64,000 nt of DNA from Ramlibacter pinisoli (GTDB taxonomy: Bacteria; Pseudomonadota; Gammaproteobacteria; Burkholderiales; Burkholderiaceae_C). A program made the position numbers and the translations under genes. The DNA is taken from positions 496,001-560,000 of the forward strand of contig NZ_WSEL01000003.1 of NCBI RefSeq assembly GCF_009758015.1, written 5' to 3'. Numbering within the stretch: position 1 is the first letter of the stretch; every line of letters starts with the position of its first letter. The notes under the pieces were generated by a model. The model was given only the letters and a program-made list of their open reading frames with translations. It was not told where the DNA came from and ran no database searches. This document shows, one piece after another, positions 1 to 64,000 of the stretch.

Positions 1-1
1 C

Positions 2-1663
2 CAGCGGCACGGCGTGGAGGTCGTGTTCGGCCAGAGCCTGCCCTCGATGCTGCACCTGGCGTGCGAGCAGGCCGGCATCCGGCAGCTGGCGTACCGGACC
101 GAGAACGCCGGCGGCTACATGGCCGACGCCCACGCTCGCCTGACGCTGCGGCCGTCCATCGTCACCGCGCAGAACGGCCCGGCCGCCACGCTGCTGGTGG
201 CGCCGCTGGCCGAGGCCCTCAAGGCGTCCGTGCCCCTCATCGCGCTGGTGCAGGACGTCAACCGGGCCGACACCGACCGCAATGCCTTCCAGGACCTGGA
301 CCACCTGCAGCTGTTCGCCGGCTGCGCCAAGTGGATCCGGCGCGTCACCGAAGCCTCCCGGGTCGAGGACTACGTCGACCAGGCGTTCGTCGCCGCCTGC
401 TCCGGCCGGCCCGGCCCGGTGGTCCTGCTGCTGCCGGCCGACCTGCTGCAGGAAGCGGCCCCGCCCGCGCAGCGCCGCGCGAACCTGGGCCGCTTCCCGC
501 TCGACCGGCCGGTGGCGGCCCCGGACGCGCTGCGCCAGGCCGCGACGCTGCTGGCCGGCGCCCGCGCGCCGCTCGTGATCGCCGGCGGCGGCGTGCACCT
601 GTCCGGCGCGCACGACGCGCTGGCGGCCCTGCAGGAGGCCGCCCACCTGCCGGTGGCCACCACCGTGATGGGCAAGGGCGCGGTCGACGAACTGCACCCG
701 CTCTCGATCGGCGTGGTCGGCTACTTCATGGGACGCAACGGCGCCACCCGCCACCACCGAGAACTCGTGACGCAGGCCGACGTGGTCCTGCTGGTGGGCA
801 CGCGCACCAACCAGAACGGCACCGACTCCTGGAAGCTGTACCCGCGCGGCGCGACCTACATCCACCTCGATGCCGATCCCACCGAGGTGGGCCGCAACTA
901 CGAGGCGCTGCGGCTGGTGGGCGACGCCCGCGAGACGCTGGCGGCACTCACGCGCGAACTGGCCGCCGCCGACCTGTCGGTGCGCGCCGGCCAGCGCACG
1001 GCGCTGCAGGGCCGCATCGCCGGCGCCCGCGACGCGCACCGCCGCGAGGCCCAGGCCGTCGTCGGGTCCGCCGCCGTGCCGGTGCGGCCCGAGCGCGTGA
1101 TGCAGGAGCTCGACCGGGTGCTCACGCCGGACAGCCTGGTGGTGTCCGACGCCAGCTACTCGTCGGTGTGGACGAGCAACTACCTCACCAGCCGGCGCGC
1201 CGGCATGCGCTTCCTCACGCCGCGCGGGCTGGCCGGCCTGGGCTGGGGCTTCCCCATGGCGCTGGGGGCCAAGGTAGCCCGGCCCGATGCCGAGGTGTTC
1301 TGCGTGGCCGGCGACGGCGGCTTCGGCCACGTCTGGTCCGAGCTGGAGACGGCCGCCCGCGGCGGCCTGCGGGTGACGCTGATCGTCCTGAACAACGGCA
1401 TCCTCGGCTTCCAGAAGCATGCCGAGAACGTGAAGTACGGGGCCCACACCACCGCGGTGGACTTCGCGCCGGTGGACCACGCGGCCATCGCCCGCGCCTG
1501 CGGCTGCGACGGCATCCGCGTGACGCATCCCGACGAACTGGCGCCGGCCCTGCAGCAGGCCCGGCGGTCCGCCGTCACGACGCTGATCGACGTGGTGTGC
1601 GACCCGAACGCATTCCCGCCCCTGACCTTCTTCACGCCCGACGTCGTGGCGGCGCCGGCATGA
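2..1663 (+). CDS. Thiamine diphosphate-dependent enzyme, acetolactate synthase-like (5' partial)
   Basis: Member of the ThDP-dependent decarboxylase/carboligase superfamily (acetolactate synthase, benzoylformate decarboxylase and relatives). The reading frame is open to the first base, and the visible start (QRHGVEVVFG) matches the usual position about 10 residues into these proteins, so the true start lies just upstream of the window; the GTG at 14 is probably internal. The glutamate that activates the cofactor sits in RTENAGGYMAD. The C-terminal half has the ThDP/Mg motif GDGGFGHVW followed about 20 residues later by LNN. The stop overlaps the next start (ATGA), so it is co-transcribed with an SDR gene. 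The substrate cannot be read from sequence. With an alpha-hydroxy-acid oxidase downstream, decarboxylation of a 2-keto acid is a reasonable inference; a true anabolic acetolactate synthase is less likely because no ilvN-type small subunit follows. Confidence 0.85.
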   Translation, partial: QRHGVEVVFGQSLPSMLHLACEQAGIRQLAYRTENAGGYMADAHARLTLRPSIVTAQNGPAATLLVAPLAEALKASVPLIALVQDVNRADTDRNAFQDLDHLQLFAGCAKWIRRVTEASRVEDYVDQAFVAACSGRPGPVVLLLPADLLQEAAPPAQRRANLGRFPLDRPVAAPDALRQAATLLAGARAPLVIAGGGVHLSGAHDALAALQEAAHLPVATTVMGKGAVDELHPLSIGVVGYFMGRNGATRHHRELVTQADVVLLVGTRTNQNGTDSWKLYPRGATYIHLDADPTEVGRNYEALRLVGDARETLAALTRELAAADLSVRAGQRTALQGRIAGARDAHRREAQAVVGSAAVPVRPERVMQELDRVLTPDSLVVSDASYSSVWTSNYLTSRRAGMRFLTPRGLAGLGWGFPMALGAKVARPDAEVFCVAGDGGFGHVWSELETAARGGLRVTLIVLNNGILGFQKHAENVKYGAHTTAVDFAPVDHAAIARACGCDGIRVTHPDELAPALQQARRSAVTTLIDVVCDPNAFPPLTFFTPDVVAAPA

Positions 1664-2403
1664 GCGGGCCGCTGCACGGCCAGGTGGCCTGGATATCGGG
1701 TGCCAGCAGCGGCATCGGGCTGGCCAGCGCGCGCCTGCTGGCCCAGGACGGCGCCACCGTGGTGCTCACCGCGCGGGACGCGGCCAACCTGGAACACGCG
1801 GCCGACGAGCTGCGAGGCCTGGCCGGACCGGTGCACGCCGTCGCGGCCGATGTCACCGACGGCGCCGCCGTCCAGGCCGCCGCGCAGCACATCGCAGCCG
1901 GCTTCGGCGGCGTCGACATCCTGGTCAACTCGGCCGGCCTGAACGTGGCGCGCCGGGCCTGGTCCGAGGTCGAACCTCCCGACTGGCAGCGTGTGTTCGA
2001 CGTCAACGTCACCGGCACCTACCACTGCATCCGCGCGGTGTTGCCCGGCATGCGAGCGAAGGGCGCGGGCCTGGTGATCAACATCGCGTCCTGGGCCGGC
2101 CGCTTTCCGTCCGGCAAGGCCGGCCCGGCCTACAACGCCGCCAAGAGCGCCGTGATCGCGCTCACGCAGACGCTGAACATGGAGGAACACCGGCACGGCA
2201 TCCGCGCCTGCGCGCTGTCGCCGGGCGAAACCGCGACGCCCATCATGGCGCGCCGCGCGGTGCCGCCGACGCCGCAGGAACTGGCCCGCATGCTGCAGCC
2301 GGACGACGTGGCGGCGGTGGTGCAGATGGTGGCGCGGATGCCGCCGCGCGCCTGCGTGAACGAGGTGGTCATCACCCCCACCGCCAACCACGCCTGGCGC
2401 TGA
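1660..2403 (+). CDS. SDR family NAD(P)-dependent oxidoreductase
   Basis: Classical short-chain dehydrogenase/reductase of 247 residues. Visible motifs are the nucleotide-binding GASSGIG (residues 14-20), the structural NSAG (90-93), and the catalytic serine S144, Y158 and K162 in a normal YNAAK arrangement. It starts at an ATG overlapping the stop of the upstream ThDP enzyme, so the two are translationally coupled. A reasonable inference is reduction of the aldehyde or ketone made by its neighbour, or oxidation of an alcohol. Coenzyme preference and substrate are not evident. Confidence 0.9.
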   Translation: MSGPLHGQVAWISGASSGIGLASARLLAQDGATVVLTARDAANLEHAADELRGLAGPVHAVAADVTDGAAVQAAAQHIAAGFGGVDILVNSAGLNVARRAWSEVEPPDWQRVFDVNVTGTYHCIRAVLPGMRAKGAGLVINIASWAGRFPSGKAGPAYNAAKSAVIALTQTLNMEEHRHGIRACALSPGETATPIMARRAVPPTPQELARMLQPDDVAAVVQMVARMPPRACVNEVVITPTANHAWR

Positions 2404-2461
2404 GCCCGGCCGCTAGGGTCGGCCTCGATGCGGGCCCTGCCCGATCGCTGGACAATCGGGC

Positions 2462-3256
2462 ATGGACATGCCCACTGGCACCCAGAGCCTCGCGCGCGGC
2501 ATCAAGCTGCTGCGCGTGCTCGCCACGCGCGGCGACATCGGCTGGCGCCTGTCCGACCTCGCCGCCGCCTGCGGCCTCGACAAGGGAACGGCGCACCGCA
2601 TGCTGGCCGCCCTGGTGATCGAGCGGCTGGTGCAGCAACGCCCCGGCGACAAGCGCTACCTGCCCGGCCCGCTGCTGTACGAACTCGGGCTGTCGCTGCA
2701 CGGCCAGCATGCCTTCCAGGGCGCCGCCGAGAAGCAGCTGGCGGCCTGGGTGCGCCGCATCGACGCCAGCGCACTGCTGCTGCTGCGCAGCGGCTGCGAG
2801 TACGTGTGCAGCGTGCGCGCCGGCCCGGCCAAGGTGCCGGGGCTGATGGTCGACCAGGGCACGCGCCGCCCGCTCTTCACCTCGGTCGGCGGCGTCGCCA
2901 TCCTGCAGGCGCTGCCGCCCGACGAGGCCGCCGAGGTGCTCGAGAACAACGTCGCGCAGGAGGTCGCCAAGCGCGGCGCCGTGCGCCTGGACGCGCTGGC
3001 GGCGATGCGCGAGCGGTCGCAGCGGCATGGCTTCGGCGTCAACCTGGGCGACGTGGTGAGCGGCGTCCATGCCTTCGCCGTGGCCGTGCACGCACCCGAC
3101 GGCCAGCCGTTCGCCGCACTGTGCCTGGTCGGCACCGAGGAACGCTTCCCGGCGGCCAGCCCGCAGGACGTGCGGCCGGAACTCGACCGCATGGCCCGGC
3201 AGCTCGAGGCCGACGCCGCGCGGCTGCTGTTCAGCCCGCGCGTGGCCGAAGCATAA
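2462..3256 (+). CDS. IclR family transcriptional regulator
   Basis: A 264-residue protein with an N-terminal winged helix-turn-helix (about residues 10-70, ending in the wing segment GDKRYLPGPLLYELG) and a C-terminal IclR effector-binding domain. IclR proteins usually bind small organic acids and control a neighbouring catabolic operon. The ATG at 2462 is followed by another in-frame ATG at 2468; either could be the start. Two similar dyads of the form GTTTCA-N5-TGAAAC lie downstream, before the alpha-hydroxy-acid oxidase and before the Bug gene, and are good candidates for its operators. It probably controls the cluster from about 3300 to 7252. Confidence 0.9.
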   Translation: MDMPTGTQSLARGIKLLRVLATRGDIGWRLSDLAAACGLDKGTAHRMLAALVIERLVQQRPGDKRYLPGPLLYELGLSLHGQHAFQGAAEKQLAAWVRRIDASALLLLRSGCEYVCSVRAGPAKVPGLMVDQGTRRPLFTSVGGVAILQALPPDEAAEVLENNVAQEVAKRGAVRLDALAAMRERSQRHGFGVNLGDVVSGVHAFAVAVHAPDGQPFAALCLVGTEERFPAASPQDVRPELDRMARQLEADAARLLFSPRVAEA

Positions 3257-3273
3257 GGTTCAGGATGTGAAAC
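3257..3273. promoter_or_regulatory. Putative IclR operator, copy 1
   Basis: GGTTCA-ggatg-TGAAAC, one mismatch from the dyad GTTTCA-N5-TGAAAC. It begins immediately after the iclR stop codon and lies 55 bases before the alpha-hydroxy-acid oxidase start. The same dyad, perfect and with the same 5-base spacer, occurs at 4590-4606 before the next transcription unit, and both copies are followed by TTC. Assignment to the adjacent IclR protein is inference. Confidence 0.5.
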
Positions 3274-3327
3274 TTCACCCGGCGCAGCCCTTGGGCGGCG
3301 CCGCCGGGACCGATAACGTTCGGGCCC

Positions 3328-4554
3328 ATGGATTTCCGCTCCGCGATCAACCTCGACGACTTCCGGGCCATTGCGCGCCGCAAGCTTCCGCGCATCGCCT
3401 TCGACTTCATCGAAGGCGGGGCCGACGACGAACACTGCCTGCAACGCAACCGCGACGCGTTCCAGCAATACCGGCTGCTGCCGCGCTACCTGGTCGACGT
3501 GAGCGAGCGCGACCAGTCGACGGTGCTGCTGGGCCGCCGCTACGCGAGCCCGTTCGGCATCTCCCCGACCGGCCTGGCCGGCCTGTTCTGCCCCGACGCC
3601 GACGTGTTGCTGGCGCAGGCCGCCGCAGCCGCCAACGTGCCCTTCCTGCTGTCCAGCGCCGCCAACGGGTCGCTCGAGGACGTGGTGCGCGCCGCGCCCG
3701 AGCACGTCTGGTTCCAGATGTACTGCACCCGCGACGAGGCGATCAACGCCGACCTGGTGCGCCGGGCGCGCGCCGCCGGCGTGCGCGTGCTGGTGGTGTC
3801 GGTCGACGTGCCGGTCAACTCGAACCGCGAGCGCAACCGCCGCAACGGCTTCAGCCGCCCCTTCCGCATGACGCCCGGCGTGGTGCTGGAAGCGCTGGCG
3901 CATCCGGCCTGGGTGCTGCGCTACCTGCGCACCGGCGGCATCCCGATGATGCGCAACTGGCAGCCCTACGGGCCGGCCGGCGCGAACGCCGCGCAGGTGG
4001 CCGACCTGTACGGCACGCTGACGCCCGCCCCCATGGTGTCGTGGGGCCACCTGCAGCGCATCCGCGAAGCCTGGCCGGGCCCGCTGGTCGTCAAGGGCCT
4101 GCTGCATCCCGACGACGCGCGCCAGGCCACGCGGCTGGGCGCCGACGCGCTGGTGGTGTCCAACCACGGCGGCCGCCAGCTCGACGCCGCACCGTCGCCG
4201 CTGGAGATGCTGCCGGCGATCCGCGCCGCCGTCGGCGACGACACGGAGCTCATCCTCGACAGCGGCGTGCGCCGCGGCTCGGACATCGTGATCGCGCGCT
4301 GCCTCGGCGCCAAGGCCGCCCTGTTCGGCCGCCCCACCCTGTTCGCTGCCGCCGCCGGCGGCCGGGCCGGCATCGACCGTGCGCTGCAGATCGTGCGCAA
4401 CGAGGTCGACATGGTGCTGGCCCAGATCGGCTGCCGCGCCTTCGATTCGCTGCACCGCGGCTACCTGTGGCCGGCAACGGCCGACCGGCAACCGGCCGCG
4501 CCGCAGGCGGCGCCCGCGCCTGTGCTGCAGGCAGCCCAGCACGAGACCGCCTGA
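3328..4554 (+). CDS. FMN-dependent alpha-hydroxy-acid oxidase/dehydrogenase
   Basis: Member of the lactate oxidase / glycolate oxidase / mandelate dehydrogenase family (408 residues, FMN-bound TIM barrel), oxidising a 2-hydroxy acid to a 2-keto acid. The N-terminus AINLDDFRAIARRKLPRIAFDFIEGGADDE is the family opening. The active-site signature SNHGGRQLD lies near residues 278-286, with the catalytic histidine and substrate-binding arginine, followed by the FMN-phosphate region DSGVRRGSD and GRPTLFAAA. The substrate side chain is unknown. The keto acid product could feed the ThDP enzyme upstream. It lies 55 bases after an IclR-type dyad. Confidence 0.9.
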   Translation: MDFRSAINLDDFRAIARRKLPRIAFDFIEGGADDEHCLQRNRDAFQQYRLLPRYLVDVSERDQSTVLLGRRYASPFGISPTGLAGLFCPDADVLLAQAAAAANVPFLLSSAANGSLEDVVRAAPEHVWFQMYCTRDEAINADLVRRARAAGVRVLVVSVDVPVNSNRERNRRNGFSRPFRMTPGVVLEALAHPAWVLRYLRTGGIPMMRNWQPYGPAGANAAQVADLYGTLTPAPMVSWGHLQRIREAWPGPLVVKGLLHPDDARQATRLGADALVVSNHGGRQLDAAPSPLEMLPAIRAAVGDDTELILDSGVRRGSDIVIARCLGAKAALFGRPTLFAAAAGGRAGIDRALQIVRNEVDMVLAQIGCRAFDSLHRGYLWPATADRQPAAPQAAPAPVLQAAQHETA

Positions 4555-4589
4555 GCGTGCGGCCCAGCTCCTCCTGCCAGTCACCAAGA

Positions 4590-4606
4590 GTTTCAAAACA
4601 TGAAAC
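4590..4606. promoter_or_regulatory. Putative IclR operator, copy 2
   Basis: Perfect inverted repeat GTTTCA-aaaca-TGAAAC, extendable by one base on each side (A on the left, T on the right). It lies between the oxidase stop and the Bug gene start at 4678, where a promoter for the Bug-dioxygenase-aldolase unit would be expected. It has the same architecture as the site at 3257-3273. Confidence 0.55.
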
Positions 4607-4677
4607 TTCGACTGACTTCCCGGTCGTCGCGCCCCGTAGCGGGCGCTAAGGTCGGCGGCCGAAACAGGAGACAAGCC

Positions 4678-5655
4678 GTGCCCTCGACCATCCGCCGCCA
4701 GCTGCTGGCTCTCGCCGCCGCGCCCCTGCTGGCCACCGCCGGCCTCGCCCACGCGCAAGGCCATGCCGACTACCCCAACCGCCCGGTGAAGATCATCGTG
4801 GCCTACCCCGCGGGCCAGAGCACCGACATCGCCACCCGCTACTTCGCGACCAAGCTGACGCAGGCCATGGGCCAGAGCTTCTTCGTCGAGAACCGGCCCG
4901 GCGCGTCCGGCAACATCGGGACCGCCGTCGCGGCGCGCGCCACCCCGGACGGCTACACGCTGATCATGGGCGCCTCGGGCACGCACGCGATGAACCCGGC
5001 GCTGTTCGACAACACGGGTTTCGATGCCGACAAGGATTTCGACGCCATCGTGCTGACGGCGCTGATCCCGTTCGCCATCTCCACCGGCCCGAACAGCCCG
5101 GTCAACTCGCTCACCGAGCTGATTGCGCTCGCAAGGAAGCAGCCGGGCCAGGTGAACGCCGCCATTCCCAGCGTCACCGGCCAGCTGGTGTTCGAGATGC
5201 TCAAGCAGCGGGACGTGCCGCTGTTCGCGGTGAAGTTCAAGGGCTCGGCCGACTCGATGACCGCCGTGCTCGGTGGCCACGTGCAGGTGCTGATCGACAC
5301 CGTGGCCGCCACGCGCACGCAGCTGGGCAAGATCAAGCCGCTGGCCGTGACCACCGCCGCGCCCATGGGCTCCATGCCGGGCGTGAAGACCGCGAGCGAA
5401 CAGGGCCTGGCCAACTTCAACATCGCCGCCTGGAACGCGCTGATGACGCCCAAGGGCGTGCCCGCCGACATCCAGGCCAGGCTGGCCGCCGAGATGCGCA
5501 AGATCCTCGACCTGCCCGAGACCCAGAAAGCCCTGGCCGACCTGGGCTTCGAACGCGCCCCCGTGCGCACCAATGCCGAACTGAACGCGTGGCTGGCCGA
5601 GGAGCGCCGCAACTACGCCCACGTGATCAAGACGGCCCAGATGAAACCCGAATGA
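4678..5655 (+). CDS. Bug/TctC family tripartite tricarboxylate transporter substrate-binding protein
   Basis: Periplasmic solute-binding protein of the Bug (TctC) family, about 325 residues. I choose the GTG at 4678 because it has an AGGAG box 7 bases upstream and is followed directly by a signal peptide (RRQLLALAAAPLLATAGLAHAQG); an in-frame ATG at 4600 would put 26 extra residues before the signal. Family features include the PNRPVKIIVAYPAG opening, ENRPGASGNIGT and DGYTLIMG. Bug proteins bind carboxylates or amino acids and in Burkholderiales are often encoded without TctAB membrane partners, as here. It probably captures the substrate of the surrounding pathway. Confidence 0.9.
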   Translation: MPSTIRRQLLALAAAPLLATAGLAHAQGHADYPNRPVKIIVAYPAGQSTDIATRYFATKLTQAMGQSFFVENRPGASGNIGTAVAARATPDGYTLIMGASGTHAMNPALFDNTGFDADKDFDAIVLTALIPFAISTGPNSPVNSLTELIALARKQPGQVNAAIPSVTGQLVFEMLKQRDVPLFAVKFKGSADSMTAVLGGHVQVLIDTVAATRTQLGKIKPLAVTTAAPMGSMPGVKTASEQGLANFNIAAWNALMTPKGVPADIQARLAAEMRKILDLPETQKALADLGFERAPVRTNAELNAWLAEERRNYAHVIKTAQMKPE

Positions 5656-5663
5656 GGTCCCGC

Positions 5664-6542
5664 ATGCCCAAGATCCGCACCACCCCCCTGCACAGCACCT
5701 TCGCCACCGAGGTGCACGTCCCCGTGATGGACATCCTCGACGATCCGGATGCGATCGAGGAACTCAAAGGCCTGTGGCAGAAGTCGCCGGTGATGATCTT
5801 CCGCCGCCAGTCGCTGGAGGAATCGGAACTGGTGCGCTTCACCGAGCGCTTCGGCAAGTGCGAGACCACCGGCCGCAAGGACATCCAGTCGCCCTACCAG
5901 GAACAGATCATCTACTTCAGCACGCTGAAGTACGCCAACGGCAACTTCGTCGGCGGCTTCGCCGGCGGCGACGACGTCGACTGGCACTCCGACCAGACCT
6001 ACCAGGTCCGTCCGGCCACCGGCGCCATGCTGTACGGCACCGAAGTGCCGCGCGACGGCGGCGACATCTACTGGGCCGACCAGTACGGCGCCTGGGACCG
6101 CCTGCCCAAGGACATCCAGCAGCTGATCGAGGGCCGCAACGGCACCTACCGCTACGCCAAGCGCTACGCGATGCTCAATGCGCTGGAGCTCAAGGACAAG
6201 GAAAAGGCCAACGCGATGCTGAGCCTTCCCGACGCGCAGCACCCGCTGGTGCTCACGCACCCGCGCACCGGCCGCAAGGCGCTCTATGCCGACCCCACCA
6301 CGCTGGTGGCCATCGAAGGCCTGTCCGACGAAGAAGCCGCCCGCGTGATGCCCATCCTGTTCGAAGCCGGCGGCCACCCGTCGCTGGTCTACCGGCACAA
6401 GGTGCACAACGGCGACCTGCTGATGTGGGACAACGGCTGCACCATGCACCGCCGCGACGAGATGCGGCTGGACCAGCCGCGCCTGATGAAGCGCACGACC
6501 TTCCGCCTGGCGGCCGGCGACTACTGCGTGCCGAAGGCCTGA
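5664..6542 (+). CDS. TauD/TfdA family Fe(II)/2-oxoglutarate dioxygenase
   Basis: Alpha-ketoglutarate-dependent dioxygenase of the TauD/TfdA family, about 292 residues. The iron ligands are visible as H108 and D110 in WHSDQTY and the distal H262 in MWDNGCTMHRRDE, with a downstream arginine (RTTFRLAAGD) for 2-oxoglutarate. The start at 5664 (MPKIRTT) has AGG 6 bases upstream; an alternative ATG at 5652 overlaps the Bug stop, so the two genes are coupled either way. The family hydroxylates taurine, phenoxyacetates, sulfonates or carnitine-like acids; the substrate is not evident. It sits between the binding protein and the aldolase, suggesting hydroxylation of the imported acid. Confidence 0.9.
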   Translation: MPKIRTTPLHSTFATEVHVPVMDILDDPDAIEELKGLWQKSPVMIFRRQSLEESELVRFTERFGKCETTGRKDIQSPYQEQIIYFSTLKYANGNFVGGFAGGDDVDWHSDQTYQVRPATGAMLYGTEVPRDGGDIYWADQYGAWDRLPKDIQQLIEGRNGTYRYAKRYAMLNALELKDKEKANAMLSLPDAQHPLVLTHPRTGRKALYADPTTLVAIEGLSDEEAARVMPILFEAGGHPSLVYRHKVHNGDLLMWDNGCTMHRRDEMRLDQPRLMKRTTFRLAAGDYCVPKA

Positions 6543-6547
6543 CGCCC

Positions 6548-7252
6548 ATGAGCCCGTCCAAGGTCTACCTCAAGGTCAACCGCGTCCCGGCCGACATCGT
6601 CGCCAAGGCGCGCGAGATCACCGTCGCCGACATCCACGAGGCCATGGGCCCGCCCGGCCGCGCGGCGCTGATGGCAGGCCGCATGCGGCCGCTGCAACCG
6701 GGCCAGAAGATCGCCGGGCCGGCCGTCACGGCGTTCTGCTGGCCGGGCGACAACCTGATGATGCACCGCGCGCTCTACCTGGCCCAGCCCGGCGACGTGC
6801 TGGTCGTGGTCTGCCAGGCCGAGCTGTCCGGCGCGCAGTGGGGCGACCTGGCCACCCGCTACGCGATGAAGAAGGGACTGGCCGGCGTGGTGGTGCAAGG
6901 CAGCGCGCGCGACATCGACCAGGTGCGCGAGCTGGGCTTCCCGGTGTGGTCGACCCACATCTCGCCAATCCACCCGGACAAGTCCGGCCACGGCTACGTC
7001 AACGCGCCCGTGGTGTGCGAAGGCGTGAACGTGTGTCCCGGCGACCTGATCGTGGCCGATGGCGACGGCGTCATCGCCGTGCCGCGCAAGGACGCCGCGC
7101 GCGTCGTCGCTGCCGCCCAGGCCAAGATGAGCAAGGAAGACGAGGTCATCGAGAAGGTGCGCAACGGCGCCGCCGTCTGGGACCTCAGCGGCGCCGCCGC
7201 GATCTACGCCAAGTTGGAGATCGAGGAAGTCGACGCCGCGTTCGACGACTGA
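6548..7252 (+). CDS. RraA family protein, probable 4-hydroxy-4-methyl-2-oxoglutarate/CHA-type aldolase
   Basis: A 234-residue member of the RraA / HMG-aldolase family, which includes divalent-metal aldolases cleaving 4-hydroxy-4-methyl-2-oxoglutarate or 4-carboxy-4-hydroxy-2-oxoadipate, as well as the RNase E inhibitor RraA. The core GDLATRYAMKKGLAGVVVQG followed by SARDIDQV contains the conserved arginine-aspartate pair used for substrate and metal binding. At 234 residues it is longer than true RraA (about 160), which favours the aldolase-like branch. It starts 5 bases after the dioxygenase stop. Its last 49 bases overlap the 3' end of the convergent redoxin/oxygenase gene. Confidence 0.85.
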   Translation: MSPSKVYLKVNRVPADIVAKAREITVADIHEAMGPPGRAALMAGRMRPLQPGQKIAGPAVTAFCWPGDNLMMHRALYLAQPGDVLVVVCQAELSGAQWGDLATRYAMKKGLAGVVVQGSARDIDQVRELGFPVWSTHISPIHPDKSGHGYVNAPVVCEGVNVCPGDLIVADGDGVIAVPRKDAARVVAAAQAKMSKEDEVIEKVRNGAAVWDLSGAAAIYAKLEIEEVDAAFDD

Positions 7253-8382
7253 CGGCCGGGCGACGGGGCCACCGCGGCCTGCGGCGGCTGCGCCCCGTCG
7301 CCTTCGTCCGCGGCCGGCTGCCGCGACGCCAGGTAGCGCCGGTTCTCCAGCCGCTCGCGGGCGCCCTCCTCGTCATAGAGGAACGGCAGGAACACGTAGC
7401 GCTTGCCGCGGGTCACCGGGGTGGCCTCGTGCAGCAGCGAGCAGGAGAACACCACGGCTCCGCCCGGCGGCGGCGCATACAGGCGGTTGCCGAATTCGGG
7501 AAAGCGCAGCTCGCCGCCTTCAAACTGGCCGGTGTTGAGCACCACCGAGACGGCGAAGCGCCGGTGGCTCGTGCCGCGCGTGGTGTTGTCGCGGTGGGCG
7601 CGGAAATGGTCGTTCGTGCTGGCGTCATAGCAGGCCACCAGCAGTCGCTCCATCCGCGTGGCCCGGAACTGGAACGCCCTCTGGACTTCCGGCAGCAGCC
7701 GCTCCTGGATGCGGCTCTGGCAGGCGCGGCCCAGCGCGGCATCGTCGATGTTGCGGTCGCGGCGGCGCTTGAAGCCGTAGTCGTGATGCTCCACCGTGAG
7801 GCCGGCCTCCTCCCGCATGGTGCCCGACTCCTGGCCGCCGGTGACGCCGTGGTAGCGGATCAGGGCCTCGCACAGCGCCGGCTCGAAGACGCGCGGCACC
7901 ACCAGCACCGGCGCGAACGCGGCGTCGGCGTCGGCGGCGCCGGGGGCCGGCTGGCGTAGGCTGCGCACCACGGCCATGACGCGCCGGAGGTGGGTTTCCG
8001 GCTCCTGGCGCAGGTCGAGCACCGCGACCACGCGCAGGCGCTCGTCGAGGATCACCGTGCAGGGGGTGTCGGCGGCCTGGTACAGCGTGGACACCGAGCG
8101 GTCGAAGTCCCAGAAGTAGCGCAGGCCCGGCAGCTGGTCACGCACGCGCCCGAGCTCCTCGTCCTGCGGGTCGGTGCTGATGCCGAAGAAGAAGGCCCCG
8201 GCGTCGTCGGAGACGGCGGCGTGGCGGTGCAGGTCCTGCAGCACGCGGGCGCTGGCCGGTGAGGCCGACGAGCCGAAGAAGCACAGCACGAGAACGTGGC
8301 CGCCCATCGTGTGGATGTGGAAGCGCGGCTTGCCCGTCGCGCGCGCCACGAACCAGGGTGCCGGCGTTCCCGGGATCAGCAT
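7204..8382 (-). CDS. Redoxin-like domain fused to a prolyl-4-hydroxylase-type 2OG-Fe(II) oxygenase
   Basis: A 392-residue two-domain protein. Residues 1-140 resemble an AhpC/TSA peroxiredoxin (IPGTPAPWF, LVLCFFGSSASPASAR, FFFGISTD, DTPCTVILDERLRVV). The usual peroxidatic cysteine position after the FF-x-x-x segment appears to be serine (SPAS), so peroxidase activity is doubtful. Residues 155-345 form a P4H-like double-stranded beta-helix with H263, D265, H318 and R328 (HFRAHRD, LLHEATPVTRGKR), so the oxygenase centre looks intact. No signal peptide is seen. The tail after about 355 is low-complexity and overlaps rraA antisense by 49 bases. The start overlaps the hemA stop by 7 bases, implying co-transcription with hemA. 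Confidence 0.85.
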   Translation of the reverse strand: MLIPGTPAPWFVARATGKPRFHIHTMGGHVLVLCFFGSSASPASARVLQDLHRHAAVSDDAGAFFFGISTDPQDEELGRVRDQLPGLRYFWDFDRSVSTLYQAADTPCTVILDERLRVVAVLDLRQEPETHLRRVMAVVRSLRQPAPGAADADAAFAPVLVVPRVFEPALCEALIRYHGVTGGQESGTMREEAGLTVEHHDYGFKRRRDRNIDDAALGRACQSRIQERLLPEVQRAFQFRATRMERLLVACYDASTNDHFRAHRDNTTRGTSHRRFAVSVVLNTGQFEGGELRFPEFGNRLYAPPPGGAVVFSCSLLHEATPVTRGKRYVFLPFLYDEEGARERLENRRYLASRQPAADEGDGAQPPQAAVAPSPGRQSSNAASTSSISNLA

Positions 8383-9662
8383 CGCGGCCGCTCCCGGCGC
8401 TCCTGGCGCTCATCGCGCAGGAAGAACTGATGGACCGCCGACCGGGCGCGTGCGTGGGCCTCGACGTCCGCGGTCTTGAGCTCGGCGATCGCGCCGTGCA
8501 GCACCTTGTTCATCAGCCCGCGCGAGAACGCCTGCAGCACCGCCTCGATGCCTTCGCTGCGGGCCAGCAGCCGGCGCGCCCGCACCAGCTCCAGCGTCCT
8601 CCACTCCTCGGCACGTGCGTGCAGCTGCCGGATCAGGGGCACCGAGTGGCGCTGCGACAGCCACTGCTCGAAGCTGTCCACCGCCACGGCAATGAGGCCT
8701 TCGGCCTGCGCCACGGCGGCCGAGCGTCCGGCGCGGCCGGCGCTGACGATCCGCGACAGGTCGTCGAGGTCGTGCAGGTGCACGTGGGGCACCGATCCGG
8801 CCGCCGACTCGATGTCGCGCGGCACCGCCAGGTCGACCAGCAGCATCGGCGCCTGCCGGCGCCGCGCCATCGCCTGCTGCACGGCGGCGGCGCTGACCAG
8901 GGGCTCCTGGGCGCCGGTGCAGCTGACGACCACGTCGAACCGGTGCAGCCGGGCGGCCACCTCGGACAACCGCACGACCTTGGCGCCGAAGCGGGCGGCC
9001 AGGGTCTCGGCGCGCTCGCGCGTGCGGTTGGCCACGGCCATGGCCAGGGGCTTTTTGGCCGCGAAATGGGTGGCGGCCAGTTCCACCATCTCGCCGGCGC
9101 CGACGAACAGCACCCGCCGGTCCTGCAGGGAACCGAACAGCTGGGTGGCCAGCCGCACGGCGGCCCCGGCGACGCTGATGGAGTGCGAGCCGATGTCCGT
9201 GGCACTGCGCACCTCCTTGGCGACGGCGAAGGAGCGCTGGAACAGCTGGTTGAGCTCCGGGCCCAGCGTGCCGGCGCGCTCGGCGATGCGCACCGCCGTC
9301 TTCAGCTGCCCCAGCACCTGGGGTTCGCCGAGCACCATGGAATCGAGGCCGCAGGCGACGCGGAAGGCATGGCGCGCCGCCTGGCCGTCCTGCAGCATGA
9401 AGGCGCGCTCGCGCAGGGCCGGCGCCGGAACGCCGCCGCAGGTGGCCAGCCAGCCGAACGCCGGCGCCACGTCCTCGTGCGAGCCGGTGCAGTAGATCTC
9501 GGTGCGGTTGCAGGTGGACAGCAGCGCGACCTCGGGCCGACCGGGCAGGACCTCCTGCAGGTCCCGCAGCATGGGCTCCAGGCGATCGGCGGGCAGCGCG
9601 AACCGGCCGCGGAAATCGAGCGGCGCCGTCGCGTGGTGAAGACCCAGGGACCAGATCGACAT
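8376..9662 (-). CDS. hemA: Glutamyl-tRNA reductase
   Basis: First enzyme of C5-pathway tetrapyrrole synthesis: NADPH-dependent reduction of glutamyl-tRNA to glutamate-1-semialdehyde. It is 428 residues from the second ATG (9662), which has AAGGA 8 bases upstream; an ATG three codons earlier overlaps that box. The catalytic cysteine is C51 in STCNRTEIY. GLDSMVLGEPQVLGQLK and the Rossmann segment VLFVGAGEM follow, then a C-terminal dimerisation helix. The usual prfA and prmC neighbours of betaproteobacterial hemA are not seen downstream; instead the redoxin/oxygenase gene overlaps its stop. Whether a second hemA exists elsewhere cannot be judged here. Confidence 0.93.
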   Translation of the reverse strand: MSIWSLGLHHATAPLDFRGRFALPADRLEPMLRDLQEVLPGRPEVALLSTCNRTEIYCTGSHEDVAPAFGWLATCGGVPAPALRERAFMLQDGQAARHAFRVACGLDSMVLGEPQVLGQLKTAVRIAERAGTLGPELNQLFQRSFAVAKEVRSATDIGSHSISVAGAAVRLATQLFGSLQDRRVLFVGAGEMVELAATHFAAKKPLAMAVANRTRERAETLAARFGAKVVRLSEVAARLHRFDVVVSCTGAQEPLVSAAAVQQAMARRRQAPMLLVDLAVPRDIESAAGSVPHVHLHDLDDLSRIVSAGRAGRSAAVAQAEGLIAVAVDSFEQWLSQRHSVPLIRQLHARAEEWRTLELVRARRLLARSEGIEAVLQAFSRGLMNKVLHGAIAELKTADVEAHARARSAVHQFFLRDERQERRERPRC

Positions 9663-9790
9663 GGAGAGCATCCTTGGCGCGTTCGCCGCGCCAGCCAGGT
9701 CATGATCCGGGATCGGCCCTTCCGTGTGGAGCGAATTCGGGTTTTCGAGCGAAAAAAAACCTTGCCGAGGTCGTCACCCTCCTCATTTCA

Positions 9791-9808
9791 GGGGAGTCCA
9801 CCCTCCCC
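9791..9808 (-). terminator. Possible terminator hairpin after the PhyH-type gene
   Basis: Six-base-pair GC stem (GGGGAG/CTCCCC) with a six-base loop, about 25 bases past the stop of the minus-strand dioxygenase gene and before hemA. There is no immediate U-run (a T-rich run on the minus strand lies about 30 bases further on), so support is weak. Confidence 0.3.
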
Positions 9809-9832
9809 AATTCGTGCGCCGCCCCCGGATCG

Positions 9833-10669
9833 CTAGCGCTCGCCCGCCATGACCAGGCCCTCGATCGCGTGCTTCTGCACGATCGGCTCGAGCTGGTCGA
9901 CGACCCGGCACACCAGGTGGTCGCGCACCGACGCCGGCAGCGCGGCGTGGAAGTCCCGCGTCACCATCAGGTCGTGCAAGGCCGCATGGCCGGCGCCCGG
10001 TGCGTCGTATCCCAGCACCAGCACCGGTCGCGCGATCGGCGACAGGTGCTCGGTGCCCCGGTGCAGGGTGAGCGCCGAGCGGCAGCTGATGTCGCCGGCC
10101 TGCGGGAATTTGCGCGAGCCGCCCTCGGCATAGCGGCCGCAGGCCTCGGGCGGCGGGAACATGCCGTGCTTCCACGAACGGCCATCGTCCCACTGCGTGC
10201 CATGCGCCACCTCCAGCGGCCCCATGTCGGGCGTGACGTCGACGCCGGTGAGGTTGAAGGCCAGCGAGGTGATCTGGCGCTGCTCGTAGGTCGCGCGCGG
10301 GGACGGGAAGTCGCGGTGCCAGGGCTGGTACTGCGCGCCCTGGAACGGCACGTCCAGGCCGATCTCGACGATCTCGTACCGCGGCCCGAGCACGGCCTCG
10401 GCCATCGCGCACACCCACGGATGGGTGACCAGGTCGACGAAGCCGCGGAAGGCCTGCGGATGGGCCTCGACGTACCAGCGCCGCGGACCGCGCCCGACGG
10501 CGCCGCCGGGGCGCTGGATGGCCTCCCAGAAGGCCGTCATCATGTCCTCGCGCAGGTCCTCCACCAGCGCGCGCGGGAAAGCCCCCTGCTTCGCGGTGAT
10601 GCCGTCGCGCATCAGCGTGGCGACGCTCTCGCGCAGTGCGTCGGGTGGTTCCCGGGTCGCGGCTTGCAT
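9833..10669 (-). CDS. Phytanoyl-CoA dioxygenase (PhyH) family protein
   Basis: Fe(II)/2-oxoglutarate oxygenase of the PhyH family, 278 residues from the ATG at 10669 (GGAG box 6 bases upstream). The iron-binding triad is H118 and D120 in WHRDFPS and a distal histidine H203 or H208 in LTLHRGTEHLSP; R214 in PIARPVLV is a candidate for 2-oxoglutarate binding. PhyH relatives hydroxylate acyl-CoAs, ectoine or small metabolites, so the substrate is open. It lies alone between hemA and a Bug-deacetylase-FAH operon, separated from the latter by about 200 bases with no gene. It is the third 2OG-oxygenase gene within 5 kb. Confidence 0.88.
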   Translation of the reverse strand: MQAATREPPDALRESVATLMRDGITAKQGAFPRALVEDLREDMMTAFWEAIQRPGGAVGRGPRRWYVEAHPQAFRGFVDLVTHPWVCAMAEAVLGPRYEIVEIGLDVPFQGAQYQPWHRDFPSPRATYEQRQITSLAFNLTGVDVTPDMGPLEVAHGTQWDDGRSWKHGMFPPPEACGRYAEGGSRKFPQAGDISCRSALTLHRGTEHLSPIARPVLVLGYDAPGAGHAALHDLMVTRDFHAALPASVRDHLVCRVVDQLEPIVQKHAIEGLVMAGER

Positions 10670-10875
10670 CAGTGTCTCCGGTCGTCTGTCCACAACAGGC
10701 ACCGTAGCAGCGGCCCGGCGCGATCGCCCACCGTAAGCGCTGTTACGCCGAGGCTCCCTCTCGATCCAGAACTAGTGCACGGCGGCGCGCCAGGCTCGGC
10801 CGCCGGTGACCGACCTCAGCCCGCCGGGACCAGGGGCATCGGCAGGTTGCTCGCCCAGCTCGGCGCCGGTGTGGC

Positions 10876-11856
10876 TCAGAGGGCCTGGGCGCCCGTTTCC
10901 TTGACGACCCGGGCCCACTTGGCCAGTTCGCTGCGCAGGTACTCGCGCGACTCGGCCACGCTGCCGCCCTGCGGCTCGAAGCCGGTGGCGGCCAGCTTGG
11001 CCTGGAAGTCGTGGTCCTGCTGCAGCCGAGCGATCTCGCGGTTCACGCGCTGCACGACGGCGTCCGGCGTGCGGCCGGGCGCGAACACGCCGACCCAGGT
11101 GACGTCCTCGAAGCCGGGGAAGCCCGACTCGGCCACGGTCGGCACGTCGGGCAGCACGCGCGAGCGCCGGCTGCCGGTGACCACCAGGCCGCGCACGCGC
11201 CCGCCCTTGACCAGTTCGACCGCCGCCGGCAGGGCCACGCTCGCGAGCTGGACCTGGCCGGCCATGGCCGCATTGAGCGCGGGCCCGGCACCCTGGTACG
11301 GCACGTGGGTGACTGGCACCTTGCCCAGCACCTTGAAGATGTACTCGGCCGTCAGGTGCGGCGTGGTGCCCGCCCCCGCCGTGCCGTAGTTCCAGTCGCC
11401 GGACCGGGCCGCCTCCATCACCTCCTTGAGCGTGCGGGCCTTCAGGCCGGGCGCCAGGGTGATCAGGTTGGGGCTGGAGGCGACCACCGAGGCCAGTACC
11501 AGGTCCTTCTCGGCGTCGAAGCCCAGGCTGCGCTGCATCGAGGGATTGACTGCGTAGGAGCTGGTGTTGACCAGCAGCGTGTAGCCGTCCGGCTCGGCGC
11601 GCGCGACCTGGCCCGAGGCCAGGCTGCCGCCGGCGCCCGGCCGGTTCTCCACGACGACCGGCTGCCCGAGCGTCTCGGTGAGCTTCTGCGCCATCAGGCG
11701 CGCGATGATGTCGGCCGGACCGGCCGGGGCGAAGGCGACCACGAGGCGGATCGGCCGGGACGGCCAGGCCGGTGCCTGCGACCAGGCGGCAAGCGGCGCG
11801 GCGGCCATGGCGGCCGCCCCCACGCCAGTGAGGAACGTGCGGCGTTGCATCGGCAT
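10876..11856 (-). CDS. Bug/TctC family substrate-binding protein
   Basis: Periplasmic solute-binding protein of 326 residues with a twin-arginine-like signal (MPMQRRTFLTGVGAAAMAAAPLAAWSQ). The mature part has RPIRLVVAFAPAGPADIIARL, VENRPGAGGSLASG, DGYTLLVN and HVPYQGAGPALN, all typical of the Bug family. The start overlaps the stop of the polysaccharide-deacetylase-like gene (TGATG), placing it last in an FAH-deacetylase-Bug operon. It probably presents a carboxylated or amide substrate to that pathway. No TctA or TctB gene is in the window. Confidence 0.9.
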   Translation of the reverse strand: MPMQRRTFLTGVGAAAMAAAPLAAWSQAPAWPSRPIRLVVAFAPAGPADIIARLMAQKLTETLGQPVVVENRPGAGGSLASGQVARAEPDGYTLLVNTSSYAVNPSMQRSLGFDAEKDLVLASVVASSPNLITLAPGLKARTLKEVMEAARSGDWNYGTAGAGTTPHLTAEYIFKVLGKVPVTHVPYQGAGPALNAAMAGQVQLASVALPAAVELVKGGRVRGLVVTGSRRSRVLPDVPTVAESGFPGFEDVTWVGVFAPGRTPDAVVQRVNREIARLQQDHDFQAKLAATGFEPQGGSVAESREYLRSELAKWARVVKETGAQAL

Positions 11857-12710
11857 CAGGCGGGGATGGTGGCCAGCACGTGACGGGCCATCTGCTCGCG
11901 CGTGCAGACCCAGACGTCGTCGGTCGCCAGGACGCGGCGCATGATCTCCTCGTACACCCAGGCGCCCGAGGGACGGCCCATGACGTGGGTGTGCGCCGTC
12001 ACGTCGAGCATCAGCGGTACCGGCTCGGCGCGCATGGCGGCGAAGGTGTCCTCGAACGTGTCGAGCATGTGGCGCGGCCCCTGGCCGTAGCGGATGCAGG
12101 TGGGCAGGTCGTTGACGTCCATGGTCAGCGGGATGCCGACGATGCGCTTGCCGCCGAAGTCCATCACGTAGGGCCGGTCGTCGTCGTTCACGTCGCCGTG
12201 GTGCAGGTAGCCGGCCTCGGCCAGCAGGCGCGAGCTGTTCAGGCTGCCGGTGCCGCGCGGGCTGATCCAGCCCAGCGGCGCCACGCCCGCCGTCTTGTGC
12301 AGCAGGTCGTGGTTGCGCGCCAGGTTGGCGCGCTCGCCGGCCTCGTCGAAGTAGACCGGGATCACGTCCATGCCCCACGAGTGGTTCACGATCTCGTGCC
12401 CCAGGTCGGCGAGCCTGCGCACCATCTGCGGGTCGCGCTCGCAGATGACGCCGTTGACCATGACGCTGGTCTTGACCCGGTGCTTCTCGGCGATGCCCAC
12501 CAGCCGCTGGATGCCGCGCACCAGGCCGAACGAGCCCCACGAGTGGGCGTTGGTGTCGAAGAAGCCGGGCTTGAGCACGTTGCCCATGGGGCCGATGCCG
12601 GGCGCCTGGCCATCGGACCAGGCCTCGTAGGCGATGTTGAAGATGACGGCCAGGCGCCGGCCGCCGGGCCAGCGGAAGTCGTCGGGCAGGCGGGTGATGC
12701 GCGGCTGCAT
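11856..12710 (-). CDS. Polysaccharide deacetylase (NodB-fold) family hydrolase, PuuE/imidase-like
   Basis: A 284-residue NodB-fold hydrolase without a signal peptide. Visible segments are NHSWGMDVIPVYFDEAGE, which carries the histidine-rich second motif, GWISPRGTGS as the third, and VMGRPSGAWVYEEIMRRVL near the C-terminus. The usual first-motif aspartates are replaced (AVIFNIAYEAW), as in cytoplasmic amidohydrolase-like members such as PuuE allantoinase and cyclic-imide hydrolases, so hydrolysis of a small cyclic amide is more likely than sugar deacetylation. It is followed by the Bug gene (overlap) and preceded by the FAH gene with a 1-base gap. Confidence 0.85.
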   Translation of the reverse strand: MQPRITRLPDDFRWPGGRRLAVIFNIAYEAWSDGQAPGIGPMGNVLKPGFFDTNAHSWGSFGLVRGIQRLVGIAEKHRVKTSVMVNGVICERDPQMVRRLADLGHEIVNHSWGMDVIPVYFDEAGERANLARNHDLLHKTAGVAPLGWISPRGTGSLNSSRLLAEAGYLHHGDVNDDDRPYVMDFGGKRIVGIPLTMDVNDLPTCIRYGQGPRHMLDTFEDTFAAMRAEPVPLMLDVTAHTHVMGRPSGAWVYEEIMRRVLATDDVWVCTREQMARHVLATIPA

Positions 12711-12711
12711 C

Positions 12712-13554
12712 TCAGGCCTCCTGCGCGACGGTGTTGGCCAGGAGGCCGACGCCCTCGATCTCGATCTCGATCCGGTCGCCCGGCTGCATCCACACCGGCG
12801 GCTTGCGCGCATAGCCCACGCCCGAGGGCGTGCCCATGGCGATGACGTCGCCCGGCTCCAGCGTGAGCACCTCGCTCAGCAGGACCAGGGCGTCCTCGAC
12901 CGACACGATCATGTTGGACGTGTTGTCGCTCTGCATCACCTGCCCGTTCAGGCGCGACTCGATGTGCAGGCCCTTGGCGCCGGACGGCAGGTCGGCCGCG
13001 GGCACCAGCCAGGGACCGAAGGGGCCGGTGCCGTCGAAGTTCTTGCCGATCGTCCACTGCGTGCTGCGGCGCTGGTAGTCGCGCAGCGTGCCGTCGTTGA
13101 AGCAGGCATAGCCCAGCACCGCGGACAGGGCGTTGCCCGGCTTGAGGTGACGCGAGCGGTTGCCGATGACCACCGCCAGCTCGGCCTCGAAGTCGAGGCT
13201 GTTCGACACGTGCGGGCGGACCAGGGGCGCCTCGTGGGCGATGAGCGAGGTGGCGCCGCGGAAGAAGAAGGCCGGGTACTCGGGCTTGGCATTGCCGCCC
13301 TCGGCCGCGTGGGCGGCGTAGTTGAGCCCCAGGCAGATCACCTTGCCCGGCCGCTCGACCGGGGTGAGCCAGCGGACCGTGGCCGAGTCCAGCCGCGGCG
13401 CCTTCGACAGGTCGGGCTTGCCGGCGACAAAGCCGGCGACCGTCGCCATGTCGGCGTTCGCCGGCAGCTGGGCATCGAGGGAGACGAGGTGGCCGTCGTG
13501 GAAGCCGGCCCATTGCGGGCGGCCGTCGATGGAAATGCGGGCTAGTTTTGACAT
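12712..13554 (-). CDS. Fumarylacetoacetate hydrolase (FAH) family protein
   Basis: Metal-dependent C-C bond hydrolase or isomerase of the FAH family, 280 residues. The motifs LGLNYAAHAAEGG, LDFEAELAVVIG (metal-binding E-x-E), GYACFNDGTLRDYQ, KNFDGTGPFGPW and TPSGVGYARKPPVWMQPGD are all present. The family hydrolyses acylpyruvates (fumarylpyruvate, fumarylacetoacetate) or acts on homoprotocatechuate products. I choose the ATG at 13554 because homology begins there; no clear ribosome-binding site precedes it, and upstream in-frame starts would run through the operator region. It is first gene of an operon transcribed away from a GntR regulator. Confidence 0.9.
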   Translation of the reverse strand: MSKLARISIDGRPQWAGFHDGHLVSLDAQLPANADMATVAGFVAGKPDLSKAPRLDSATVRWLTPVERPGKVICLGLNYAAHAAEGGNAKPEYPAFFFRGATSLIAHEAPLVRPHVSNSLDFEAELAVVIGNRSRHLKPGNALSAVLGYACFNDGTLRDYQRRSTQWTIGKNFDGTGPFGPWLVPAADLPSGAKGLHIESRLNGQVMQSDNTSNMIVSVEDALVLLSEVLTLEPGDVIAMGTPSGVGYARKPPVWMQPGDRIEIEIEGVGLLANTVAQEA

Positions 13555-13621
13555 GTCGATAAAACTTGAGTATTCGCTTGTTTTGTCGATAATCATCGTA
13601 GACACAAGCCGTCTATCGACA
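13554..13621. promoter_or_regulatory. Divergent operator region with three TGTCGAT half-sites
   Basis: The 83-base space between the FAH gene (minus) and the GntR gene (plus) holds TGTCGATAA twice, at 13554-13560 and 13584-13590 and exactly 30 bases apart, plus the inverted copy ATCGACA at 13615-13621. It is AT-rich against a very GC-rich background. One copy overlaps the putative -10 of gntR and another touches the FAH start codon, as expected for a regulator repressing both directions. Binding by the neighbouring GntR protein is inferred. Confidence 0.5.
13566..13593 (+). promoter_or_regulatory. Putative sigma-70 promoter of the gntR gene
   Basis: TTGAGT (13566-13571), 16-base spacer, GATAAT (13588-13593), about 45 bases before the gntR start. 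The -10 overlaps the second TGTCGATAA repeat, consistent with autoregulation. Confidence 0.45.
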
Positions 13622-13637
13622 GACCGGGTAAACCCTC

Positions 13638-14309
13638 ATGCCTGAAGCCACCACCCTGATCCGCACCGCGTACGACCGCCTGCGCACCGACGTGCTGGAC
13701 GGCGCCTGGCCGCCGGGCAGCAAGCTGGTGCTGCAGCAGCTGAAGGAGCGCTACGAGGTCGGCGCCAGCCCGCTGCGCGAGGCGCTCAACCGGCTCGCGA
13801 GCGAAGGCTGGGTGGTGCACCACGAGCAGCGCGGCTTCAGCGTGGCGGAGGCCAGCGACGCCAGCCTGCGCGACCTGGTGCGCACCCGCACCGCCGTCGA
13901 GTCACTGGCGCTGGAGCAGGCGATCGCGCGCCGGTCGCCTGCCTGGGAGGAGTCGGTGGTGCTGGCCATGCACCGGCTGTCGCGCACGCCGCGCTCGCTG
14001 CGGGACGACAGCTACGAGGAGAACCCGGAATGGGAACGCCTGCACCGGCAGTTCCACCGCGCCCTGCTGGCCGGCTGCGAATCGCCGCTGCTCCTGGGCT
14101 TCTGCGAGCAGCTGTACGAACAGGCCTACCGCTACCGCCAGCTGGCCGCGCGCAAGGCCTACCGGCAACGCAACGAGCTCGACGAGCACGAGGCGCTGTC
14201 GAAGGCCGCGATGGCGGGCGACCTGGTGCGCGCGCGCGCACTGCTGACGGCGCACTACGAGCGCACCGCCGGCTTCCTGGAGCCGGCGGCGGCGCTCAAA
14301 GCGGCCTGA
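13638..14309 (+). CDS. GntR family transcriptional regulator, FCD subfamily
   Basis: A 223-residue regulator with an N-terminal winged helix (about residues 8-70; YEVGASPLREALNRLASEGWVV is the recognition-helix region) and an all-helical FCD effector domain whose histidines (LHRQFHRALLAGC and others) probably hold a metal and an organic-acid ligand. It is divergent from the FAH-deacetylase-Bug operon and almost certainly controls it. Its last 14 bases overlap the 3' end of the convergent DUF1080 gene. Confidence 0.92.
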   Translation: MPEATTLIRTAYDRLRTDVLDGAWPPGSKLVLQQLKERYEVGASPLREALNRLASEGWVVHHEQRGFSVAEASDASLRDLVRTRTAVESLALEQAIARRSPAWEESVVLAMHRLSRTPRSLRDDSYEENPEWERLHRQFHRALLAGCESPLLLGFCEQLYEQAYRYRQLAARKAYRQRNELDEHEALSKAAMAGDLVRARALLTAHYERTAGFLEPAAALKAA

Positions 14310-14904
14310 TCTGCACCTTGCGGTACCGCACCACGCCGCCCGCGTACTGCAGGCCGATGACGCCGCCGTTCTCGCGCGCCTCGTCGGTCTCGGCGGTCTT
14401 CACGCCGTTGAGCGTCACGACCATGCGCTTGCCCTTGGCCGTGACCTCCATGGTGTTCCACTTGCCGCCGGTCACGGGCACCGGGGTCGGCGCCTTGGCC
14501 AGCCACACGATGGCGCCGGTGGCGAAGCTCGGGTCGGGCCGCTTGTCGAAGATGTTGGCCTCGTGGCAGGTGCGGTCGGTCATCGGCCGCACGTCGCTGC
14601 AGCGCATGTAGATGCCGCTGTTGGCGGTCTCGTTGACCCAGAACTCGGCGCGGATCTGGAAATCCTTGTATGCGGTCTTGGTGGTCAGGTAGTTGGTGCC
14701 TTCGGTGCCGACGCGGTTGTCGGCGACGATGGCATCGGATTCCGCGTGCCAGTTGGCGGTGCCCAGGTTGACGAAGTTCTCCATGCCCTTGCCGCCGTCG
14801 ATCAGCGTCTGCCAGTCGCCGCCCGAACCCGGCATGCCGGCGCAACCGGCCAGCGCGATCGCGGTCGCGGCGGCGAGCGCCGCGGTTCCCAAAGCCTTGT
14901 TCAT
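14296..14904 (-). CDS. DUF1080 (3-keto-disaccharide hydrolase domain) lipoprotein
   Basis: A 202-residue secreted protein starting at the ATG at 14904 (AGGAG upstream). It has a lipoprotein signal with lipobox LAGC at residues 17-20, then a single concanavalin-like DUF1080 domain (WHAESDAIVADNRVGTEGTNYLTTKTAYKDF, RAEFWVNETANSGIYMRC, WNTMEVTAKGKRMVVTLNGVKT). The domain is now also described as a 3-keto-disaccharide hydrolase domain and is common in cell-surface glycan-processing proteins. It is a single-gene unit, so its role is open. Confidence 0.85.
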   Translation of the reverse strand: MNKALGTAALAAATAIALAGCAGMPGSGGDWQTLIDGGKGMENFVNLGTANWHAESDAIVADNRVGTEGTNYLTTKTAYKDFQIRAEFWVNETANSGIYMRCSDVRPMTDRTCHEANIFDKRPDPSFATGAIVWLAKAPTPVPVTGGKWNTMEVTAKGKRMVVTLNGVKTAETDEARENGGVIGLQYAGGVVRYRKVQIRPL

Positions 14905-14984
14905 GTCTCGCTCCTGTGGTGGAGCGGGCATTGGAAGCGGCCTGCGCCGCCGCCGTCAATGCTCGGCTGCCCCAGTCCCCCACC

Positions 14985-15614
14985 TCATCGCACGAGCGGC
15001 GCCGTGGCGGCCTTGGGCTCGCCGGCGCGGATGCTGCCGTCCGGGCGGTGGTAGGTGCCGATGAGCAGTCCGCTGGCGACCGCCCGCGCGCGGATTGCCG
15101 CCGCGACCTCGTCGCGGCCCGGCTTGCTGCTGAAGGCTTCGCCGGCCGCCAGCGCGAACAGCTGGAACGCATAGCGGTGCGTGCCGTGGCCGGGCGGGGG
15201 ATCGGGCGGGATCCAGCCGGCGCGCAGGTAGGAGTTGCGGCCGGCATGCACCTCGTCGCCGTCGTGGCCGGGGCTTTGCAGCGCGCCCTCGTGCAGCGCG
15301 CCGTCTTCGGGCGGGATGTCGACCACGATGGCATGCACCAGGGGCTCGCTGGTCGGCGCGTCGGCATCCTCGACCACCAGCACCAGGCTGGCCGCGCCGG
15401 CCGGCACGCCCAGCCATTGCAGCGGCGGCGACTCGCCCTCGCCGTCGGCCGTGTACCGCGCCGGGATCTCGGCATGGTCGGCGAAGGCGAGGCTGGACAC
15501 CTGCAGCGTGCCGTGGCCGGCGCGCAGGCCGCAGCGGTTGAAGACGAGGTGGTCCAGGCCGGCGCGGCGGTCGCGCAGCGCATGGCCCAGGGCTTCGGGC
15601 AGTTTCTCGAGCAT
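14985..15614 (-). CDS. YbhB/YbcL family Raf kinase inhibitor-like (PEBP) protein
   Basis: A 209-residue phosphatidylethanolamine-binding-like protein. The core LAFADHAEIPARYTADGEGESPPLQWLGVPAGAASLVLVVEDADAP is the ligand-pocket signature, followed by VHAIVVDIPP and a GTHRYAFQLFAL strand. No signal peptide is visible. Bacterial members have no firmly established function. It stands alone with about 80 and 100 bases of gene-free sequence on either side. Confidence 0.88.
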   Translation of the reverse strand: MLEKLPEALGHALRDRRAGLDHLVFNRCGLRAGHGTLQVSSLAFADHAEIPARYTADGEGESPPLQWLGVPAGAASLVLVVEDADAPTSEPLVHAIVVDIPPEDGALHEGALQSPGHDGDEVHAGRNSYLRAGWIPPDPPPGHGTHRYAFQLFALAAGEAFSSKPGRDEVAAAIRARAVASGLLIGTYHRPDGSIRAGEPKAATAPLVR

Positions 15615-15714
15615 GGCTGCAGGTGTAGACCGGCGCGCCGCAATCGCCTGTCGGACGACGCCGCAGGCGCGCAGGGTCGGGCCACGGCGGCGCCGAAGCA
15701 GGAGCCGCCCGGCC

Positions 15715-18700
15715 TCAGTGGAAGTCGCGGCTGCGGTTGCCCTGCCGGCCCAGCCGCCCCAGCAGCGGCGTCAGGTCCTCCAGCTGCTCCGCCAGCAGGT
15801 GGCAGACCCGCCCGCCGCTGGCCTCGTCGCGTTGCCAGGTGCCGTGCACGGCCAGCAGGCGCGCATGCATCAGCGGCTCGCGCTGGTCTTCCCGGACGCT
15901 TTTCCAGACGATGACGTTGACCGGGCCGGTCTCGTCCTCCAGCGTCACGAAGACCGTGCCGCCGGCGGTGGCCGGCTGCTGGCGCACCGTGACCATGCCG
16001 CAGGCCGACACGCGGCGGCCGTTGGGCAGCCCCGCGAGCTGCTCGGCGTTCAGGAAGCGCCGCCTGGCCAGCCGCTCGCGCAGCAGCGCCAGCGGATGCC
16101 GGCGCAGCGTGAGGCCCATGGCGGCGTAGTCGAACACGATCTCCTCGCCTTCCGGCGCGGCCGGCAGCGCCAGCGGCTCCTCCTGGATCGGGGCCTGTTC
16201 CAGCAGCGCCGGCGCACGGCGGCGCCCGGCCGCCTCCCAGACCTGCTGGCGGCGATGGCCGGCCAGCGACTGCAGCGCGTCGGCCGCGGCCAGCGCCGCC
16301 AGGTCCTGCACGTCCAGCCGGGCCCGCAAGGCCAGGTCCTCGGTGTCGGCGAAGGCGCCCTGCCCGCGCGCGGCCGGGATGCGCCGCGCCGCTTCCTCGC
16401 GCAGGCTGCCCACCAGCCGCAGCCCCAGCCGCACGGCGGGCCGCGCCAGGTCGCCGGCCAGCGTGCAGTCCCAGTCGCTGTGCGACACGTCGGGCTGCAG
16501 CACCTGGATGCCGTGGCGCTGCGCATCCTGGATCAGCTGCGAAGGGCCGTAGAACCCCATGGGCTGCGAATTGAGCATGGCGGCCAGGAAGCAGGCCGGC
16601 TCGTGGCACTTGAGCCAGCTGCTCGAATAGGCCAGCAGCGCGAAGCTGTAGGCATGGCTTTCCGGGAAGCCGTAGTCGCCGAAGCCCTTGACCTGCTCGA
16701 AGATGCGGTGCGCGAACTCCTCGCTGTAGCCGTTGGCCAGCATGCCGCCCTTGAGCCGGGCCTCGAACTTGTCGACCCCGCCCTTGCGCTTCCAGGCCGC
16801 CATGGCGCGCCGCAGGGCATCGGCGTCGGCGGCCGAGAAGCCGGCCGCGATCATGGAGATCTCCATCACCTGCTCCTGGAAGATCGGGATCCCCAGCGTG
16901 CGCTCCAGCGCCTTCTTCAGGCGCGGCTCGCCGGTTTCGCGGCTGGAGCGCTCGTACTGGATGGCCTCGCCCTTGTCGCGCCGCTCGCGGGCCTTGAGGT
17001 AGGGATGGACCATGCCGCCGGTGATGGGGCCGGGCCGCACGATCGCGACCTCGACCACCAGGTCGTAGAACTCCCGGGGCTTCAGGCGCGGCAGCATCGA
17101 CATCTGGGCCCGGCTCTCGATCTGGAACACGCCCACCGTGTCGGCCTTGCGGACCATGGCGTAGGTGGCCTCGTCGCCGTCGGGGATGTCGTAGCGGGTG
17201 AACGGCGCCCCGCGCCGCTGCGTCACCAGGTCGATGCAGCGCCGGATGGCGGTGAGCATGCCCAGCGCCAGCACGTCGACCTTCATCAGGCCCATGTCCT
17301 CCAGGTCGTCCTTGTCCCACTGGATGATGGAGCGGTCCTTCATGCTGGCGTTCTCCACCGGCACCAGCCGCGTGAGGCGCGTCTGCGTGAGCACGAAGCC
17401 GCCCACGTGCTGCGACAGGTGGCGCGGGAAGCCCATGAGCTCCTGCGTGAGCTCCAGCCACAGGCGGGCCTGGTGCTCGGCCAGGGGCACGCCGCAGGCG
17501 GCCGCCATGCCGCGCAGCTTCTCGGTGGCCAGTTGGTCGTCGAACCAGAAATGGTCCTTGGCGAAGGCGTCGATGAGCGGCTCGCCGATGCCCAGCGCCT
17601 TGCCGACGTCGCGGATGGCGCTGCGCGTGCGGTAGCTGATGACCACCGCCGCGATGGCGGCCCGCTCGCGGCCGTACTTGCCGTAGATGTACTGGATGAC
17701 CTCCTCGCGCCGCTCGTGCTCGAAGTCGACGTCGATGTCGGGCGGCTCGTTCCTGCGGCTCTCGCTGATGAAGCGCTCCAGCAGCGGCTGCGACAGCATC
17801 GGGTCCATCGCGGTGATGCCCAGGCAGAAGCACACCGCCGAATTGGCCGCCGAGCCGCGGCCCTGGCACAGGATGCGCCTGGAGTTGGCGAACTCCACGA
17901 TGTCGTGCACCGTGAGGAAGAACATCTCGTAGCGGCACAGCTCGATGAGGGCCAGCTCCTTCTCGACCAGGTCGCGCACGCGCTGCGGGATGCCCGCCGG
18001 ATAGCGCCTGCCGGCGCCCAGGTACGTGAGATGGCGCAGGCCCTCGAGGGGGGTCATGCCGGGCGGCACCGTCTCCAGCGGGTAGTCGTAGCGGATCTCC
18101 TGCAGGTCGAAGCGGCAGCGCCGCTGCACGTCCAGCGTGTGGGCGAGCAGCGGCGCCGGGTACAGCTCGGCCAGGCGCTTGCGCTGGCGCAGGTGGCGCT
18201 CGGCGTTGCCTTGCAGGGCCAGGCCGCAGTCGGCCACCGGCTTGCCCAGGCGCACCGCCGTGATGACGTCCTGCAAGGGCTTGCGCGAGCGGGCGTGCAT
18301 GTGCACGTCGCCGGTGGCGATCAGCGGCACGCCGGTGCGGTCGGCGGCCTCCTCCAGCAGGGCCAGCCAGAGGTCGTCGTCCAGCAGGTGCGGCAGGTTG
18401 ACGGCCAGCCACAGCGACGGGCCGTACAGCCCGCGCAACTGCTGCAGCCGCCTGCACAGCGCCGTCATGTCCAGGTCCCGGCCCGGCACGCGCCGGGGCA
18501 GGAACAGCACCTCGCAGCCTTGCAGCAGGCGCAGGTCGCTGCGGTCCCAGCCCACGTCGTAGGTGCCCTTCGGCGCCTCGATCCGGGCCGCCGTGATGAA
18601 TTCGCACAGGCCGCCCCAGCCCTGCAGGTCGCGGGCGATGGCGACCAGGCGGGCATCGCCGAAATCGAACTCGCTGCCGCACAGCAACTGGAACTTCCGC

Positions 18701-19005
18701 TTGCGCTTTTGCGCCGGGAACGCCTCTTCCAGCCGGTCGATGAAGCCGAAGTAATCCCTCAGCCCCGACCAGGCCCGCACCACGCCGGCCACCGAGCATT
18801 CGTCGGTGAGGGCCAGCGCCTCGTAGCCCAGGTCGTAGGCGCGCCGCACCAGCTCCTGCGGATGCGAGGCACCGCGCTGGAAGCTGAAGTTGCTCAGGCA
18901 GTGCAGTTCCACGTAGCCGGGCAGCACCTGCGGCCCGGTGCCCAGGATGGGCGGCAGGTGTTCCTCGTCGAGCACCGGCCGGGGCTTGACCTGGCTCTCA
19001 GGCAT
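15715..19005 (-). CDS. dnaE2: Error-prone DNA polymerase III alpha-like subunit DnaE2 (ImuC)
   Basis: Translesion DNA polymerase of the SOS mutasome, about 1096 residues. An N-terminal PHP domain (LHCLSNFSFQRGASHPQELV) is followed by the polymerase core with catalytic aspartates in PDIDVDFEH near residue 420, then helix-hairpin-helix and OB-fold regions (SACGMVTVRQQPATAGGTVFVTLEDETG). I start it at the ATG at 19005 (MPESQVK), which overlaps the imuB stop by 8 bases and has AGGGG just upstream. Together with ImuA and ImuB it carries out DNA-damage-induced mutagenesis. Confidence 0.95.
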   Translation of the reverse strand: MPESQVKPRPVLDEEHLPPILGTGPQVLPGYVELHCLSNFSFQRGASHPQELVRRAYDLGYEALALTDECSVAGVVRAWSGLRDYFGFIDRLEEAFPAQKRKRKFQLLCGSEFDFGDARLVAIARDLQGWGGLCEFITAARIEAPKGTYDVGWDRSDLRLLQGCEVLFLPRRVPGRDLDMTALCRRLQQLRGLYGPSLWLAVNLPHLLDDDLWLALLEEAADRTGVPLIATGDVHMHARSRKPLQDVITAVRLGKPVADCGLALQGNAERHLRQRKRLAELYPAPLLAHTLDVQRRCRFDLQEIRYDYPLETVPPGMTPLEGLRHLTYLGAGRRYPAGIPQRVRDLVEKELALIELCRYEMFFLTVHDIVEFANSRRILCQGRGSAANSAVCFCLGITAMDPMLSQPLLERFISESRRNEPPDIDVDFEHERREEVIQYIYGKYGRERAAIAAVVISYRTRSAIRDVGKALGIGEPLIDAFAKDHFWFDDQLATEKLRGMAAACGVPLAEHQARLWLELTQELMGFPRHLSQHVGGFVLTQTRLTRLVPVENASMKDRSIIQWDKDDLEDMGLMKVDVLALGMLTAIRRCIDLVTQRRGAPFTRYDIPDGDEATYAMVRKADTVGVFQIESRAQMSMLPRLKPREFYDLVVEVAIVRPGPITGGMVHPYLKARERRDKGEAIQYERSSRETGEPRLKKALERTLGIPIFQEQVMEISMIAAGFSAADADALRRAMAAWKRKGGVDKFEARLKGGMLANGYSEEFAHRIFEQVKGFGDYGFPESHAYSFALLAYSSSWLKCHEPACFLAAMLNSQPMGFYGPSQLIQDAQRHGIQVLQPDVSHSDWDCTLAGDLARPAVRLGLRLVGSLREEAARRIPAARGQGAFADTEDLALRARLDVQDLAALAAADALQSLAGHRRQQVWEAAGRRRAPALLEQAPIQEEPLALPAAPEGEEIVFDYAAMGLTLRRHPLALLRERLARRRFLNAEQLAGLPNGRRVSACGMVTVRQQPATAGGTVFVTLEDETGPVNVIVWKSVREDQREPLMHARLLAVHGTWQRDEASGGRVCHLLAEQLEDLTPLLGRLGRQGNRSRDFH

Positions 19006-20284
19006 ACAGCCCCTGCAGGTACCAGGCGAACTGGCGCGCCTGGGCCAGGTCCTCGGCCAGGTGGCAGGGCCGCTCGCGAAAGATCCAGACCAGGCCGGAG
19101 CGCGGGCTGCGCGCCACGAAGTAGTCGCGCAGGGTGGGGCCGGCGCCGTCCCACCAGGCCGTCTCGACCCGGTACAGGCGCGCCAGCCGGCGCAGCGGGC
19201 CGCCGAAGCACGGCGTCTCGCCCTGCATGCGCAGGCGCAGCGGCTGCGGCAGGACCCAGGACGGATAGAGCGCGTCGGGCTCCTCCACCGGCGCACTGCT
19301 GCCCTCGCGGGCCGGCTTCCAGGCCTGCTTGCATTCGGGCCGGTGGTCGGCCTGCGGCACCGGCACCACCACGTTCTCCTCGCCCAGGCGCACCGACAGG
19401 CGTTCGACCAGCTGGTGCAGCTTCTCGCCCTGCCCCTGCTCCTGCGGCAGCAGGCTGGTGGTGGCCCCCGCCCAGGGCACCGTCTCGAGCGAGCGCAGCC
19501 GCAGGTGGTTGGCGGGGGCCGCCAGGGTGGCGCGCTCCAGGTGCTCGCGCACCAGCCGGCGCAGGTGGGCCATGTCCTGGGTGGGCTGGGCGGTGCGCAC
19601 CTGCAGCTGTTCCCGGGGCGGCAGCTTCACGCCGTTCAGGCGCCGCAGGTCCAGCGTCCATTCGAGTTCCAGCGCCAGCACGCCGCGGTTGCGCGCCTGC
19701 AGCCAGACCTGCAGGCGGGCCAGCAGCTGTTCGGCGCCGAGCAGCAACTCGGGGGCCGTGCTGGCCAGCGCGGCGAGTTCGGCGTTGAGGTCGAACGCCT
19801 CGGGCAGCACCTGCCAGGGATAGGTTTCCGGCCGTTCCCCGAAGGCCGAATCCAGGGCCGCCAGCAGGTCCGCGCCGAACCGGCGCGACAGGCCGCCGCG
19901 CGGCATCGCCCGCACCTGCCCCCAGGTGCGGGTGCCGGTGCGTTCGAGCAGGGCCACGTGCGGCAGGGCGGCACCGAGCAGCTCCAGCGGCAGGTCGTCG
20001 GGCAGCGCGGCCGGCCTGGCGATGCCACGCTGCTTGCAGCGCAGCAGCGCCAGGGCCACCAGGGACGTGGATGCCGCGGCCCACGGCACCTCGCCCAGGT
20101 CGGGGTGCGAACGCAGCAACAGGTGCAGCAGGGCCTGGCGGCCGCCGAACAGCCTCAGGCTGCCGGACACCTCGAGCAGCACGGCCTCGTCGACGTGGGT
20201 GACGCGCGGCGTGAACCGCAACGCCCACCAGGTCCAGGGCTGGCGGTCCTGCTCACGGAAGGGACACAAGGCGATCCAGAACAT
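18998..20284 (-). CDS. imuB: Y-family DNA polymerase-like protein ImuB
   Basis: A 428-residue Y-family polymerase relative that in characterised systems is catalytically inactive and bridges DnaE2 to the beta clamp. The N-terminal palm/fingers remnant (LRFTPRVTHVDEAVLLEVSGSLRLFGG) and little-finger region are visible. The acidic catalytic residues of true Y-family enzymes are not evident in that segment. It starts at an ATG with GGAG 5 bases upstream, overlaps imuA by 32 bases and dnaE2 by 8. Confidence 0.92.
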   Translation of the reverse strand: MFWIALCPFREQDRQPWTWWALRFTPRVTHVDEAVLLEVSGSLRLFGGRQALLHLLLRSHPDLGEVPWAAASTSLVALALLRCKQRGIARPAALPDDLPLELLGAALPHVALLERTGTRTWGQVRAMPRGGLSRRFGADLLAALDSAFGERPETYPWQVLPEAFDLNAELAALASTAPELLLGAEQLLARLQVWLQARNRGVLALELEWTLDLRRLNGVKLPPREQLQVRTAQPTQDMAHLRRLVREHLERATLAAPANHLRLRSLETVPWAGATTSLLPQEQGQGEKLHQLVERLSVRLGEENVVVPVPQADHRPECKQAWKPAREGSSAPVEEPDALYPSWVLPQPLRLRMQGETPCFGGPLRRLARLYRVETAWWDGAGPTLRDYFVARSPRSGLVWIFRERPCHLAEDLAQARQFAWYLQGLYA

Positions 20285-20972
20285 GCGATCTCCTGGGTTC
20301 GGGGGTGGCGGGGACCTCGACCGGCGTGCGCCGGCGCGAGGCCAGCAGGGCCTGCAGGCGTGCCGGCACCGCGGGCAGGTGCAGCGGTTCGTCGAGCGGC
20401 GGGCCGCGCCGCTTGACGATGTGCACCTCCATCTCCTGGCTGCCCTGCAGCAGCAGCCGCAAGGGCGCCGGACTGGCGTGCAGCCGCGCCTGCACGCCGC
20501 GCAGCACGAACAGCAGCTTGCCGTGCTGGCGCGCAGCCAGGTGCAGCCGGCGCAACTCGGGCGTGCGCACCTGCGGCAGCCAGGCCAGCACGGCCTGGAC
20601 GTCGGTGCAGCGCAGCGACTGCTCGGCCGACCAGAGGCGGGCCGCGGCCGGCTCGGCGCGGATCCAGAGCAGGCGGTCGGCCGGCAGGCCCTGCGCCGCC
20701 AGGGCCGGGCCGAAGGGATGGAACGGAGGGCCGACCAGCACGACCGGCCCCTGCCGGTCGGCCACCCGGGCGGCCAGCACCGGCAGCAACAGCTGCCAGG
20801 CATGGGCCTCGGGCCTCTCCTGCAGCAACTCGACCAGGCAGCCCAGCGGCCAGCCGCCACCGGGCAGCTGGGCGTCGAGGGCCGCATGCCCGCTGGGCAG
20901 CACGGCCTCCTCGCGCGCCAGGTCGGTGACGCGCCAGACGTGCGGGATGGCGAGGACTGCAGCGGGCTGCAT
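20253..20972 (-). CDS. imuA: ImuA, translesion synthesis accessory protein (RecA/SulA-like)
   Basis: A 239-residue member of the ImuA family, first gene of the imuA-imuB-dnaE2 operon. The RecA-like start region LPSGHAALDAQLPGGGWPLGCLVELLQE is conserved but without a classical Walker A lysine, as in other ImuA proteins. The ribosome-binding site is poor. A near-consensus LexA box lies 37 bases upstream of the start, so the operon is very probably SOS-induced. Confidence 0.92.
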   Translation of the reverse strand: MQPAAVLAIPHVWRVTDLAREEAVLPSGHAALDAQLPGGGWPLGCLVELLQERPEAHAWQLLLPVLAARVADRQGPVVLVGPPFHPFGPALAAQGLPADRLLWIRAEPAAARLWSAEQSLRCTDVQAVLAWLPQVRTPELRRLHLAARQHGKLLFVLRGVQARLHASPAPLRLLLQGSQEMEVHIVKRRGPPLDEPLHLPAVPARLQALLASRRRTPVEVPATPEPRRSHVLDRLVSLP

Positions 20973-21008
20973 GGAGGGGGGTGGTGAGGGAAAGCGGGAG
21001 CCGGAATC

Positions 21009-21028
21009 TACTGTTCATTTATACAGTA
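21009..21028. promoter_or_regulatory. LexA (SOS) box
   Basis: TACTGTTCATTTATACAGTA: a CTGT-N8-ACAG core with symmetric TA flanks, matching the gammaproteobacterial/betaproteobacterial LexA consensus. It lies between divergent imuA and the ABC exporter gene. A TATAAA on the minus strand within the box could be the imuA -10 element, so LexA would block it directly. Confidence 0.85.
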
Positions 21029-21085
21029 AACTGCCGCCATCGATTGTGCGAATTCGCCACTGCCGGCCCTGCCTTCGCAAGGCCT

Positions 21086-22954
21086 GTGGCATCCTTGCGC
21101 CCCTTGTTCCGCCGCTTCGAAGCCCTCCTCCACCCCTACCCCGCCGCCGAACCGGCCCTGCCGCCGAAGCGCTTCGTCGCGTTCGTCTGGGCCTGCACCG
21201 AGGGCCTGCGCGGCTACATCGGCTGGCTCGCGTTGCTGTCGGCCAGTGTGTCGGCCTACGAAGCCCTGCTGTTCTCCATGCTGGGCCAGATCGTCGACTG
21301 GCTCGGCCGCGTCCAGCCGGCCAGCCTGTGGCAGGCGCACGGCCCGATGCTCCGGCTGCTGGCGGGCGTGCTGCTGGCCAGCATCGTGCTGATCGCGATG
21401 CAGACCATCGTCAAGCACCAGACGCTGGCCATCAACTTCCCGCTGCGGCTGCGCTGGAACTTCCACCGGCTCATGCTCGGCCAGAGCATGGCGTTCTACG
21501 CCGACGAGTTCGCCGGCCGCGTCACCACCAAGGTGATGCAGACCGCGCTGGCGGTGCGCGAGATGGTGTTCACCACCACCGAGGTGATCATCGGCATCGG
21601 CGTCTACTTCATCTCGCTGGTGCTGCTGGCCGGCGGCTTCGACCCCCGGCTGATGCTGCCCTTCCTGGGCTGGCTGGCCTGCTACGCGGTCTCGGTCTGG
21701 TACTTCGTGCCGCGCCTGGGGCGCATCGGCAAGAAGCAGGCCGATGCACGCGCCATGATGACGGGGCGCATCACCGACGCCTACACCAACATCCCCACCG
21801 TCAAGCTGTTCTCGCACACCCACCGCGAGGCCGGCTTCGCGCGCGAGGCGATGCAGGAGTTCCAGGCCACCGGCTACCGCCAGATGCGGCTGGTGAGCGC
21901 CTTCGAGATCGTCAACCACGCGCTGGTGGTCGGGCTGATCCTGGCGGTGACCGGCTACTCGCTGCAGCTGTGGTCGCAGGGCGAGGTGGGACCCGGTGCC
22001 GTGGCCGCCGTGACGGCGATGGCTCTGCGCATCAGCGGCATGTCGCACTGGATCATGTGGGAGATGGCCTCGCTGTTCGAGAACGTCGGCACCGTGCAGG
22101 ACGGCATCGGCACCCTCACCCGGCCGCGCGCCGTGGTCGACGCACCCCAGGCCCGGCCGCTGGAAGTGCCGCGCGGCGAGGTCCGCTTCGAGGACGTGCG
22201 GTTCGGCTACGGCAAGCCCACCCCGGTCATCGACGCCTTCGACCTGGTGGTGCGGCCGGGCGAGCGCATCGGGCTGATCGGCCGCTCGGGCGCCGGCAAG
22301 TCGACGCTGGTCAACCTGCTGCTGCGCTTCTACGACCTGGACGGTGGCCGCATCGTCATCGACGGCCAGGACATCGCGGCCGTCACGCAGGACAGCCTGC
22401 GCGCCCACATCGGCCTGGTGACGCAGGACACCTCGCTGCTGCATCGCTCGGTGCGCGACAACATCCTGTACGGCCGGCCCGGCGCCAGCGAGGCCGAGAT
22501 GGAACTGGCCGCGCGCCGCGCCCACGCGCACGAGTTCATCGTGCACCTCAGCGATCCCCACGGCCGCCAGGGCTTCGATGCCCATGTCGGTGAGCGCGGG
22601 GTGAAGCTCTCGGGCGGCCAGCGGCAGCGGGTGGCAATCGCGCGCGTGATGCTCAAGGACGCGCCCATCCTGCTGCTCGACGAGGCCACCAGCGCGCTCG
22701 ACTCCGAAGTGGAGGCGGCCATCCAGGCCAGCCTGGACGAACTGATGCAGGGCAAGACCGTGATCGCCATCGCCCACCGGCTGTCGACCATCGCGGCGAT
22801 GGACCGGCTGGTGGTGATGGACCAGGGCCGCATCGTCGAGGAAGGCGACCACCGCAGCCTGCTGGCGCTGGGCGGGCTGTATGCCCGGCTGTGGGCGCAC
22901 CAGAGCGGCGGCTTCCTGGGCGAGTCGGACGTCGAGGTCGATGCCTACGCCTAG
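21086..22954 (+). CDS. ABC transporter with fused permease and ATPase domains (MsbA/multidrug exporter type)
   Basis: Half-transporter of about 622 residues with a six-helix exporter membrane domain, then an ATPase domain with Walker [10 protein letters not shown], signature [11 protein letters not shown], Walker [13 protein letters not shown] and the switch histidine in IAHRLSTI. The start is uncertain: GTG at 21086 or TTG at 21095 fit the family N-terminus ([16 protein letters not shown]), whereas an ATG-type start at 20981 would cross the LexA box. Exporters of this kind move lipids, peptides or drugs; the substrate is unknown. It shares the divergent region with imuA, so SOS influence is possible. 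Its end overlaps the next gene by 14 bases. Confidence 0.88.
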
Positions 22955-23513
22955 GGCGCTGGGGCCGCACGATTTCGCTGGCGACGCGGTGGTGGTGGCG
23001 CAGGCGCTGATCGGCGCGACGCTGCTGGTGGATGGCGTGGGCGGCCGCATCGTCGAGACCGAGGCCTACGACCGCGAGGATCCGGCCTCGCACAGCCACA
23101 GCGGCCCGACCGCGCGCAACCAGGCCATGTTCGGCCCGCCCGGACGCGCCTACGTCTACCGCTCGTACGGCATCCACTGGTGCCTGAACTTCGTCTGCCG
23201 GGAGGACGGCCACGGCGCCGGCGTGCTGATCCGCGCCATCGAACCCACCCACGGCCTCGATGCCATGCGCGTGCGGCGGGGCCTGCAGGACGAGCGCCTG
23301 CTGTGCGCCGGCCCCGGGCGGGTCGGCCAGGCCCTGGCCATCGCCCACGGGATGAACGGCCACCGGCTGGACCGTCCGCCCTTCCAGGTGTTCGCCGCCC
23401 CCGACCCGCCGCCGATCGTGGCCGGCCCGCGCATCGGCATCAGCAAGGCCATGGACGTGCCGTGGCGCTTCGGCTGGGTCGGCTCGCGGTATTTGAGCCG
23501 GCCGTTCCGCTGA
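22941..23513 (+). CDS. DNA-3-methyladenine glycosylase (AAG/MPG family)
   Basis: Base-excision repair glycosylase of the mammalian-AAG-like family, 190 residues, removing alkylated or deaminated purines. [19 protein letters not shown] contains the catalytic glutamate, followed by [28 protein letters not shown] and [11 protein letters not shown]. The start ATG overlaps the ABC exporter reading frame by 14 bases, so the two are coupled. Together with imuABC on the other side, this makes a DNA-damage-response neighbourhood. Confidence 0.93.
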
Positions 23514-23534
23514 TCAGGGCTGTTTCTGGAGGCG

Positions 23535-23740
23535 CGTCATTGCGGGCTTGACCCGCAGATCTCGTCATTGCGGGCTTGACCCGCAGATCTCGTCATTGCG
23601 GGCTTGCCCCGCAATCCATCTCCCGAACGTGGTTCGGGTGCGACCTGGTTCCGGAGATGGATGCCGGGTCAAGCCCGGCATGACGATTCTGGGGGGTGGG
23701 GTCAGCGTGACGTTGTCAGGCCCGAGCCCGGCATGACGAC
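23535..23740. repeat. Extragenic repeat cluster: tandem 28-base units and a long inverted repeat
   Basis: Two exact tandem 28-base units (23535-23562, 23563-23590; both begin CGTCATTGCGGGCTTGACCC) run into a third diverged copy from 23591. That copy, about 33 bases, pairs with an inverted copy near 23653-23686 to form a long hairpin enclosing a smaller CGAACGTGGTTCG stem. A further partial copy lies at about 23719-23740. The region separates two convergent genes and may end transcription from both sides. The CATTGCGGGCTTGACCCG motif resembles interspersed extragenic repeats of related genomes (from general knowledge). Confidence 0.75.
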
Positions 23741-23769
23741 TCTGAAGGTGGTCACCGGATGAGAGGCGA

Positions 23770-24357
23770 CTACCGCCGGCCCCCCTGCGCCGGCAGTTGC
23801 ACCGCCTGCGGGGGCCGCGCGTCGCCCGGATACACGCGCGGCCGGTTGGGTCCGGCGCCCACGACGGGGGCGGGTACCAGTCCGGAATCGGCCAGGCCAT
23901 TGGGTGGCGGACCGGCGGGCGCGCCCGGTGTGGGACCCGCGCCCATCGCCGTCGTCGCCGATTCCTGCAGGCCCGAATCGGTCACCACCACGCCTGGGCG
24001 CATGCTGTCGGGCCGGTCGGGGACCACCACGACGCCATTGCCGAGCGTGGTGTGCGGCAGCCCCATGGCCTTGGCGGTGGCCGCGTCGGTCAGCAGCGGC
24101 GAGCGGCCGGTGGTCGAGGGCCGCTGGAGCTGCCGCCGCGTCTCGTTCAGGCGCGGGCAGCCGGCGTCGTCGCCGAACACCATGTGGCCGCCCGGCCAGC
24201 GCGCATCCACGGCCTCGCGCAGCGGCTGGGTCATGTCGACCGGCGGCACCTGGGCGTTGTAGACCAGGGTGTTGGTGCGGTCGTAGACGGTGTAGCAGGC
24301 CATCGCCGGCACAGCGGCGAAGCAGGCCAGGGCCACGAAGGCGAAGCGGGTGTTCAT
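23770..24357 (-). CDS. Exported protein of unknown function, proline-rich C-terminus
   Basis: A 195-residue protein with a Sec signal peptide (MNTRFAFVALACFAAVPAMA, residues 1-20). The mature part begins CYTVYDRTNTLVYNAQVPPVDM, has a conserved-looking middle (WPGGHMVFGDDAGCPRL) and ends in a glycine/proline-rich tail from about residue 135. I recognise no catalytic motif. The ATG at 24357 has a GGGGAG box. It is probably periplasmic or cell-envelope, and is a single-gene unit. Confidence 0.75.
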   Translation of the reverse strand: MNTRFAFVALACFAAVPAMACYTVYDRTNTLVYNAQVPPVDMTQPLREAVDARWPGGHMVFGDDAGCPRLNETRRQLQRPSTTGRSPLLTDAATAKAMGLPHTTLGNGVVVVPDRPDSMRPGVVVTDSGLQESATTAMGAGPTPGAPAGPPPNGLADSGLVPAPVVGAGPNRPRVYPGDARPPQAVQLPAQGGRR

Positions 24358-24498
24358 GGGGTGCTCCCCGCGGCCGGCGGCCGCCATGGGTGCATGGTCG
24401 GCAGCGCCGGGGTGGCTCAGCGCAGGCGGATAACGGCAGCCGGTGTCAGCCGCCTTCCATGGCGTGTCACGCCACGTTACCGGTGTGGCGGCGCGTGT

Positions 24499-24531
24499 CG
24501 GGTTTCAGCCCGGCGGCAGCGCTGCTGCCGC
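24499..24531 (-). terminator. Tandem hairpins after scoB
   Basis: Eight bases past the scoB stop, GCGGCAGC-agc-GCTGCCGC (minus strand, 24513-24531) forms a perfect 8-bp stem, followed by a second smaller stem CGGG-N6-CCCG (24499-24512). There is no U-run, so it is a plausible but unproven terminator. The rest of 24358-24538 contains only a 15-base palindrome at 24460-24474. Confidence 0.45.
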
Positions 24532-24538
24532 GTCGGCG

Positions 24539-25177
24539 TCACTGGCGCAGCGTGACGCCGGTCTTGGCCTGCACCTGCTCGAACGTGACGCCGGGCGCCA
24601 GCTCGATGAGCTTGAGGCCCTGGGGCGTGACGTCCATCACCGCGAGGTCGGTGATGATGCGGTCGACCACGCCCACGCCGGTGAGCGGCAGGGTGCACTT
24701 GGGCAGGATCTTCAGGTCTTCGCCGCCGTCCTTCTTGCGCGCCACGTGCTCCATCAGCACGATCACGCGCGGCACGCCGGCCACAAGGTCCATCGCGCCG
24801 CCCATCCCCTTGACCATCTTGCCGGGGATCATCCAGTTGGCCAGGTCGCCGTGCTCGCTGACCTGCATGGCGCCCAGGATAGACAGGTTGATCTTGCCGC
24901 CACGGATCATGGCGAAGCTCTCGTGGCTGCCGAAGATGGACGAGCCCTTGATGGTGGTGACGGTCTGCTTGCCGGCGTTGATGAGGTCGGGGTCGACCTC
25001 GGCCTCGGTCGGGAACGGGCCGATGCCCAGCATGCCGTTCTCGGACTGCAGCCACACTTCCTTGTCGCCGGTGAAGTTGGCCACCAGCGTGGGGATGCCG
25101 ATGCCGAGGTTCACGTAGAAGCCGTCCTCGAGTTCCTGGGCCGCGCGCGCGGCCATCTGGTCTTGGGTCCAGGGCAT
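24539..25177 (-). CDS. scoB: 3-oxoacid CoA-transferase subunit B
   Basis: Beta subunit of a succinyl-CoA:3-oxoacid (or 3-oxoadipate) CoA-transferase, 212 residues. The catalytic glutamate lies in [12 protein letters not shown], with the nearby [11 protein letters not shown] and GGAMDLVAG segments. It starts at an ATG preceded by TAAGGAGA, where the A-subunit stop merges with the ribosome-binding site. With subunit A it transfers CoA to acetoacetate-like acids. Whether the partner is acetoacetate or 3-oxoadipate (PcaIJ) cannot be settled by eye; the length and SENGMLG favour the ScoAB type. Confidence 0.9.
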
Positions 25178-25186
25178 GGTCTCTCC

Positions 25187-25882
25187 TTAGGAACGGACGG
25201 TGCGCTTCTCGATGCGCTTCTCGGGGCTGGCGTTGAGCACGATGCGGTGCACGTAGATGCCGGGCAGGTGGATGTCGTCGGGGGCCAGCTCGCCGACCTC
25301 GACGACCTTCTCCACCTCGACGATGCAGACCTTGCCGGCCATGGCGGCGGCCGGGTTGAAGTTGCGCGCGGTCAGGTTGAAGCGCAGGTTGCCGCTCTTG
25401 TCGGCCACGTCGGCCTTGACCAGCGCCACGTCGGGCACCAGCGAGCGCTCCATCACGTAGGTCTCGCCGTCGAACTCGCGCAGCTCCTTGCCCTCGGCCA
25501 CCATGGTGCCGACACCGGTCTTGGTGAAGAAGGCCGGGATGCCGGCGCCGCCGGCGCGCAGCTTCTCGGCCAGCGTGCCCTGCGGCGTGAATTCGAGCTC
25601 GAGTTCGCCGGCCAGGTACTGGCGCTCGAACTCCTTGTTCTCGCCGACGTAGGACGAGATCATCTTCCTGATCTGGCGCGTCTGCAGCAGCTTGCCCAGG
25701 CCGAAGTCGTCGACGCCGGCATTGTTGGAAATGGCGGTGAGGTCCTTGGCGCCGCTGTCGCGCACGGCATCGATCAGGGCCTCGGGGATGCCACAGAGGC
25801 CGAAGCCACCGACGGCGAGCAGCTGGCCGCTGCGCACGACGCCGTCGATCGCAGCGGCCGCAGAGGGATAGAGCTTGTTCAA
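25187..25882 (-). CDS. scoA: 3-oxoacid CoA-transferase subunit A
   Basis: Alpha subunit, 231 residues, with the glycine-rich CoA-binding region (GQLLAVGGFGLCGIPEALIDAV), GKLLQTRQIRKMISSYVGENKEFERQ and EFTPQGTLAEKLRAGGAGIPAFFT. It starts with TTG at 25882, which has GGAG 7 bases upstream; no ATG or GTG fits better. It is first gene of the scoA-scoB operon, divergent from a PAS-LuxR regulator with a dyad in between. Confidence 0.9.
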   Translation of the reverse strand: MNKLYPSAAAAIDGVVRSGQLLAVGGFGLCGIPEALIDAVRDSGAKDLTAISNNAGVDDFGLGKLLQTRQIRKMISSYVGENKEFERQYLAGELELEFTPQGTLAEKLRAGGAGIPAFFTKTGVGTMVAEGKELREFDGETYVMERSLVPDVALVKADVADKSGNLRFNLTARNFNPAAAMAGKVCIVEVEKVVEVGELAPDDIHLPGIYVHRIVLNASPEKRIEKRTVRS

Positions 25883-25939
25883 GAGGAGTCTCCTTCGCGG
25901 AACCTGGCCGGGCGGGGTGCCGGCGAACCCGGCTACGAT

Positions 25940-25961
25940 ACTACCTATGTTGCTACGTAGT
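25940..25961. promoter_or_regulatory. Putative operator dyad between scoA and the PAS-LuxR gene
   Basis: AT-rich imperfect inverted repeat: ACTAC at 25940-25944 and GTAGT at 25957-25961, with an inner TACGTA at 25954-25959. It is the only such element in the 100-base divergent space and lies 21 bases before the regulator start. A role in controlling scoAB is inference. Confidence 0.4.
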
Positions 25962-25982
25962 TTTGCCTAGGGAACGGGCCCG

Positions 25983-26528
25983 ATGGACGTCGATTACCGC
26001 CTGGCCTTCGACCTCGCGCCTGTCGGGCTGTGCCTGTCGCGCAACCGCGCCATTGTCGACTGCAATCGCCAGTTATGCGAGATGTTCGGCTTCGCGCGGG
26101 AGCTGCTGATCGGCCAGTCGTTCATGACGCTGTACCCCACTCCGGACGAGTACGAACGGCTGGGCGCGCGCATGGCCCCGATCCTCAATGCCAAGGGCCA
26201 CTACGCCGACGACCGCATCATGAAGCGCGCCAACGGCGAGGTGTTCTGGTGCCACGTCACCGGCCGCGCGCTCAACCGCGATGCGCCGCACGAGTCCGGC
26301 ATCTGGTCGTTCGAGGACCTCAGCTCGCAGCGCCCGGTGAAGGCCGAGCTCACGGCGCGCGAGCGCGAGGTGGCGGCGCGGCTGCTGGAGGGCATGACCT
26401 CCAAGGAAATCGGCAAGGCACTGGCGATCAGCCACCGCACGGTGGAGATCTACCGCGCGCGCCTGATGCGCAAGTACAAGGCCAACACCACCGCCGACCT
26501 GGTGCACAAGCTGACCGCCGGCCAGTAG
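25983..26528 (+). CDS. PAS domain / LuxR-type helix-turn-helix regulator
   Basis: A 181-residue one-component regulator: an N-terminal PAS domain (FDLAPVGLCLSRNRAIVDCNRQLCEMFGF, then HYADDRIMKRANGEVFWCHVTGRAL, about residues 8-115) and a C-terminal LuxR/GerE helix-turn-helix (LTAREREVAARLLEGMTSKEIGKALAISHRTVEIYRARLMRKY, about 122-165). There is no receiver domain and no membrane segment, so the PAS domain presumably senses a cytoplasmic ligand. Being divergent from scoAB makes that operon the likely target. Confidence 0.9.
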   Translation: MDVDYRLAFDLAPVGLCLSRNRAIVDCNRQLCEMFGFARELLIGQSFMTLYPTPDEYERLGARMAPILNAKGHYADDRIMKRANGEVFWCHVTGRALNRDAPHESGIWSFEDLSSQRPVKAELTAREREVAARLLEGMTSKEIGKALAISHRTVEIYRARLMRKYKANTTADLVHKLTAGQ

Positions 26529-26539
26529 CCCGCCGCTGC

Positions 26540-27154
26540 TCACGCGCGTGTGGCGGCGTCCTGCAGGTAGCCGCTCTCGAACCGGCGGATGTCGTCCGCC
26601 ATCTCGAGCGTCAGGCCCACCGCGTCCAGGCCGCGCAGCAGCATCGACCGGTGCCGCGCATCGAAACGGAACGGCAGGATGCAGCCATCGCCCGCGGTGG
26701 TGATCGTCTGCGCCTCCAGGTCGACCGTCATCTGGCACCGTTGCGGGTCGGCGGCCAGCGCGAGCAGGCGCTCGGCCTCCTCGGCCGGAACGCAGATCGC
26801 CGGGACCCCGTTGCGGATGCAGTTGTCCGCGAAGATGCCGCCGAAACTGCTGCCGATGACGCAGCGCAGGCCCAGCTGCAGCATCCCCCACACGGCGTGT
26901 TCGCGGCTGGAGCCGCAGCCGTAGTTCGGGCCGGTGACCAGCAGCCGCGCCTGCGTCCAGGGCGCCCGGTTCAGGACGAACTGCGGTCGCGCACGGCCCT
27001 GCTCGTCGAACCGCAGGTCGTGCAGGAATCCGCCGGCCAGCCCGCTCTCGCGGTCGACGCCGCGCAGGAACTGCTTGGGCATGATCTGGTCGGTGTCGAG
27101 GTTGGCCATGGGCAGCGGCGCGGCCGGGCCGGTGAGGGTTCGGAACGGTTCCAT
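26540..27154 (-). CDS. LeuD-like hydro-lyase small subunit (3-isopropylmalate dehydratase family)
   Basis: Small (swivel) subunit of an aconitase-superfamily hydro-lyase, 204 residues from the ATG at 27154 (AGGAG box); a GTG two codons upstream is less likely. The family motifs NLDTDQIMPKQFL, GPNYGCGSSREHAVWGM and GGIFADNCIRNG are intact. It follows the large subunit with a 2-base gap. No leuB lies nearby. The neighbours are an RraA-type aldolase, a Bug gene and a LysR regulator, so a catabolic hydratase such as a dimethylmalate or citramalate-type dehydratase is at least as likely as leucine synthesis. Confidence 0.85.
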   Translation of the reverse strand: MEPFRTLTGPAAPLPMANLDTDQIMPKQFLRGVDRESGLAGGFLHDLRFDEQGRARPQFVLNRAPWTQARLLVTGPNYGCGSSREHAVWGMLQLGLRCVIGSSFGGIFADNCIRNGVPAICVPAEEAERLLALAADPQRCQMTVDLEAQTITTAGDGCILPFRFDARHRSMLLRGLDAVGLTLEMADDIRRFESGYLQDAATRA

Positions 27155-27156
27155 GG

Positions 27157-28587
27157 TCACTCCTGGGCGGGCAGCAACCGGCGCACGTCGGTGAGCGCGC
27201 CGCGGACGGCGGCCGCGGCCACCATGGCCGGACTCATGAGGTGGGTGCGCGCGCCCGGGCCCTGCCGGCCCTCGAAGTTGCGGTTGGTGCTGGAGGCGCA
27301 GCGGTCGCCCGCCCCCAGGTGGTCGTCATTCATCGCCACGCACATGGAGCAGCCCGCCTGGCGCCATTCGAAACCGGCCTCGCGGAACACCTGGGCCAGG
27401 CCTTCCGCCTCGGCCTGGGCGCGCACCTGGGTCGACCCGGGCACGACCAGCGCCCGGACACCGGCCGCCACCCGCCGCCCGCGCAGGACGCGTGCGGCGT
27501 CGCGCAGGTCGTCGATGCGGCCGTTGGTGCACGAGCCGATGAAGGCGTGGCTGATGGCCAGCCCGTCCAGCCGCTCGCCCGGCTGCAGCCCCATGTACGC
27601 CAGCGCCCGCTCGGCACCGCGTCGCCGGGTCGGGTCGCGCTCGGCCGCCGGGTCGGGAACGGCGGCATCGATGGTGGCGCCCTGGTCCGGGCTGGTGCCC
27701 CACGTGACCATGGGCGCGATCGACGCGGCGTCGAGCGAGACGGTGCGGTCGAACACGGCGCCGTCGTCGCTGCGCAGCGTGCGCCACGCCGCCACGGCGC
27801 GATCCCACGCGGCACCCTGGGGGACGCGGCGGCGGCCGTGCAGGTAGGCGAACAGCGCGTCGTCGGGGGCCACGATGGCGCCGCGCGCGGCCGCCTCCAC
27901 GCTCATGTTGCACAGGGTCAGGCGGCCCTCCACGCCGAGCGCGCGGATCGCCGGCCCGGTGTACTCGATCACGTGCCCGCCGGCGCCATCGGCGCCGATC
28001 CGCCGGATCAGCTCGAGGACCAGGTCCTTGGCGCTGACGCCGAAGCCGAGCCGGCCGCCGACCTCGACGTTCATGGTCTTCTGCACCGTGTAGGTCAGGG
28101 TCTGGGTGGCCAGCAGGTGCTCGATCTCGCTGCTGCCGATGCCGAACGCCAGCGCGCCCATGGCACCGTGGCTGGTGGTGTGGCTGTCGCCGGCGGCCAT
28201 CACCATGCCCGGCAGGACCAGGCCCTGCTCGCTGGCCACGATGTGCTCGATGCCCTGGCGCGCATCCAGCATGTCGTACAGCTCGATGCCGTGCCGCGCG
28301 CAGTTGGCCGCCAGCGTGCGCACCTGCAGCGAGCGTTCGGCGTCGGCGATGACCATGGTGCCGGCGTTGCGCTCGGGGGTGGTCGGATTCACGTGGTCGA
28401 CCACCGCGATGGTGGCGGACGGGCGCCAGACGCTGCGGCCGGCCGCGTGCAGTGCGGCGAAGGCCTGCGGGCTGGTGTACTCGTTGAGGACCTGCCGGTC
28501 GACGTAGAGCAGGACCTGGCCGCCCTCGCCGAGCCCGCGCACGGTGTGCGCGTCGACGATGCGGCGGTACAGGGTGCGCGCGGTCAC
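27157..28587 (-). CDS. LeuC-like hydro-lyase large subunit (aconitase superfamily)
   Basis: Large Fe-S subunit, 476 residues, starting at a GTG that overlaps the stop of the RraA-like gene (GTGA). The [4Fe-4S] ligands are the cysteine of GSCTNGRIDDLRDA and the pair in AGCSMC; GDSHTTSHGAMGALAFGIG and NRNFEGRQG are also present. The length matches bacterial LeuC. It and the small subunit interconvert a 2- and 3-hydroxy acid via an alkene, or run one half of that reaction. See the small-subunit entry for why this may be a catabolic isoenzyme. Confidence 0.88.
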   Translation of the reverse strand: MTARTLYRRIVDAHTVRGLGEGGQVLLYVDRQVLNEYTSPQAFAALHAAGRSVWRPSATIAVVDHVNPTTPERNAGTMVIADAERSLQVRTLAANCARHGIELYDMLDARQGIEHIVASEQGLVLPGMVMAAGDSHTTSHGAMGALAFGIGSSEIEHLLATQTLTYTVQKTMNVEVGGRLGFGVSAKDLVLELIRRIGADGAGGHVIEYTGPAIRALGVEGRLTLCNMSVEAAARGAIVAPDDALFAYLHGRRRVPQGAAWDRAVAAWRTLRSDDGAVFDRTVSLDAASIAPMVTWGTSPDQGATIDAAVPDPAAERDPTRRRGAERALAYMGLQPGERLDGLAISHAFIGSCTNGRIDDLRDAARVLRGRRVAAGVRALVVPGSTQVRAQAEAEGLAQVFREAGFEWRQAGCSMCVAMNDDHLGAGDRCASSTNRNFEGRQGPGARTHLMSPAMVAAAAVRGALTDVRRLLPAQE

Positions 28588-29123
28588 CGGGCGGAGGCCG
28601 CGTAGGCGGCGGTGGCGGCGACGACGTCGTCGGTGCGGATGTCGCTCTCCGTCAGCCCCTCGGGCAGGAGGATGACGCCGTCCTCGTCGGCCACCAGGCG
28701 GCGGCCGGGCACGAAGGTGACGCCGCCGAACGTGACCGGGACGTCCACCTCCCCGCGACCGGTGCGCTCGCCGCGCTTGGGAACGGTGCCCAGCGCCTTG
28801 ACGCCGATGTCCATGGCGTCGATCTCGACGCCATCGCGGATCGCGCCGTGGATCACCAGCCCCGCCCAGCCGTTGCGGCTGGCCACGGCGGCCATCACGT
28901 CGCCGAAGATGGCCCGTGCCATCGAACCGCCGCCGTCGATCACCAGCACCTGTCCCTGCCCCGGCTGGTTGACCAGGTCGCGCATCAGGGCGATGTCCTC
29001 GTGGCAGCGGATGGTGCGGATGGCACCGGCGAAGGCCCGGCGCCGGCCCCAGCCGCGCAGGGGCAGCGCGCAGGGCTCGGCCTGCTCGCAGGCGTCGCAA
29101 AGGTCGGAAGTCTTCAGGCTCAT
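28584..29123 (-). CDS. RraA family protein, aldolase-like
   Basis: A 179-residue RraA/HMG-aldolase family protein (LKTSDLCDACEQ, GGGSMARAIFGDVMAAVASRNGWAGLVIHG, AIRDGVEIDAMDIGVKALG). The arginine-aspartate pair of IRDG is the expected substrate and metal site. It is distinct from the longer homologue at 6548-7252. It is coupled on both sides: 1 base after the frameshifted Bug gene's neighbour position and a GTGA overlap into the LeuC-like gene. A hydro-lyase followed by a retro-aldol step on a tertiary hydroxy acid is a plausible pathway (inference). Confidence 0.83.
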   Translation of the reverse strand: MSLKTSDLCDACEQAEPCALPLRGWGRRRAFAGAIRTIRCHEDIALMRDLVNQPGQGQVLVIDGGGSMARAIFGDVMAAVASRNGWAGLVIHGAIRDGVEIDAMDIGVKALGTVPKRGERTGRGEVDVPVTFGGVTFVPGRRLVADEDGVILLPEGLTESDIRTDDVVAATAAYAASAR

Positions 29124-29124
29124 G

Positions 29125-30104
29125 TCAGTCCAGGGTGATCCCTGCCTCCTTCACCAGCCGGGCGTAGGCGGCGCTGTCCGAGGCCAGGAAGCGGGCGAAG
29201 TCCTCGGGCGAGCCGCCCAGGATCTCGCCACCCTGCGAGGCGATCTTCTCGGCCACGTCGGGTTGCCGCAGGATGGCGGCGATCTCGCTGTTCAGGCGCC
29301 GGGTGAGGTCGGCCGGCATCCGCGCCGGGCCCATGACGGCGAACCACTGCTGCATCTCGGCATTCTTCACGCCCGCCTCCTCCATCGTCGGCACCTCGGG
29401 CAGCATCGGCGAGCGCTTGGCGCTGGTGACCGCCAGCAGCCGGACCTTGCCCGCCCTGGCGTGGGCCATGACGTTGGGCGGGCTCTCGAAGTTCAGGTCG
29501 ACCTGCCCCGACAGCAGGTCCACGATCGCCTGGCCGCTGCCCTTGTACGGCACGTGGGTCATCTGGGTGCCGGTGGCAAGCGGGCGGCGGCCAGGTGCTG
29601 GGCACTGCCGCCGCCGGACGAGGCGTAGCTCAGGCCGTTCGGCTTGCTCTTGGCCAGGGCCACGAACTCGCCGACGGTGCGCGCCGGCAGGCCCGCCGTC
29701 ACGGTGAGCAGCAGCGGCGTGTTGGCCACCAGGATGATGGGCGTGAAGTCCTTGACGACGTCGTACGGCAGCTTGGGGTACAGCGCCGGCGCCACCGAAT
29801 TGGAGTTGCTGTGCGCCAGCAGCAGGGTGTAGCCGTCGGGCCGGCTCTTGGCGACCAGGTCGGCGCCCAGCGTGCCGGCGGCGCCGGGCTTGTTCTCGAC
29901 CACCACCGGCTGGCCCAGGCGGTCCGACAGCTTCTGGCCGATCAGTCGGCCCAGGACGTCGGTGAAGCCCCCGGGCGCGAAGCCGACCACGATGCGGATC
30001 GGCTTGTCGGGCCACTGCTGGGCGCCGGCGAACGGGCTGGCGCCGGCCAGCGCCAGGGCGAGGGCTGCCAGCGCGTGGCGGCGGCCGAAGGTGGGAATGA
30101 GCAT
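29125..30104 (-). pseudogene. Bug/TctC substrate-binding protein gene with a frameshift
   Basis: A Bug-family gene split between two frames. The first part (start 30104, signal peptide HALAALALALAGASPFAGAQQ) runs to SSGGGSAQHLAAAR and then meets a stop near 29559. The rest of the family sequence (ATGTQMTHVPYKGSGQAIVDLL onward to KEAGITLD) continues in another frame to 29125. The break is at about 29579: CGCTTGCC stands where CGCTTCGCC would restore the frame, a single-base loss outside any homopolymer. It may be a real inactivation or a sequence error; the rest of the gene is undecayed, which argues for a recent event or an error. Confidence 0.85.
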
Positions 30105-30136
30105 GGGTTGTCTCCTCTGATCTCTGGGAACGGGGC

Positions 30137-30190
30137 GATGGTGGCGGCCTGCCATGCCCGCCACCATCAACGGATGGCCAAGGGGCCATC
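30137..30190 (-). other. Two tandem stem-loops between lysR and the Bug gene
   Basis: GATGGTGGCGG at 30137-30147 pairs perfectly with CCGCCACCATC at 30158-30168 (11-bp stem, 10-base loop). GATGGCC at 30173-30179 pairs with GGCCATC at 30184-30190 (7-bp stem, 4-base loop). Both lie in the 100-base space between the lysR stop and the Bug start. Without a U-run they could act as an intrinsic terminator, an mRNA-stability element or an attenuator; I cannot choose between these. Confidence 0.4.
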
Positions 30191-30204
30191 GCCAACTGCG
30201 AAGA

Positions 30205-31113
30205 CTACTGCCGGCGCTGCTGCGCGCAGCGCTGCAGGTGCTCGACCAGGCGCCGGGCCGCCTGCGGGAGCTCGGCCTGGGCGCGCACGCAGAGCGCCAG
30301 CTCGCGGCGGGCCCACGGCTCGGCGAGCGGCACTTCGCACAGGTTCAGCCGCTCCACGAACAGCCGCACCAGGCCGGTCGGCGCGATGGCGATCCCCAGG
30401 CCGGCGGACACCATCAGGCACAGGGCGTCGTAGCCAGTGACGTGGACCCGCAGCCGGACCGCCCGGCCGCTGCTGGCGGCCGCCTCGGCCAGCTGGCTGT
30501 TGATGGCGCTGCCGGTGCGCAGGCCGACGAAATCCCAGTCGAGCAGGTCGGCCAGCCGCAGGCTCCTGTGCGCGGCCAGCGGATGGTCGCGGCGCAGCAC
30601 CACGGCCAGCTCGTCCACCTCGTAGGGAAGGATCTCGACGCCCTCCCCCTGCGGCGGACGGATGCAGATGCCGACGTCGGCCGCGTTATCCGCCACCGCC
30701 CGGGCCGTGACGGCGCTGTTGCGCTCTTCGAGGTGCAGCCGCACCTCGGGGTACTCGGCGGCGAACGCGGCCAGGTCCTGCGGCAGGAATTCGGTGATGG
30801 CGGAGATGTTGGCGAACAGCCGCACCTCGCCGCGCGTGCCGGTGGCGTAGTCGAGCATCTGCGCATGGACGCCGTCGAGCGCATGCAGTGCCTGGCGCGC
30901 CAGCCGCAGCAGCGCGACGCCGGCCGCGGTCGGCTCGACCCCCTTGTGGCTGCGCGTCAGCAACTGGGTGCGCAGCGTGCCCTCGAGTTCGGTGATGCGC
31001 TTGCTGATGGCGGCGGCGGCGATGTGCTCGCGTTCGGCCGCCTTGCCGATTCCCTGCTCCTCGACGACCGCGATGAAGAGCTTCAGCGACAGGGGATCCA
31101 GCGGCAGGGGCAC
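30205..31113 (-). CDS. LysR family transcriptional regulator
   Basis: A 302-residue LysR-type regulator. The N-terminal winged helix is LSLKLFIAVVEEQGIGKAAEREHIAAAAISKRITELEGTLRTQLLTRSHKGVEPTAAG in the usual place, followed by a two-lobed effector domain. It starts at a GTG only 7 bases after the dedA stop. It is transcribed in the same direction as the Bug-RraA-LeuC-LeuD genes downstream, unlike the usual divergent layout, but it is still the nearest candidate regulator for them. Confidence 0.9.
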   Translation of the reverse strand: MPLPLDPLSLKLFIAVVEEQGIGKAAEREHIAAAAISKRITELEGTLRTQLLTRSHKGVEPTAAGVALLRLARQALHALDGVHAQMLDYATGTRGEVRLFANISAITEFLPQDLAAFAAEYPEVRLHLEERNSAVTARAVADNAADVGICIRPPQGEGVEILPYEVDELAVVLRRDHPLAAHRSLRLADLLDWDFVGLRTGSAINSQLAEAAASSGRAVRLRVHVTGYDALCLMVSAGLGIAIAPTGLVRLFVERLNLCEVPLAEPWARRELALCVRAQAELPQAARRLVEHLQRCAQQRRQ

Positions 31114-31120
31114 GCCGGAC

Positions 31121-31771
31121 TCAGGCGGAGGGCGCCGGCTTCAGGCGCGCCCGGATGGCGCCGAAGATGACCACCAGGCCGGGGATGAGGATCATGGCCC
31201 AGATGATCTTGTCGAGGTTTTCCTTCACCCACGGCACGCTGCCGAAGAAGTAGCCGGCGGCGACGATGCCGCCCACCCACAGGCCACCACCGGTGACGTC
31301 GTAGAGCGTGAACTTGCTGCGCGTCATGCGCGCCACGCCGGCCACGAACGGCGCGAAGGTGCGCAGGAACGGCATGAAGCGCGCCGCGATGATGGTGAAG
31401 CCGCCGTACTTCTCGTAGAACGCATGGGCCTGGTCGAAGGCGCGGCGGTTGAAGAAGCGCGACTGCTCCCACTGGAACACCTTGGGCCCCACCTGGCGGC
31501 CGATGGCGTAGTTGCTCTGGTTGCCCAGCACGGCCGCGGCCCACAGCAGCGCGATCGACGTGCCGAGATCCATCAGGCCCACGCCGCACATCGCGCCGAC
31601 CACGAACAGCAGCGAGTCGCCCGGCAGGAACGGCATCACCACCACGCCGGTCTCGACGAAGATGATCAGGAACAGCAGCGCGTACACCCAGGTGCCGTAG
31701 GTCGCCACGAAAGTCTGCAGGTGCTTGTCGACGTGCAGGATGAAATCGATCAGGAAAGCCGCGTACTCCAT
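31121..31771 (-). CDS. DedA family (VTT-domain) membrane protein
   Basis: A 216-residue inner-membrane protein of the DedA/SNARE-associated family, some members of which flip undecaprenyl phosphate or phospholipids. The hallmark ETGVVVMPFLPGDSLLF near residue 40, the G-x-x-x-G run and RFMPFLRTFAPFVAGVARM are present, with about five hydrophobic segments. It is divergent from mutL with a 48-base gap. Confidence 0.92.
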   Translation of the reverse strand: MEYAAFLIDFILHVDKHLQTFVATYGTWVYALLFLIIFVETGVVVMPFLPGDSLLFVVGAMCGVGLMDLGTSIALLWAAAVLGNQSNYAIGRQVGPKVFQWEQSRFFNRRAFDQAHAFYEKYGGFTIIAARFMPFLRTFAPFVAGVARMTRSKFTLYDVTGGGLWVGGIVAAGYFFGSVPWVKENLDKIIWAMILIPGLVVIFGAIRARLKPAPSA

Positions 31772-31819
31772 GGCGGGCGATTATCGGCCCGGGCGGGCGC
31801 GCTCCTTAGAATCGCGGGC

Positions 31820-33655
31820 GTGAATGCAGTGCTCCATCCGGACCATCGTCGTCCGATCCGCGACCTCCCCGACGAGTTGATCAGCCAGATCGCGGCCGGC
31901 GAGGTGGTGGAGCGCCCGGCCTCGGTGGTGCGCGAGCTGGTCGACAACGCACTGGACGCCGGCGCCACCCAGGTCACCGTCCGGCTGCTGGCCGGCGGGG
32001 TGCGGCTGGTGTCGGTGGAGGACGACGGCGGCGGCATCCCGCGCGATGAATTGCCGATCGCGTTGCGCCGGCACGCCACCAGCAAGATCGGCAGCCTGCA
32101 GGACCTGGAGCAGGTGGCCACCATGGGCTTTCGCGGCGAGGCGCTGGCCGCCATCGCCTCGGTGTCCGAGCTGTCCATCCTCTCGCGCACGCCCGGCCAA
32201 CCCAGCGCCTTCCTGCTCGATGGCCGCAGCGGCGAACTGCGGCCGGCCGCGCGCGCCGGCGGCACCACGGTCGAAGTCAAGGAACTGTTCTTCAGCACGC
32301 CGGCGCGCCGCAAGTTCCTCAAGACCGACGCCACCGAGCTGGCCCACTGCATCGAGGCCGTGCGCCGCCACGCGCTGGCCCGGCCCGAGACCGGCTTCGC
32401 GATCTGGCACGAGGGCAAGCTGGTCGAGCAATGGCGGCCCGCCAGCCGCGACCAGCGCCTGGCCGACGTGCTGGGCGAGGACTTCCTGGCGCAGAGCGTC
32501 GCCATCGACCAGGTCGTGGGGCCGGTGCGCGTCACCGGCCGCGCCGGCATCCCGGATGCCGCCCGCTCGCGCCCCGACCACCAGTTCGCCTACGTCAACG
32601 GCCGCTACGTCCGCGACAAGGTGCTCACGCATGCCGCGCGCAGCGCATACGAAGACGTGCTGCACGGCCAGCGGCAACCGGTGTACGCGCTCTACCTGGA
32701 CATCGAGCCGTCGCGCGTCGACGTGAACGTGCACCCGACCAAGATCGAGGTGCGCTTCCGCGATGGCCGCGAGGTACACCAGGCGGTGCGCCGCGCCGTC
32801 GAGGCCGCCCTGGCCGCGCCGCGCGCCGCCGCGCTGGACGTGGCGCCACCGCTGTTGCCCCCGGACCTGCCCCAACGCCCCACCGGCCAGCCCGCCTGGT
32901 CGCAGCCGCGCATGGCGTTCGATGCGCCGGTGGGCCAGCCGGTACGGGACCTGTCGGCCCTGTGGCAGCCGGCTCCCGCGCCGCTGGCCGCCGAGGTGCC
33001 CGCCGCGTTCGCCCCGGCGCCCGCATCGCAGGCCGTGGCGGCACCGGCGCTGCCCGAGGGCGACTGGCCGCTGGGCCGGGCCATCGCCCAGCTGCACGGC
33101 ATCTACATCCTGGCCGAGAACCGCCAGGGCCTCATCGTGGTGGACATGCATGCGGCCCACGAGCGCATCGTGTACGAGCGGCTCAAGGACCAGCTCGAGG
33201 CCGGCGCCGAGACGGCGCTGGCCAGCCAGCCGCTGCTGATCCCGGCCACCTTCGCCGCCACGCCGCAGGAGATCGCCACCGCCGAAGGCGCGGCCGATGC
33301 GCTGCGAACGCTGGGCCTGGAGATCACGCCGTTCTCGGCCCGCACCCTGGCCGTGCGGGCCGTGCCCACCACGCTGGCGCACGGCGACGCGGTGGAACTG
33401 GCGCGCAGCGTGCTGGCCGAACTGGCGCAGCACGAGGCCAGCACGGTGGTCCAGCGCGCGCGCAACGAACTGCTGGCCACCATGGCCTGCCACGGCGCGG
33501 TGCGCGCCAACCGCAAGCTCACGCTGGACGAGATGAACGGCCTGCTGCGCCAGATGGAGGCCACCGAGCGTTCGGACCAGTGCAACCACGGCCGCCCGAC
33601 CTGGCGGCAGCTGACGGTGCGCGAACTCGACGCGCTGTTCCTGCGCGGGCGCTGA
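31820..33655 (+). CDS. mutL: DNA mismatch repair endonuclease MutL
   Basis: A 611-residue MutL with an N-terminal GHKL ATPase (VVERPASVVRELVDNALDAGA, DDGGGIPRDEL, RHATSKI, GFRGEALAAIASVSEL), a proline-rich linker (about residues 330-410) and a C-terminal dimerisation domain. The C-terminal domain carries DMHA-AHE-RIVYE beginning at residue 442, matching the DxHA(X)2E(X)4E endonuclease motif found in MutL of organisms without MutH. The start is a GTG at 31820. It is separated from miaA, its frequent neighbour, by three unrelated genes. Confidence 0.96.
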   Translation: MNAVLHPDHRRPIRDLPDELISQIAAGEVVERPASVVRELVDNALDAGATQVTVRLLAGGVRLVSVEDDGGGIPRDELPIALRRHATSKIGSLQDLEQVATMGFRGEALAAIASVSELSILSRTPGQPSAFLLDGRSGELRPAARAGGTTVEVKELFFSTPARRKFLKTDATELAHCIEAVRRHALARPETGFAIWHEGKLVEQWRPASRDQRLADVLGEDFLAQSVAIDQVVGPVRVTGRAGIPDAARSRPDHQFAYVNGRYVRDKVLTHAARSAYEDVLHGQRQPVYALYLDIEPSRVDVNVHPTKIEVRFRDGREVHQAVRRAVEAALAAPRAAALDVAPPLLPPDLPQRPTGQPAWSQPRMAFDAPVGQPVRDLSALWQPAPAPLAAEVPAAFAPAPASQAVAAPALPEGDWPLGRAIAQLHGIYILAENRQGLIVVDMHAAHERIVYERLKDQLEAGAETALASQPLLIPATFAATPQEIATAEGAADALRTLGLEITPFSARTLAVRAVPTTLAHGDAVELARSVLAELAQHEASTVVQRARNELLATMACHGAVRANRKLTLDEMNGLLRQMEATERSDQCNHGRPTWRQLTVRELDALFLRGR

Positions 33656-33670
33656 GGCCCGCCGGCCTCA
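33653..33670. terminator. Symmetric hairpin spanning the convergent mutL and VOC stops
   Basis: TGAGGCC-cgcc-GGCCTCA: a 7-bp stem and 4-base loop in which each arm contains one gene's TGA stop codon. It lies exactly at the 12-base convergent junction, so it could stop transcripts from either side. No U-run is present. Confidence 0.4.
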
Positions 33671-34066
33671 GGGGCGTGCGCCCTTCCACCCCGAGTGGGT
33701 GATGTCGAAGATGATGCCGTCCTTGTCGGTGTACTTCTTCTCGTAGTACTCGGTCGACTGCACGTCGGGCACGTCCTGGAACAGGGTGGCGCCGTGCTGC
33801 TCCACCTGCCGGCTCTGGGCCGCGAGGTCCTCGCAGATGAAGCCCATGTGGTGCAGGCCGACGAAGTCCTTGCCGCGCGGGCCGGCCGGGGCGTCGGTGC
33901 GGTATTTCAGCAGCGCCAGGCTCACCGTGCCGTCGGACAGGTAGACGCCGGTGGCGGTGGCCGAATTGGCCTGGCCGACGATCTCGAGCCCGAAGGCGTC
34001 GCGGTAGAACCGGGCCGACGCCTCGGGGTCGGGGACGGACAGGGCGATGTGCCGGAGCTTGGCCAT
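33668..34066 (-). CDS. VOC family (glyoxalase/bleomycin resistance) protein
   Basis: A 132-residue vicinal-oxygen-chelate protein with two beta-alpha-beta-beta-beta units. The metal-site histidines and glutamates expected in the family are visible as KLRHIALSV, LHHMGFI and the terminal GIIFDITHSGW region. Members include lactoylglutathione lyase, extradiol dioxygenases and epimerases; the activity here is unknown. It is co-directional with the Bug gene upstream (26-base gap), so probably one operon. Confidence 0.87.
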   Translation of the reverse strand: MAKLRHIALSVPDPEASARFYRDAFGLEIVGQANSATATGVYLSDGTVSLALLKYRTDAPAGPRGKDFVGLHHMGFICEDLAAQSRQVEQHGATLFQDVPDVQSTEYYEKKYTDKDGIIFDITHSGWKGARP

Positions 34067-34092
34067 GGGTGTGTCCTCGCGGCGGGGCGCCG

Positions 34093-35100
34093 TCACTCGG
34101 GCTTGATGCCGATCTTGTGCACCAGGTTGCCCCAGCGCACGACCTCCGCCTTCACGTACTCGGTGGTGCGCGCGGGCGGGTCGCCGACGATCTCGAAGGC
34201 CACCGCCTGGATGCGCTGGCGGATCTCCGGATCCTTCAGCACGCGCTGCAGCGCGTCGTCGAGCCTGGTGACGATGGCCGGCGGCGTGCCGGCGGGCACG
34301 AAGACACCGACCCAGGTGTAGTCGAGCATGTCCGGGTAGCCCAGCTCGGCCAGCGTGGGCACGTCGGGCAGCAGCGGCTGGCGCTTGGCACTGGAGACCG
34401 CGATGGCGTGCAGCTTGCCGGCCTTGATGTTCTGCATCGGCGCGGCCAGCGCGGCCGACCCGATGGGCGGCTCGCCGCCCAGCAGCGCGGCGACGGCCGG
34501 CCCGGCGCCGCGGAAGTGCGCGGCGGGCAGGCCGAGCTTGGAGACGACGTTGAACAGGTTCTCGCCCGTGAGGTGCGGCGTCGTGCCGCTGCCCGGGGTG
34601 GCGAAGGCGAGCTTGCGGTCCTTGGCGTAGGCCAGCAGTTCGGGCAGGGTCTTCGCCGGCACGCTGGGGTGGGCCAGGATGACGTTGGGCTGCTGGGCCA
34701 CCAGGTTGACGGCCACGAAGTCCTTCTCGGCCGAATACCCCGACTCGGGGAAGTTGGCGTTGACCGCGAAGGCCGATGAGGTCATCAGCACCGTGTAGCC
34801 GTCGGCCGGCGACTTGGCCACGGCCTGCGTGCCGATGTTGCCGCCGGCGCCGCCACGGTTGTCGATCACGATGGGCTGGCCCAGCAGTTCGCCCAGCTTG
34901 GGCGCCACCAGGCGGGCCACGACGTCGGGCGGGCCGCCGGGTGCGAACGGCACGATCACCTTGACCGGCTTGCTGGGCCAGGCAGCCGGCTGCGCCAGCG
35001 CCACCGGGGCCAGCGCCGCGCCGGCCAGGGCGAGCAGGACGGCGGCGGCGACGCGGCGGCGTGGCTGCCGGGAACGGGACATCAATGGGGAAACAGGCAT
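34093..35100 (-). CDS. Bug/TctC family substrate-binding protein
   Basis: A 335-residue periplasmic binding protein. I start at the ATG at 35100, followed by an arginine-rich n-region and signal (RRRVAAAVLLALAGAALAPVALAQ); an in-frame ATG at 35082 is possible. The family segments KPVKVIVPFAPGGPPDVVARL, IDNRGGAGGNIGTQAV and DGYTVLMTSSAFAVN are clear. It pairs with a VOC gene and sits, with the hydrolase, between mutL and miaA, a position where conserved housekeeping genes are normally contiguous. Confidence 0.9.
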   Translation of the reverse strand: MPVSPLMSRSRQPRRRVAAAVLLALAGAALAPVALAQPAAWPSKPVKVIVPFAPGGPPDVVARLVAPKLGELLGQPIVIDNRGGAGGNIGTQAVAKSPADGYTVLMTSSAFAVNANFPESGYSAEKDFVAVNLVAQQPNVILAHPSVPAKTLPELLAYAKDRKLAFATPGSGTTPHLTGENLFNVVSKLGLPAAHFRGAGPAVAALLGGEPPIGSAALAAPMQNIKAGKLHAIAVSSAKRQPLLPDVPTLAELGYPDMLDYTWVGVFVPAGTPPAIVTRLDDALQRVLKDPEIRQRIQAVAFEIVGDPPARTTEYVKAEVVRWGNLVHKIGIKPE

Positions 35101-35314
35101 CGGTCGGGACTCTCGGAGGAAATGGAAGGAGGGAAAGGCCGGACCCCCGGACCTTGGTGCGCCCGTAACGTAGCAGTGTTTGCATGCCAACGTGTTCAGG
35201 GAAAGCCCCGGTATCCCCACGGCTGAGGCGGGACCTGCGCCACCCGTGCCGTCGGCGGGTTACCCTCCTCGGCCAACTGAACTTTCGCGCACCGCTTCCA
35301 CTCTGTTCCTGCGC

Positions 35315-36160
35315 ATGAACAAACGAGTCCTCGCCGCCACGGCCGTCGTCCTGGGCCTCGTCTTCAACCTCGGTTGCGCCAGCCTCGACCAGAAGCAGCG
35401 CGAATGGATCTTCCAGCCGAGCGACCGTGCCTGGGGCGGCAGCGCCAGCGAGGCGGAGGGCATGGACGACGTCTGGATCGACTTCCCCTCCCGCGTCACC
35501 GGCGAACCCTCGCGCCTTCACGCCCTCTGGCTGGAGGCCGACAGGCCGCGCGCCGGCGCGCCGGTGCTGCTGTACCTGCACGGCGCGCGCTGGAACGTCG
35601 CCGGCTCGGCCGGCCGCATGCGCCGGCTGCAGGACATGGGTTTCGGCGTGCTGGCCATCGACTACCGCGGCTTCGGCAAGAGCAGCCCCGGGCTGCCCTC
35701 GGAAGACACCGCCTACGAGGACGCCAAGGCGGCCTGGGACTGGCTGGCGCAGCACCGGCCGGGGCGCCCCCGCTACATCTTCGGCCACTCGCTGGGCGGC
35801 GCCGTCGCCATCGACCTGGCCTCGCGCGTCGACGACGAGCAGGGCACGATCGTCGAAGGCACGTTCACCTCCATCCCCGATGTCGCCAGCAGCTTCAAGT
35901 GGGGCTGGCTGCCGGTCGGCCCGCTCATCACCCAGCGCTTCGCGTCGATCGACAAGGTGGCCAAGGTCGGCTCGCCGCTCCTGGTGGTGCACGGCGCCAA
36001 CGACAGCCTGATCCGCAGCGACCTCGGCCAGCGCCTGTTCGACGCCGCCACCGGCAAGAAGAAGTTCCTGCTGGTCGACGGCGGCTCGCACCACAGCACC
36101 ATGCTGGTCGGCCAGGCGCGCTACCGCGAGGCGATCGAACAGCTGTTCAGCCTGCGCTGA
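35315..36160 (+). CDS. Alpha/beta hydrolase, probable lipoprotein
   Basis: A 281-residue alpha/beta-hydrolase with an N-terminal lipoprotein-like signal ([21 protein letters not shown]; cysteine at 21). The nucleophile elbow is GHSLGGA, preceded by the oxyanion-hole region [12 protein letters not shown]. The catalytic acid is probably in [10 protein letters not shown] and the histidine in DGGSHHSTM. It resembles BAAT/Abhydrolase-13-type serine hydrolases acting at the inner face of the envelope. It is divergent from the Bug gene across 214 gene-free bases that include a 14-base palindromic element at 35178-35191. Confidence 0.87.
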
Positions 36161-36203
36161 ACGGCGGCGGCGCGGCCCGGGCCTTCTGCTAGGCTCGGCG
36201 CCG

Positions 36204-37139
36204 GTGTCCCCAAGCCCCCTTCCCCGCCTGCTTGCCCTTGCCGGCCCCACGGCGGCCGGCAAGACGGACGCCGCGCTGGCCATCGCGCAGGCGCTGGACG
36301 CCGAGATCGTGAGCGTCGATTCGGCGCTGGTCTACCGCGGCATGGACATCGGCACGGCCAAGCCCACACCGGAGCAGCTTGCGGCGGTGCCCCACCACCT
36401 GGTCGACATCCGCGATCCCGCCGAGACCTACAGCGCCGCCGCCTTCGTCGCCGACGCCACGCGCCTGGTCGGCGAGATCCACGCGCGCGGCCACGTCGCC
36501 CTGCTGGCCGGCGGCACCATGCTCTATTTCAAGGCGCTGTTCGACGGCCTCGATCCGCTGCCGGCCGCGCAGCCGGAACTGCGCGCGGCCATCGATGCCG
36601 AGGCCGCCCGGCATGGCTGGCCCGCCCTGCACGTGGAACTGGCGCGGGTCGACCCGCCGACCGCGCAGCGGCTGGCGCCGAACGACTCGCAGCGCATCGG
36701 CCGCGCGCTGGAGGTGTTCCGCGCCACCGGGCGGCCGCTGAGCGAGTTGCACCAGGGCCGATCCGGCCAGGGCCTGCGCCCGGCCGCCCTGCTCTCGCTC
36801 GAGCCGACCGACCGCCACTGGCTGCACGAGCGCATCGGGCGCCGCTTCGACGCGATGCTCGCGGCCGGCTTCCTGGACGAGGTGCGGCGCCTGCGGGCAC
36901 GCGGCGACCTCGAACCTTCGCTGCCCAGCATGCGCTGCGTCGGCTACCGCCAGGCCTGGGAATCCCTGGACCAGGACTGGCCGCTGCATCGCCTGCGCGA
37001 GCAGGGCGTGGCCGCCACCCGCCAGCTGGCCAAGCGCCAGCTCACCTGGCTGCGCGGCATGGAGCGGCGGGTGATCGCCTGCGACGCGCCGGATGCGACG
37101 GCGCGCGTGCTGGCCGCCGCCCGCGAGGTGATCCGTTGA
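36204..37139 (+). CDS. miaA: tRNA dimethylallyltransferase
   Basis: Adds a dimethylallyl group to A37 of tRNAs reading UNN codons. It is 311 residues with a GTG start. The P-loop GPTAAGKT is at residues 14-21; [48 protein letters not shown] and the C-terminal CVGYRQAW are the family motifs. It overlaps the ABC ATPase gene by 4 bases. Confidence 0.96.
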
Positions 37140-37798
37140 GCCTGCCGCCGCTGGTCCAGGTCGAGGGACTCGCCAAGCACTACGGCGAAACGCACGTCTT
37201 CCGCGACGTCAGCCTCAGCATCCGGCGCGGCGAGTTCGTGGCCGTCGTCGGCGAGTCGGGCGTCGGCAAGTCGACCCTGCTCAACTGCCTGGCCGGACTG
37301 GACACCTGGGACGCCGGCCGCATCCTGTTCGAGGGCCAGGACCTCGCCGGGCTCGACGATGCGGGCCGGGCCCTGCTGCGCCGCGAACGGGTGGGCTTCG
37401 TGTTCCAGGCCTTCCACGTCCTGCCGCACCTGGACGTGGCGCAGAACGTCGGGCTGCCACTGCTGCTGCGCGGCCGTCCGGACACGGCGCGGGTGGAGGC
37501 GATGCTCGAAGACGTGGGGCTCGGCGGTCTGGGCGCGCGCCTTCCGCAACAGCTCAGTGGCGGGCAACTGCAGCGCGTGGCCATCGCCCGGGCGCTGGTG
37601 CATGCACCGCCTCTGCTGCTGGCCGACGAGCCGACCGGCAACCTCGATCCGAGGACGGCCGAGCAGGTGATGGATCTGCTGGTGGCCCAGACGCGGACCC
37701 GGCAGGCCGCGCTGGTGCTGGTGACGCATTCGGCAACGGCGGCCGCGCGGGCCGACCGGGTGCTGCACCTGAGCGCCGACGGGATCGGCGCGGACTGA
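37136..37798 (+). CDS. ABC transporter ATP-binding protein (LolD/MacB-like)
   Basis: A 220-residue stand-alone ATPase with Walker [11 protein letters not shown]-loop [16 protein letters not shown], signature [11 protein letters not shown] and Walker [13 protein letters not shown], the DEPTGNLD being typical of LolD/MacB/FtsE-type systems. Its natural partner is the FtsX-type permease at 39908-42430, with the CrtC-like gene after that. Here the pair is separated by 2.1 kb holding four unrelated genes. It overlaps miaA (TTGA) by 4 bases and so starts with TTG. Confidence 0.9.
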
Positions 37799-37802
37799 AG
37801 GC

Positions 37803-38012
37803 TCAGCCGCGCTTGCGCGGGGCCGGCCCGCGGATCGGGATGGGCTTGCGCGCCGCGGCGGGGGCCATGGGGGCGTGCTGCTCCATCCACTCACGGATCA
37901 GCCTGCGCATCACCTGCGACGGGGTCATGTCCTGCGAATAGCAGAGCTTCTCGAACGCCGCTTTTCTGGCGGGATCGATGAGGACCGTGAGCCTGGCGGT
38001 CTTGTTCTCCAT
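37803..38012 (-). CDS. Small ribbon-helix-helix protein, copy 1
   Basis: A 69-residue basic protein with a CopG/Arc-type ribbon-helix-helix core: a beta strand (RLTVLIDPARKAAFEKLC) and two helices (TPSQVMRRLIREWMEQH), followed by a lysine/proline/arginine-rich tail. It is clearly paralogous to the gene at 38096-38329. Such proteins are DNA-binding repressors, often antitoxins, but no toxin gene is adjacent. Its stop lies 4 bases from the end of the convergent ABC ATPase gene. Confidence 0.75.
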   Translation of the reverse strand: MENKTARLTVLIDPARKAAFEKLCYSQDMTPSQVMRRLIREWMEQHAPMAPAAARKPIPIRGPAPRKRG

Positions 38013-38095
38013 GGGGCGATTGGGCTGCGATGTGTATCGGATTCTAATCGAGCCGGTCTACCTCATCCTGCGCTGGCCCATCCGGACCGGCGAGC

Positions 38096-38329
38096 TCAGC
38101 TCGCACGGGTCCGGCGCAGGCGCTTGGTCCGAAGGGGACCCGGTTCCACATCGACGCCGTGGCGGTCGAGGTAGTCCTTGATCAGCTGCCGGATCATCTG
38201 GGACGACGTCACGTCCTGCGATGCGCACAGGTCGTCGAATGCTTTCTTCTTATCCGCATCGATGAGGATGGTGAACCGCGCAGCCTTCTCGTCCGCTGCC
38301 TTGTCTTGCGCTGACTTGTCTACTACCAT
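38096..38329 (-). CDS. Small ribbon-helix-helix protein, copy 2
   Basis: A 77-residue protein with a lysine-rich N-terminus, the same core (ARFTILIDADKKKAFDDLCASQDVTSSQMIRQLIKDYLDRHG) and a basic tail. About half of the core residues match copy 1, so the two probably arose by tandem duplication. A 34-base dyad ends 12 bases before its start codon, well placed for autorepression. No toxin partner is seen. Confidence 0.78.
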   Translation of the reverse strand: MVVDKSAQDKAADEKAARFTILIDADKKKAFDDLCASQDVTSSQMIRQLIKDYLDRHGVDVEPGPLRTKRLRRTRAS

Positions 38330-38341
38330 TCAACCAACCGT

Positions 38342-38375
38342 ACAGGTGAATAACATGATAATACTATGCACCTGT
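38342..38375. promoter_or_regulatory. Operator-like dyad upstream of the ribbon-helix-helix gene
   Basis: ACAGGTGAAT (38342-38351) and ATGCACCTGT (38366-38375) are inverted 10-base arms with one mismatch, around a 14-base AT-rich centre containing TATTAT and TAGTAT -10-like elements on the minus strand. This is an unusually AT-rich island in the window. Binding by the ribbon-helix-helix protein is inferred from position. The rest of 38376-38596 shows no gene. Confidence 0.5.
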
Positions 38376-38596
38376 CGCGAAATGTGACGAGCAGTCCCAC
38401 GTCGCTCGTCGCCGCAGGCCGGCAGCGCACCGGAACATTCCCTGCGTGCTGAGCCATATGTAGGTGGACACCACGCCCCGATGTCCTGTGCCTGAGTCCG
38501 CGCGCTGCGATGGCGCAGGTCTGTTCCGACGTTCTCCTACAGGGGCCCCCTGGGGGCGGAACCCAAGATGGGCCATTCCCACCAGGAGTCCCCCAT

Positions 38597-39085
38597 ATGC
38601 CCACCGCCCGAACCGGCAAGGACGCGTGCGACCTGCTCGACGCAGACCACCGCGCCGTCAAGAAACTGTTCAAGGAATTCGAGGAACTGACGGGCTCGCG
38701 TGCTCGCAACGCCGGCCAAAAGAAGATGGACCTGGCCCAGCAGATCTGCATGGAGCTGACCGTCCACGCACAGGTCGAGGAAGAGATCTTCTACCCGGCC
38801 CTGCGCGCGGCCCTCAAGGACACCGACCTGCTCGACGAGGCCGAGGTCGAGCACCAGACCGCCAAGGACCTCATCGCCCAGATCGAGTCGGCAACGGAGC
38901 CCGACGAGAAGTTCGAGGCCAAGGTCAAGGTGCTGGGCGAGTACATCGACCACCACGTCAAGGAAGAGCGCAACGAGATGTTCCCCAAGGCCCGCGCTGC
39001 CCGGAAGCTCGACCTGGTCTCGATGCGCGACGAGCTCGAGGCCCGGAAGGAAGAGCTGATGTCCGAGCTGGGCGCCGAAGCCTGA
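38597..39085 (+). CDS. Hemerythrin HHE cation-binding domain protein
   Basis: A 162-residue four-helix hemerythrin-like protein, starting at the ATG at 38597 (AGGAG 8 bases upstream). Di-iron ligands are visible in order as DADHRAVKKLFKEFEEL, VHAQVEEEIFYPAL, EVEHQTAKDLI and DHHVKEERNEMFP. The family binds oxygen, NO or iron, often in stress protection. It is a single gene inserted between the ABC ATPase and its likely permease. Confidence 0.9.
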   Translation: MPTARTGKDACDLLDADHRAVKKLFKEFEELTGSRARNAGQKKMDLAQQICMELTVHAQVEEEIFYPALRAALKDTDLLDEAEVEHQTAKDLIAQIESATEPDEKFEAKVKVLGEYIDHHVKEERNEMFPKARAARKLDLVSMRDELEARKEELMSELGAEA

Positions 39086-39128
39086 CTTCCATCGTGCCCG
39101 GTCGGTTGCGCGGGCCGCGAGCGGCGCA

Positions 39129-39863
39129 TCAACGGCTCCAGTAGTCGTAGAGGAAGGCGTCCTGCAGCCCGGCGCGGCGGTAGAGCGCCTGGGCCGAGAC
39201 GTTGACCTGCTCGACCTGCAGGAAGACGGACTCCACGCCGCGCTGGTGCGCCTGCCGGCCGAAGGAGGCGAGGATCGCGCCGGCCCAGCCGCGGCCGCGC
39301 GCGGCGGGGACGGTGCGCATGCCATGCACGCCGCACCAGCCTTCGGCGAAGCATGCGGACCCCACCGCGACCAGATCTCCCGCGACTCGAACGCCGGCAA
39401 AGACGTTGGCGCGGCCGCGGCGCAGGATGGCGAGCCGGCTGGCCCCATCGACCGGATCGAAGCCCGGCCCGAGAAAGACGCCGGCCCAATCGCCATCCGG
39501 CCCATCCGTGATCTCGACCGGTGCGGTCTCCGGCAGGCCCATGAGTCCCGCGACGGGGCCGGCCATGGTGAGCGTGGGCTTGCGCGCCTGCAAGCCGGCC
39601 TCGCCCACGCGCGCGCGGATCGCGTCGAACGCAGCGGTGCGCGGAATGCGCAGGACCGGCTGGCGGCCGGCATCGCGAAAGCTGGAGAGCACAGACTGCA
39701 GCGCATCGCCGACATCCGGCGCGTGCCGCGTCGGCACGGCGCTGTGCACGCGGCCGACGGTGCCATCGTCCAGGCCGACCAGCCAGCCGTCGAGCGTGAT
39801 GAGTCGTTGCGGCGGCACGGCCTGCAGGGTGGCGCGTTCGATGGCGGCGACATCCAGGAGCAT
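39129..39863 (-). CDS. GNAT family N-acetyltransferase
   Basis: A 244-residue protein with an uncharacterised N-terminal half and a C-terminal GNAT fold: VHGMRTVPAARGRGWAGAILASFGRQAHQRG carries the acetyl-CoA pyrophosphate loop (R-x-x-G-x-G/A variant RGRGWA), followed by VFLQVEQVNVSAQALYRRAGLQ. The substrate is unknown. It starts at the ATG at 39863, divergent from the FtsX-type permease with a 44-base gap. Confidence 0.82.
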   Translation of the reverse strand: MLLDVAAIERATLQAVPPQRLITLDGWLVGLDDGTVGRVHSAVPTRHAPDVGDALQSVLSSFRDAGRQPVLRIPRTAAFDAIRARVGEAGLQARKPTLTMAGPVAGLMGLPETAPVEITDGPDGDWAGVFLGPGFDPVDGASRLAILRRGRANVFAGVRVAGDLVAVGSACFAEGWCGVHGMRTVPAARGRGWAGAILASFGRQAHQRGVESVFLQVEQVNVSAQALYRRAGLQDAFLYDYWSR

Positions 39864-39907
39864 GCGGCATCGTAGCGGCGCCGGTGCGCGGCCCTGCACA
39901 ATGCCGC

Positions 39908-42430
39908 ATGCTTGCCCTGCTGCGCACCTACTCCTGGCAGGAGCTGCGCCGCCAGCCCTGGCGCGGTGCCGCGGCGATGGCGGCCGTGATGCTCGGCGTG
40001 GCACTGGCGCTGGCCGTGCACCTGATCAACGCATCGGCGCTGAGCGAGTTCTCGGCCGCCGTGCGCTCGGTCAACGGCCAGCCCGACCTGGAGCTGCGCG
40101 CCACCCGGGGCGGTTTCGACGAAGCGCTGTTCGGCCGCGTCGCGACCGATCCGCAGGTCGAGCTGGCCAGCCCGGTGCTGGAATTCGCGACCAACGCCTT
40201 CGGTCGCGCCGGCGCGCGCGTCGGCCTGCGCGTGGTCGGCCTCGACCCGCTGGTGGCCGCCTCGCTCGCGCCCGCGCTCCTGCCCCAGTCGGCGCGCGAC
40301 GCCGACCGGATGGCCATGTTCGCGCCGGCCACGGTGTTCCTCAACCCGGCCGCCCGCGACGTACTCGCGGGCGAGCGCCTGCAGCTGCAGGCCGGGCTGC
40401 AGTTGCGCGAGGTGCAGGTGGCCGGCCACGTGACCGCCGCCGGCGCGCCGCTCGCGGTGATGGACATCGCCGCCGCCCAGGACCTGTTCGGCCGCGGCGG
40501 CGAGCTCTCGCGCATCGACGTCAAGCTGCGCGCGGGCGCCGACCGCGACGCCTTCGTGCAGGCGCTGGCGCTGCCGCCGGGCGTGGTCGCCGCCACCCCG
40601 GGTGACGCGACCCAGCGCGTGAGCAACCTGTCGCGTGCCTACCGGGTCAACCTCACGGTGCTGGCGCTGGTGGCCCTTTTCACCGGAGCCTTCCTGGTGT
40701 TCTCGGTGCTGTCGCTCAGCGTGGCCCGGCGGTCGCAGCAGTTCGCGCTGCTGGGCGTGCTGGGGCTGGACGCGCGCCGGCGCCGCCAGCTGGTGCTGGC
40801 CGAATCGGCGCTGCTCGGGCTGGCCGGCAGCGCCGCCGGGGTCGCGCTCGGCGCCCTGCTGGCACAACTCGCGCTGCGGCTGCTGGGCGGCGACCTGGGC
40901 GGCGGCTACTTCGAAGGCGTGGCGCCGCGCCTGCAGTGGAGCACCCCGTCCGCGGTCGGCTACGGTGCGCTCGGTGTGGTGGCCGCGATGGTCGGCGGCT
41001 GGTTCCCGGCCCGCAGCGCCGAGCGGCTGCCGCTCGCCCAGTCGCTCAAGGGCCTGCGCGCCAGCACACCGCACGGCGGTCACCGCTGGATCGGCCTCGC
41101 GCTGCTGGTGCTCGCGGGTGGCCTGGCCTTGCTGCCGCCGGTCGCCGGCCTGCCGCTGGCAGCCTATCTCGCCATCGGCCTGCTGCTGGTCGGCGGCATC
41201 ACCGCCCTGCCGCCCGTCGTCGGCGTGCTCTACGACCGGCTGGCGCCGGCCGTCGCCCACCGGCTGCTGCCGCTGCTGGCCGTCGAACGGGCCCGCCGCG
41301 TGCGCGAGACCGCGGCGGTGGCCGTGAGCGGCGTGGTCGCGGCGCTCAGCCTGGCCGTCGCACTCACGGTGATGGTGGCGAGCTTTCGCGATTCGGTCAC
41401 GCGCTGGCTGGACGTGGTGCTGCCCGCCGACCTCTACGTGCGCACGGCCACCAGCACCTCCGCCGGCGAGACCGCGTTCCTGGAGCCGGGGCTGGTGCGG
41501 GCCGCAGCCGCCCTGCCCGGCGTCGCGCGCGTCGCCACCCAGCGCGTGCGCCCCCTGCAGCCCGATGCACGGCGGCCCAGCGTGGCGCTGCTCGCGCGCG
41601 CCATCGGCGAGCCGTCGCGCGGCATGCCGCTGGTGGGCGCGCTGGCACCGGTGGCGCCCGGGCAGGTGCCGGTGTACGTGAGCGAGGCGATGGTCGACCT
41701 GTACGGCGCCCGCCTCGGCCAGCCACTGCCACTGCTGGACGCGGCGCTCGGACTGCCGGCCGCGGCCGCCAGCCGCTTCACGGTCGCCGGGGTCTGGCGC
41801 GACTACGTCCGCCAGAGCGGCGCGCTGCTGCTGGAGCAGGCCGACTACGAGCGCCTCACCGGCGACCGGCGGGCCAACGACCTGGTCGTCTGGCTGACGC
41901 CGGGCGCCGATCCGGCGCGCGTCCAGGAGGCGCTGCGGCGCGCCGCGGGACCGGCCGGCGCGCTGCTGGAGTTCGCGTCGGCACGTGACATCCGCGCCAC
42001 GTCGCTGCGCATCTTCGACCGCAGCTTCGCCGTCACCTACTGGCTGCAGGCGGTGGCGATCGGCATCGGGCTGTTCGGCGTCGCGGCCAGCTTCAGCGCC
42101 CAGGTGCTGGCCCGGCGCAAGGAGTTCGGCCTGCTCGCCCACCTGGGCCTCACGCGGCGCCAGATCCTGGCCGTGGTGGCCGGCGAAGGCGCGGCCTGGA
42201 CGCTGGTGGGCGCGCTGGCCGGCCTGGCGCTCGGACTGGCGGTGGCCGTGGTGCTGGTGCACGTGGTCAATCCGCAGAGCTTCCACTGGACCATGGACCT
42301 GCTGGTGCCCTGGCTGCGGCTGCTCGCCCTGTGCCTGGCGGTGGTCGCCGCGGGAACGCTCACCGCCTGGCTGGCGGGCCGGGCGGCCGCCGGCCGCGAC
42401 GCCGTCCTGGCGGTGAAGGAGGACTGGTGA
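39908..42430 (+). CDS. FtsX-like ABC transporter permease
   Basis: An 840-residue membrane protein with two FtsX/MacB-type permease modules: an N-terminal helix (MAAVMLGVALALAVHLI), an extracytoplasmic domain, a helix bundle around residues 250-480, a second extracytoplasmic part and a final bundle (VVLVHVV, LALCLAVVAAGTLTAWLAG). This is the arrangement of ABC permeases that pull lipoproteins or lipophilic cargo from the inner membrane. Its ATPase is most likely at 37136-37798. It overlaps the CrtC-like gene by 4 bases. Confidence 0.9.
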   Translation: MLALLRTYSWQELRRQPWRGAAAMAAVMLGVALALAVHLINASALSEFSAAVRSVNGQPDLELRATRGGFDEALFGRVATDPQVELASPVLEFATNAFGRAGARVGLRVVGLDPLVAASLAPALLPQSARDADRMAMFAPATVFLNPAARDVLAGERLQLQAGLQLREVQVAGHVTAAGAPLAVMDIAAAQDLFGRGGELSRIDVKLRAGADRDAFVQALALPPGVVAATPGDATQRVSNLSRAYRVNLTVLALVALFTGAFLVFSVLSLSVARRSQQFALLGVLGLDARRRRQLVLAESALLGLAGSAAGVALGALLAQLALRLLGGDLGGGYFEGVAPRLQWSTPSAVGYGALGVVAAMVGGWFPARSAERLPLAQSLKGLRASTPHGGHRWIGLALLVLAGGLALLPPVAGLPLAAYLAIGLLLVGGITALPPVVGVLYDRLAPAVAHRLLPLLAVERARRVRETAAVAVSGVVAALSLAVALTVMVASFRDSVTRWLDVVLPADLYVRTATSTSAGETAFLEPGLVRAAAALPGVARVATQRVRPLQPDARRPSVALLARAIGEPSRGMPLVGALAPVAPGQVPVYVSEAMVDLYGARLGQPLPLLDAALGLPAAAASRFTVAGVWRDYVRQSGALLLEQADYERLTGDRRANDLVVWLTPGADPARVQEALRRAAGPAGALLEFASARDIRATSLRIFDRSFAVTYWLQAVAIGIGLFGVAASFSAQVLARRKEFGLLAHLGLTRRQILAVVAGEGAAWTLVGALAGLALGLAVAVVLVHVVNPQSFHWTMDLLVPWLRLLALCLAVVAAGTLTAWLAGRAAAGRDAVLAVKEDW

Positions 42431-43479
42431 TCGGCCGCCGTCCGCTGCTGGCCGCGCTGCCTGCGCTGGCCATGGCCCGGGCCCACGCGCTGCCCGAGCG
42501 GGCGCTGCAGTTCCCGCGCGACTTCGGCGCCCATCCCGACCTGCGCACCGAGTGGTGGTACATCACCGGCTTCGCCGCCGCCGGCGGGCGCGACTTCGGC
42601 TATCAGCTCACCTTCTTCCGCACCCGCATCGACGGCACGCAAGGCCTGCAGTCCGCCTTCGCGGCCCGGCAGCTGGTGTTCGCCCATGCGGCGCTCACCG
42701 ATGTCCAGGGCCGGCGCCTGTGGCACGACCAGCGCATCGCCCGCGAGGGCTTCGGCGTGGCCCGGGCGGGCAGTGCCGACACCAGCGTGCGGCTGCGCGA
42801 CTGGGAGCTCACGCGCGCCGCCGACGGCCGCTACACCGCGCGGCTGCCCGGCCCGGACTTCTCGCTCGACCTGCGGTTCGCGCCCACCCAGCCCATGCTG
42901 CTGCAGGGGCAGGCCGGCCTGTCACGCAAGGGCCCCTCGCCCGACCAGGCCAGTTACTACTACAGCGAGCCGCAGCTGGCGGCCAGCGGCACCGTGACGC
43001 TGCAGGGACGGCGTTTCGCGGTGCAGGGCAAGGGCTGGCTGGATCACGAATGGAGCGAGGCGCTGCTGCACCCCGACGCCGTGGGCTGGGACTGGATCGG
43101 CATGAACCTGGACGACGGCAGCGCCCTCACCGCCTTCCAGCTGCGGCGCAAGAACGGCTCGCCGCTGTGGGACGGCGGGTCGTTCCGCTCCCCGGGCGGC
43201 AGCACCTACATCGCCAGCCCGGGCGAGACGCAGTTCCGGCCGCAGCGGCGCTGGACCAGCCCGCTGTCCGGGGCCACCTATCCGGTCGAGTGGATGGTGC
43301 GCACGCCGGCTGACTTCTACACGGTGCGCGCGCTGGTCGACGGCCAGGAACTGGACAGCCGCGCGTCGACCGGCGCGATCTACTGGGAAGGCCTGTCCGA
43401 GCTGGTGGACAGCAACGGGCGCCGCGTCGGCCGCGGCTACCTGGAGATGACCGGCTACGCCCAGCGGCTGCGGCTGTAG
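42427..43479 (+). CDS. Lipocalin-like/carotenoid 1,2-hydratase (CrtC/AttH) family protein
   Basis: A 350-residue exported protein with a short signal (IGRRPLLAALPALAMARAHA). The family landmarks are HPDLRTEWWYITGFA, FGYQLTFFRTRID, FAHAALTD, SYYYSEPQL and GKGWLDHEWS. In phototrophs CrtC hydrates carotenoids; non-phototrophs carry AttH-type relatives next to LolD/FtsX-type ABC genes, where lipid binding is a likelier role. It starts at a GTG overlapping the permease stop (GTGA), so it is translationally coupled. Confidence 0.88.
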   Translation: MIGRRPLLAALPALAMARAHALPERALQFPRDFGAHPDLRTEWWYITGFAAAGGRDFGYQLTFFRTRIDGTQGLQSAFAARQLVFAHAALTDVQGRRLWHDQRIAREGFGVARAGSADTSVRLRDWELTRAADGRYTARLPGPDFSLDLRFAPTQPMLLQGQAGLSRKGPSPDQASYYYSEPQLAASGTVTLQGRRFAVQGKGWLDHEWSEALLHPDAVGWDWIGMNLDDGSALTAFQLRRKNGSPLWDGGSFRSPGGSTYIASPGETQFRPQRRWTSPLSGATYPVEWMVRTPADFYTVRALVDGQELDSRASTGAIYWEGLSELVDSNGRRVGRGYLEMTGYAQRLRL

Positions 43480-43491
43480 CCCGCGCTGCGC

Positions 43492-44055
43492 TCAGAAGGC
43501 GGAGAACGCCGACTGGGCCAGCACCGTCTCGCGCAGTGCCTGGGCCTTCTTCTGGTCGAACGGGCCCTGCGCCTTGGCCAGCACGTTGCCCTCGCGGTCG
43601 ACCACCAGCACCGATGCGTGGTCGGTGGAGCCCAGGCCCGCGGCGCGAACGAAGGCATCGCGGTCGATGAAGAGGGGCAGCAGCCGCTCCTGCTCGGACG
43701 GCGACGGGTAGCGGCGCGCCAGGTGCTGCTCGATGCGTTCGCGCTCGGCCGGCTCTTTCTGGCTCCAGACCGGCAGCCGCACCCAGGCGATGTTCGAGTC
43801 CTGGTGCAGGCCCAGGCCGTCGATCCAGCGTTGCGCTTCCTCGCGCTGGTCCTTGCGGAACATGACGACGGCGACGGTGCGATCGGAAGGCAGCTGCCGC
43901 GGCAACGTCACGTGCGTCTGGTCAAGGCGCTTCGCACTCATGGTGGGCAGCTTGCCCAGCACGCCGCTCTCGTTTGGTGCGGCGAGCGCCAGCGCGAACG
44001 CCGCGCCCATGGCACCCAACCATCCAACCACCGGAGTCCAGATGTTCGCCGCCAT
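43492..44055 (-). CDS. Membrane-anchored or exported thioredoxin-fold-like protein of unknown function
   Basis: A 187-residue protein starting at the ATG at 44055 (GGGAG box), with an N-terminal hydrophobic segment (VVGWLGAMGAAFALALAAP). The remainder, RTVAVVMFRKDQREEAQRWIDGLGL and the later LLPLFIDRDAFVRAAGLGSTDHASVLVVDREGNVLAKAQG, looks like the late strands of a redoxin fold, but no CxxC is present. The function is not recognised. It is convergent with the CrtC-like gene. Confidence 0.7.
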   Translation of the reverse strand: MAANIWTPVVGWLGAMGAAFALALAAPNESGVLGKLPTMSAKRLDQTHVTLPRQLPSDRTVAVVMFRKDQREEAQRWIDGLGLHQDSNIAWVRLPVWSQKEPAERERIEQHLARRYPSPSEQERLLPLFIDRDAFVRAAGLGSTDHASVLVVDREGNVLAKAQGPFDQKKAQALRETVLAQSAFSAF

Positions 44056-44144
44056 GACACGCTCCCGTGAATGCGTTCCGAGATGCACAAAGTGTTCCAC
44101 AGCCGAGTGCCGCAATCACGTCAGTTTTGTAAACCTATGCGCAC

Positions 44145-45710
44145 TTAGTGGGCACCGGCCGCTGCATCCGCCCCGGCGCCGGCGCCCTGCGGCCTGCGCG
44201 TCAGCCAGACCAGCGGGATGAGCGCCAGGAACAGCGCCGCCGAGATCCAGAACAGGTCGGTCGCGGCCATGGTGAAGGCCTGCTGGTCCGCGAGCCGGTT
44301 CACCTGCGCCAGCGCCTGCTCGGCCGACAGGCCGCCCGCCTGCAGCCCGCCCAGCGCCGCCTGCACGGCGGAGTTGGACGGGTTGACTGCCTCGGCCAGG
44401 TGCGTGTGGTGCAGCGCCGCCCGGCTTTCCCAGAGCGTGGTCGCGATCGAGGTGCCCATCGCGCCGGCCGTGATGCGCACGAAATTGGTGAGGCCCGAGG
44501 CGGCCGGCATGCGGTCGGGTGTCAATCCTGACAGGGTGATGGTCGACAGCGGGATGAAGAAGAACGCCATGGCCACGCCCTGGATGATGGTCGGGACCAG
44601 GATGGTGCGGAAATCGGCCGAAGTGTTGAAGTGGGACCGCATCCACAGCACCAGCGCGAACACGATGAAGGCGAAAGTTGCATAGCGGCGCGGGTCGACC
44701 TTGGCCACCGTCTTGCCGACCAGCGGCGACAGCACGATCGCCAGCAGGCCCACCGGCGCCATGACCATGCCGGCGTCGGTGGCGGTGTAGCCCATGAACT
44801 GCTGCAGCCACAGCGGCAGCAGCACCACGTTGCCGAAGAACAGCCCGTAGGCGATCGACACCGACAGCGTGCCGGCCCAGAAGTTGCGCCGCGCGAACAG
44901 GCGCAGCTCCACCACCGGGTGCTCATCCGTGAGTTCCCAGACCAGGAAGAACGCGAAGCCCACCACCGCCACCACGGTCAGCGCCACGATCAGCGGCGAG
45001 TGGAACCAGTCGTTCTCCTTGCCCAGGTCCAGCACCATCTGCAGCGCGGCGATCCACACCACCAGCAGCGCCAGGCCGACCTTGTCGATCGGCAGCTGCC
45101 GGGTCACGCTCTCGCGTTGGCGGTAGATGCCCCAGGACGCCGTCGCGGCCACCAGGCCGACCGGGATGTTGATGTAGAAGATCCACGGCCAGTTGATGTT
45201 GTCCGTGATCCAGCCCCCGAGCAGCGGCCCCAGCACCGGCGCCACCAGCGTGGTCATGGCCCACATGGCCATCGCCAGCCCGGCCAGCGCGCGCGGATAG
45301 CTGGCCAGCAGCAGCGACTGCGACAGCGGGATCATGGGCCCGGCCACGAAGCCCTGCAGGGCGCGGAAGGCGATCAGCATGGTCATGTTCGGCGCCAGGC
45401 CGCAGAGCCACGAGGCGGCGACGAACAGCAGCACGCTGGCGACGAACAGCCGCACCTGGCCGAACCGCTGTGACAGCCAGCCGGTGAGCGGCACGGCGAT
45501 CGCGTTGGCGACGGCGAAGCTGGTGATGACCCAGGTGCCCTGGTTCGGGCTCACGCCCAGGTCGCCGGCGATGGCCGGCAACGACACGTTGGCGATCGAC
45601 GTGTCCAGCACGTTCATGAACGTCGCCGCCGACAGCGCCACCGTGCCCCACAGGCGGGCGGCGCCCTCCAGCGGCGGGTGCGCGAGCGGCGCTCCGGCGG
45701 CCCCGGCCAT
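44145..45710 (-). CDS. emrB: DHA2-family MFS drug efflux permease (EmrB/QacA type)
   Basis: A 521-residue 14-helix major facilitator permease, proton-driven. The N-terminal motif NVLDTSIANVSLPAIAGDL is diagnostic of EmrB/QacA drug antiporters; WLSQRFGQVRLF is the conserved loop 2-3, and GPLLGGWITDNINWPWIFYINIPVG is motif C. It overlaps the emrA stop (TGATG) and ends the marR-OMF-emrA-emrB operon, forming a tripartite pump across both membranes. Confidence 0.93.
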   Translation of the reverse strand: MAGAAGAPLAHPPLEGAARLWGTVALSAATFMNVLDTSIANVSLPAIAGDLGVSPNQGTWVITSFAVANAIAVPLTGWLSQRFGQVRLFVASVLLFVAASWLCGLAPNMTMLIAFRALQGFVAGPMIPLSQSLLLASYPRALAGLAMAMWAMTTLVAPVLGPLLGGWITDNINWPWIFYINIPVGLVAATASWGIYRQRESVTRQLPIDKVGLALLVVWIAALQMVLDLGKENDWFHSPLIVALTVVAVVGFAFFLVWELTDEHPVVELRLFARRNFWAGTLSVSIAYGLFFGNVVLLPLWLQQFMGYTATDAGMVMAPVGLLAIVLSPLVGKTVAKVDPRRYATFAFIVFALVLWMRSHFNTSADFRTILVPTIIQGVAMAFFFIPLSTITLSGLTPDRMPAASGLTNFVRITAGAMGTSIATTLWESRAALHHTHLAEAVNPSNSAVQAALGGLQAGGLSAEQALAQVNRLADQQAFTMAATDLFWISAALFLALIPLVWLTRRPQGAGAGADAAAGAH

Positions 45711-47002
45711 CAGTGGCTCCCGGTGCCCGCCGCGGCGGCGCCGGCGGCAACGTGCTGCGCCGGCGCCTGTGCCGCCACGCTGGCGGAGCCGCCCCGGCCG
45801 AGGTTGCCGGCGATGATGCGGCGCACGTCGGCCTCGGCCCCCGCGTCCTGCGACTCGAACACCGCGGTCTGCACCGTGGCCGAGGCACGCGGCGCGTCGG
45901 CCAGCGACTTGCCGTCCTGCTGGGTCACGTCGACCCTGGCGTCCATCGACAGGCCCACGCGCAGCGGATTCTTCGCCACCTGCCCGGGCTCCAGCGCAAT
46001 GCGCACCGGCACCCGCTGCACCACCTTGATCCAGTTGCCGGTGGCATTCTGGGCCGGCAGCAGCGCGAACGCCGAGCCGGTGCCCACGCCCAGGCCTTCG
46101 ACCTTGCCGCGGTACTCGACCTTCTTGCCGTAGACGTCGGCGACCAGCGTGACCGGCTGGCCGATGCGGATCCTGCGCAGCTGCACTTCCTTGAAGTTGG
46201 CATCCACCCAGACCTGCTGCAGCGGCACGATGGCCATCAGCGGCGTGCCGGCGGCCACCCGCTGGCCGAGCTGCACGGTGCGCTTGGCGACATAGCCGTC
46301 CACCGGCGCCGGCAGGGCCGCGCGTTGCGACGCCAGCCAGGCCTCGCGCACCTTGGCGGCGGCGGACAGCACGCTGGGATGCTGCTCGACACTGGTGCCG
46401 TCGGTCTGGGCCCGGTTGCTGGCGAGCTGCTCGCGTGCGGCCACCACGGCGGCCTGCGCCGCGGCCAGTGCGCTCCTGGCGTTGGCCAGCTGCGTCTGCG
46501 CATGGTTCAGCTCTTCCTTGGACACCGCCCCGTTGCCGGTCAGCGCCATGCGGCGGTTCAGGTCGTCGTTGGCGCGCTGCACGTCCGCCTGGGCCTTGGC
46601 GATGTCGGCCTGGCGCAGGTCGACCTGGGCCGCCAGCGCGCCGTTGTTGGCGTACAGCGTGCGCACCTGGCGCACGGTCTGGGCCAGGTTGGCCTCGGCC
46701 TGCTGCAGCGCCACGGCCACGTCGGCCGGGTCCAGGCGCACCAGCGGCTGGCCGGCCTTCACGAAGTCGGTGTCGTCGGCGTGGATCGCCAGCACGGTGC
46801 CGCCGATCTGCGGTGTGATCTGCACCACGTTGCCCTGCACGTAGGCGTTGTCGGTCGACTCGTAGTGGCTGGCGACGAGGTATTCGTAGCCGCCCCAGCC
46901 GAGGCCGCCGACGGCCACGGCGGCGCCCAGGACGGCCAGGCCCTTGCGGCGGGTGGACTTGCGCGCGGCCTGCGCCGCTTCGGTTTGTTGGATGTCGGTC
47001 AT
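45710..47002 (-). CDS. emrA: HlyD/EmrA family efflux adaptor
   Basis: A 430-residue periplasmic membrane-fusion protein: a cytoplasmic N-terminus, one membrane helix (LAVLGAAVAVGGLGWGGYEYL, about residues 22-44), then a barrel-sandwich domain starting STDNAYVQGNVVQITPQIGGTVLAIHADDTDFVKAGQPLVRLDPAD, a long coiled coil (about 90-200) and a beta-barrel (VDANFKEVQLRRIRIGQPV). It connects EmrB to the outer-membrane factor encoded just upstream. Confidence 0.93.
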   Translation of the reverse strand: MTDIQQTEAAQAARKSTRRKGLAVLGAAVAVGGLGWGGYEYLVASHYESTDNAYVQGNVVQITPQIGGTVLAIHADDTDFVKAGQPLVRLDPADVAVALQQAEANLAQTVRQVRTLYANNGALAAQVDLRQADIAKAQADVQRANDDLNRRMALTGNGAVSKEELNHAQTQLANARSALAAAQAAVVAAREQLASNRAQTDGTSVEQHPSVLSAAAKVREAWLASQRAALPAPVDGYVAKRTVQLGQRVAAGTPLMAIVPLQQVWVDANFKEVQLRRIRIGQPVTLVADVYGKKVEYRGKVEGLGVGTGSAFALLPAQNATGNWIKVVQRVPVRIALEPGQVAKNPLRVGLSMDARVDVTQQDGKSLADAPRASATVQTAVFESQDAGAEADVRRIIAGNLGRGGSASVAAQAPAQHVAAGAAAAGTGSH

Positions 47003-47016
47003 GGTGGGATCCGTTC

Positions 47017-48459
47017 TCACTTCTGGGAGGCGAGCCGCAGGCTCTCGGGGTCGGGCTGGAAGCCGCCGCCGAGCGCGCGCATCAGCTGCACCTGGGTGTC
47101 GAGGGCGCGGGCGGCGAGGTCGACCGCCAGCCGGCGCTGGGCGAGCACGGCGGTTTCGGCGGACAGCACGTTCAGGTAGGTGCCCAGGCCGGCACGGTAC
47201 CGCTGCAGCGCGATGTCGTAGGCGCCCTCGGCCGCCACCTGCCCCTCGCGCTGCTGCGCCTGCTGGCGCTCGATGGACTGGGCCGAGGCGAGCTGGTCGG
47301 CGACGTCGCGCACCGCATCGAGCACCGCGCCGTTGTAGCTCTCGACCGCCAGGTCGAGGTCGGCCGTCCTGCCGCCCAGGTTGGCGCGCAGCCGGCCGGC
47401 GTCGAAGATCGGCAGGTGCACGGCGGGGCCCACGCCCCATTGCTGGCTGCCCATGTCGACCAGCCGGCCCAGGCCCACGCTCGACAGGCCGACGAAGGCC
47501 GACAGGTTGACGTTGGGATAGAACGAGGCCTTGGCGCTTTCCACGTCGTGGCTGGCCGCCTCGACCCGCCAGCGCGCCGCCGTGATGTCGGCCCGGCGCG
47601 CCAGCAGGTCGGCCGGGATGGTGGCCGGCAGCGGCACCGGACGGGCGTCGGCCAGCAGGCGCGGTTCCAGCTGCAGCTGCGGCTGGCCGACCAGGGCGGC
47701 GAGCGCGTTGCGCGTCAGCTGCACCTGCTCCTCCAGCGCCTCGATCTGCTGGCGGGCGTCCGGGATCGCGGCTTCGCCCTGGCGCTCTTCGAGCGTGGTG
47801 TCCAGGCCGGCCCGCACGCGGTCGCGCACCAGCCGCAGGAATTCCTCGCGCTGGGCGAGCGTGCGCCGCGCCACGTCCAGCTGGTCGTTCAGCCGCTCCA
47901 GCTGGAAGTAGCCGCGCGCGACCTGGGCCGCGAGCAGCGTGTGGGCGGCGCCGACGTCCGCCTGCGCGGCGCGCGAGGCGCCCAGCGCCGCTTCCAGCGC
48001 CTGGCTGTACTTGCCGAAGAAGTCGAGCTCCCAGCTGGCGCCCAGCTGCAGCGTGCCCGTGTTGCGGACCGAGCCGGCCAGCGGCGGCGGGAAGAGGCCG
48101 TTCTCGGTGAACAGCTGGCGCTTGAGGTCGAGCGAGGCGTCCACCTGCGGCTGGGTGGCCGCATGGGCGCCTTCCAGCACGGACTGCGCGCGGGCCAGCC
48201 GCGCTTGGGCGACCTTCAGGTTGGGGTTGTCGGCCAGGGCCTGCGCCACCAGCCGATCGAGCTGGGTGTCGCCGAAGCCGGCCCACCACTGCGGCGCGAC
48301 CGGGGCCGGCACGGCGGTAGCCGTCGCGGCCGGCAGGCCCAGCGACTCGGGGCGGCGCAGCCTGGCCTGCGGTTCGATGCCGCCGGTGCTGGCGCAACCG
48401 GCCAGCAGCACGGCGGCCATGGTGGCGGCCCAGCGGCCCGGCACCTTGGCGGTCGTCAT
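47017..48459 (-). CDS. Outer-membrane efflux lipoprotein (OprM/NodT family)
   Basis: A 480-residue TolC-like channel subunit. The lipoprotein signal ends LLAGC (cysteine 22); two repeated coiled-coil/beta units follow, with WWAGFGDTQLDRLVAQALADNPNLKVAQARLARAQ and LLARRADITAARWRVEAASHDVESAKASFYPNVNLSA as the family repeats. It overlaps marR (ATGA) and is followed by emrA after 14 bases. Together these encode an EmrAB-OMF pump. Confidence 0.93.
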   Translation of the reverse strand: MTTAKVPGRWAATMAAVLLAGCASTGGIEPQARLRRPESLGLPAATATAVPAPVAPQWWAGFGDTQLDRLVAQALADNPNLKVAQARLARAQSVLEGAHAATQPQVDASLDLKRQLFTENGLFPPPLAGSVRNTGTLQLGASWELDFFGKYSQALEAALGASRAAQADVGAAHTLLAAQVARGYFQLERLNDQLDVARRTLAQREEFLRLVRDRVRAGLDTTLEERQGEAAIPDARQQIEALEEQVQLTRNALAALVGQPQLQLEPRLLADARPVPLPATIPADLLARRADITAARWRVEAASHDVESAKASFYPNVNLSAFVGLSSVGLGRLVDMGSQQWGVGPAVHLPIFDAGRLRANLGGRTADLDLAVESYNGAVLDAVRDVADQLASAQSIERQQAQQREGQVAAEGAYDIALQRYRAGLGTYLNVLSAETAVLAQRRLAVDLAARALDTQVQLMRALGGGFQPDPESLRLASQK

Positions 48460-48983
48460 GTGTTCTCCCTGTCTTTCTGGCAGCCGATGCCGTTGTCCAG
48501 CATGCGCTGCAGCATCGACCTGAGCAGTTCCACCTCGTCGTGGCTGAAGCCACGCAGGTGGGCGTTGAGCACCTTGCACAGGGCTTGCGGAATGTGGCCG
48601 GAGGCCTCGCGGCCCTGGTCGGTGAGCTCGAGGTTCACCACCCGCCGGTCCTGCGACGAGCGCACGCGGCGCAGCAGGCCCTTGGCCTCCAGGCGGTCGA
48701 GCGTGCGGGTCATGGCGCCGGCATCGAGCTGGCATTCGCGCGCCAGTTCGGCCGCGGTGCTGCCGTGGCCCAGGTGCAGCTTGTACATCGGCACCCATTG
48801 CGCGTTCGTCAGCCCGCGCGGATCGAGCTCCTGCTGCACCTCCGACGCGAAGACCGTGATCAGCCGCCGCATGAGGTAGGCCACGCTGTCGTCCGACCGG
48901 TAGTCGTCCGGGCTGTAGAACTCGGTCTCCGCGCCCGCCGCGGCCTTGGCGGCGCGCCGGGAGCTGGGCTTGGTGGTTTCCAT
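48456..48983 (-). CDS. MarR family transcriptional regulator
   Basis: A 175-residue MarR-type repressor with a longer-than-usual basic N-terminus (about 30 residues). The winged helix covers TNAQWVPMYKLHLGHGSTAAELARECQLDAGAMTRTLDRLEAKGLLRRVRSSQDRRVVNLELTDQG. It is first gene of the efflux operon. A consensus promoter and a 23-base dyad lie upstream, so it probably represses its own operon and releases DNA on binding a toxic compound. Confidence 0.92.
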   Translation of the reverse strand: METTKPSSRRAAKAAAGAETEFYSPDDYRSDDSVAYLMRRLITVFASEVQQELDPRGLTNAQWVPMYKLHLGHGSTAAELARECQLDAGAMTRTLDRLEAKGLLRRVRSSQDRRVVNLELTDQGREASGHIPQALCKVLNAHLRGFSHDEVELLRSMLQRMLDNGIGCQKDRENT

Positions 48984-48990
48984 GGCGGCG

Positions 48991-49019
48991 ATATTAGTTG
49001 CCTAGACAATCATTGTCAA
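48991..49019 (-). promoter_or_regulatory. Sigma-70 promoter of the marR-efflux operon
   Basis: On the minus strand TTGACA (49014-49019), a 17-base spacer, and TAATAT (48991-48996) lie just before the marR start at 48983. The -35 is a perfect consensus and the spacing is optimal. The very short leader (start codon 8 bases from the -10) suggests near-leaderless translation. Confidence 0.7.
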
Positions 49020-49022
49020 GGC
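49000..49022. promoter_or_regulatory. Putative MarR operator overlapping the promoter
   Basis: GCCT-a-GACAAT-c-ATTGTC-a-AGGC: a 23-base near-perfect dyad covering the -35 and most of the spacer of the marR promoter, in the space shared with the divergent ABC exporter gene. A repeated half element TAGGCAA follows at 49033-49039. Bound MarR would block the efflux operon and could also affect the ABC gene. Confidence 0.6.
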
Positions 49023-49057
49023 TACCTTTGAGTAGGCAAGTAGTACACTGCGCGCCG

Positions 49058-50833
<1,776 letters not shown>

Positions 50834-50917
50834 CGCGGCCCAGGCACCGGCGCCGGCCGGCCGCTCCCCACCGCATCGGCATGGCCCGGGGCTTGCCGGA
50901 TCGCTTGGTTTTCCCAC

Positions 50918-50947
50918 TTGCGCGGCGCCGCGCCCCCACCCTATATT
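50918..50947 (+). promoter_or_regulatory. Possible promoter of the cytochrome-flavoprotein-Sox-like operon
   Basis: TTGCGC (50918-50923), 18-base spacer, TATATT (50942-50947), 41 bases before the cytochrome start. TATATT is the only AT-rich stretch in the 155-base space; the -35 is a weak match. Confidence 0.4.
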
Positions 50948-50988
50948 GAGCGACCGATCAACACGAACGGCCGCCCCACCCTCCCTGC

Positions 50989-51306
50989 ATGAGCCTGCCC
51001 CGCCCTCGCTTCGCCGCGTCCCTTGCCGCGCTCGTGCTCGCGGCGGCGCCGGCGTGGGGCTCCCCGCCGCTGCAGGTGGCCACCCTCGCCGCCACCTGTG
51101 CCAACTGCCACGGCACCCAGGGCCGCGCGGTCGCCGGCTCGCCGCTGCCCACGCTGGCCGGCATGCCCAGCGACGCGATGCTGGCGCAGTTGCGCGCCTT
51201 CCGCGCCGGCACGCGGCCCTCGACCATCATGGCCCAGCTGAGCAAGGGCTACTCCGAGGCCCAGTTGGAGCAGGTGGCCGAGTACTTCGCCCGCCAGCCG
51301 CGCTGA
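50989..51306 (+). CDS. Small monohaem c-type cytochrome (FccA/SoxE-like)
   Basis: A 105-residue periplasmic cytochrome with a signal peptide ending AAAPAWG, one haem motif CANCH at residues 38-42 and a likely methionine ligand in TLAGMPSDAML. Placed 8 bases before the FccB-like gene, it fits the small cytochrome subunit or electron acceptor of a flavocytochrome c sulfide dehydrogenase; it could also take electrons from the molybdenum hydroxylase further down. First gene of the eight-gene operon. Confidence 0.88.
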   Translation: MSLPRPRFAASLAALVLAAAPAWGSPPLQVATLAATCANCHGTQGRAVAGSPLPTLAGMPSDAMLAQLRAFRAGTRPSTIMAQLSKGYSEAQLEQVAEYFARQPR

Positions 51307-51314
51307 ACCGGACG

Positions 51315-52580
51315 ATGCAGCGCCGCACCCTGCTCCAGGCATCCGGCGCCGCCACGCTCTCGGCCCTGGCGGGTTGCGCCAGCCCGGTCGGCACGCGCCC
51401 GCGCGTGGTGGTGGTCGGCGGCGGCTACGGCGGGGCCACGGCCGCCAAGTACCTGCGCCTGTTCTCCGACGGCCGGGTGGACGTGACCGTCGTCGAGCCG
51501 CAGGCCGACCTGGTCTCGTGCCCGCTGTCCAACCTGGTGCTGGGCGGCAGCGCCACGCTGGCCCAGCTCACCACGCCGCTCGCCGGCCTGGCCGCGCGCC
51601 ACGGCGTGGCGCTGGCGCAGGACACGGTGCGCAGCATCGACCCGGCGCGCAAGACCGTCACGCTGGCGGGCGGGCGCAGCCTGGCCTACGACAAGCTGGT
51701 CGTCTCGCCGGGCGTGGACCTGCAGTTCGACCGCATCGGCGGCCTGCAGGCCGCGCACGCCGCCGGCGCCGTGCTGCAGGCGTGGAAGGCCGGCCCCGAG
51801 ACCCTGGCCCTGCGCCGGCAGCTGGAAGCGATGCCCGACGGCGGCGTGTACGCCATCGCCATCCCCGAGCAACCCTATCGCTGCCCGCCCGGCCCCTACG
51901 AGCGGGCCTGCCAGGTCGCGTGGTACTTCCGGCAGGCCAAGCCGCGCAGCAAAGTGCTGGTGCTGGACGCCAACCCGGACGTGGTCTCCAAGCCGGCCCT
52001 GTTCCGGCGCGCCTGGGCCGAGCTGTACCCCGGCCTGGTCGAGTACCGGCCCAACCACAAGGTGACCGCGGTGGACGCACGCGCGGGCCTGCTCAAGGCC
52101 GACCTGCAGGACGACGTGCGCGCCGACGTGCTCAACGTCCTGCCGCCGATGCGCGCCGGCCTGGTCGCCGTGCAGGCCGGCCTGGCCAACCAGGCGGGCA
52201 ACCGCTGGTGCGGAGTCGACTACCTCGGCTTCGAATCGACCGCGGCGGCCGACGTGCACGTGCTCGGCGATGCCATCCTGGCTGCCTCGGGCATGCCCAA
52301 GAGTGCGCACATGGCGAACAACCACGCCAAGGTGGCGGCCGCCGTCATCGTCTCGCGCCTGCTGGGCTGGGAGGCGCCGGTCGCGCCGCTGCTCACCAAC
52401 ACCTGCTACAGCTTCGTGGACGACAAGCGCGTGATCCACGTGGCCAGCGTGCACGAGTACGCCGACCGGACCTGGCGCATCGTCGCCGGCTCGGGCGGCG
52501 TGTCGCCGGCGCCCACCGACCTGGAAGGCGTCTACGCCTGGAACTGGGCCCGCACCATGTGGGCCGACGCACTGGCCTGA
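51315..52580 (+). CDS. FccB/SoxF-like flavocytochrome c sulfide dehydrogenase flavoprotein subunit
   Basis: A 421-residue FAD flavoprotein with a twin-arginine leader (MQRRTLLQASGAATLSALAG). The FAD motif VVVVGGGYGG is at 31-40. The sulfide-quinone reductase/FccB-family cysteines are conserved: C190 in EQPYRCPPGPYERAC and C364 in TNTCYSFVDD correspond to the active disulfide, and VSCPLSNLVLGG is also present. The family oxidises sulfide or protein-bound sulfur to polysulfide and passes electrons to cytochrome c. The start codon has a weak ribosome-binding site. Confidence 0.9.
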   Translation: MQRRTLLQASGAATLSALAGCASPVGTRPRVVVVGGGYGGATAAKYLRLFSDGRVDVTVVEPQADLVSCPLSNLVLGGSATLAQLTTPLAGLAARHGVALAQDTVRSIDPARKTVTLAGGRSLAYDKLVVSPGVDLQFDRIGGLQAAHAAGAVLQAWKAGPETLALRRQLEAMPDGGVYAIAIPEQPYRCPPGPYERACQVAWYFRQAKPRSKVLVLDANPDVVSKPALFRRAWAELYPGLVEYRPNHKVTAVDARAGLLKADLQDDVRADVLNVLPPMRAGLVAVQAGLANQAGNRWCGVDYLGFESTAAADVHVLGDAILAASGMPKSAHMANNHAKVAAAVIVSRLLGWEAPVAPLLTNTCYSFVDDKRVIHVASVHEYADRTWRIVAGSGGVSPAPTDLEGVYAWNWARTMWADALA

Positions 52581-52613
52581 GCCCCCGCCGATCCAACCAA
52601 GGAGACCAAGAGC

Positions 52614-53114
52614 ATGGCAAGAATCCACGTCAACGGCGCCCCGCGCGAGTTCGAGGCCGAGCCGGACACCCCGCTGCTCTGGGTGCTGCGCGAGCAACTG
52701 GGCCTGACCGGCACCAAGTACGGCTGCGGCATCGCGGCCTGCGGCGCCTGCACCGTGCACCTGGACGGCGTGCCCACCCGCAGCTGCGTGCGGCCGGTCT
52801 CCACCATCGGCCCGGACGAGAAGATCGTCACCATCGAGGGCCTGTCGCCGGACGGCTCGCACCCGGTGCAGAAGGCCTGGGTGGCGCTGGACGTGCCGCA
52901 GTGCGGCTACTGCCAGTGCGGCATGGTGATGGCGGCCACGGCGCTGCTCAAGGCCAAGCCCAACCCAACCGATGCCGACATCGACGACGCGATGAGCAAC
53001 ATCTGCCGCTGCGGCACCTACAACCGGGTGCGCGCGGCCATCAAGTCCGTCGCCCAGGGCAGCACCCGCAACGCCGGCCTGCAGATCCAGCACCGCGACG
53101 GGAGCGTGGCATGA
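52614..53114 (+). CDS. [2Fe-2S] subunit of a molybdenum hydroxylase (IorA-like)
   Basis: A 166-residue two-cluster iron-sulfur subunit of the xanthine-dehydrogenase/isoquinoline 1-oxidoreductase family. The plant-type cluster cysteines are C38, C43, C46 and C58; the second cluster is C97, C100, C131 and C133 ([18 protein letters not shown]). There is no leader of its own; export would be by piggyback on the Tat-bearing large subunit. A good AAGGAGA box precedes the ATG, and its stop overlaps the large-subunit start. Confidence 0.92.
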
Positions 53115-55270
53115 AGCGCCGCGGCTTTCTCCAGGTCACCGCGTCGGCCGGCCTCGCCATCGGCTTCCACGTGCCGTTCGGTGCGCTGGCGCAGGACGCC
53201 ACGCCCGAGATCAACGCCTGGGTAGTGGTCAAGCCCGACGACACCGTGGTGATCCGCATCGCCCGCTCCGAGATGGGCCAGGGCAGCCTCACCGGGCTGG
53301 CGCAGCTGGTCGCCGAAGAACTCGACTGCAACTGGGCCAGGGTGACCACCGAGTACCCGACGCCGGGCCAGAACCTCGCGCGCAACCGCGCCTGGGGCAA
53401 TTTCTCCACCGGCGGCAGCCGCGGCATCCGCGAGTCGCACGACTACGTCCGCAAGGGCGGCGCCGCCGCCCGGCTGATGCTGGTGCAGGCGGCCGCGGCC
53501 GAGTGGAAGGTCCCGGTGGCCGAATGCCGCGCTGCCGGCAGCGTCATCACCCACGTGCCCAGTGGCCGCACCCTCAGCTACGGCAAGGTCGCCGCCGCCG
53601 CCGGCAAGCTGCAGCCGCCCACCGAGGTGCCGCTGAAGGACCCGAAGGACTGGAAGATCGCCGGCAAGCGGCTGGCGCGGCTCGACACCGTCGACAAGGT
53701 CACAGGCCGCCAGGTGTACGGCGCCGACCTCAAGCTGCCCGGCATGCTGAACGCGGCGATCAAGGACTGCCCCGTGTTCGGCGGCAAGGTCAAGAGCTTC
53801 AACGCCGCGGCCGTTGCGGGCCGCCCGGGCGTGAAGAAGGTGCTGCAGGTCGGCGACAGCGCCGTCGCCGTGGTGGCCGACACCTGGTGGCGCGCCAAGA
53901 CCGCGCTCGACGCGCTGCCGATCGAGTGGGACGAGGGCCCGAATGCCAAGGCGTCCAGTGCCACGGTGGCGCAGGTGCTGAAGGCCGGCCTCGACGCCCC
54001 GGAGGCGGCGGTCGGCAACAGCAACGGCGACGCCAGGGCGGCGCTGGCCTCGGCGGCGCGCCGCATCGAGGCGGTGTACGCCTACCCGCACCAGAACCAC
54101 GCGACCATGGAACCGATGAACTCCACGGCCCGCTGGACGCCCGAGCGCTGCGAGGTCTGGACCCCGACCCAGAACGGCGAGGCGGCGCTGGCCGCGACGT
54201 CGGAGGCGGCCGGCCTGCCGGCGCGCCAGTGCGAGGTCTACAAGATCCACCTGGGCGGCGGCTTCGGCCGGCGCGGCGCCGTGCACGACTGGGTGCGGCA
54301 GGCGGTGCTGATCGCCAGGGAGATGCCCGGCACCCCGGTCAAGCTGCTGTGGACGCGCGAGGAGGACATGACGCACGGGCGCTACCACCCCGTCACGCAG
54401 TGCAAGCTGACGGCGGGACTGGATGCGCAGGGCAACGTCACCGCGCTGCACATGCGCATCTCGGGCCAGTCCATCGTCGCCGGCATCTCGCCGCAGTCCA
54501 TCCAGGGCGGCCGCGACCCTGTGGTGTTCCAGGGCCTGAACGCGCCCGGCCCGGAGGCATCGATCGGCTACGGCTTCCCCCACCTGCTGATCGACCATGC
54601 GATGCGCAACCCGCCGGTGCCGCCGGGTTTCTGGCGCGGCGTGAACCTGAACCAGAACACGATCTACCTCGAGTGCTTCATCGACGAGATCGCCGCCGCC
54701 ACGAAGCAGGATCCGCTGGCCCTGCGCCGCAAGCTCATGGCCCAGCATCCCAAGCACCTGGCCGTGCTCAACGCCGTCGCGCAGAAGGTCGGCTGGGACA
54801 CGCCGGCGCCCGACATCGGCGGGCAGAAGGTGTTCCGCGGACTGGCGCAGACCATGGGCTTCGGCAGCTACGTCGCCGCCTGCGCCGAGGTCTCGGTCAA
54901 CCCCGAGGGCGAGCTCAAGGTGCACCGCATCGTGGCCGCCACCGACCCTGGCCATGCCGTCAACCCGCAGCAGATCGAGGCCCAGGTCGAGGGCTCGTTC
55001 GCCTACGGCCTGTCGGCGGCCCTGTTCGGCGAATGCACGCTCAAGGACGGACGCATCGAGCAGACCAACTTCAGCGACTACCCGGTGCTCCACATGCGCC
55101 ACATGCCGAGGGTGGAGACGGTCATCGTGCCCTCGGGCGGCTTCTGGGGCGGCGTGGGCGAGCCCACCATCGCGGTCGCGGCGCCGGCGGTGCTGAACGC
55201 CGTCTACGCGGCCACCGGCAAGCGCATCCGTGACCTGCCGCTGAAGCACCACAGCCTCAAGCAAGCCTGA
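53111..55270 (+). CDS. Molybdopterin-binding subunit of a molybdenum hydroxylase (IorB-like), Tat-exported
   Basis: A 719-residue large subunit of the xanthine dehydrogenase family with a twin-arginine leader ([19 protein letters not shown]), so periplasmic. Cofactor segments are [17 protein letters not shown] near the N-terminus, [19 protein letters not shown] and the C-terminal [21 protein letters not shown], whose glutamate is the expected catalytic base. No separate FAD subunit is encoded, as in IorAB, so electrons should leave to a cytochrome. The stop and the soxX start overlap (TGATG), tying this enzyme to the Sox-like genes. The substrate is unknown. Confidence 0.92.
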
Positions 55271-55701
55271 TGCACCGGGGCCTGGCCACGGCCGCGCTAT
55301 TGATGGCCGGCGCCGCGGCGGCGCAGGACCTGGTGCCCTATACCGTGAGCGGCGACGGCATCGAGCGGCCGCTGGCGGCGCCCGGCGATCCGGCGCGCGG
55401 CCGGGCCATCGCCGCCAGCCGCCAGCAGGGGCTGTGCCTGCTGTGCCATCCGGCGCCGATCCCCGAGGAACGCTTCCAGGGCAACCTGGCACCGGATCTG
55501 GCGGGCGTCGGCGCGCGCTACACCACGGCGCAACTGAGGCTGCGCGTCGTCGACGCCCGGCGTGTCACCCCGGCCAGCTTCATGCCGGCCTTCCACGGCA
55601 CCGCCAACCTCTCGCGCGTCGGCGCCGCCTGGCAGGGCAAACCCGTGCTCAGCGCGCAGCAGGTGGAGGACGTCGTCGCGTGGTTGTCCACCTTGCGCTA
55701 G
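55270..55701 (+). CDS. soxX: SoxX-like monohaem cytochrome c
   Basis: A 143-residue cytochrome with a signal peptide (ALLMAGAAAAQ), a CLLCH haem motif at 56-60 in GLCLLCHPAPIPEERFQGNLAPDLAGVGARY, a pattern characteristic of SoxX, and a distal methionine M105 in ASFMPAF. SoxX pairs with SoxA to make the cytochrome that links a sulfur substrate to the SoxY cysteine. Its start overlaps the molybdenum hydroxylase stop. Confidence 0.9.
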   Translation: MHRGLATAALLMAGAAAAQDLVPYTVSGDGIERPLAAPGDPARGRAIAASRQQGLCLLCHPAPIPEERFQGNLAPDLAGVGARYTTAQLRLRVVDARRVTPASFMPAFHGTANLSRVGAAWQGKPVLSAQQVEDVVAWLSTLR

Positions 55702-55711
55702 GCTCGCCCGC

Positions 55712-56182
55712 ATGACGCCTTCCACCTCGTACGGCCGCCGCGCGCTGCTGGGCGCGGGCGCGGCCCTGGTGCTGGTGCGTCCCGCCCTCGCCCAGCCGCT
55801 CGGCAACGCCGCCGGCAAGCAGATGGAGGAGGCCGTCGCCGCCTTCGCGCAGGGGCGACCGGTACGCCCGGGCCGCGTGACGTTCGACATCGCCTCGCTG
55901 GTCGACAACGGCAACGTGGTGCCCGTCACCGTCTCGGTCGACAGCCCGATGACGCCCGCCGACCATGTCGTGCAGCTGGCCATCTTCAACGACCGCAACC
56001 CGCAGCGCGACGTGGCCGTGTTCACGCTGGGCCCGCGCGCCGGCAAGGCCGTGGTGGCCACCCGCATCCGGTTGGCCACCAGCCAGCAGCTGGTCGCCGT
56101 CGCACGCCTGTCCGACGGCAGCCTGTGGAGCCACACGGTGGACGTGATCGTGGCGCTGGCGGCCTGCATCGAGGGCTCGTGA
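55712..56182 (+). CDS. SoxY-like sulfur carrier subunit with AACIEGS C-terminus
   Basis: A 156-residue SoxY homologue with a twin-arginine leader (YGRRALLGAGAALVLVRPALA). The immunoglobulin-like core is clear (VTFDIASLVDNGNVVPVTVSVDSPM, HVVQLAIFNDRNPQRDVAVFTLGP, ATSQQLVAVARLSDGSLW). Canonical SoxY ends GGCGG, with the carrier cysteine on a flexible glycine arm; here the end is ALAACIEGS, keeping a cysteine (C152) but not the glycines. I recall a SoxY-related 'AACIE arm' family being named in protein-family collections; its function is uncharacterised to my knowledge. Confidence 0.88.
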   Translation: MTPSTSYGRRALLGAGAALVLVRPALAQPLGNAAGKQMEEAVAAFAQGRPVRPGRVTFDIASLVDNGNVVPVTVSVDSPMTPADHVVQLAIFNDRNPQRDVAVFTLGPRAGKAVVATRIRLATSQQLVAVARLSDGSLWSHTVDVIVALAACIEGS

Positions 56183-56252
56183 CCATGGCGCCCGCGTCCC
56201 GCGCTTCGTCGTCCCGCCGCCCCGCGCAAGGTCGGCCCACCGGAGGCCCGGC

Positions 56253-56573
56253 ATGGCCCGCGTCCTGATCCAGGTACCCGCCAGCGCTCGCCGCGGCGAG
56301 GTGATCGAGCTGCGCGCCAGCATCGCCCACGTGATGGAGACCGGCTACCGCGCCGGCGCCGACGGGCAGGCGGTGGCGCGCGACATCATCCGGCGCTTCA
56401 CCTGCCGCTACGCCGGCGAAGTCGTCTTCGCGGCCGAGCTCCATCCGGCGATCGCGGCCAATCCCTACCTGGCCTTCCACGCCGTCGCCACCGAGAGCGG
56501 CACGCTGGAATTCGAGTGGCAGGGTGACAACGGCTTCGCGCAGGTCGAACGGCGCGAGCTGCAGGTCACGTGA
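56253..56573 (+). CDS. soxZ: SoxZ-like thiosulfate oxidation carrier partner
   Basis: A 106-residue SoxZ homologue without a leader, as is normal since SoxZ is exported in complex with SoxY. RVLIQVPASARRGEVIELRASIAHVMETGYR, FAAELHPAIAANPYLAFHAVATESGTLEFEW and the DNG turn are diagnostic. A strong GGAGG box precedes the ATG. A 70-base gap separates it from the SoxY-like gene and its stop overlaps soxA (GTGA). Confidence 0.92.
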   Translation: MARVLIQVPASARRGEVIELRASIAHVMETGYRAGADGQAVARDIIRRFTCRYAGEVVFAAELHPAIAANPYLAFHAVATESGTLEFEWQGDNGFAQVERRELQVT

Positions 56574-57343
56574 GGCTGCATCTGGCCGGCATCGCCCTCG
56601 CCGCGCTGGTCGGGTGCACGGCCGCACCGCCAGGGCCGGCGCCTGCCGCGCAGCGCTCCGGCTTCCTCGACATGGGCGTGGCGGTGCAGGAGATGCAGCA
56701 AGACGACGCCGCCAATCCCGCCATGCTGTGGGTGCAGGACGGCCGCCAGCTGTGGTTGCGCCCCGAGGGCCCGCGCTCGGCGTCCTGCACCTCCTGCCAC
56801 GGCGACGTGACGTCGCTGCGGGGCGTGGCGGCGCGCTACCCGGCCTGGGACGAGCCCCTGCGACGGCCGGTGGACCTGGCCACCCGCATCAACCTGTGCC
56901 GCGAACGCCACCAGGGCGCCCTGCCCTGGCCCGCCGAACACCAGGACCTGCTGGCGCTGGAGGCGCTGGTGGGCCTGCAGTCGCGCGGCCTGCCGATCAC
57001 GCCGCCGGCCGACGAGCGGTTGCAGCCCTTCCAGCGCCGCGGCGCCGCCCTGTTCCAGCAGCGCATCGGCCAGCTCGACCTGTCGTGCGCGACCTGCCAC
57101 GACCAGCTGGCCGGCGGCAAGCTGGCCGGCGCCCCGATCACGCAGGGCCAAGCGACCGGCTATCCCATCTACCGCCTCGAGTGGCAGGCGCCCGGCTCGC
57201 TGGCACGCCGCATCCGCAACTGCATGACCGGCGTGCGCGCCGAGCCATTGGCCGCCGGCAGCGTGGAGATGGTGGAACTCGAACTGCACCTGGCCGCGCG
57301 GGCCATGGGGATGGCGGTGGAAACGCCGGCGGTGCGGCCCTAG
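56570..57343 (+). CDS. soxA: SoxA-like dihaem cytochrome c
   Basis: A 257-residue SoxA homologue starting with GTG, with a signal whose cleavage context (LVGC) suggests a lipoprotein. Two haem motifs are CTSCH (73-77) and CATCH (173-177). C110 in INLCRERHQG and C218 in RIRNCMTGVRAEP are at the positions of the distal haem ligand and the catalytic cysteine persulfide of SoxA. Thus SoxXA looks catalytically complete. Last gene of the operon; no soxB, soxC or soxD follows. Confidence 0.92.
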   Translation: MRLHLAGIALAALVGCTAAPPGPAPAAQRSGFLDMGVAVQEMQQDDAANPAMLWVQDGRQLWLRPEGPRSASCTSCHGDVTSLRGVAARYPAWDEPLRRPVDLATRINLCRERHQGALPWPAEHQDLLALEALVGLQSRGLPITPPADERLQPFQRRGAALFQQRIGQLDLSCATCHDQLAGGKLAGAPITQGQATGYPIYRLEWQAPGSLARRIRNCMTGVRAEPLAAGSVEMVELELHLAARAMGMAVETPAVRP

Positions 57344-57359
57344 CGCGGCCGCGTCGGGC

Positions 57360-57809
57360 CTACTGCAGCGGCCCCTTCAGGGCCTTGGGCACCGGCAGCG
57401 GCAGCACGCCGATGCCTTCATCCAGCAGGGCTTCGGTTTCCTCGCGCGAGGCCTGGCCGCGGATGCCGCGCTCCTCGGTCTCGCCGTAGTGGATGCGGCG
57501 GGCCTCCTCGGCGAAGCGCTCGCCGACGTCCTCGGTGTTGGCCATCACGTGGCGCACCATCTTCAGCCAGGCCGCCTGCATGGCTGCCTCGGGCATCGTG
57601 GCCACCTCCTGGCGCGGCTGGGCTTCAGGCTGGGGCTGGGCTGCGCCGAGGTTCAGGCGCGGGGCCGACGGCATCTTGGCGATGGCGGTGTCGCCGCAGT
57701 AGGGGCACTCGACCAGGCCGCGCCCGAGTTGGTCCTGGAAGTCGTCTTCCGAGCCGAACCAGCCTTCGAAGGCATGGAGGTGCGTGCACTGGAGGTTGAG
57801 GACTTTCAT
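57360..57809 (-). CDS. DUF1178 family protein
   Basis: A 149-residue conserved protein with an N-terminal zinc-ribbon-like start (LQCTHLHAFEGWFGS then VECPYCGDTAIAKMPSAPRL) and a C-terminal helical part (MQAAWLKMVRHVMANTEDVGERFAEEARRIHYGETEERGIRGQASREE). The first knuckle retains only one cysteine. The function is unknown. It is commonly found beside the Nudix gene and the nuo operon in this lineage (general knowledge). Confidence 0.9.
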   Translation of the reverse strand: MKVLNLQCTHLHAFEGWFGSEDDFQDQLGRGLVECPYCGDTAIAKMPSAPRLNLGAAQPQPEAQPRQEVATMPEAAMQAAWLKMVRHVMANTEDVGERFAEEARRIHYGETEERGIRGQASREETEALLDEGIGVLPLPVPKALKGPLQ

Positions 57810-57819
57810 GGCCCGTCCA

Positions 57820-58395
57820 TTATGGGCGCCAGTTCAAAGACCAGGACCCCGACAGGACGTTCTGCAGCCACAGCATGCAGCTGAGCGTCTTGGCATCCGT
57901 CACGCGACCGTCGCGGCACCACTGCAGCAGCTCGGTCGGCGTGGCCGCGAACACGTCGAGGAATTCGCCGGCGTCCAGGCTCCTCTCGCCGGCCACCAGG
58001 CCACGGGCGAACCAGATGTCGATGAACTCGGTCGAATACGCGATGACCGGGTGCATCAGGCCGGCGTGCGCCCATTCGCGGGCCGTGTAGCCGGTCTCCT
58101 CGCGCAGTTCGCGCTCCGCGCACGCACGGCGGTCCTCGCCGGGGTCGATCTTGCCGGCCGGGAATTCGATCATCACCTGCCCCACCGGGTGACGGTGCTG
58201 GCGCTCCAGCACCACGCGGCCGTCGTCGAGCAGGGGCACCACCACGACGGCGCCGGGGTGGACGACATATTCGCGCGTGGCCGGCTGGCCATCGGGCAGC
58301 GCGACGTGATCGCGCACCACGTGCAGGAAGCGGCCGCGCAGCAGTTCCTCCTGCGACACCGTGGTCTCGACCAGGTGCAGGTGGCGTTCAGTCAT
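57820..58395 (-). CDS. Nudix hydrolase, ADP-ribose pyrophosphatase-like
   Basis: A 191-residue Nudix hydrolase with an intact box G-x5-E-x7-REUxEExGU in GKIDPGEDRRACAERELREETGY and the upstream QHRHPVGQVMIEFPAG typical of ADP-ribose pyrophosphatases. It overlaps the DUF2818 stop by 8 bases, so it is transcribed as the tail of the nuo operon. ADP-ribose or a related NAD breakdown product is the likely substrate. Confidence 0.92.
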   Translation of the reverse strand: MTERHLHLVETTVSQEELLRGRFLHVVRDHVALPDGQPATREYVVHPGAVVVVPLLDDGRVVLERQHRHPVGQVMIEFPAGKIDPGEDRRACAERELREETGYTAREWAHAGLMHPVIAYSTEFIDIWFARGLVAGERSLDAGEFLDVFAATPTELLQWCRDGRVTDAKTLSCMLWLQNVLSGSWSLNWRP

Positions 58396-58696
58396 GGCGC
58401 CGCTTGTACAGGTAGCGCCAGACGAAACCGGGGAAGGCGAGCGTCAGGAACAGTGCGCCGGTGATGGCGTAGAACTCCCAGCCCTGCGGCGCGATCTGCC
58501 CGAGGCGGTTCTCCAGCAGCAGGCCGAGGCCGCCGACTAGAAGGTAGAAGGCCACCAGCTCGAGCACGCGGACACCGAGCGGCTTGGGCGCACGCAACGG
58601 CCAGACCCCGAGCAGTTGCCGGTCGAGCACGAACGGCAGGTTGGCCGCCACCACGGCGACCACGATCACCAGCCAGACCGAGACGGCCTGCGACAC
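58388..58696 (-). CDS. DUF2818 small membrane protein downstream of nuoN
   Basis: A 102-residue protein with three hydrophobic segments (SVWLVIVVAVVAANLPFVL, VLELVAFYLLVGGLGLLL, FYAITGALFLTLAFPGFVW). I choose the GTG at 58696 because family members begin MSQ; a GTG at 58705 is 1 base after the nuoN stop. This family is restricted to Burkholderiales-like genomes and follows nuoN, suggesting a complex I-linked role that is not characterised. Confidence 0.88.
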   Translation of the reverse strand: MSQAVSVWLVIVVAVVAANLPFVLDRQLLGVWPLRAPKPLGVRVLELVAFYLLVGGLGLLLENRLGQIAPQGWEFYAITGALFLTLAFPGFVWRYLYKRRHD

Positions 58697-58706
58697 CCCC
58701 GCCACC

Positions 58707-60194
58707 TCAGGTGGCGAGCGTCTTGACGATCGCGTCGGCGCACAGCGTCATCAGACCGCCGGGCACCAGGCCCAGGATCAGCACCAGCGCGCCGTTGATC
58801 GACAGCACGGTGCGCACGTCGGCCGGGGCGGACACCGTGGTGGCCGTGATCGGCGAGTCGAAGTACATGACCTTCACGACGCGCAGGTAGTAGAACGCGC
58901 CGATCAGCGACGCCAGGACCGCGAAGATCGCCAGGCCGATGTAGAGCGGCTCGCCGCTGGCCACCAGCGCCTGCAGGACGGCCAGCTTGGCGTAGAAGCC
59001 CACCAGCGGCGGGATGCCGGCCAGCGAGAACATGCAGATGGCCATGATGCCGGCGTACAGCGGGCTGCGCTGGTTCAGGCCGGCCAGGTCGGCGATCTCC
59101 TCGCTCTCGAAGCCCTCGCGCGCCAGCAGCAGCACGATGCCGAAGGCGCCGAGCGTGGTGAGCACGTAGGTGATGATGTAGAACATCGACGCGCTGTACG
59201 CGAACTGCGCGTTGCCGGTGTTGCCGTTCACGACGCCGGCGGTCAGGCCCAGCACCACGAAGCCCATCTGCGCGATGGTCGAGTAGGCCAGCATGCGCTT
59301 GAGGTTGCTCTGCGCGATGGCGGCCAGGTTGCCCACCAGCAGCGACGCCACGGCCAGCAGCATCAGCATCTGCTGCCAGTCGAGCGCGAGCGGGATCATG
59401 CCTTCGACCAGCAGGCGGATGGCGATACCGAACGCGGCCAGCTCCGGCGCCGAGCCGATCATCAGCGTGATGGACGTGGGGGCGCCCTGGTACACGTCGG
59501 GGATCCACATGTGGAACGGGGCGGCGCCCAGCTTGAAGGCCAGCCCGGCGACGATGAACACCAGGCCGAACACCAGCACCTGGTGGCGCACGCGGCCGCT
59601 GCCGATGACGCGGAACACCTCGTTGATGTCGAGCGAGCCGGTGGCGCCGTACAGCATGGAGATGCCGTACAGCAGGAAGCCGGAGGCCATGGCGCCGAGC
59701 ACGAAGTACTTCATGGCGGCCTCGGTGGACGTGGCGTTGTCGCGGCGCAGTGCGACCAGCGCGTAGCTGCACAGCGTCATGAGCTCCAGGCCCAGGTAGA
59801 TCATCAGGAAGTTGCTGCCCGAGATCATCACGAACATGCCCAGCAGCGCGAACATCGCCAGCGTGAACATCTCGCCGCCACGCAGCATGTCGCGGTCGGC
59901 CGCGTAGGGACGGCCGTACACCAGCGTCACCATCATGGCGAGGGAGGCGAAGCACTTGAGCCAGTTGCCCATGGGGTCGCTCACGACCATGTGGCCGAAG
60001 GCGTAGGCGGTCTGGCCGTTGATGGCGAATTCGGCCGACAGGTAGGCGACGACCGCCAGCGTGCCGAGGGTCAGGCCGTACGACAGCGTGCGCAGGCGGG
60101 AGCGGACGCCGAGGTCGACCAGGGCGATGACGCACGCCATCACCATCAGGAAGATCTCGGGCGAGACGACGAACAGGCTTGTTGTGTCGAACAT
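58707..60194 (-). CDS. nuoN: NADH-quinone oxidoreductase subunit N
   Basis: A 495-residue antiporter-like subunit of respiratory complex I with about 14 membrane helices. The conserved proton-channel segment includes [22 protein letters not shown] and the lysine-bearing [21 protein letters not shown]. It lies 13 bases after nuoM in the order L-M-N, with the DUF2818 and Nudix genes following. Confidence 0.96.
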
Positions 60195-60207
60195 GGTGGC
60201 CGCGACC

Positions 60208-61683
60208 TCAATTCAGTTTCGAAGCAGCGACCTGCTTCAGGAAGTTCGCCACGGACGCGTCCATCACGTCGGTGAACGGCTTCGGATAGACGCCCATCAC
60301 CAGCACCGCGGCGGCCAGCAGGCCCAGCATCAGGAACTCGCGGGCATTGATGTCGGTGAGTTCGCGCACGTGGTCGTTGGCCACCGGGCCGAGGTACACG
60401 CGCTTGTACATCCAGAGGCTGTAGGCGGCGCCCCAGACCAGGGCGGTGGAAGCCAGCAGGCCCAGCCAGAAGTTCGCCTTGACCGTGCCCAGGATGACCA
60501 TCCACTCGCCGACGAAGCCGGCGGTGGCGGGCAGGCCGCAGTTGGCCATGGTGAACAGCAGCGCGAACGCGGCGAAGTTCGGCATGGTGTTGACCACGCC
60601 GCCGTAGTCGGCGATCTCGCGCGAATGCACGCGGTCGTACAGCACGCCGATGCACAGGAACATGGCGCCCGAGACGAAGCCGTGGGCGATCATCTGCACC
60701 AGGCCGCCGGAGACGCCCAGGTCGCTGAAGATGAAGAAACCGAGCGTGACGAAGCCCATGTGCGCGACGGACGAATAGGCCACCAGCTTCTTCATGTCCT
60801 TCTGCACCATCGCGACCAGGCCGACGTAGATGACGGCGATGATGGACAGCGCGATGATGAACCAGGCCCACTCGCGCGCGGCGTCCGGCGCGATGGGCAT
60901 GGAAAAGCGCAGGAAGCCGTAGGCACCGAGCTTCAGCATGATGGCGGCCAGCACCGCCGAGCCGCCGGTGGGCGCCTCCACGTGCACGTCGGGCAGCCAG
61001 GTGTGCACCGGCCACATCGGCACCTTCACGGCGAAGGCGGCGAAGAAGGCGAAGAACAGCAGCGTCTGCACCGTGCCGGCCAGCGGCAGCTTGTGCCAGG
61101 TGGCGATGTCGAAGCTGCCACCCGACTTGGAGTACAGGTAGATCAGCGCGATGAGCATCAGCAGCGATCCCAGCAGCGTGTACAGGAAGAACTTGAACGC
61201 CGCGTAGATCTTCCTCGGGCCGCCCCAGATGCCGATGATCAGGTACATCGGGATCAGCGTGGCCTCGAAGAACACGTAGAACAGCATCGCGTCGAGGGCG
61301 CAGAAGACGCCGATCATCAGCCCCGACAGGATGAGGAAGGCGCCCATGTACTGGTTGACGCGCTCGGTGATCACCTCCCAGGCGGAAATGACCACCACCA
61401 CCGTGATGAAGGCGGTGAGCAGCACGAACCAGAACGAGATGCCGTCCAGCCCCAGGTGGTAGCTGACGTTGAAGCGGTCGATCCAGGGCGCCTTTTCGAC
61501 GAACTGCATCTCGGCGGTGCCGTTCTTGAACGCGCCGTACAGCGGCAGCGTGACCAGGAAGCTGACGATGGCGCCGATCAACGCCAGCCAGCGCACGGCG
61601 CGCGCATGCTCGTCCCTCCCCAGGGCAAGCAACACGATGCCGAACAGGATCGGCGTCCAGATGGCGAGGCTGAGCACTCCCAC
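60208..61683 (-). CDS. nuoM: NADH-quinone oxidoreductase subunit M
   Basis: A 491-residue proton-pumping membrane subunit of complex I, starting with GTG at 61683 behind AAGGAG. The core [49 protein letters not shown] carries the channel lysines and the conserved HTWLPDAHVEAPT-like motif. It is 13 bases after nuoL. Confidence 0.96.
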
Positions 61684-61696
61684 GTTCTTCTTCTCC

Positions 61697-63730
61697 TTAG
61701 TGGCCTAGCCAGACGAACCACGTCATCAGCACGAACACGCCGACGATCATGGCCAGCGCGTAGTGGTAGATGTAGCCGGACTGCAGGCGGCGCGTGACGC
61801 CGGCGAACCAGCCGACCACGTGCGCACTGCCGTTGACCATCGCGCCGTCGATGACGGCCTGGTCGCCGCCCTTCCACAGCCCGATGCCGAGCCCGCGCGC
61901 GCCGCGCGCCAGCACGTTCTCGTTGAACCAGTCCATGTAGTACTTGTTGTCGAGCAGCCGGTACAGCGGGCTCACCATCGTCTGGATGCGTGCCGGCAGC
62001 GCCGTGTTCACCATGTACAGGTAGTAGGCCAGCGCGACGCCGGCCGCCGCCAGCCAGAACACCGGCGAGGTCAGGCCGTGCAGCGCCATGGCCAGCGGGC
62101 CGTGGAATTCCTTGGCCATCTCCTCCAGCGCCGGGTGCTTCTCCAGGTTGACCAGGATGGCGTCCTTGAAGAAGTCGCCGTACAGCATCGGCCCGATGAA
62201 CAGGTAGCCGGCCAGCACCGACGGGATGGCCAGCGCCACCAGCGGCACGGTGACGACCCAGGGCGACTCGTGCGGCGCGTGGTGCTCGTCCTGGTGGTGG
62301 TGCGGATCGGGCTCCTCGCTCGCGTCGTGCTCGTGGGCCGGGATCTGGTCGAAGCGCTCCTTGCCGTGGAAGACCAGGAAGTACATGCGGAACGAATAGA
62401 AGGCCGTGACGAACACGCCGGCCATGACCGCGAAGTAGGCGAAGCCCGCGCCCGGCAGCTTGGACAGGTGCACCGCCTCGATGATGCTGTCCTTGGAATA
62501 GAAGCCGGCGAACAGCGGCGTGCCGATGAGGGCGAGCGAGCCGAGCAGCGAGGTGATCCAGGTGACGGGCATGTACTTGCGCACGCCGCCCATCCAGCGG
62601 ATGTCCTGGTTGTGGTGCATGCCGATGATGACTGAGCCGGCGGCCAGGAACAGCAGCGCCTTGAAGAAGGCGTGCGTCATCAGGTGGAACACCGCCACCG
62701 AGTAGGCCGAGGCGCCCAGCGCCACCGTCATGTACCCCAGCTGCGAGAGCGTGGAATACGCGACGACGCGCTTGATGTCGTTCTGGATGATGCCCAGGAA
62801 GCCCATGAACAGCGCGGTGATGGCGCCGATGACGAGGATGACCGACAGGGCCGTGTCGCTCAGCTCGAACAGGGGCGACATGCGAGCGACCATGAAGATG
62901 CCGGCCGTCACCATCGTGGCCGCGTGGATCAGCGCCGAGATCGGGGTCGGGCCTTCCATCGAGTCGGGCAGCCAGACGTGCAGCGGGAACTGCGCGCTCT
63001 TGCCCATGGCGCCGACGAACAGGCAGATGCAGATGACGGTGATCAGCATCCAGCTGGTGCCGGGGAAGGTGAGCTTGGCCAGTTCGTCCGCCTTGGCGAA
63101 GGCCTCGACATAGCTCAAGGTGCCGGCAAAGGCGACGATGAGGCCGATGCCCAGGATGAAGCCGAAATCGCCGACCCGGTTGACCAGAAAGGCCTTCATG
63201 TTGGCGAAGATGGCGCTGGGCTTGTTGAACCAGAACCCGATGAGCAGGTAGGACACCAGGCCCACCGCCTCCCAGCCGAAGAACAGCTGCAGGAAGTTGT
63301 TGCTCATGACCAGCATGAGCATCGAGAACGTGAACAGCGAGATGTAGGCGAAGAAGCGGTTGTAGCCGTCGTCCTCCTCCATGTACCCGATGGTGTAGAT
63401 GTGCACCATCAGCGACACGAAGGTCACCACCACCATCATCATGGCCGTGAGGCCGTCGACCAGGAAGCCGATCTCCATCTTCAGGCCGCCCACCACCATC
63501 CACTCGTAGATGGTCGCGTTGAAGCGCGCGCCGTCCAGCGCCACGCTCTTGAGCGTCATGGCCGAGACGACCATGGCGATGAACACGCCCAGGATGGTGA
63601 AGGTGTGCGACAGCCGCCGGCCGATCCAGTTGCCGCCGAAGGTGGTGCCCAGGATGCCGGCCAGCGCGGAGCCCACCAGCGGGGCCAGTGGGACAACGAG
63701 CAGGGTCGATGCGTTGAGGGTCTGACTCAT
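61697..63730 (-). CDS. nuoL: NADH-quinone oxidoreductase subunit L
   Basis: A 677-residue subunit with the antiporter core (GKSAQFPLHVWLPDSMEGPTPISALIHAATMVTAGIFMVARM) and the long C-terminal lateral helix region, separated by a charged histidine-rich loop (DPHHHQDEHHAPHE, about residue 475). It has an ATG start at 63730 with a 57-base gap after nuoK. Confidence 0.96.
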   Translation of the reverse strand: MSQTLNASTLLVVPLAPLVGSALAGILGTTFGGNWIGRRLSHTFTILGVFIAMVVSAMTLKSVALDGARFNATIYEWMVVGGLKMEIGFLVDGLTAMMMVVVTFVSLMVHIYTIGYMEEDDGYNRFFAYISLFTFSMLMLVMSNNFLQLFFGWEAVGLVSYLLIGFWFNKPSAIFANMKAFLVNRVGDFGFILGIGLIVAFAGTLSYVEAFAKADELAKLTFPGTSWMLITVICICLFVGAMGKSAQFPLHVWLPDSMEGPTPISALIHAATMVTAGIFMVARMSPLFELSDTALSVILVIGAITALFMGFLGIIQNDIKRVVAYSTLSQLGYMTVALGASAYSVAVFHLMTHAFFKALLFLAAGSVIIGMHHNQDIRWMGGVRKYMPVTWITSLLGSLALIGTPLFAGFYSKDSIIEAVHLSKLPGAGFAYFAVMAGVFVTAFYSFRMYFLVFHGKERFDQIPAHEHDASEEPDPHHHQDEHHAPHESPWVVTVPLVALAIPSVLAGYLFIGPMLYGDFFKDAILVNLEKHPALEEMAKEFHGPLAMALHGLTSPVFWLAAAGVALAYYLYMVNTALPARIQTMVSPLYRLLDNKYYMDWFNENVLARGARGLGIGLWKGGDQAVIDGAMVNGSAHVVGWFAGVTRRLQSGYIYHYALAMIVGVFVLMTWFVWLGH

Positions 63731-63787
63731 GTTTCTTTCCTGACCCGCCGTGCCGCCCGCGCGGAAGGTCGCGTTCTCATTCTTGTG

Positions 63788-64000
63788 TCACCCCTTCAGG
63801 GTGTTCAGTTCTTCGACGTTGATGTTCGACTTGTTCCGGAACAGCAGCACCAGGATTGCGAGGCCGATGGCGGACTCGGCAGCGGCCACGGTGAGGATGA
63901 AGAACACGAACACCTGGCCGTGCATGTCGCCCAGGTAGTAGGAGAACGCCACGAAGTTCATGTTGACCGCCAGCAGCATCAGTTCGATGGCCATCAGCAG
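63788..64000 (-). CDS. nuoK: NADH-quinone oxidoreductase subunit K (5' end outside window)
   Basis: The last 70 residues of NuoK, frame open to the window end. [20 protein letters not shown] contains the membrane glutamate of the proton path (equivalent to Glu36 in E. coli NuoK), followed by [33 protein letters not shown] and the C-terminal ELNTLKG. About 30 N-terminal residues are missing. The methionine at 63994 is internal, not the start. Confidence 0.95.

What the first reader, a model, noticed from the sequence alone, without database searches (positions are those of the whole stretch)
50989..57343. Eight-gene periplasmic operon joining FccAB, a molybdenum hydroxylase and SoxXYZA without SoxB or SoxCD
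All eight genes run in one direction with stop/start overlaps tying the molybdenum hydroxylase large subunit to SoxX and SoxZ to SoxA. Sox pathway enzymes normally include SoxB to hydrolyse the carrier-bound sulfonate; it is absent here, and a Tat-exported IorAB-type hydroxylase occupies the centre. SoxXA keeps its haems and the likely persulfide cysteine C218, and FccB keeps its disulfide pair. I infer that a substrate is loaded on the SoxYZ-like carrier and oxidised by the hydroxylase and/or FccB, with cytochromes taking electrons. This would be a distinct carrier-bound oxidation system, possibly for an organosulfur compound.
Basis: partly seen in the sequence, partly recalled or inferred. 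Interest (0 to 1): 0.82.

Follow-up and report, generated by a model that had tools for sequence, protein, structure and literature searches.

The report
Molybdenum enzyme coupled to sulfur carrier
Many soil, plant and freshwater bacteria carry a periplasmic gene set that pairs a molybdenum aldehyde-oxidase-like enzyme with its own version of the Sox sulfur carrier and does not include the usual Sox hydrolase, so it probably oxidises a carbon-and-sulfur compound in a way the textbook Sox pathway does not.

Summary
The eight genes are real and correctly placed. The genome has no SoxB or SoxC over curated cut-offs and only this SoxY. The linkage is not chance. Among the 80 best IorB relatives kept from named genomes, 73 have iorAB plus soxYZ and 71 all six iorAB-soxXYZA genes; five of the seven misses are contig ends. 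The set recurs on annotated alphaproteobacterial plasmids. fccAB joins it at four different positions. Of 64 loci picked by SoxY, 37 of 41 with an AAC-type tail have IorAB alongside, against 0 of 12 with a GGC tail. With the tail left out of the tree, every IorAB-linked SoxY falls in one clade (81 of its 89 members; support 98). The module occurs with and without SoxB. IorB's nearest solved relative is a molybdenum aldehyde dehydrogenase. I read it as a dedicated carrier-bound oxidation system; the adduct, the substrate and the order of steps are inferred. Seven searches of one open-access library showed no description of it in what they listed.

The parts
50989..51306 (+). fccA-like small monohaem cytochrome c (105 aa, signal peptide by eye, CANCH)
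   Evidence: ORF; Pfam Cytochrom_C 28.3 bits; homologues next to fccB in many relatives
51315..52580 (+). fccB, flavocytochrome c sulfide dehydrogenase flavoprotein, Tat-type signal by eye (MQRRTLLQ)
   Evidence: Pfam FCSD_central 145.6 and FCSD-flav_bind 74.7 bits; PDB 5n1t 321 bits; C190 and C364 in 18 of 18 relatives
52614..53114 (+). iorA, two-[2Fe-2S] small subunit of a molybdenum hydroxylase (no signal peptide by eye)
   Evidence: Pfam Fer2 and Fer2_2; cluster cysteines conserved in 98-99 of 99 rows
53111..55270 (+). iorB, molybdenum-binding large subunit, Tat signal by eye (KRRGFLQ), catalytic-type Glu684 in GVGEP
   Evidence: Pfam MoCoBD_1/2; closest solved relative 8gy3_C by sequence (249.7 bits) and by fold (TM 0.81); E684 in 77 of 77
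55270..55701 (+). soxX, monohaem cytochrome c; start overlaps iorB stop by 1 nt
   Evidence: TIGR04485 77.5 bits over cut-off 61; CxxCH and Met105 in 65 of 65
55712..56182 (+). soxY-like carrier with AACIEGS arm, Tat-type signal by eye, carrier Cys152
   Evidence: TIGR04487 195.4 bits over cut-off 172; in the AlphaFold model Cys152 lies on the lower-confidence C-terminal tail after the last strand, which ends at 148; fold = SoxY of SoxYZ 2oxg
56253..56573 (+). soxZ partner subunit of the carrier
   Evidence: Pfam SoxZ 86.6 bits; TIGR04490 71.8 bits, just under cut-off 76
56570..57343 (+). soxA dihaem cytochrome c with Cys218 and Arg216, Arg223, Arg244; GTG start overlaps soxZ stop by 4 nt
   Evidence: TIGR04484 208.7 bits over cut-off 110; PDB 1h31 155 bits; residues invariant in 84 of 84

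Best explanation
This is a dedicated periplasmic carrier-bound oxidation module (core: IorAB + AACIE-type SoxYZ + SoxXA; accessory: FccAB), distinct from the canonical Sox pathway. SHOWN: the gene set, its conservation in Alpha- and Betaproteobacteria, one SoxY clade with its own arm type, and the conserved catalytic-type residues. INFERRED mechanism: (1) SoxXA oxidatively couples a small reduced-sulfur compound R-S(-) to SoxY Cys152, as it does with thiosulfate in Sox; (2) the arm presents R to IorAB, which hydroxylates or oxidises its carbon (aldehyde or activated C-H) with water and passes electrons through two [2Fe-2S] clusters to c-type cytochromes, in place of SoxB hydrolysis; (3) product leaves, and sulfur left as a persulfide on SoxY is oxidised or unloaded by FccAB where present. 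The substrate is most likely an organic sulfur compound rather than thiosulfate; its identity is unknown.
For: Linkage: iorAB+soxYZ in 73 of 80 IorB-selected named loci, five of the seven misses being contig ends. Tail and linkage go together: AAC tail 37 of 41 with IorAB, GGC tail 0 of 12; one SoxY clade with tail columns removed, support 98. Different fccAB positions in different lineages suggest repeated functional association rather than one frozen operon. SoxA over cut-off in 24 of 24 genomes checked, including ones whose IorAB-SoxYZ locus has no soxXA (caveat under evidence against). SoxY Cys 115 of 115, SoxA Cys218 84 of 84, IorB Glu684 77 of 77. The module coexists with full Sox (SoxC in 21 of 32 SoxB+ genomes with a TIGR04487-type SoxY over 100 bits), so a second carrier suggests a different job. 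IorB is closest to a molybdenum aldehyde dehydrogenase.
Against: No adduct, activity, expression or mutant data. Stand-alone IorAB relatives (about 54-69% identical) without SoxYZ exist (L190, L191, L193, L195-L203), so IorAB can work without a local carrier. SoxXA is not always local: 13 of 40 order-level loci have iorAB-soxYZ without soxXA. The SoxA found elsewhere in those genomes sits, where I looked, in separate SoxXYZA sets with their own SoxY, so it may serve those; and SoxA's background frequency in the order was not measured, nor was IorAB checked in three of the 24 genomes (G114, G153, G254). Some SoxY-clade members lack adjacent IorAB (8 of 89; two are contig ends). Nine loci of a diverged group (IorB about 50% identical) have GCG/ACGG/SCG/ACGD tails, so the AAC tail is not strictly required. 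fccB is missing in most betaproteobacterial loci.
Confidence: 0.43

Rival explanations
1. Two parallel activities on the products of one parent compound: IorAB oxidises a free aldehyde, while SoxXYZA and FccAB handle the reduced sulfur released with it (for example methanethiol giving formaldehyde and sulfide). They are co-transcribed, but IorAB never touches the carrier.
For: IorB's closest solved relative is an aldehyde dehydrogenase. An SBP56 (methanethiol-oxidase family, function recalled) gene lies 4-7 kb from the module in two genomes of one family, and one exists far away in the window's genome. IorAB can stand alone.
Against: SBP56 above 500 bits is in 3 of 40 genomes picked for the module-type SoxY and 4 of 40 comparison genomes (6 and 6 at any reported score), so it is no general partner. 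The SoxY arm type and clade co-inherit with IorAB, which plain co-regulation does not require.
Confidence: 0.2
2. IorAB replaces SoxB and/or SoxCD in ordinary thiosulfate or sulfane oxidation.
For: SoxXA and SoxYZ are intact and SoxB and SoxC are absent from this genome by curated cut-off; 25 of 37 module-bearing isolate genomes lack SoxB; the window's set includes FccAB.
Against: In the order-level sample most genomes over the TIGR04487 cut-off also have SoxB (22 of 25), and 21 of 32 SoxB+ genomes with this SoxY type have SoxC, so nothing is being replaced there. Xanthine-oxidase-family chemistry acts on carbon (general knowledge).
Confidence: 0.12
3. The Sox and Fcc proteins serve the molybdenum enzyme: they deliver or repair the sulfido ligand on its Mo centre in the periplasm.
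For: Xanthine-oxidase-family enzymes need a Mo=S ligand (general knowledge). SoxYZ-like carriers also accompany PQQ alcohol dehydrogenases, where a maturation role has been suggested (PMC12997753 section 15, read).
Against: In L224/L225 the same gene run encodes an XdhC-MobA protein, TauE, MoaA, MoaC and MoeA (Pfam on L225; gene run), i.e. the usual cytoplasmic sulfuration route. A number of IorAB relatives have no SoxYZ alongside.
Confidence: 0.12
4. The SoxY thiol captures an aldehyde as a hemithioacetal, which IorAB oxidises to a thioester or acid, as a protein version of thiol-dependent formaldehyde oxidation.
For: IorB resembles aldehyde dehydrogenases; fused SoxYZ-like carriers with a SoxH-like hydrolase accompany PQQ alcohol dehydrogenases; 13 of 40 order-level loci have iorAB-soxYZ without local soxXA.
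Against: It needs neither SoxXA (in the same gene set in 71 of 80 named loci) nor FccAB. No flanking gene family, such as a thioester hydrolase, is general to the loci (families not all identified).
Confidence: 0.11
5. Chance neighbourhood of unrelated genes.
For: Flanking genes are variable.
Against: Conservation in two classes and in rearranged orders.
Confidence: 0.02

Closest known systems
Canonical Sox pathway (SoxXYZABCD, Paracoccus pantotrophus type)
   Same: SoxXA and SoxYZ homologues with conserved haem motifs, SoxA cysteine and arginines, and carrier cysteine
   Different: No SoxB or SoxC in this genome; carrier arm AACIE instead of GGCGG; distinct SoxY clade; partnership with a molybdenum hydroxylase
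NCBIfam TIGR04487 'SoxY-related AACIE arm protein'
   Same: The window SoxY is over its cut-off (195.4 against 172); two annotated plasmids use this name
   Different: A family name only; the two searches for the name listed no paper on it
Molybdenum aldehyde dehydrogenase of Gluconobacter oxydans (PDB 8GY3) and other IorAB-type enzymes
   Same: IorB is a full-length relative by sequence and fold; GEP glutamate and 2Fe-2S cysteines kept
   Different: No dedicated multihaem cytochrome subunit in the operon (that 8GY3's enzyme has one is recalled); Sox carrier and FccAB instead
Flavocytochrome c sulfide dehydrogenase FccAB
   Same: FccB domains and cysteine pair
   Different: In one run with IorAB and SoxXYZA; FccA here has one CxxCH
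Quinoprotein-dehydrogenase-associated SoxYZ-like carrier (TIGR04557, ped/xox clusters)
   Same: A SoxYZ-like carrier tied to a periplasmic carbon-oxidising dehydrogenase (PMC12997753 section 15)
   Different: That one is a fused SoxYZ listed with a SoxH-like hydrolase; no SoxXA is named in the passages I saw; the window SoxY scores 50.1 against its cut-off of 140
SAR324 flavocytochrome c next to SoxYZ without other sox genes (PMC4782131, passages read)
   Same: Fcc beside SoxYZ without further sox subunits in those bins; isoquinoline 1-oxidoreductase also reported in SAR324 genomes
   Different: The passages do not report them as one cluster; sequences not compared here

Membership tests
Canonical Sox thiosulfate-oxidation pathway | SoxXA with conserved haem motifs and SoxA active-site Cys | tested here: met
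Canonical Sox thiosulfate-oxidation pathway | SoxY with GGCGG carrier arm | tested here: not met
   AACIEGS; TIGR04488 85.0 bits under cut-off 125
Canonical Sox thiosulfate-oxidation pathway | SoxB in the genome | tested here: not met
   best 43.5 bits, cut-off 550
Canonical Sox thiosulfate-oxidation pathway | SoxCD (full version) | tested here: not met
   SoxC best 206.9 bits, cut-off 420; SoxD not searched
Canonical Sox thiosulfate-oxidation pathway | Thiosulfate-dependent cytochrome c reduction | not testable with these tools
   needs protein
TIGR04487 SoxY-related AACIE arm protein | Score over curated cut-off | tested here: met
   195.4 against 172
Xanthine-oxidase-family molybdenum hydroxylase, IorAB/aldehyde dehydrogenase type | MoCo-binding domains and two [2Fe-2S] clusters | tested here: met
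Xanthine-oxidase-family molybdenum hydroxylase, IorAB/aldehyde dehydrogenase type | Catalytic-type glutamate in GEP motif | tested here: met
   E684 in 77 of 77, aligned with GLGEP of 8gy3; its role is recalled
Xanthine-oxidase-family molybdenum hydroxylase, IorAB/aldehyde dehydrogenase type | Aldehyde or N-heterocycle oxidation activity | not testable with these tools
   needs protein
Flavocytochrome c sulfide dehydrogenase | FCSD domains and redox cysteine pair in FccB | tested here: met
Quinoprotein-associated SoxYZ-like carrier (TIGR04557) | Score over curated cut-off | tested here: not met
   SoxY 50.1 and SoxZ 33.6 against 140

The most novel reading that the evidence does not exclude
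A carrier-protein-bound organosulfur oxidation pathway: SoxXA loads an organic thiol (or another reduced sulfur compound with an oxidisable carbon) on an AACIE-type SoxYZ arm, and a xanthine-oxidase-family molybdenum hydroxylase oxidises the carbon while it is bound. It would be the first such enzyme known to work on a protein-tethered substrate (first to my knowledge; not searched for) and a second kind of Sox cycle, independent of SoxB and widespread in Alpha- and Betaproteobacteria.
Probability: 0.34. Interest if true: 0.9.

Novelty: new variant of a known kind. Interest (0 to 1): 0.76.

Why it matters
SoxXA and SoxYZ genes are commonly read as thiosulfate oxidation in genome surveys. Here a large, old branch of SoxY is tied to a molybdenum hydroxylase instead of SoxB, in genomes with and without the normal pathway, so some 'incomplete Sox' calls may be a different metabolism. 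It also gives an unexplained NCBIfam family (AACIE arm) a partner enzyme and a directly testable question: what sits on the arm cysteine?

Tried and rejected
IorAB as a stand-in for SoxCD: rejected as a general rule. SoxC is present in 21 of 32 SoxB+ genomes with a TIGR04487-type SoxY, 1 of 10 SoxB- ones and 10 of 38 SoxB+ comparison genomes (80 genomes, groups set by me).

Methanethiol oxidase as the missing upstream enzyme: above 500 bits in 3 of 40 and 4 of 40 genomes, so rejected as a general partner, although it lies near the module in two genomes of one family.

A hidden ninth component: clustering of flanking ORFs showed none general to the loci. The most widespread flanking families reach 15 of 40 loci (looks like a Bug-type binding protein by eye), 19 of 80 (looks like a dihydrolipoamide dehydrogenase, in related genera) and 7 of 32 (an ABC-type ATPase); I did not pursue them. 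In 17 stand-alone IorAB loci the most widespread flanking family reaches 6.

Strict rule 'AAC tail only with IorAB': not exact. Nine loci of a diverged group have IorAB with GCG/ACGG/SCG/ACGD tails. The Fisher test (P = 7e-9) ignores relatedness of the loci, and the loci were mostly the top-scoring matches; the clade is the better evidence. That tree is FastTree, midpoint-rooted, with many weak inner branches.

Literature: ten searches. Those aimed at the gene combination are 20, 21, 27, 28, 50, 51, 59. Searches were seen in full (1, 3 and 1 papers); of the others I saw only the top of the list (20 of 121, 15 of 63, 20 of 83, 12 of 199), ranked with papers holding more of the terms first. Only open-licence PMC papers are held, so the absence of a description is weak evidence.

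Promoter scan of 50700-57500 found no promoter-like site and terminator-like sites at chance level.


Full report
WHAT IS THERE. Eight co-directional genes, fccA-fccB-iorA-iorB-soxX-soxY-soxZ-soxA, occupy window 50989-57343. Three junctions overlap (iorA/iorB 4 nt, iorB/soxX 1 nt, soxZ/soxA 4 nt). Pfam and NCBIfam confirm the families. The SoxY belongs to NCBIfam TIGR04487, 'SoxY-related AACIE arm protein' (195.4 bits, cut-off 172), and fails the model for true GGCGG SoxY (85.0 bits, cut-off 125). By eye IorB, SoxY and FccB start with twin-arginine signals, and IorA has none, as expected if it is exported with IorB (inference). The genome, 99.98% complete, has this one SoxY and no SoxB or SoxC over curated cut-offs.

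IS IT MORE THAN CHANCE. Searching named GTDB genomes with IorB gave at least 598 pattern matches; the best 80 (IorB 74-85% identical) were kept. iorAB with soxYZ is present in 73 of 80 and all six iorAB-soxXYZA genes in 71 of 80 (per-gene counts by tblastn: iorA 79, soxX 75, soxY 74, soxZ 74, soxA 72, fccB 22). Of the seven misses, five are contig ends (L095, L131, L132, L145, L150) and two are real (L086, L154); L148 and L155 lack only soxA, L155 at a contig end. Hosts by record title include Ramlibacter, Polaromonas, Variovorax, Pseudorhodoferax, Noviherbaspirillum, Massilia, Duganella, Pseudoduganella, Methylibium and Rhizobacter.

THE SEARCH FROM THE CARRIER SIDE. A search of 399 genomes of the order with TIGR04487 matched 205 at E <= 1e-3 and 25 over the cut-off. 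I took 40 loci, nearly all top-scoring. Of the 40, 34 have iorAB plus soxYZ and 21 all six genes; 13 have iorAB-soxYZ without soxXA; the other six are L045 (iorB cut by the contig end) and L057, L065, L069, L074, L077 (no iorAB). A phylum-wide search of 299 genomes gave 11 over cut-off. Of 20 further loci, nine end in AAC-type tails and all nine carry iorAB, fccB and soxXYZA together, while eleven end in GGCGG and none has iorAB. Eight of those GGCGG loci were re-scanned for SoxB and seven have it alongside.

CONTINGENCY, CLASS AND PLASMIDS. Over 64 loci (the 40, the 20 and four plasmids), AAC tails have IorAB in 37 of 41, GGC tails in 0 of 12 and other tails in 10 of 11. A search in the class of G641 (289 genomes, 16 over cut-off; I take it for Alphaproteobacteria from its closeness to the plasmid hits, not told by the tool) led to 20 more loci: 14 have all six genes and nine also fccB; four are cut by contig ends; L274 has an AAC tail and fccAB-soxXYZA without iorAB; L280 is GGCGG without iorAB. 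Annotated alphaproteobacterial plasmids of Methylobacterium sp. NMS14P and Roseomonas marmotae carry all eight genes, as does Neorhizobium galegae, whose iorB is in two ORFs. A fourth plasmid locus (Indioceanicola) has a GGCGG SoxY and no iorAB. Counts of 'eight' rest on fccB; a separate fccA was not called in four of the nine loci L217-L225.

FCCAB. The pair sits before iorAB in the window, on the opposite strand upstream in two Rhizobacter loci (L136, L139), between iorB and soxX in 19 alphaproteobacterial-type loci and in L044, and after soxA in 20 named betaproteobacterial loci (Massilia, Duganella, Pseudoduganella, Noviherbaspirillum), L043, L276 and the Roseomonas plasmid. I read recurrent association in different positions as functional linkage (inference).

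ONE CLADE. A SoxY tree of 119 sequences with the arm removed puts every IorAB-linked SoxY in one clade of 89 (support 98; 81 linked), apart from 30 others, none linked. The set mixes loci picked on SoxY, on IorB and on SoxA. Of the eight unlinked members, two are contig ends (L263, L265). For three more (L065, L074, L242) an IorAB relative lies elsewhere in the same genome (L200, L202, L203). The IorB tree (136 rows) shows linked enzymes at several depths, with unlinked relatives among them. So the association is old, and adjacency is sometimes lost.

RELATION TO NORMAL SOX. SoxB is over cut-off in 184 of 399 order genomes. By the printed lists it is present in 22 of the 25 genomes over the TIGR04487 cut-off; the window genome, G169 and G039 lack it. 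In 50 genomes of the named set SoxB is present in 23: 12 of 37 isolates and 11 of 13 MAGs (two of the MAGs, L086 and L154, are the unlinked cases). SoxC shows no replacement pattern. The module therefore exists with or without SoxB; where both exist, a second carrier with another arm suggests another substrate (inference). SoxA is over cut-off in 24 of 24 genomes checked. I read this as SoxXA being part of the system, but it is not proof: in several genomes with soxXA-less loci the SoxA sits in a separate SoxXYZA set (L237-L241, L243, L244, L246, L247 with GGC-type tails where a SoxY was called; L069, L074 and L242 with AC(L)D tails), three of the 24 genomes (G114, G153, G254) were picked on SoxY alone, and the background frequency of SoxA was not measured.

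ACTIVE-SITE CONSERVATION. SoxA Cys218, Arg216, Arg223, Arg244 and both CxxCH motifs: 84 of 84. SoxX CxxCH and Met105: 65 of 65. SoxY arm cysteine: 87 of 87 (115 of 115 in the wider set). FccB C190 and C364: 18 of 18. IorB Glu684: 77 of 77. In the SoxY model (mean pLDDT 82) Cys152 lies on the lower-confidence tail after the last strand, and the fold is that of SoxYZ. IorB's best solved relative by sequence and by fold is the Gluconobacter membrane-bound aldehyde dehydrogenase 8GY3 (249.7 bits; TM 0.81; model pLDDT 81).

MECHANISM. In the consensus Sox model SoxXA conjugates thiosulfate to the SoxY cysteine, SoxB removes the sulfonate and SoxCD oxidises the sulfane (PMC5336275, Introduction read; that paper also notes that none of the steps had been directly demonstrated). 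Here SoxXA and the carrier are intact, SoxB is not part of the set, and a carbon-oxidising molybdenum enzyme takes the partner position. The simplest reading is that SoxXA loads a sulfur compound and IorAB oxidises its carbon moiety on the arm, with FccAB dealing with leftover persulfide sulfur. All three steps are inference. In L224/L225 the gene run continues into a regulator, an XdhC-MobA protein, TauE and Moco genes: XdhC there argues against SoxYZ sulfurating the Mo centre, and TauE (sulfite exporter family) fits a sulfur product.

WHAT IS KNOWN. Seven searches of one open-access library aimed at this combination showed no description in what they listed (limits under Tried and rejected). 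Papers consulted: PMC12997753 (section 15 and passages; fused SoxYZ-like carriers with PQQ dehydrogenases), PMC4782131 (passages; SAR324 Fcc beside SoxYZ), PMC7188995 (one passage; IorAB subunits in a Pseudomonas putida proteome table), PMC13391558, PMC6382920 and PMC11237559 (passages, nothing on this combination), PMC5336275 (Introduction and passages).

VERDICT.

Noticed in passing
L224 and L225 (downstream of soxA): The iorAB-fccAB-soxXYZA run continues into a HTH regulator, an XdhC-MobA fusion, TauE, MoaA, MoaC and MoeA, with small ORFs between that look like MoaD, MoaE and MoaB (Pfam run on L225 only, the small ORFs not scanned).
   Followed up: partly
L237-L241, L243, L244, L246, L247: Another Sox-like set: SoxXYZA with GGC-type tails (no SoxY called in L239) and no SoxB in the stretch taken; five of these genomes (G039, G065, G016, G075, G148) have no SoxB match at E <= 1e-60.
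   Followed up: no
L055, L059, L060, L063, L066, L067, L071, L072, L073: Diverged IorAB-SoxYZ pairs (IorB about 50% identical) with GCG/ACGG/SCG/ACGD tails and no local soxXA.
   Followed up: partly
L218:13692-15122 and L281:7874-9292: An SBP56 (methanethiol-oxidase family) gene 4-7 kb from the module in two genomes of one family; the window's genome also has one, far away (L282).
   Followed up: partly
L257:7695-9876: iorB on the Neorhizobium galegae plasmid is in two ORFs and has no CDS in the table shown, while the other genes of the set are called.
   Followed up: no
L057:7509-7607: A 33-residue stretch matching iorB directly upstream of a soxXYZA set that has no other iorB match in the stretch taken.
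   Followed up: no
L077: A same-family genome with fccAB, a second fccB-like gene and SoxYZ ending in SGCGM, without IorAB in the stretch taken.
   Followed up: no
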